From positions 1-19,548 of the forward strand of contig JAJAYU010000173.1 in the NCBI GenBank assembly GCA_026786125.1: 19,548 nucleotides of DNA. Direction: 5' to 3'. The translations under genes were made by a program, and so were the position numbers. A model generated the notes under the pieces. It had not been told where the DNA came from and ran no database searches. It saw nothing but the letters and a program-made list of their open reading frames with translations. Within the stretch, counting starts at the first letter, position 1, and each line of letters starts with the position of its first letter. Origin of the DNA: Chamaesiphon sp. GTDB lineage: Bacteria; Cyanobacteriota; Cyanobacteriia; Cyanobacteriales; Chamaesiphonaceae. Shown here piece after piece: positions 1 through 19,548 of this stretch.

Positions 1-1
1 A

Positions 2-391
2 GCTACTGCTAGCTTGAACGCTGCAAAAGGCTTGACTGCTAAAGCTGATGCTCTAGCTAATGGCGCGGCTGATGCTGTGTACAAGAAATTTCCCTACACC
101 ACCACAATGTCGGGTCCTAACTTTGCCGCTACTTCAACTGGTAAAGCCAAGTGTGTGCGTGACATTGGTTATTATCTCCGCATGGTTACTTACTGCTGTG
201 TAGTTGGCGGTACTGGTCCTATGGATGACTACCTCTTGGGTGGTTTGGCTGAAATCAACAAAACTTTTGACCTATCTCCTAGTTGGTATGTTGAAGCTCT
301 TAAGTACATCAAAGCAAACCACGGTTTGTCTGGCGATGCTGCGGTAGAAGCTAACTCCTACATCGACTATGCAATTAACTCCTTGAGCTAA
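2..391 (+). CDS. cpcA: C-phycocyanin alpha subunit, 3' part (5' end outside window)
   Basis: Light-harvesting biliprotein of the phycobilisome rods; it pairs with CpcB and carries one phycocyanobilin. The frame is open from base 2, reading A-T-A-S-L-N-A-A-K, and gives 129 residues to the TAA at 389-391. The family is about 162 residues long, so roughly 33 N-terminal residues lie outside the window; the in-frame TTG at base 14 is not a start. Family hallmarks are [19 protein letters not shown], with the bilin-attaching cysteine (alpha-84) encoded at 152-154, then [10 protein letters not shown] and the C-terminal [14 protein letters not shown]. The leucine usual after the second Cys of this block is here another Cys (TYCC). 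A strong terminator and the cpcE lyase gene follow, the usual cpc operon order. Identification is near certain from direct family resemblance. Confidence 0.96.
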
Positions 392-401
392 TTCATTGAT
401 A

Positions 402-470
402 TCCCCCGAAGTTATTTCCGGTTGCTTGCGGTTTCGTTGGCGAAGGGAAATAGCTTCGGGGGATTTTTTT
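402..470 (+). terminator. Intrinsic terminator after cpcA
   Basis: An 18-bp stem is formed by 402-419 (begins tcccccgaag) and 446-463 (ends cttcggggga), with a single G-U pair and a 26-nt loop. Seven T residues follow at 464-470. It lies 10 bp after the cpcA stop and before cpcE, so it probably ends most cpc structural transcripts and lets a minor read-through reach the lyase gene. Confidence 0.9.
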
Positions 471-503
471 GGCTATTAATAGTTATAAGTACGAGTAGAA
501 ATT

Positions 504-1319
504 ATGGATGATGAATCGGCGATTCAAGCTGGAGAACCACTGACTATTGTACAAGCGATCGAGAATCTCAGTGTTGAAGATTTGGGACTGCGAGTATATG
601 CAGCTTGGTGGCTGGGCAAATTTCGGGTCAACGATCCGGCGGCTGTAGCTGGATTAATTAATGCATTGCAAGATCGAGCAGATCGCACGCCGGAAGGCGG
701 TTATCCACTGCGTCGAAATGCAGCCAGAGCATTGGGTAAATTGGGCGATCTTCAGGCTGTTCCAGCTCTAATCGAGTGTTTAGATTGCGCTGATTTTTAT
801 GTGCGCGAGGCGGCGGCGCAGGCTCTAGAAATGCTCGAAGATCCTCGCTGTATTCCACATTTGACGCAGATTTTAGCTGCATCCGTACAGGATGGTAAGT
901 TGCTACCACAGGGCGAAGATTTTTCGCAGCCATATGATTCAATCCTCGAAGCATTAGGTACATTGGGCGTAACAACTGCCGTACCACTAATTCAACCATT
1001 TCTCGAACATCCAATTCCACGGATTCAGTATGCCGGATTGCGGGCTATGTACCAATTGACCCAGGATGCCGTTTATGGCGATCAATTAGTACTCGCTTTA
1101 TCAAATAGCGATTTGCAAGTCAGAAGGGCACTTCTGGCTGATTTAGGGGCAATTGGGTATCTTCCCGCTGCCGTGCCGATCTCTCAGGCTCATGCCGAGA
1201 ATAGTCTCAAGCTCATCGCCCTTAAAGGCATCCTAGAAAGCCAAATTACACTCTCACCATCCGACAGGTTATCGGATGGTGCGGTACAAGTGATGCAATT
1301 AATGGATGATTTGCTGTAA
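504..1319 (+). CDS. cpcE: Phycocyanobilin lyase, CpcE subunit
   Basis: CpcE works with CpcF to attach phycocyanobilin to Cys84 of CpcA. The 271-residue product is a HEAT/PBS-lyase repeat protein: YAAWWLGKFRV (about residues 33-43), GGYPLRRNAARALGKLGD (about 65-82), CLDCADFYVREAAAQALEML, then EALGTLG and AENSLKLIALKGILE near the C-terminus. These blocks match the CpcE family closely, and the length is usual. The ATG at 504 is the first in frame and has only a weak purine stretch (gagtagaa) before it. The gene sits 112 bp after cpcA, across a strong terminator, so lyase is likely made at a lower level than its substrate. No cpcF follows in the window; the next genes are on the other strand. Confidence 0.94.
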   Translation: MDDESAIQAGEPLTIVQAIENLSVEDLGLRVYAAWWLGKFRVNDPAAVAGLINALQDRADRTPEGGYPLRRNAARALGKLGDLQAVPALIECLDCADFYVREAAAQALEMLEDPRCIPHLTQILAASVQDGKLLPQGEDFSQPYDSILEALGTLGVTTAVPLIQPFLEHPIPRIQYAGLRAMYQLTQDAVYGDQLVLALSNSDLQVRRALLADLGAIGYLPAAVPISQAHAENSLKLIALKGILESQITLSPSDRLSDGAVQVMQLMDDLL

Positions 1320-1382
1320 TCGGTAAGTTGAAAAACACCTAAATCAAAATACTGACAACCCTAAGCCTAAAGCCTAATTCAG

Positions 1383-1571
1383 CTACTTGGAATTCTTCAC
1401 AGCGGTCATAAACAAGAAAGCTGTCAGGGGAATAGAGGCGGCTAAAATACTGCCTGTGACTGCCATCCCCAATTCAGGTGTGCCAGAACTAAGTTCAAAT
1501 ACCGAGCCGACTGCGGCAATTGCGGAAATCGAAGCACCAAGCAAACAGATACCAGTTAGAGGGGTGTACAT
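1383..1571 (-). CDS. Small two-helix membrane protein, function unknown
   Basis: A 62-residue hydrophobic protein. Two likely membrane helices are seen at about residues 5-26 (LTGICLLGASISAIAAVGSV) and 36-57 (VTGSILAASIPLTAFLFMTA), joined by a short FELSSGTPE loop, with a basic tail KNSK. The ATG lies 6 bp after the def stop codon, and GGAG occurs 13 nt upstream inside the def 3' end, so it is probably the second gene of a def operon. I do not recognise a named family. The opposite strand holds a slightly longer open frame (1387-1605), but that product is not membrane-like or family-like and has no operon context. The hydrophobic pattern and tight linkage favour this strand. Confidence 0.7.
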   Translation of the reverse strand: MYTPLTGICLLGASISAIAAVGSVFELSSGTPELGMAVTGSILAASIPLTAFLFMTAVKNSK

Positions 1572-1577
1572 GAACGG

Positions 1578-2153
1578 TTACTTTGCTCCGGAAGTGAGGT
1601 GTTGAACGTGTTGCAGGGAGAAACCTTTTTTCTTGAGTTCCTCGGTGAGGGCGAGTTCATTTTCGACTCGATCGACAAATAATACCCCAGTCAGATGATC
1701 TAGTTCGTGTTGAATGGCACGGGCGAGTAAGCCGTCAGCCTTAAGACTGCGGGGACGACCGGATTCGTCTCTGTAAGCCAATTCGATCGTTTCTGGACGC
1801 TCGACATCTAAATAAACTCCAGGAATACTTAGACACCCTTCTTGGTCTTTGCACAGGGTTTTGCCGTACTTTTTAATAGTAGGGTTAATCAAAATCAACG
1901 GCGGAATTTCTGGTTTTTCTAGCTCAGTATCGATCACAATCAGTTGCTTGTTGATGCCAACTTGAGGTGCTGCTAGACCGATCCCATCGGCACTATACAT
2001 AGTTTGGAGCATCGCTACGATTGTCCGGCGGATATCTTCATCCACACTGGCAATGCGTTTGGCAGCTTGACGCAAGACTCGATCGCCCAGATAGTGAATA
2101 TCTAGCGGTGGTTTAGCTAATTTTTTCTTTTCAACGAGGATTGATGTTGTCAT
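1578..2153 (-). CDS. def: Peptide deformylase
   Basis: Removes the N-formyl group from the initiator methionine of nascent proteins; cytoplasmic metalloenzyme. All three signature motifs are present in the 191-residue product: GIGLAAPQVG (57-66), EGCLSIP (105-111) and QHELDHL (148-154). The metal ligands are Cys107, His149 and His153, and the catalytic acid is Glu150. An N-terminal extension of about 15 basic residues (VEKKKLAKPP) precedes the core, as in many cyanobacterial deformylases. The ATG at 2151-2153 is the natural start. A small membrane-protein gene follows at 6 bp. Identification is certain from motifs; no unusual residue was seen. Confidence 0.97.
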   Translation of the reverse strand: MTTSILVEKKKLAKPPLDIHYLGDRVLRQAAKRIASVDEDIRRTIVAMLQTMYSADGIGLAAPQVGINKQLIVIDTELEKPEIPPLILINPTIKKYGKTLCKDQEGCLSIPGVYLDVERPETIELAYRDESGRPRSLKADGLLARAIQHELDHLTGVLFVDRVENELALTEELKKKGFSLQHVQHLTSGAK

Positions 2154-2298
2154 TGACGAGTGATTGGGAGCGATGATATGTGGAGTTATATCTCTCCATC
2201 ACTACTAATTTTAACAGGATTTAGCAATACAAGATCTTAACTCCCAAGGTCTACTCAGGATTTAGATGGTTTGGCGGATGTGCGTTCCTCGGATTCCC

Positions 2299-2349
2299 CG
2301 TAAGCGCAAAGCGCAGGCTACACCAACGCGTAGCGTCTCGCAGAGAGGG
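2299..2349. repeat. Short dispersed repeat with cgcgtagcgtct core
   Basis: A G/C-rich block in the 218-bp def-cobU spacer. It contains the small palindrome gcgcaaagcgc and the 12-mer cgcgtagcgtct (2327-2338) followed by cgcagagagg. The same 12-mer occurs twice more at 4352-4363 and 4386-4397. This looks like one of the short interspersed repeats common between cyanobacterial genes; no coding or RNA function is evident. Confidence 0.6.
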
Positions 2350-2371
2350 TTTAGCGCACCAAGCAGGATTT

Positions 2372-2947
2372 TCAGGATTGAGTTGCCTGTGCCATATCAC
2401 TCTTAACGTCCAACTTAGTCCCCAATTGAGATAGGTTTAAAACATGACCGCCAGTGACCAAATAAACGGTGGTGGAGATCGATCCAGTTTGGCGCGTTAA
2501 CATCCCTAACCTGTCGCGAAATAATCTGCCACTGGCATATTCGGGCACTACGCCCCAACCAGTTTCTTCGGCTACCAAAATTGTCGTGCCCAAACTATGT
2601 GTTAATTTGGCGAGCAAGTTTTGAGTGAGCTGCTCCCATTCGGAGTCAGATCGATCGAGTAAATTTGCTACCCAAGTACCGAGAGAATCGACTAACAGAC
2701 AGTCTGAGAGCTGGGCATTACCAATCTCTGTTGCCAGATCTTCGATCACGGCTACAGTCTGCCAGGTAGCAGGGCGGCGTTGCTGAAGACGTAAAATTCG
2801 AGCTTGCCATTCCAAGTCAGTTGGATCTATAGTTGCTGTGGCAATATAAGTCACCACCTTACCACTTTCGATCGCCAGAGTCTCTGCCCATTCACTCTTG
2901 CCACACCGCGCTGCACCTGTAACTAGAATTAGTTGTTGTTCACTCAC
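2372..2947 (-). CDS. cobU: Adenosylcobinamide kinase / adenosylcobinamide-phosphate guanylyltransferase (CobU), guanylylation His missing
   Basis: CobU phosphorylates adenosylcobinamide and then transfers GMP to it, in nucleotide-loop assembly of B12. The 191-residue protein shows the P-loop GAARCGKS (11-18), YIATATIDP (34-42), LLVDSLGTWVANLL and EETGWGVVPEYASGRLFRD, all typical of the family. In the usual R-I-x-x-H-x(3)-R-P block the histidine that carries GMP is replaced by leucine: R50-I-L-R-L54-Q-Q-R-R-P. Kinase function should remain; the guanylyltransferase step is doubtful. The start is GTG at 2945-2947; an ATG five bases upstream is out of frame and stops at once. The gene is divergent from the unknown gene at 3015. 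No other cobalamin gene is in the window. Confidence 0.9.
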   Translation of the reverse strand: MSEQQLILVTGAARCGKSEWAETLAIESGKVVTYIATATIDPTDLEWQARILRLQQRRPATWQTVAVIEDLATEIGNAQLSDCLLVDSLGTWVANLLDRSDSEWEQLTQNLLAKLTHSLGTTILVAEETGWGVVPEYASGRLFRDRLGMLTRQTGSISTTVYLVTGGHVLNLSQLGTKLDVKSDMAQATQS

Positions 2948-3014
2948 TTCATTTACTCTGAAATTTACGACCTAGATTCTCATTATCGTGCTATTAACTA
3001 TTAACTGACTTAAT

Positions 3015-3536
3015 ATGTCAATATCCATAGACCATAACTCAGATATAGACTCCCAACTAGCCCATATTCAGATCCCAAAATTTAGTGGTTTGCGTCAAGA
3101 TGCCAACCCAATTTTGGCAGCGCACATGCTCCAAGAAATGTATAAAATGGTCACAGAATGGCAACAAGAACTCGAACAGATCGAGCGTGAAAGTTTTAAT
3201 GTTACAGCTAGTGGAACAGTTCTAGCTGGTTGGTTAGAATCTCGCACTTTCAAGCGCGGCTCTACAGGGACTGAAATTCCAACTCCTTATACTACCGTTG
3301 ATGCGATCGCTTTAACAGATGTAGATCCTCAAGCTGGCTATCGGTTGTGTGGATTGGATGAGGATGGTAAACTCTGGACACGTCCTTGTGCGATGGCGGA
3401 AATTTTGATTGTGAGTAGATCGCTCGCTCGTTATCAACAGTTAAAAGATTTGACCGATCGGAAACAACAAATCGAACAATATATTCGCCAAGTGCTGGAA
3501 GATCTGGTTCATCTTCGGCTCAAGTTAGAAGATTAG
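3015..3536 (+). CDS. Hypothetical protein, 173 residues
   Basis: I do not recognise this family. The product is soluble, with no signal peptide or membrane segment. Helical, charged stretches at about residues 36-60 (HMLQEMYKMVTEWQQELEQI) and 135-172 (ARYQQLKDLTDRKQQIEQYI onward) suggest coiled-coil ends around a central region containing DVDPQAGYRLCGLDEDGKLW (about 102-121). That middle looks like a small beta fold that could bind another protein. The ATG at 3015 is the first in frame, 67 bp from the divergent cobU start, and lacks a clear Shine-Dalgarno. Codon use resembles its neighbours and the frame is intact, so it is probably a genuine, lineage-specific gene. A degenerate hairpin repeat follows its stop. 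Confidence 0.8.
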   Translation: MSISIDHNSDIDSQLAHIQIPKFSGLRQDANPILAAHMLQEMYKMVTEWQQELEQIERESFNVTASGTVLAGWLESRTFKRGSTGTEIPTPYTTVDAIALTDVDPQAGYRLCGLDEDGKLWTRPCAMAEILIVSRSLARYQQLKDLTDRKQQIEQYIRQVLEDLVHLRLKLED

Positions 3537-3548
3537 GCTTTAGGTTTT

Positions 3549-3576
3549 AGGTTTTTATTCTTCAACCTGACCTACA
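3549..3576. repeat. Degenerate copy of the ttcattcttcaaccc hairpin repeat
   Basis: The segment aggtttttattcttcaacct, followed by gacctaca, resembles the two better copies at 4258-4287 and 4305-4334. It can fold as a weak aggtt/aacct hairpin. It lies between the convergent ends of the 173-residue gene and the DUF2939 gene, so it may help end transcription; this is inference. Confidence 0.4.
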
Positions 3577-3589
3577 TGTCTATTCGAGA

Positions 3590-4150
3590 TCAAATCTCGA
3601 CCAACTTAGAAATATCAATTCCTGATAATTTCCAAGCTAATCCGTCGCGTTTTAGAATCAGACTGACATTTTTAGATCGATCAACTTTATCGGTAATATT
3701 TACCACAAAGCGATCGAATGATTCATAGCCCATTTTAATATCTGATTTAGCAATATCTCGATCGAGATTAGCCAGATCGATTTTAGCTCCAGGTACTTTG
3801 TCATGGATCAACTGATCCAATCCTTCGGGGGTAATTAGCTTGTCCACCATTGGACTCACCATTTTTTCGACCAGTTCTGGAGTCATTCTTGGGCTTGCCA
3901 ATTTACCGCCTTCATTTCCAGTGCTAGCTCCAGCCATTTGTTTGAATACTTGAGCTTTAACATTTTCTTTAATACTTACCCGCAGTTCAGGGAAGTCAAT
4001 TTCTTTTACTAAAGCATCGACATTTTGATTCTCTGTCGCATTTCGCATATTGTTGAGTGTGATATAGGGAGAATAATAAATCCCTCCACCTGCGATTGCC
4101 ACAGCTCCAAGAATCGCGCTAGCAGCAATAATAACTACTTTTCGATCCAT
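3590..4150 (-). CDS. Membrane-anchored DUF2939-type protein
   Basis: A 186-residue protein with a basic start (MDRK) and one membrane helix at about residues 5-27 (VVIIAASAILGAVAIAGGGI), without a cleavage motif, so probably an anchored extracytoplasmic protein. Directly after the helix comes YYSPYITLNNMRNATENQNVDALVKEIDFPELRVSIKENV, the N-terminal signature I associate with DUF2939: a short helix pair, then the F-P-x-L-R-x-S-[IL]-K block. The middle (about 65-110) is rich in Met, Pro and Lys, and the C-terminus (FDRFVVNITD, then LILKRDGLAWKLSGIDIS) is beta-like. The function of the family is unknown. It follows argJ on the same strand but 268 bp away across repeats, so joint transcription is uncertain. 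Confidence 0.8.
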   Translation of the reverse strand: MDRKVVIIAASAILGAVAIAGGGIYYSPYITLNNMRNATENQNVDALVKEIDFPELRVSIKENVKAQVFKQMAGASTGNEGGKLASPRMTPELVEKMVSPMVDKLITPEGLDQLIHDKVPGAKIDLANLDRDIAKSDIKMGYESFDRFVVNITDKVDRSKNVSLILKRDGLAWKLSGIDISKLVEI

Positions 4151-4257
4151 TAACTTTTGGTGTTCAATAAATAACTAGCTTAATCATAGTAATCCCAAAT
4201 GAAAAGCTTCATGCCCGCTCTGTAGAAATTAAGCTTCTCATTTAGGTGTGTTGGGTT

Positions 4258-4334
4258 GTTGGGTTTCATTCTTCAACCCAACCTACATACTCTTTGCTGA
4301 GTGTGTTGGGTTTCATTCTTCAGCCCAACCTACA
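4258..4334. repeat. Two copies of a 30-bp hairpin repeat
   Basis: Copies at 4258-4287 and 4305-4334 each read gttgggtttcattcttca, then a/gcccaacctaca, and differ at one base. Each folds as an 8-bp stem (gttgggtt/aacccaac; one mismatch in copy 2) around a 9-nt loop. A degenerate third copy is at 3549-3576. They occupy the spacer between the argJ 3' end and the DUF2939 gene and may act as dispersed terminator-like elements. Confidence 0.7.
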
Positions 4335-4349
4335 GATCTACTTGTACTG

Positions 4350-4407
4350 TTCGCGTAGCGTCTGCCTTAGCAGAGCGTAGCCGTTCGCGTAGCGTCTCGA
4401 AGAGAAG
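4350..4407. repeat. Dispersed repeat, two ttcgcgtagcgtct units 34 bp apart
   Basis: Units at 4350-4363 and 4384-4397 are identical over 14 bp; the first is followed by a small tctgc/gcaga hairpin and the second by cgaagagaag. The core 12-mer also occurs at 2327-2338. The block ends just before the argJ stop codon and may affect the 3' end of the argJ mRNA. It looks like a cyanobacterial interspersed repeat, not a gene. Confidence 0.65.
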
Positions 4408-4418
4408 TATCCACCAAT

Positions 4419-5657
4419 TCACGTTGTATATTCAGCGTTGATTTTTACATAGTCATAGCTAAGATCGCAGCCCCAAGCAATCCCCGCACCATTGCCATTA
4501 CCAACACCTACAGAAATTAATACCGTGTCTGTTTTGAGGTATTCACCTTGACTGGCAGCTTTGAGATAATTACTCGCAGCAATTCGATCAAATGTCAAAG
4601 GTTGTCCATTGGTCATTAATTGAATATCACCCAATCGTACCGCCAAATTGTTTTGATCGAAAGGTACACCAGCTTTACCTGCCGCCATCGCAATTCTACC
4701 CCAATTGGGATCGTTGCCAAAGATTGCTGCTTTGAGCAAGGAAGATCCGGCAATTTCACGGGCGATTTGGCGTGCTTCTCGATCGCTATTTGTCCCCGAT
4801 ACTTGTACTTCAATTAGGCAAGTAGCACCCTCACCATCACGGGCAATTGCTCTAGCTAAATATTGACAAACAGCCGTGAGCATCGCTTCCAGTTTATCAG
4901 CGTCTACTCCAGGTTGGACGATCGCGGGTGTCCGTGATTCGCCATTTGCTAGGGCAATTAGGGTGTCATTGGTGCTGGTATCGCCATCCACAGTAACTTG
5001 ATTGAAACTCTTGTCAGCAGCGCGACTGAGCATTTGTTGCCATAGCGTCGTTGATACCGCCTCATCACAAGTCACAAACGCGAACATCGTCGCCATATTC
5101 GGATGGATCATCCCCGAACCCTTAGCCATGCCGCCAATTCGGACAACTCGATCGTCAATTGTAGTTTCTAAGGCGATCGATTTGCTCACCAAATCAGTAG
5201 TCATAATTGCCCTAGCCGCAGCATCACCCCCATCGCGAGTAGCTGCTGCCACCAACGGTGAAATTCCGGCGATGAGGGCATCCATTTTGATCCGTTGACC
5301 GATTACCCCTGTGGAGGCTAATAAGATCGCTCCTGGGTCAATGATCAGCGTGTGTGCGAGGGCATTTGCACAAGCGAGGGCATCATCCCAGCCAGCTTCG
5401 CCAGTCGCGGCATTAGCCTGTCCCGAATTGCAGAGAATGGCACGGGCACTAGGCTTAAGATCTAGTTGTTGACGGCAATACTCAACACAAGCAGCCCGAA
5501 CCTGGCTAGTAGTAAAGACTCCAGCCGCGATCGCATCCACATCGGACAATATCAACGCCAAATCGGGTAAACCAGAAGCTTTCAGCCCCGCTGTAATTCC
5601 CGCCGCTTTAAAGCCTCTTGGTGCCGTCACTCCCCCAGAAATCTCTTGCCAGTCCAT
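4419..5657 (-). CDS. argJ: Bifunctional ornithine acetyltransferase / N-acetylglutamate synthase
   Basis: ArgJ moves the acetyl group from N-acetylornithine to glutamate, and can also use acetyl-CoA, in the cyclic arginine pathway. It is made as a precursor that cuts itself into two chains. The 412-residue product has the family length and the blocks ILCNSGQANAATG (74-86), STGVIGQRI (115-123), KGSGMIHPNMATMFAF (179-194), TVDGDTSTNDT and NDPNWGRI, and ends NAEYTT. Self-cleavage should occur between Ala189 and Thr190, with Thr190 the nucleophile. The ATG at 5655-5657 gives the usual MDWQEISGGVTAPRGFKAAG start. The gene is divergent from tldD. All key residues appear present. Confidence 0.97.
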   Translation of the reverse strand: MDWQEISGGVTAPRGFKAAGITAGLKASGLPDLALILSDVDAIAAGVFTTSQVRAACVEYCRQQLDLKPSARAILCNSGQANAATGEAGWDDALACANALAHTLIIDPGAILLASTGVIGQRIKMDALIAGISPLVAAATRDGGDAAARAIMTTDLVSKSIALETTIDDRVVRIGGMAKGSGMIHPNMATMFAFVTCDEAVSTTLWQQMLSRAADKSFNQVTVDGDTSTNDTLIALANGESRTPAIVQPGVDADKLEAMLTAVCQYLARAIARDGEGATCLIEVQVSGTNSDREARQIAREIAGSSLLKAAIFGNDPNWGRIAMAAGKAGVPFDQNNLAVRLGDIQLMTNGQPLTFDRIAASNYLKAASQGEYLKTDTVLISVGVGNGNGAGIAWGCDLSYDYVKINAEYTT

Positions 5658-5728
5658 ATCTGTCTTTGGTCAATAGGTACTAAGTATCAGCATACTAGGT
5701 CACGATCGATCCCAGATCTATTTCTGTT

Positions 5729-5756
5729 TGTTACAATAAGTTAAGCATCCCAGGAG
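5729..5756 (+). promoter_or_regulatory. Candidate extended -10 promoter and ribosome binding site of tldD
   Basis: TGTTACAAT at 5729-5737 fits an extended -10 element (TG-n-TACAAT); no convincing -35 box is seen at the right distance. AGGAG at 5752-5756 lies 8 bp before the tldD ATG and is the clearest Shine-Dalgarno of the complete genes. Transcription would begin near 5744 and leave a leader of about 20 nt. Confidence 0.45.
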
Positions 5757-5764
5757 CAGTAGAT

Positions 5765-7249
5765 ATGACTATTTCGATCGATCCCAAGACTTTCCTCTTA
5801 TCCAAGCAACTACCAAGTCTGAGCTATGCACCCACTACCCATCGGTTCGATGAAACCTGGGAAGCTCCATTATCAACATTGCTGGGTTTGGGGCGAGCTG
5901 CGGGTGCAGATTTTGTTGAGTTTTTCTTAGAGCGATCGAATTATATTAGTTGTCTAGCTGAAGATGACCAAATTACGAGTATTGCGCCAAAGCTATCTAC
6001 AGGGGCAGGCGTACGGGTATTCAAAGGTAAGGCTGATTGCTATGTTAGCACCAATGATCTATCCTTCACAGGGCTAAAAGCAGCCTTAGAGAAGGCATTA
6101 GGGATTATGGCGTTGCACTTGCCTGCACCAAATTCTTATGTGCCGGAAATCAATCTGGAATTGTTGCGGGATTATGCAACGAAGAAGGGCAAGGATAGCT
6201 GGTTGGCTGAGTGTAGCTCGATGCAGGAGATGGCTGATGTGCTATTGGCGGCAAACGGCAAGATGAAGCAGACGGCTACACATATTCAATCCCGTCGGGC
6301 GGCTTATTTCCGCGATTGGCAAGAAGTTTTAGTTGCATCTAGCGATGGGACATTTGCACGAGATATTCGACTAACTCAGTCGGTAGGCTACAACTTATTA
6401 TGCGCTGATGGTGCCAATCGTTCTTCGATCGGGCAACGAGTTGGCGATACTAGCAATCCCAAATTCCTAGCTACCTGGGACTACACAGCGACGGCGGTAG
6501 ATGTGGCAGAGTCGGCAGGCAAGATGCTCTACGCTGACTATGTAGAATCTGGAACCTATCCGATTATTATGGCGAATCAGTTTGGTGGCGTGATTTTTCA
6601 TGAGGCTTGTGGACATTTGCTCGAAACTACCCAAATCGAGAAAAACACCACTCCGTTTGCAGAGATGATGGGACAGAAATTCGCTCACGAAAGTCTGACG
6701 GCTTGGGATGAAGGTTTGTCTGACAAAGCCTTCGGAACGATCGATATGGATGATGAAGGAATGCCTGCCCAACGAACATTATTGATCGAAAAAGGCATCC
6801 TCAAGAATTTTATCGCCGATCGAGCCGGATCGATCCGCACTGGACATCCCCGCACAGGTAGTGGACGACGGAATGGTTATGCTTATGCAGCCGCAAGTCG
6901 GATGCGGAATACTTATATCGCACCAGGTGAGCATAAAGTAGAGGAATTATTTAGCTCGATCGATAAGGGAATCTATTGTAAGAAAATGGGTGGTGGTAGT
7001 GTTGGTGCTACAGGGCAATTTAACTTCTCCGAGGATGAGGCTTATTTGATTGAGAATGGCAAGATTACCAAGCCGCTCAAAGGGGCGACGCTAATTGGTG
7101 AGGCGAAGGAAATCATGAATAAGATCTCGATGTGTTCGGAAGATTTAGGGTTGGCTGCGGGTTTCTGTGGTTCGGTTTGTGGCTGTGTTTATGTAACTGT
7201 TGGACAGCGTCATATTAAGGTTGATTCGATTACTGTCGGGGGCAGATAG
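5765..7249 (+). CDS. tldD: TldD metalloprotease subunit
   Basis: TldD is the catalytic partner of the TldD/TldE zinc protease that degrades or trims short unfolded peptides, including leaders of some modified peptides. The 494-residue product carries the metalloprotease motif HEACGH (279-284), with His279, Glu280 and His284, and the C-terminal third ligand Cys468 in AAGFCGS, followed by the typical [16 protein letters not shown] end. [21 protein letters not shown] (about 366-386) is another strong family block. The N-terminus is about 15 residues longer than bacterial relatives. The start is fixed by AGGAG at 5752. The partner pmbA/tldE follows 130 bp downstream on the same strand, so both halves of the protease are present. 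No RiPP precursor was recognised nearby. Confidence 0.95.
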
Positions 7250-7273
7250 GATCTATCGCTTCCTGCTAGTGAG

Positions 7274-7336
7274 GTAGGGCGGGTTCAAATTAGATTTATA
7301 GCTACGTTCTAATTGATGGTATAAACCCGCCCCTAC
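7274..7336. repeat. Imperfect 63-bp inverted repeat between tldD and pmbA
   Basis: Outer arms gtagggcgggtt (7274-7285) and aacccgcccctac (7324-7336, one extra C) and inner arms aattaga (7288-7294) and tctaatt (7308-7314) can form a long imperfect hairpin. No T-run follows, so it is not a classic terminator. Elements with gtaggg(g)cgggtt ends are familiar between cyanobacterial genes and may be small non-autonomous mobile repeats; that origin is inference. Confidence 0.6.
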
Positions 7337-7345
7337 AGCATATTG

Positions 7346-7373
7346 AATTATCAATTATCAATTATCAATTAAT
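7346..7373. repeat. Tandem AATTATC heptamers before pmbA
   Basis: Three exact copies of AATTATC (7346-7366) and one altered copy, AATTAAT (7367-7373), lie directly in front of the pmbA start codon. The 7-bp array ends 6 bp before the ATG, so it takes the place where a Shine-Dalgarno would normally sit. Confidence 0.8.
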
Positions 7374-7379
7374 TCACCC

Positions 7380-8723
7380 ATGTCGTTAAATATTCAAACT
7401 GTTTCAAGTTCTGCTCGTCAAATTGCTACTAAATTAGGTATTACGAAATTCGATTTATCTGGTTCTACAGTTGATGAAACCAGCGTCCATGTGGACAAAG
7501 GTGAACAGAAGCAAGTCAAGGCTTCTAATCGGGCTGGAATTACCGTGCGGGTATGGAATCAAGAAAATACTGTCGGGATTACCAGTACCACTAATATCGA
7601 TGACATCGGATTGGAGCTTGCGCTCAAGACTGCTTATGAAGCTAGCTTCTTTGGTATCAAAGAACATGCGCCAGATTTTAGTCCTGAAGCGACTGCAACC
7701 ATCGCCGAAATTAAGGTAGAATCGGGCGAAGCTGCTACAGTACCTCAGTTAATTGAAAGTTTGATTGCGGCGGAACGGAAATTATTGGATACCCATGAAG
7801 CGATCGAAAGTGTGCCTTACAATGGTTTGGCACAACGATCAATGAGTCAGTTTTATCTCAATAGTGATGGCGCAATTCGCAGTGATTCACATTCGATTAC
7901 TTCGATCTATCTGTATACAAAGACTGAGCAAGAAGGCAAAAAACCTCGGATGGGCGGAGACGCAGAACTCAGTCATAGTTTTGCCAAATTAGACATCCAA
8001 AAATGTATCGATGAAGCAGCAGAGAAAACTATCAGTCATCTCAACTATGAGAAGGTAGCATCAGGTAAATATATGATCGTCTTTTCACCTGATGCCTTCT
8101 TGAGTTTACTTGGGGCATTCTCAAATCTATTCAACGCTCAAAGTATTCTTGACAATCAAAGTTTATCCACACCTGAATCTTTAGGTACACAGATTGCTTC
8201 TCCATTATTATCAGTTGCTGATGACGCACTGCATCCCCGTAACATTGGGATGGAGACTTTTGATGGCGAAGGTACTCCGACTCGTCGGATCGATCTGATT
8301 AATAAAGGCACTCTATCTTCCTTCATCCATAGTGCTGGCACAGCAAAACGGATGAATGCTAAACCAACTGGACATGCGAACATGGGATCGAAAATTACTG
8401 TTTCACCCCATTTTTATCATGTCGCTGGTGGCGAAAAAGCAGATGATCAGTATAATCTCGATACGGCTGAAAACGTGATCCTAATTGATGAACTCCAAGC
8501 CCTCCATGCAGGCGTGCAATCCTTACAAGGTTCGTTCTCCTTACCTTTTGATGGTTGGGTAGTGAATAAGGGCGTAAAGACCAGTGTGGAGTCAGCTACG
8601 GTTGCCGGAGACTTTCGTGAATTATTGAATTCGATCGTCTATGTTGATCAAAAGGAAGAGTTCACAAATGGCGGTATCTGTCCACGTATTTGGGTGGAAG
8701 GATTGTCGGTAACAGGAGAATAG
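7380..8723 (+). CDS. pmbA: TldE/PmbA, non-catalytic partner of TldD
   Basis: PmbA (TldE) forms the TldD/TldE protease, in which it lacks the metal site. The 447-residue product has the family length and landmarks: RAGITVRVWNQENTVGITSTTN (about 51-72), GKYMIVFSPDAFLSLLGAF, HPRNIGMETFDGEGTPTRR (about 284-302), the GHANMGSK block, and GWVVNKGVKTSVESATVAGDF near the C-terminus. It has no HExxxH motif, as expected. The ATG at 7380 lacks a Shine-Dalgarno and follows an AATTATC tandem array. Despite the 130-bp spacer it is probably cotranscribed with tldD. It converges with the chemotaxis operon, 27 bp separating it from the CheW-like stop codon. Confidence 0.94.
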   Translation: MSLNIQTVSSSARQIATKLGITKFDLSGSTVDETSVHVDKGEQKQVKASNRAGITVRVWNQENTVGITSTTNIDDIGLELALKTAYEASFFGIKEHAPDFSPEATATIAEIKVESGEAATVPQLIESLIAAERKLLDTHEAIESVPYNGLAQRSMSQFYLNSDGAIRSDSHSITSIYLYTKTEQEGKKPRMGGDAELSHSFAKLDIQKCIDEAAEKTISHLNYEKVASGKYMIVFSPDAFLSLLGAFSNLFNAQSILDNQSLSTPESLGTQIASPLLSVADDALHPRNIGMETFDGEGTPTRRIDLINKGTLSSFIHSAGTAKRMNAKPTGHANMGSKITVSPHFYHVAGGEKADDQYNLDTAENVILIDELQALHAGVQSLQGSFSLPFDGWVVNKGVKTSVESATVAGDFRELLNSIVYVDQKEEFTNGGICPRIWVEGLSVTGE

Positions 8724-8750
8724 TGAATGGTGAATAGTTAAATCTATTTA

Positions 8751-9176
8751 CTATTCCAAAATGAAGATGGTTAATTCACTATTACCGATCGAAGTCATCG
8801 CAATATGACTGGCAATACCGAGGGGATTATTCGTGCGAAATTCAGGGGGTAGAATCCGAATTTGATCGAGTGGGATCGAGATGAGTGTGGGCGTGGTATC
8901 GATCGGAATCCCAGCTAATCTATCTCCCGTGACAATAACCATTGCAGTAGGATTGACGATCGAGGTACCAAATAATCGATGATGGAGATCGAGGATTTCG
9001 ATACCTGCGTTGATCTTTAAGTCTCGATCAAGATTAGTTTTATTCACTACTCGATCGATCTTAGTCATCGGGATACCAAAGCTGACTTCACCCAGATTGA
9101 AGACGATTAATTTGATCGTTTCTTCAATTTTATTGGGTGTTTCAGTCCATTTATTTGAGATAGTATTTGTAAACAT
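8751..9176 (-). CDS. Second CheW-like adaptor, last gene of the pix operon
   Basis: A single CheW domain: IKLIVFNLGEVSFGIPMTKI begins the fold at about residue 20, followed by EILDLHHRLFG, VIVTGDRLAGIPIDT and the tail ILPPEFRTNN. CheW domains tie chemoreceptors to CheA. It is the last gene of the run, directly after pixL, in addition to the CheW of pixI. The start is uncertain. The open frame reaches a TTG at 9218, with ATGs at 9206 and 9176. I chose 9176 (141 residues) because the stretch before it (9178-9198) is the same gggaatagggg spacer repeat that precedes other starts in this operon, and the extra residues PDLSPIPFF look like translated spacer. Whether it acts with PixL or replaces PixI is unknown. 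Confidence 0.82.
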   Translation of the reverse strand: MFTNTISNKWTETPNKIEETIKLIVFNLGEVSFGIPMTKIDRVVNKTNLDRDLKINAGIEILDLHHRLFGTSIVNPTAMVIVTGDRLAGIPIDTTPTLISIPLDQIRILPPEFRTNNPLGIASHIAMTSIGNSELTIFILE

Positions 9177-9220
9177 GAAAAAGGGAATAGGGGAGAGGTC
9201 TGGCATTGCCAATTTCAAGG

Positions 9221-12200
9221 CTATTTATTAGTGATAATTTTATTGATCGAACTGATGAAATCTTGCTCGACATAGGGTTTGATAAAGTAATCAACCGCAC
9301 CTAAATGTGCGGCAAATTGACGATGTTTAATATTGCTGCGGGATGTGAGCATGACGACGGGAATATGGGTGAGAGTTTGATCTTGACGATAGATATTGAG
9401 AAATTCAAATCCATTCATAATCGGCATTTCTACATCGCAAACTACTAATTCGATCTCGTTGACTTTTTGGCGAAGAATTTGGAGTGCTTCTTGTCCATCT
9501 TTGGCTTGGAATGAAAGATAGCCAAATTTTTCGAGGGTGAGACAGAGACTTTGACGAGTGGTGATCGAATCATCAACGACGAGGATTGATTTGCTCGAAC
9601 TTATGGGAGCGGCTGCGATGGGTTTGAGTGGGTAGATCTGGCGTTCAACTAGTACCTGAATTAGATTGTGGGGATCGAGAACGGGGAGGATAATTCCATC
9701 GCCGAGAATTGTACAGCCATAGCTATAACTAGGTGGTTTAATTGCTTTGCCAAAGGGCTTGATTGTTAGCTCTTGCTCGGTGATTAATAGATCGATCTCT
9801 AGGGCGATAATTCGATTGGCTCTGCGGATCAGTAATAGGGGTGGGAGCCAATCGGCAGGATTATCAGCACTACTTTTGAGGGTATGGGAAATAGTGCGTT
9901 CGGGGACGGGAATCGAGTAGGTGAGCAAATCGGCAAGTTTGTAAACTGGGATAGTTAGATTTTGCCAGTGGAACACCTGTTGATTGTTTTGCTGTGATAA
10001 TTGGGTTGGAGTTGGTACGACGATTTTTTGGATGCTGTCGGCAGGGAAGGCATAGACAGCATTCCCAACTTGACAGATCATTAATTGGGCGATCGTCAGT
10101 GTGAGCGGGATCCGGAGGGTGAAGGTGGTACCTTGCCCGATTTGAGAAACGATCGAGACAGTCCCTTTGGTGGATTCAATTTGCGCTTTGACGATATCCA
10201 AGCCCATGCCACGTCCCGATAATTTGGTGATTTGATCAGCGGTAGAAAATCCTGGGGTGAAGAGTAAATCGAACAGTTGCTCCCTTGTGGCAATCGCCGC
10301 CTCTGCGGTAGTGAGTAATTCCAGCCCAATCGCTTTGGATCTAACCTTACAAAGATCGATGCCGCCTCCATCATCGGTAATCTCGATCACGGTTTGACTA
10401 CCTTGATGATAGGCGGTAATTTCGATCAAGCCGCGTTCGGGCTTGCCCATTGCTTGACGGGTCGCTGGGAGGTCGATACCGTGGTCAAAAGCATTGCGGA
10501 GCAAGTGGACGAGGGGATCGAGTAGTTTGTCGATCACAGCGCGATCTACGAGGACTCCAGCTCCTGTGATTTTCAGATCGACGGGCTTGTTGAACTTGAT
10601 CGAGAGATCGTGGAGGGTACGGGGGAAACGATTGAGAATTTCGCCCAAAGGCAACATCCGCGCCCACATCAGATCGTCGCGGAGATAGGAGATCTGTTGT
10701 TTTTGCCGATCAATCTGGCTGTTTGATTGAGTCGTAAATAGAGCTAAATCTTCAATTTGTTCTTCGATTTGGGCGATTTGTTTGATCGTTGCCTGGGCGA
10801 TCTGATGGATCTCGCTATAGCGATCGAGTTCGAGTAGATCGAATTGGTGGTCAAGATCTTGACTCAGTGCCAGTTCTGGCTCTGGTTTGTGACCCAGGGT
10901 GGGTGAATACTGAGTCGAGATTGCCAACGTATCGGCAAGCTGTTGGAGTCTATCACCAATTGTTTGGAAATTGACACACTTCGATCGCAATTGTTGCAAG
11001 ATATCGGCAGATTGTTGATTGGATAGAGCCAATCCATTGCGTTCGATGGCTAGTTCTCCCATCAGATTATTCATCCGCTCCAATCGATCCAGAGTGACTC
11101 TGACGGATAATTGGGGAGTCGAAGTCACCGTGATTTTTCGCGACTTCTTCACTCGAATTGGTTTGATCGCTTTTGCTGGCGGCGCAAATGTGCCAAGGGA
11201 AACTGGTGCAAACTTGTGGAAATTACTAGTAATATCTGACACCATCGCCCGAATCCCTTGCTGTCGCAGATGGAGATCGATCGTCAAATCACTATTAGCA
11301 GGCAGATCAAAGATATCTTCTAGATCGAATCTGAGACTAGATCGATCGGAAATGGAGCGGCTACTAATCTCCCAATTGGGCAAATCAAAGATATCTTCTA
11401 AATCAAACTTAAGACTAGATCCAGCCGCAATCACCGGAATCTGCATTTCGATCTCAGGTAGATCAAAAATATCTTCTAGATCGAATCTAAGACTAGATCC
11501 ATCCGCAGCGACAGGTATGCGGATTTCCAAATTCGGCAGATCAAACATCTCCTCCAAATCAAAACCACATTGCCAGTCCCCCAGTCCCCCAGTCTCCCAG
11601 TCCCCCACACCAACCAAAAGCTCCTCAATCACAAAATCAACCTCAAGATCGATTGATGGTAGTACCACATCAAATGCAGTCTGATAATCAAATGAATTTT
11701 CGAGATCCCATGAATCCTCAGCATTTTCAAGCTGGATTGCCATTAGCTCCGACTGGGATTGTGTGGCTATTAATGAGGCAAACTCTGGAGAGATCGCCCC
11801 GCAATTGGCTCGATCGCCAGTCAAGACAGCTTCCAAGGCACGATAAAAGTCTGCTAGAGCCAAACAACAGATTTCACGAACGCGATCGGGATGACGCTCT
11901 AAAGCGGCAAGAGTGGTATGGGCAAGTACGCCAAATCCTTGTAAATTCGTCAGTGAGGCAATTCCTGTAAATACTTCAGATTGAGCGCGAAACTCCCCAA
12001 CTAAGATACGCCCAGATTCTGGATCGGCGAGTACTCCAGCCAGCCGAGCTAAACTCTGAGCCACATCCACCTCAAAAATCAACCGAGTCACATCAAGATC
12101 GTCCAGATGACCATTGGGAAACCTTTGTCCAGCAATCACAAAATGACCGATCTTTTCATCTAGATCTGCCAGAACTATTTGAGTTTTGATCTGAAATTGG

Positions 12201-12544
12201 GCGGGTAAGGTGTCATGATTAATTTCCGCCAGAATTAGTTTATTCAGGCAATCATAAATCTCAAACAACAGTAATTCTAGCTCCCGATCAAATGGTAATT
12301 CTGGATGATTGAGTACTCGAAAAATATCTTCAAGTTGATGGGCGAGATCCGTAATTGCCGTTAAACCCAAACTTGCCGCACTACCCTTGATCGAATGCGC
12401 TGCTCGCAATAAGTTGTGTACCTTCGTCTCATTCCGCTCAAGTCCCAGCGTCACCAATTCCGTCTCGATCGTCTCCAACATTTTGGGTACTTCCAAGCTG
12501 AATAGCTGATAGACTCGATCTCGTAATTCAGGGTCGATGTACAT
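9221..12544 (-). CDS. pixL: PixL-type CheA hybrid histidine kinase
   Basis: The kinase of the phototaxis pathway. The 1107 residues run: Hpt domain with phospho-His50 in RAAHSIKGSAASLGL; long linker (about 140-475); dimerisation helices (about 480-640, RMNNLMGELAIERN and MWARMLPLGEI); ATPase with N-box HLLRNAFDHG (N684), G1 DDGGGID (724-730) and G2 GRGMGLDIV (777-785); CheW-like domain (about 815-970); and receiver domain with Asp990/Asp991, phospho-Asp1037 in CDVEMP, Thr1067 and Lys1089. This is the domain order of PixL/CheA in cyanobacterial tax operons. The linker bears a 26-residue tandem repeat and a stretch encoded by spacer-like DNA. It lies 120 bp after pixJ and 44 bp before the second CheW gene. 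No Shine-Dalgarno is present; the ATG follows a C/T-rich tract. Confidence 0.94.
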   Translation of the reverse strand: MYIDPELRDRVYQLFSLEVPKMLETIETELVTLGLERNETKVHNLLRAAHSIKGSAASLGLTAITDLAHQLEDIFRVLNHPELPFDRELELLLFEIYDCLNKLILAEINHDTLPAQFQIKTQIVLADLDEKIGHFVIAGQRFPNGHLDDLDVTRLIFEVDVAQSLARLAGVLADPESGRILVGEFRAQSEVFTGIASLTNLQGFGVLAHTTLAALERHPDRVREICCLALADFYRALEAVLTGDRANCGAISPEFASLIATQSQSELMAIQLENAEDSWDLENSFDYQTAFDVVLPSIDLEVDFVIEELLVGVGDWETGGLGDWQCGFDLEEMFDLPNLEIRIPVAADGSSLRFDLEDIFDLPEIEMQIPVIAAGSSLKFDLEDIFDLPNWEISSRSISDRSSLRFDLEDIFDLPANSDLTIDLHLRQQGIRAMVSDITSNFHKFAPVSLGTFAPPAKAIKPIRVKKSRKITVTSTPQLSVRVTLDRLERMNNLMGELAIERNGLALSNQQSADILQQLRSKCVNFQTIGDRLQQLADTLAISTQYSPTLGHKPEPELALSQDLDHQFDLLELDRYSEIHQIAQATIKQIAQIEEQIEDLALFTTQSNSQIDRQKQQISYLRDDLMWARMLPLGEILNRFPRTLHDLSIKFNKPVDLKITGAGVLVDRAVIDKLLDPLVHLLRNAFDHGIDLPATRQAMGKPERGLIEITAYHQGSQTVIEITDDGGGIDLCKVRSKAIGLELLTTAEAAIATREQLFDLLFTPGFSTADQITKLSGRGMGLDIVKAQIESTKGTVSIVSQIGQGTTFTLRIPLTLTIAQLMICQVGNAVYAFPADSIQKIVVPTPTQLSQQNNQQVFHWQNLTIPVYKLADLLTYSIPVPERTISHTLKSSADNPADWLPPLLLIRRANRIIALEIDLLITEQELTIKPFGKAIKPPSYSYGCTILGDGIILPVLDPHNLIQVLVERQIYPLKPIAAAPISSSKSILVVDDSITTRQSLCLTLEKFGYLSFQAKDGQEALQILRQKVNEIELVVCDVEMPIMNGFEFLNIYRQDQTLTHIPVVMLTSRSNIKHRQFAAHLGAVDYFIKPYVEQDFISSINKIITNK
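11285..11563 (-). repeat. 78-bp tandem repeat inside pixL (26-residue units)
   Basis: PixL residues 328-353, 354-379 and 380-405 are full units, and 406-420 is a partial fourth. Each starts FDLE[ED][MI]FDLP and the full units end near SSL[RK]. The spacing is exactly 26 residues, and the DNA copies are nearly identical over the first 30 or so bases, which suggests recent duplication. The unit is acidic and amphipathic and could be a repeated docking peptide. Confidence 0.9.
11567..11611. repeat. Minisatellite inside pixL resembling intergenic spacer repeats
   Basis: On the plus strand, repeated cccccagt/ctcccagt units (minus strand: gggagactgggggactggg) occupy about 11573-11608 and encode PixL residues 313-326, VGDWETGGLGDWQC. 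The same gggagactggg word occurs between genes at 16905-16924 and 19141-19163, so a spacer-type repeat appears to have been accepted in frame in the linker. Confidence 0.75.
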
Positions 12545-12664
12545 GATTAGGGGTTAGGGAATAGGGAATAGGCAATAGGGTTTGGAGGGAAGGATTAGGC
12601 TATGACTTTGTTAGCACACTATATATCTCTTAGTCCCTAACCCCTATTCCCTTCCCCCTATCCC
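12545..12664. repeat. G-rich microsatellite pair in the pixJ-pixL spacer
   Basis: The spacer holds ggggttagggaatagggaataggcaataggg at its left side and the reverse-complementary type ccctaacccctattccc near its right side. The 12-mers aggggttaggga (12549-12560) and tccctaacccct (12634-12645) are perfect inverted repeats, so the spacer can fold into one large hairpin. The pixJ stop codon (12665-12667 on the minus strand) lies at the edge of the right tract. Confidence 0.7.
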
Positions 12665-15600
12665 CTAAATCTTAAACTGACCAATATTCGTCTGTAGCTC
12701 CTGAGCTAGCTTGAGCAGATCTTGGAAGGAGGCTTGGACGTTATCGGCGCGGGAGGAGGTTTTGGTGGCGATGGTGGAGACTCGATCAATACTTTGGGTG
12801 ACTTGGACTGAGTTATCAGCTTGGATCAGGGCGGCTTGGGCGATGGCTTCGACTAGTTGACCGATTTTGGCACCAATGGCGGTGATTCGATCGAGACTGG
12901 CGCGGGTGTCATCGACTAGCTTGGTACCGATGATGACTTGCTCCGTACCTGCTTCCATTGCCATGACTACTTCACTGGTTTGCGCCTGAATACTAGCGAC
13001 TAGAGTTTCAATTTCTCCGGTGGCGGTGGCGGATTGGCGGGCAAGGGAGCGGACTTCTTCAGCAACTACCGCAAATCCTCGTCCTTCTTCACCCGCCCGT
13101 GCTGCTTCAATACTGGCATTGAGGGCGAGCAGGTTGGTTTGGGCGGCGAAGTTGCTAATGAGGTTGACAACTTTGGAGATTTTTTGGGAAGATTCACCCA
13201 GTCGTTTAACTTTTTTGGCGGTTTCAGCAACTGTATTCCGAATCGTCAGAATCCCTTCTACCGCTAGGTTCATCGCAGCATCCCCAGCTTGGACAAGTTG
13301 AGCTGATTCCATCACAGCGGATTCGGCAATCAGGGCATTGTTTACAACCAGATTGATCGATCCAGCCATATCCCGCAAGCGTTTGAGGGCGGAACCGATA
13401 TCGTCAGATTGTTGGAGAGCCTCGATCGATAGTTCGGCAACGGAGATCTCGTTGAGAGTGGTGGTATTAACTACTTGCTGGGAGACATTTCGGACACTGC
13501 TTACTAGTAGCCGCAAACTCTCGACGGTAGAATTGTATGAGTCAGCGATCGTCCCAATTTCATCTTCAGTAACGTGGGCACGAATCGTCAGATCGCCTTG
13601 ACTAATCCGATCAACTTGAATCAGCAGTTCCCAGGCATTTTTCTGGAGAGCTTGTCTAGCGGCTTGTTGGCTCTCAGCATATTGGAATTGTTGCAAATTG
13701 GCAAGTTCTAGTTGGCGGACTAATTGTGATTGACTGAGGGCACCATTGAGTTGGACAGCTAGTTGCAACATCAAATCGATTTCTGACTGCTGCCACTCCC
13801 GCGTGCGCCGACACATGGTGCCACTAAATAATCCAAAGAATTTGTTATTAACAATAATTGGGGTGGTAATAATTGCCTTAATATTAATTGCTTGTAAGTG
13901 TGAAATCAGTGTGGGGCTAAATTCTGAGTGTTCGAGATCGTTAATCTGAATAAACGAACCCTCGGCATAGCCATTAGCCAAAATTTCAAACATATCCTCC
14001 GCTGGAATCACCGAATTCAACGCTGAAAATTCACCCGCACTGATCGCTTCGGCAATAATTTTGCCTGCACCTTCGCCATAGTTATCAACGACTAACATAC
14101 TCGCTCGATCAAGTCCCAATACCTTGAGCATTTCTGGTAGAGCCAAATTGAGCATCTCGGTTTCATCATCAACAAAACCCCTGCCTGGTAGAATCGATTG
14201 GCGCAGTTTGAGGGTCATCTCTGAGAGCATTTGCGATCGGTTAGCAGTTGCTTCTCGTTCCTCAATCAGCGATGCTTGGGTGAATGCGATTGCCAGTTGA
14301 CTCCCTAATTGCTTGAATAAATCAATTTCTGATGGTTGCCAGACACGGGGTTCATGGCATTGATGCCCGATTAATAACCCAAATAAGCGATCGTCGATCA
14401 TAATCGGTACAACCAAATTTGCCCGAACCTGAACATCTACCATCATCTGAATATGGCAATCAGTTAAACCAGCCTGGTGAATATCTGCAAATGCTATAAA
14501 TTTTCCTTGGTCATAGCCAGCATCCTTGATACAGCAATCATCAATTTGCCGATCAATAATCGATAATTTCCCTTCAGCAACTGATTCGGCTGTAATTCTA
14601 CCATTAAAATCTGCATCTAGTTCAAACACGATGGCTCGATCAAGATCCAAGGCATGACGGACTAGTTCAACTGCGGTAGCTAAAATATCTTTGCGGTTAA
14701 GTGATTGTCGCAATTGCAGACTAAAATTGGAAATAATCTGCGCTCGATGGGCATCATCTTCCCGTTGGGTAAATAGTTGTGCCTGACTCAGGACTAGCCC
14801 AATTTGACTAGCAATTTGGGCGATCGATTCGGTAATTGCGGTAGTCCAAACCCTGGGAGCATGACACATATCCCCAATCATAAATCCAACCTGGTTGGTG
14901 TCGATGATAATTGGAATTAGAATACTCGCTCGTGCCTGGATCCGCTGCACGATCTCCCTGCCAGACTGACTCAAGCTGGCTAATTCGGTATCTTCCACGG
15001 TCAAGATCCGAATTTGCTTGGAGCTAGATTTTTCAACAGTTGAGAATATGGATCGATCGACAATATCACCTAAAATCGATAAATTTCCAGGTGCGAGTGA
15101 TTCGGCAACGACCGTCATTTTTGCGTCATTAATAGTATCTAAAAAGACTACTCGATCGAGTTCAAATCCTGTCCGAATACTGCTCAATGCAGTGGCGATA
15201 ATCTGCTCTTGATCGAGTGATTGGCGTAATTCAACCGTAATCTCCGACAGCAAATTATCATAATAAATCTTGGCGGCGCGGTGTTCGATCGATCGGCTCC
15301 GCTCCAATACCAAGCCGATTTTACTAGCAACAGCCGTAAATTTATCAACTATTGATTGCGGCCATTGGCGATGTTCCTTGCACATGTGTCCAACGACTAA
15401 GCCTAGCAATTGACCTTCCGCGAACATCGGTGCTATCAGTCTCGCCCGAATCTGGAAATTTTCTAGCAGGGTAATATCATCCCCCTGGAGTCCACCAGCA
15501 TCATCTAGATGATAAATATCGGAAATCTGATCGGAACTGTGATGATTTTTGCCAATTTCATATTCTAGATACTGGCTCATCATCACCTCCGCCAAGGGGA

Positions 15601-16537
15601 TACAACCTGGTTCCAGTGCGACAGCGGCAAATTGCCATCCGCCAAGATCGGTGAAACTCAAGACCATCAATCGATCAAGCTGAAATTCTTGGCGAATACT
15701 TTCCACCGCTCGATCGAGTAAATGTGCCAATTCCCCTGGCTCATGCTGCTGAAGGGCTTGGGACAACATATTTGTCCGCTGCAATTCTACCGATTGGAGA
15801 TTCCAAGTCCCGATCCGCTCGACCGCCAGCCTTATCTGCTGGGCTGTTTGGGTACAAAAAGACATTTCCCAAGATTGCCACTGTCTGACCCGACTACACT
15901 GCTGAATTGATACCAATCCTACTAGTTCTTTACCTGCCAAAATTGGTACAGAAATTGTCGATTTCGTTTGCATCTGGGCAAACAGATCCCGACGACGGGG
16001 GCTAAGTTGCGCCTGTTTTAGATCCGATATTTCTGAGCTTTGTCCCTGCTGATAACGCTCTAATTCAACTGGAGACTCGGCAAAATAGATTTGCCCCACT
16101 GGAGTCCCCAGGATTGACTGATAACCCGATCCGACTGTTTCGGCGATGGCGACAGCATTACCATCCAGACTACAGCGATAAATCACCACTCGATCGACTT
16201 TGAGGATTTTGGCAATCCCGATCGCCCCTAGATTGTATACTTGGAGACTATCTAATGATTCCTGTGATGTCAGGGCGATTTTACCAAACAACTTATTGGC
16301 TTGGGCTGCTAATTGCTGCTGTTGGAGCGTCCGATTAAAATTAGCCACTAACTGATTGAAGCTATCGGAAATCTGTTGAATCTCGGCACTCTCACATGGT
16401 TCTAATTGCACCGAAAGATCGCCATTAGCTGCTTGAGTGATTTTGGAAGTTACTTGTTTGAGTGAGCTGGAGAGTTCTCGCACTATCCATATTGCCACAC
16501 CAAGATTGACAAAAGCCATTGACAACAAAATCAGCAC
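12665..16537 (-). CDS. pixJ: PixJ-type photoreceptor, main part: HAMP, five GAF domains, methyl-accepting domain
   Basis: Phototaxis receptor. From the GTG at 16537 the 1290 residues run: membrane helix (about 1-20); HAMP (about 20-70); GAF1 (90-240); GAF2 (262-413); GAF3 (432-585); GAF4 (605-757); GAF5 (775-935); second HAMP (about 965-1020); and methyl-accepting signalling region with hairpin tip near 1125-1170 ([20 protein letters not shown]). Only GAF4 has the bilin motif Cys694-His695 in LTDCHIQMM; it also has DDCCI (666-670) at the DXCF position. Related PixJ proteins bind phycoviolobilin and sense blue/green light. The reading frame upstream is continuous with the fragment at 16544-16885 except for a single TAG, so this start is a fallback: no Shine-Dalgarno is present, and an ATG at 16519 is an alternative. 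Confidence 0.9.
14267..14725 (-). other. Bilin-binding cyanobacteriochrome GAF domain of PixJ
   Basis: This is GAF4, residues 605-757 counted from the GTG. The canonical bilin-linking Cys694 is encoded at 14456-14458 and its partner His695 at 14453-14455, within [17 protein letters not shown]. Cys668 and Cys669 (14531-14536) follow Asp667; Cys669 aligns with the Cys of the DXCF motif, with Ile in place of Phe. The other four GAF domains have no Cys-His at the matching place. Confidence 0.85.
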
Positions 16538-16543
16538 ATACGT

Positions 16544-16546
16544 CTA
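16544..16546 (-). other. In-frame TAG interrupting pixJ
   Basis: The minus strand reads CAT TGG TAG ACG TAT GTG CTG ATT TTG. The frame before the stop (from the ATG at 16885) and after it (to 12665) is the same, so one base change separates two polypeptides from one 1406-residue receptor. The stop lies in the short loop between the first membrane helix and the second. Confidence 0.92.
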
Positions 16547-16885
16547 CCAATGTTCATCAGATTGTTGATGGTCGCTCTGCTCCGGTTGATGGGTATGGTA
16601 GAAAACTTCCTTTGCCGCGAACAACCCAGTCATGAGCACTGGCAAAACAATAAACGGTAGAATCATTGTGAGAATCTTGCGCTGCAATGTTGGCTGCAAC
16701 CGCTCGCCCACCACCAATGGATTTGATGGCCGCAATTGAGTCAAATTGGGTGTCTCAGTTTCTGCTACCCAAATAAATGAGTCAATCGATGTCGCATCTA
16801 GCAGGGGTGTTTTGGTTTCTTCTAGACTAGTCTCACTGATTGCAGCATCACTTACAGCAGGCTCTTGGCGATCAATAGTATTCAT
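16544..16885 (-). CDS. N-terminal fragment of PixJ (cytoplasmic tail and first membrane helix)
   Basis: A 113-residue product. About 65 hydrophilic, acidic residues (SETSLEETKTPLLDATSIDS) lead into one membrane helix at about 70-93 (ILTMILPFIVLPVLMTGLFA) and a short His/Gln-rich tail ending DEHW. Alone it has no recognisable function. Read through the TAG, it supplies the first helix and the short periplasmic loop expected of a two-helix PixJ receptor, the second helix being [20 protein letters not shown]. The ATG at 16883-16885 follows a C/T-rich tract (gggagactggg repeat on the plus strand). It is either the first half of a broken gene or one of two cistrons; a sequencing error is also possible. 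Confidence 0.8.
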   Translation of the reverse strand: MNTIDRQEPAVSDAAISETSLEETKTPLLDATSIDSFIWVAETETPNLTQLRPSNPLVVGERLQPTLQRKILTMILPFIVLPVLMTGLFAAKEVFYHTHQPEQSDHQQSDEHW

Positions 16886-16904
16886 ATTAGGCTGGGCGGG
16901 GTGA

Positions 16905-16924
16905 GGGGACTGGGAGACTGGGAG
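16905..16924. repeat. gggagactggg spacer repeat between pixI and pixJ
   Basis: The plus strand reads ggggactgggagactgggag inside the 66-bp pixI-pixJ spacer. It is the same repeat family as 19141-19163 and the in-gene copy at 11573-11608. On the coding strand it gives a C/T-rich leader in front of the pixJ ATG. Confidence 0.7.
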
Positions 16925-16951
16925 TAAATGGGTTTCTAAGATGGTGATGGC

Positions 16952-17440
16952 TCAGACATCAGGGTTGAAATTGGCACCAGCGAAGATTGTTTGTCCGTCT
17001 AATCTGAGGAAATTTTCACCACTAGCCGATATCCACAAACCATTTGCCCATTTAGAAAATTCTGGATAAATATTAGCTGGAACGGGAGATTGGATCGAAT
17101 CTAGATCGAACCATTCAATTTCATCAAGTTGATCGACTACTAAACCAACAGTTGTTTGGAGTCGATCTTCAGGCGTAACGCCATTGGCGAGAATAATCGT
17201 CGGCTGAAGGCTCCGACTCTTCCCCCCAGTTTGATTGGCTCCGATCAAGGTTGCTAAATTGACAATCCACAGAATTTCACCCCGCCAATTGTAGATACCC
17301 ATCACAGCGGCTGGTAGATGGGGCATCGGGACAATTCGATCGATCGGAATATTTACCAGCTCGGTGACTAGATCGATCTCCATCAGTGCCATCAGATTGG
17401 ATTGGATCTGAAACCTCAAAAACTGCTGCTGAGTAGACAT
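16952..17440 (-). CDS. pixI: PixI, CheW-like adaptor
   Basis: Single-domain CheW protein, 162 residues, that should join PixJ to PixL. Family blocks are LVTELVNIPIDRIVPMPHLP (about 24-43), VMGIYNWRGEILWIVNLATLIG (about 46-67, matching the CheW core 'N-x-R-G-x-[IV]-[LI]-x-[VL]-x-[DN]-L'), VGLVVDQLDEIEWFD and LWISASGENFLRLDGQTIF. The ATG at 17438-17440 lies 2 bp after the pixH stop, so the two are almost certainly translated from one mRNA. The gene order pixG-pixH-pixI-pixJ-pixL equals the known tax1 type order. The product has no unusual feature. Confidence 0.93.
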   Translation of the reverse strand: MSTQQQFLRFQIQSNLMALMEIDLVTELVNIPIDRIVPMPHLPAAVMGIYNWRGEILWIVNLATLIGANQTGGKSRSLQPTIILANGVTPEDRLQTTVGLVVDQLDEIEWFDLDSIQSPVPANIYPEFSKWANGLWISASGENFLRLDGQTIFAGANFNPDV

Positions 17441-17442
17441 GA

Positions 17443-17805
17443 TTACCGCACCAGTTTTTCAAGTACTTCTAGGAATTTGTGCCGCTCAACTGGTTTTGCC
17501 AGATAGAAGTCAGCTCCCTGTTTCAATCCCCAAAATCGATCCATGTCGGTGTTTTTGGTCGAACACATCACCACGGGAATCTTTTTGGTATCGGTTTGAG
17601 TTTTGATCGTCCGACAAATCTCAAATCCGCTCCGCCCTGGTAAAACAATATCGAGAAACACAATATCTGGCTGATGAGTATTGAGATAAGTCAATGCATC
17701 TTCACCACTGTTTGCTGAGATGACTAACCAGCCCAGGGTTTCTAAGTAGCTAGTTAAAATCATTAGATCGGTTTGGACATCTTCGACGATTAGTGCAGTT
17801 GACAT
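17443..17805 (-). CDS. pixH: PixH, CheY-like response regulator
   Basis: Stand-alone receiver domain of 120 residues, phosphorylated by the PixL kinase. The acidic pocket is Glu8/Asp9 in LIVEDVQTD, phospho-Asp52 in FLDIVLPGRSG, Ser82/Thr83 in VVMCSTK and Lys104 in LAKPVE. It has no output domain, so it acts by protein contact, in related systems on the pilus motility apparatus. It lies 43 bp after pixG and 2 bp before pixI. The ATG at 17803-17805 is preceded directly by a C/T-rich tract (plus strand aagggataagggatagggga) with no Shine-Dalgarno. Confidence 0.94.
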   Translation of the reverse strand: MSTALIVEDVQTDLMILTSYLETLGWLVISANSGEDALTYLNTHQPDIVFLDIVLPGRSGFEICRTIKTQTDTKKIPVVMCSTKNTDMDRFWGLKQGADFYLAKPVERHKFLEVLEKLVR

Positions 17806-17836
17806 AAGGGATAAGGGATAGGGGATAGGGAGTAGA
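17806..17836. repeat. gggata microsatellite between pixG and pixH
   Basis: Tandem gggata(a/g) units (plus strand aagggataagggatagggga onward) fill the 43-bp gap and touch the pixH start codon. They are of the same G-rich class as the tracts at 9178-9198 and 12549-12580. Confidence 0.75.
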
Positions 17837-17848
17837 CTTTAGATAGAA

Positions 17849-19012
17849 TTATTTGGCGATCGGGATTTTGAGGTGTTTTTGGGTAATTTCGAGGACAAAT
17901 TCGGATTGGACTGGTTTAGTGAGAAAATCTGTAGCACCGACGACTCTGGCGCGGACTCGATCGATTGTGCCGTCATTGCCTGTCAAAATCACGATCGGTG
18001 TGTCTTTGAAAGTGCTGATCTTTCGCAGCCGACTACAGATTTCATAACCATTGGCATTGGGCATCACTAGATCGAGGAAGATAATCTGCGGCTTTTTGGC
18101 GATGACAATCGGAATTGCTTTGAGTGAATCCATCACACTGATACACTGAAAACCTGCTTGCTGAAAAATTTGCTCCAATCGATCGCATACAAACGGACTA
18201 TCATCGATACAAACAACTAAGGGTTTAACCATTCCCAGTTTTGCTAGATCGATCGGACTGGCAAAATCAGGCACACTCACTAGTTGCAATGTACAGACCT
18301 GAATTTGAGCTAGAAAAGATTGCCCAATCATCACCGGAGATTTACGTGCTTTGGTCGCAATTTCGCGGATACTTTGTTTACCATTCAATACCTGTTTGAG
18401 CGATTCATAAGCAGATAGGGAAACCATCTGTTGAAACTTAGTAACTGAAACAATGTCGATCGCCAGATCGGGTGAAATATCGACCAATCCTGCCTGCTGC
18501 CATTGCTGTTGCTGTTGGACGGCGATCCCCAATGCTCGATCGATATCAATTAGAATCAGTTGAGGCGCAAGTTGCTTTTCCTCGATCCGTTCGCAGCTAA
18601 CTGCCTTAGCACCAACGATATCAAACAACACCTCCACGATCGTAGTTTGAATCTGCTTAATCAACCCCTCTCGGCTGATTCGTCCCTGATGTGCCCAATT
18701 AACTAATAGATAATATTCCCAGCAGCTCTCTAGCTCGGCGGTTGTCAATGCTGAAATATCTGTAAGCGCGTCGATCCTGACTTGCAAATCCTTGGCAGTA
18801 CTTACGTCTAAACCAGCGATTGTGGTATTCCGCACCCAACGGCGAATTGGATGACTACCCCCAGTTGCATACAAAATGCGACCGAGATAAATGTATAGAG
18901 ACCACTCTTGTCCCAGTGGACTTTTTAGTAAAATACGTCCACTGAAATGTTGGTGCTTGATCTCACTCAACTGAGTCGCCAGAAGATCGAGTGTTATGTA
19001 TTCAGCAACCAT
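17849..19012 (-). CDS. pixG: PixG, PATAN-receiver response regulator
   Basis: A 387-residue PatA-type regulator. An N-terminal PATAN domain (about 5-110) begins FSGRILLKSPLGQEWSLYIY and GRILYATGGSHPIRRWVR; a helical region follows (about 115-245, with REGLIKQIQTTIVEVLFDIV and REIATKARKSPVMIGQSFLA). The C-terminal receiver (about 263-385) has Asp270/Asp271, phospho-Asp314 in FLDLVMPNANG, Thr344 and Lys366 in LTKPV. Proteins of this kind link phototaxis signalling to type IV pili. It is the first gene of the operon; the ATG at 19010-19012 has a purine-rich aagagagaaa stretch upstream. It is divergent from nblA, 461 bp away. Confidence 0.93.
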   Translation of the reverse strand: MVAEYITLDLLATQLSEIKHQHFSGRILLKSPLGQEWSLYIYLGRILYATGGSHPIRRWVRNTTIAGLDVSTAKDLQVRIDALTDISALTTAELESCWEYYLLVNWAHQGRISREGLIKQIQTTIVEVLFDIVGAKAVSCERIEEKQLAPQLILIDIDRALGIAVQQQQQWQQAGLVDISPDLAIDIVSVTKFQQMVSLSAYESLKQVLNGKQSIREIATKARKSPVMIGQSFLAQIQVCTLQLVSVPDFASPIDLAKLGMVKPLVVCIDDSPFVCDRLEQIFQQAGFQCISVMDSLKAIPIVIAKKPQIIFLDLVMPNANGYEICSRLRKISTFKDTPIVILTGNDGTIDRVRARVVGATDFLTKPVQSEFVLEITQKHLKIPIAK

Positions 19013-19473
19013 GTGATTTCTCTCTTGCCAGCAAGTACGATCGGGATTCAGCTCAGACTAATTTTTGGTCGATTCTGTATCGTTATTATTCCCAGCGTTT
19101 ATCTGTTTTGCTCACAAGTTGATAAAGAGTTGGGAGCGGAGGAGGGGGAGACGGGGAGACTGGGAAGCGTATTCCCCATTCACCAAATTTTGTTCATTTT
19201 GAGCATTTTAGATCGAGCCAATTTGCTAAAAACTTAACTAATCGTTATTTAGATCACACCTGATCGATTAGTGGCGATCTGCGGGCATACTTAAAAAAGA
19301 TAGCAAGTTAGCACTTTTGTCAAATAAATGTTATACTTGTTAATATACTCGAAACAAAGCTAAATCTCGATCGTCTGATTGCGTTGTTTCCACCAGGATC
19401 GATGCACACCGCTAGATCGCTAACTGTCCCATTCTGGGGCGATTTTACTCACCACCAATCGTAGGAGTGAACT
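19013..19473. other. pixG-nblA divergent intergenic region
   Basis: This 461-bp spacer must hold the promoter of the pix operon (left) and that of nblA (right). I could not find a convincing minus-strand promoter for pixG. It contains a G-rich repeat (19135-19165, with gggggagacggggagactgg), A/T-rich DNA at 19290-19350 with a candidate nblA promoter, and a leader with many GATCG words. No gene or structured RNA is recognised. An open frame overlapping the pixG start looks spurious. Confidence 0.6.
19317..19346 (+). promoter_or_regulatory. Candidate nblA promoter
   Basis: TTGTCA (19317-19322) and TAATAT (19341-19346) are 18 bp apart and fit a sigma-70-type promoter in A/T-rich DNA. Transcription would begin near 19353, leaving an nblA leader of about 120 nt. 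The assignment rests only on box resemblance. Confidence 0.4.
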
Positions 19474-19548
19474 ATGTCTAGATCTTTTGACCTATCTCTG
19501 GAACAAAAATTCAATATCCGATCGTTCGAGCACCAAATAAAAGATATG
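19474..19548 (+). CDS. nblA: NblA phycobilisome degradation protein, first 25 codons (cut by window end)
   Basis: NblA is a small adaptor, about 55-65 residues, that brings Clp protease to phycobilisomes under nutrient starvation. The 25 codons seen are M-S-R-S-F-D-L-S-L-E-Q-K-F-N-I-R-S-F-E-H plus Q-I-K-D-M, matching the family start in which [IF]-[ED]-L-[ST]-L-E-Q-[QK]-F-x-[IM]-R-x-F is conserved. AGGAG at 19463-19467 lies 6 bp before the ATG, a good ribosome binding site. The frame is open to the window edge. The neighbour is the divergent pix operon. The fit over this short stretch is strong; the remainder cannot be judged here. Confidence 0.88.
   Translation, partial: MSRSFDLSLEQKFNIRSFEHQIKDM

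What the first reader, a model, noticed from the sequence alone, without database searches (positions are those of the whole stretch)
16519..16885. pixJ photoreceptor gene split by one in-frame amber codon between its two membrane helices
The ATG-initiated frame at 16885 and the roughly 1290-codon frame ending at 12665 are one frame, interrupted only by TAG at 16544-16546. Before it lies membrane helix 1 with a short loop; after it, T-Y-V-L-I-L-L-S starts helix 2. No other stop or frameshift occurs in over 4 kb, so the lesion is recent, or the two parts are both made (GTG restart three codons on), or the stop is read through, or the base is a sequencing error. A split exactly in the periplasmic loop would allow two subunits to rebuild the receptor. 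Alternatively the receptor loses its helix 1 and topology.
Basis: partly seen in the sequence, partly recalled or inferred. Interest (0 to 1): 0.72.

Follow-up and report, generated by a model that had tools for sequence, protein, structure and literature searches.

The report
One stop codon inside cyanobacterial pixJ
A light-sensing receptor gene of a Chamaesiphon-like cyanobacterium, read from an environmental genome assembly, carries a single stop codon that its close relatives lack, most likely a recent inactivating mutation or a sequence error rather than a new way of building a receptor.

Summary
On the minus strand, 113 codons from ATG 16885, one TAG (16546-16544) and the 1290-codon frame ending at 12665 form one frame with no other stop. 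The stop lies just before membrane helix 2. The gene is a pixJ-type photoreceptor in a pixGHIJL-like cluster.

The window is a contig of an incomplete, fragmented genome related to Chamaesiphon. In 7 of 7 same-genus copies covering the place the frame is open: one broken gene, not two genes. Both parts show purifying selection and no further lesion, so the stop is recent or not real.

TAG is an ordinary terminator here, release factor 1 is present and none of 27 tRNA matches has a CUA anticodon, so recoding is unsupported. Among 78 stretches compared with the nearest relative, only pixJ has a stop clearly inside the coding part. Reads were not available, so a recent nonsense allele (favoured) and a consensus error cannot be separated.

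The parts
16547..16885 (-). 5' part of pixJ: 113 codons, N-terminal stretch, membrane helix 1 and most of the loop
   Evidence: 93% identical to L011, 69% to L013
16544..16546 (-). in-frame TAG; the aligned column holds Leu (1), Trp (4), Gln (1) or a gap (1) in seven same-genus relatives
12665..16543 (-). 3' part of pixJ: rest of loop, helix 2, HAMP (two Pfam stretches), four scored GAF stretches, one with the Cys-His motif (read-through position 810), MCP signalling domain; ends at TAG
16535..16537 (-).
16952..17440 (-). pixI-like CheW
17443..17805 (-). pixH-like response regulator
17849..19012 (-). pixG-like DUF4388 plus response regulator
9221..12544 (-). pixL-like CheA hybrid kinase
8751..9218 (-). 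CheW-like gene after pixL, Pfam score below the curated cut-off

Best explanation
This is one pixJ gene carrying a recent nonsense mutation. Ribosomes should stop at the TAG through release factor 1 and make a 113-residue peptide with helix 1 only. The light-sensing, HAMP and signalling parts would then be made little or not at all, perhaps at a low level from the GTG three codons on, which would give a receptor with one helix. The likely result is loss or strong reduction of PixJ-dependent phototaxis in the sampled cells. Shown: the stop, the open frame in relatives, past purifying selection, and TAG as a common terminator. Inferred: that the base is real, and the effect on the cell.
For: Frame open in 7 of 7 same-genus copies covering the place. 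Codon changes since the split from G008 (replacement/silent), G000 branch against G008 branch: 14/55 and 34/44 with G003 as outgroup, 14/35 and 13/44 with G004, 12/37 and 17/38 with G005; in the 5' part the G000 branch has 0 replacements with each outgroup, but only 6, 1 and 1 silent changes. Pairwise dN/dS to G008 is 0.175 before the stop and 0.177 after it. In 78 G008-to-G000 stretches (24,229 codons) there are 5 stops; four lie within the first 26 aligned positions of a stop-to-stop query frame, and only the pixJ stop is clearly internal. TAG ends 67 of 149 long frames in 60 sampled contigs; prfA is present. Another genus member, G006, also has a broken pixJ frame, so loss of this gene may recur.
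Against: The window is from a fragmented, 77% complete assembly and no reads or second isolate could be examined, so a consensus error is not excluded. The frames of the other cluster genes are whole and pilT is present, so there is no independent sign that phototaxis was given up. Absence of decay fits an error just as well as a recent mutation.
Confidence: 0.6

Rival explanations
1. The TAG is a base-call, consensus or strain-mixture error of the assembly and the organism has an intact pixJ.
For: Fragmented, 77% complete assembly; no decay of either part; no relative shares it; G006, also a metagenome assembly (title of L014), has an isolated frame change in the same gene.
Against: The same assembly is not full of stops: none of the other 77 compared stretches has one clearly inside the coding part, and one frameshift candidate was found in that direction. 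The sample is too small to exclude a single error.
Confidence: 0.27
2. The stop is real but the receptor is still made: by leaky reading of TAG, or by restart at GTG 16537 giving a one-helix receptor, or by both parts joining as two subunits.
For: The stop sits at the end of a loop that varies in length and sequence among relatives, where an inserted residue could be tolerated; the GTG lies 6 bases after the stop, close enough for restart; inference: helix 2 followed by charged residues could insert on its own.
Against: None of 7 relatives has a stop there; TAG is a common terminator, also of the pixJ and pixL frames; prfA is present; none of 27 tRNA matches has a CUA anticodon, though the genome is incomplete; no good ribosome-binding sequence before the GTG by eye.
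Confidence: 0.11
3. Two ancestral separate genes, with the relatives being fusions.
For: None found.
Against: The 7 same-genus copies covering the site are open there, and no extra sequence separates the parts in the window.
Confidence: 0.02

Closest known systems
PixJ (TaxD1) phototaxis receptors of the pixGHIJL cluster of Synechocystis and relatives (names and cluster recalled)
   Same: Two N-terminal helices, HAMP, GAF repeat with a Cys-His cyanobacteriochrome motif, MCP signalling domain; neighbours in the order response regulator with DUF4388, response regulator, CheW, receptor, CheA
   Different: One in-frame TAG before helix 2
Naturally occurring nonsense alleles (ordinary pseudogenes in the making)
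   Same: Single stop, no other lesion seen, relatives open
   Different: Reality of the base unproven
Stop-codon recoding (amber suppression or read-through)
   Same: An in-frame TAG in a frame otherwise under selection
   Different: No suppressor tRNA seen, prfA present, TAG widely used as terminator, not conserved

Membership tests
PixJ-type cyanobacteriochrome chemoreceptor | MCP signalling domain at the C-terminus | tested here: met
   PF00015, 138.8 bits, residues 1100-1256 of the 3' part
PixJ-type cyanobacteriochrome chemoreceptor | GAF domain of cyanobacteriochrome type with conserved Cys-His | tested here: met
   Cys-His motif at position 810, found in 8 of 8 same-genus relatives; PDB chains 3vv4, 4fof, 2m7u, 6p58, each named methyl-accepting chemotaxis protein, at E 7.3e-32 or better. 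Pigment binding itself not testable
PixJ-type cyanobacteriochrome chemoreceptor | two N-terminal membrane helices in one chain with the rest | tested here: not met
   both hydrophobic stretches are encoded but the TAG separates them; both are present in the open frame of 7 of 7 same-genus copies covering the site
PixJ-type cyanobacteriochrome chemoreceptor | pixGHIJL gene order | tested here: met
   window order; same genes beside pixJ in L203-L205; the contigs of L206 and L207 end before pixL
Programmed stop read-through or amber recoding | conserved in-frame stop in relatives | tested here: not met
   0 of 7 relatives covering the site
Programmed stop read-through or amber recoding | suppressor tRNA with CUA anticodon | tested here: inconclusive
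   none among 27 tRNA matches, genome 77% complete
Programmed stop read-through or amber recoding | product spanning the stop | not testable with these tools
   needs proteomics
Recent nonsense allele | TAG present in the reads of the population | not testable with these tools
   no reads held

The most novel reading that the evidence does not exclude
The TAG is real and the two products, the helix-1 peptide and a GTG-started one-helix photoreceptor, are both made and reassemble or act apart, so that the receptor's topology or signal is retuned by a single stop.
Probability: 0.04. Interest if true: 0.55.

Novelty: new member of a known kind. Interest (0 to 1): 0.15.

Why it matters
If the base is real it is a natural pixJ loss allele in a genus whose other sampled members mostly keep the receptor, and with the broken copy in G006 it hints that this receptor may be lost repeatedly. 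If it is an error it is a reminder to check single stops in metagenome assemblies. Neither changes what is known about how such receptors work.

Tried and rejected
Recoding of TAG was tested by terminator use, prfA, tRNAs and relatives, and is not supported. Old pseudogene: not supported, no decay on the G000 branch. Two separate genes: contradicted. An assembly riddled with stops: not seen; of the four other stops there, three have a Met at once or within two residues after them, and one (frame matched in L119, position 3) was not resolved further.

In the opposite direction (80 stretches of G000 frames against G008, 24,177 codons) 10 stops were counted in G008; 8 lie in the first 30 aligned positions, two at 39 and 52. 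I did not examine the ten one by one; the one at 52 of 123 is in a frame antisense to the MCP match on C286. The frameshift survey gave one candidate in each direction, not followed up. NCBIfam: the matches shown for three cluster proteins were below their curated cut-offs (the lists for pixL and pixG were cut at 25 of 109 and 25 of 85).

Not examined at the site: 14 of the 18 loci (more distant relatives) and the matches of the order-wide search (30 of 60 genomes with a match, apart from G000 itself). G009 and G010, same family but another genus, gave no match to the 5' GAF part like that of pixJ (best 42% over residues 853-1290) and were not used.

Not obtained: protein database searches failed or were switched off, so copies of the same species elsewhere could not be sought. 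Paper searches and look-ups failed on time; no paper was seen, and statements about PixJ biology, the pixGHIJL names and the source of the PDB chains are recalled.

Full report
Observation. The minus-strand frame from ATG 16885 runs 113 codons to TAG at 16546-16544, then ACG TAT and the GTG at 16537 that opens 1290 codons to TAG at 12667-12665, with no other stop. Hydropathy places helix 1 at residues 71-89 and helix 2 at 117-135 of the read-through frame, with the stop at 114.

What the gene is. The 3' part has HAMP, four scored GAF stretches and an MCP signalling domain. One GAF carries a Cys-His motif and matches solved GAF domains named methyl-accepting chemotaxis protein (3vv4, 4fof, 2m7u, 6p58), some of which I recall as PixJ domains; the best match of all is a dual sensor histidine kinase, 6oap. 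Neighbours are a DUF4388 response regulator, a response regulator, a CheW and a CheA hybrid, in the order recalled for pixGHIJL. The same genes lie beside pixJ in L203, L204 and L205; the contigs of L206 and L207 end before pixL.

Where it lies. The window is contig C173 of G000, 2.73 Mb in 415 contigs, 77% complete. Relatives in genome contigs include three Chamaesiphon records (L012-L014) and an uncultured cyanobacterium, L011, 93% identical.

One gene. Of eight same-genus genomes (G001-G008), seven cover the site; G007 begins further on, at a contig edge. In all seven the frame is open there. The column aligned with the stop holds Leu in G008, Trp in G001, G002, G004 and G005, Gln in G006 and a gap in G003. 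The loop varies in length, so the exact column is uncertain. The 5' part is poorly conserved (30-41% to G001, G004, G005, G006, and no tblastn match in G002 at 1e-8), but in each case it is continuous with the rest.

Age. With G003 as outgroup (1345 codons, 94 unresolved) the G000 branch has 14 replacement and 55 silent changes and the G008 branch 34 and 44. With G004 the counts are 14/35 and 13/44 (132 unresolved of 1330), with G005 12/37 and 17/38 (134 of 1331). Pairwise dN/dS between G000 and G008 is 0.175 in the 5' part (113 codons) and 0.177 in the 3' part (1234 codons). Nothing suggests that either part was free of selection for long; the 5' part is short, so its count is weak.

Is the assembly full of stops? 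From 60 hand-picked contigs plus the window for G000 (474 kb) and 60 plus L011 for G008 (586 kb), 78 stretches could be compared in the direction that shows G000 stops (24,229 codons, median identity 95.8%). Five stops appear. Four lie within the first 26 aligned positions; three of them stand directly before a Met and one was not resolved; the fifth is pixJ. One frameshift candidate appeared in that direction. Such lesions are rare here, but a single error cannot be excluded.

Recoding. TAG ends 67 of 149 closed frames of about 300 or more codons in the 60 G000 contigs (TAA 65, TGA 17; frames counted mechanically, not proven genes), and ends the pixJ and pixL frames in the window. prfA is above its cut-off in G000. 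Of 27 tRNA matches, 25 have a readable anticodon and none is CUA; one has a two-letter anticodon and one was not recognised by ARAGORN. G000 is incomplete, so absence is weak evidence. Restart at GTG 16537 is possible but has no good ribosome-binding sequence by eye; the same GTG is an internal Val codon in 4 of 7 relatives.

A second lesion. In G006 (L014) the pixJ frame changes near residue 998 of the 3' part, before the scored MCP signalling domain. G001 to G005 are open over their whole length; G008 is open as far as its contig goes, and G007 from where its contig starts. So 2 of the 7 copies covered over their full length (G000 to G006) have a lesion, both in fragmented assemblies. pilT is above cut-off in 11 of 11 genomes of the family, so the motility machinery is not obviously lost.

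Verdict. A recent nonsense allele of an ordinary pixJ is the best reading (0.6), a sequence or consensus error next (0.27), a still-made receptor third (0.11). The split-receptor idea is the novel reading and has no positive support.

Noticed in passing
L014 around 7932-7935 (G006): pixJ of another Chamaesiphon assembly has a frame change before the MCP signalling domain, an independent lesion in the same gene.
   Followed up: partly
window 14285-14990 minus strand; L033, L034, L039, L035: The number of Cys-His cyanobacteriochrome motifs found differs in the genus: one in G000, G008, G003, G004, G005, two in G001, G002, G006, G007, so a second pigment site may have been gained or lost.
   Followed up: no
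window 8751-9218: A CheW-like gene with a Pfam score below cut-off follows pixL and is kept in G001, G003, G005 and G007; not one of the recalled pixGHIJL genes.
   Followed up: partly
L013 5542-5629; window 16886-16951: Octamer repeats (TCCCAGTC type) fill the pixI-pixJ spacer in G003; the window spacer has a few copies by eye but no family was reported.
   Followed up: partly
G000 contig C69:1951-2099 (L079, L081): Tandem tRNA-Ile(TAT) and a tRNA-like gene with an odd anticodon loop (two-letter anticodon by ARAGORN).
   Followed up: no
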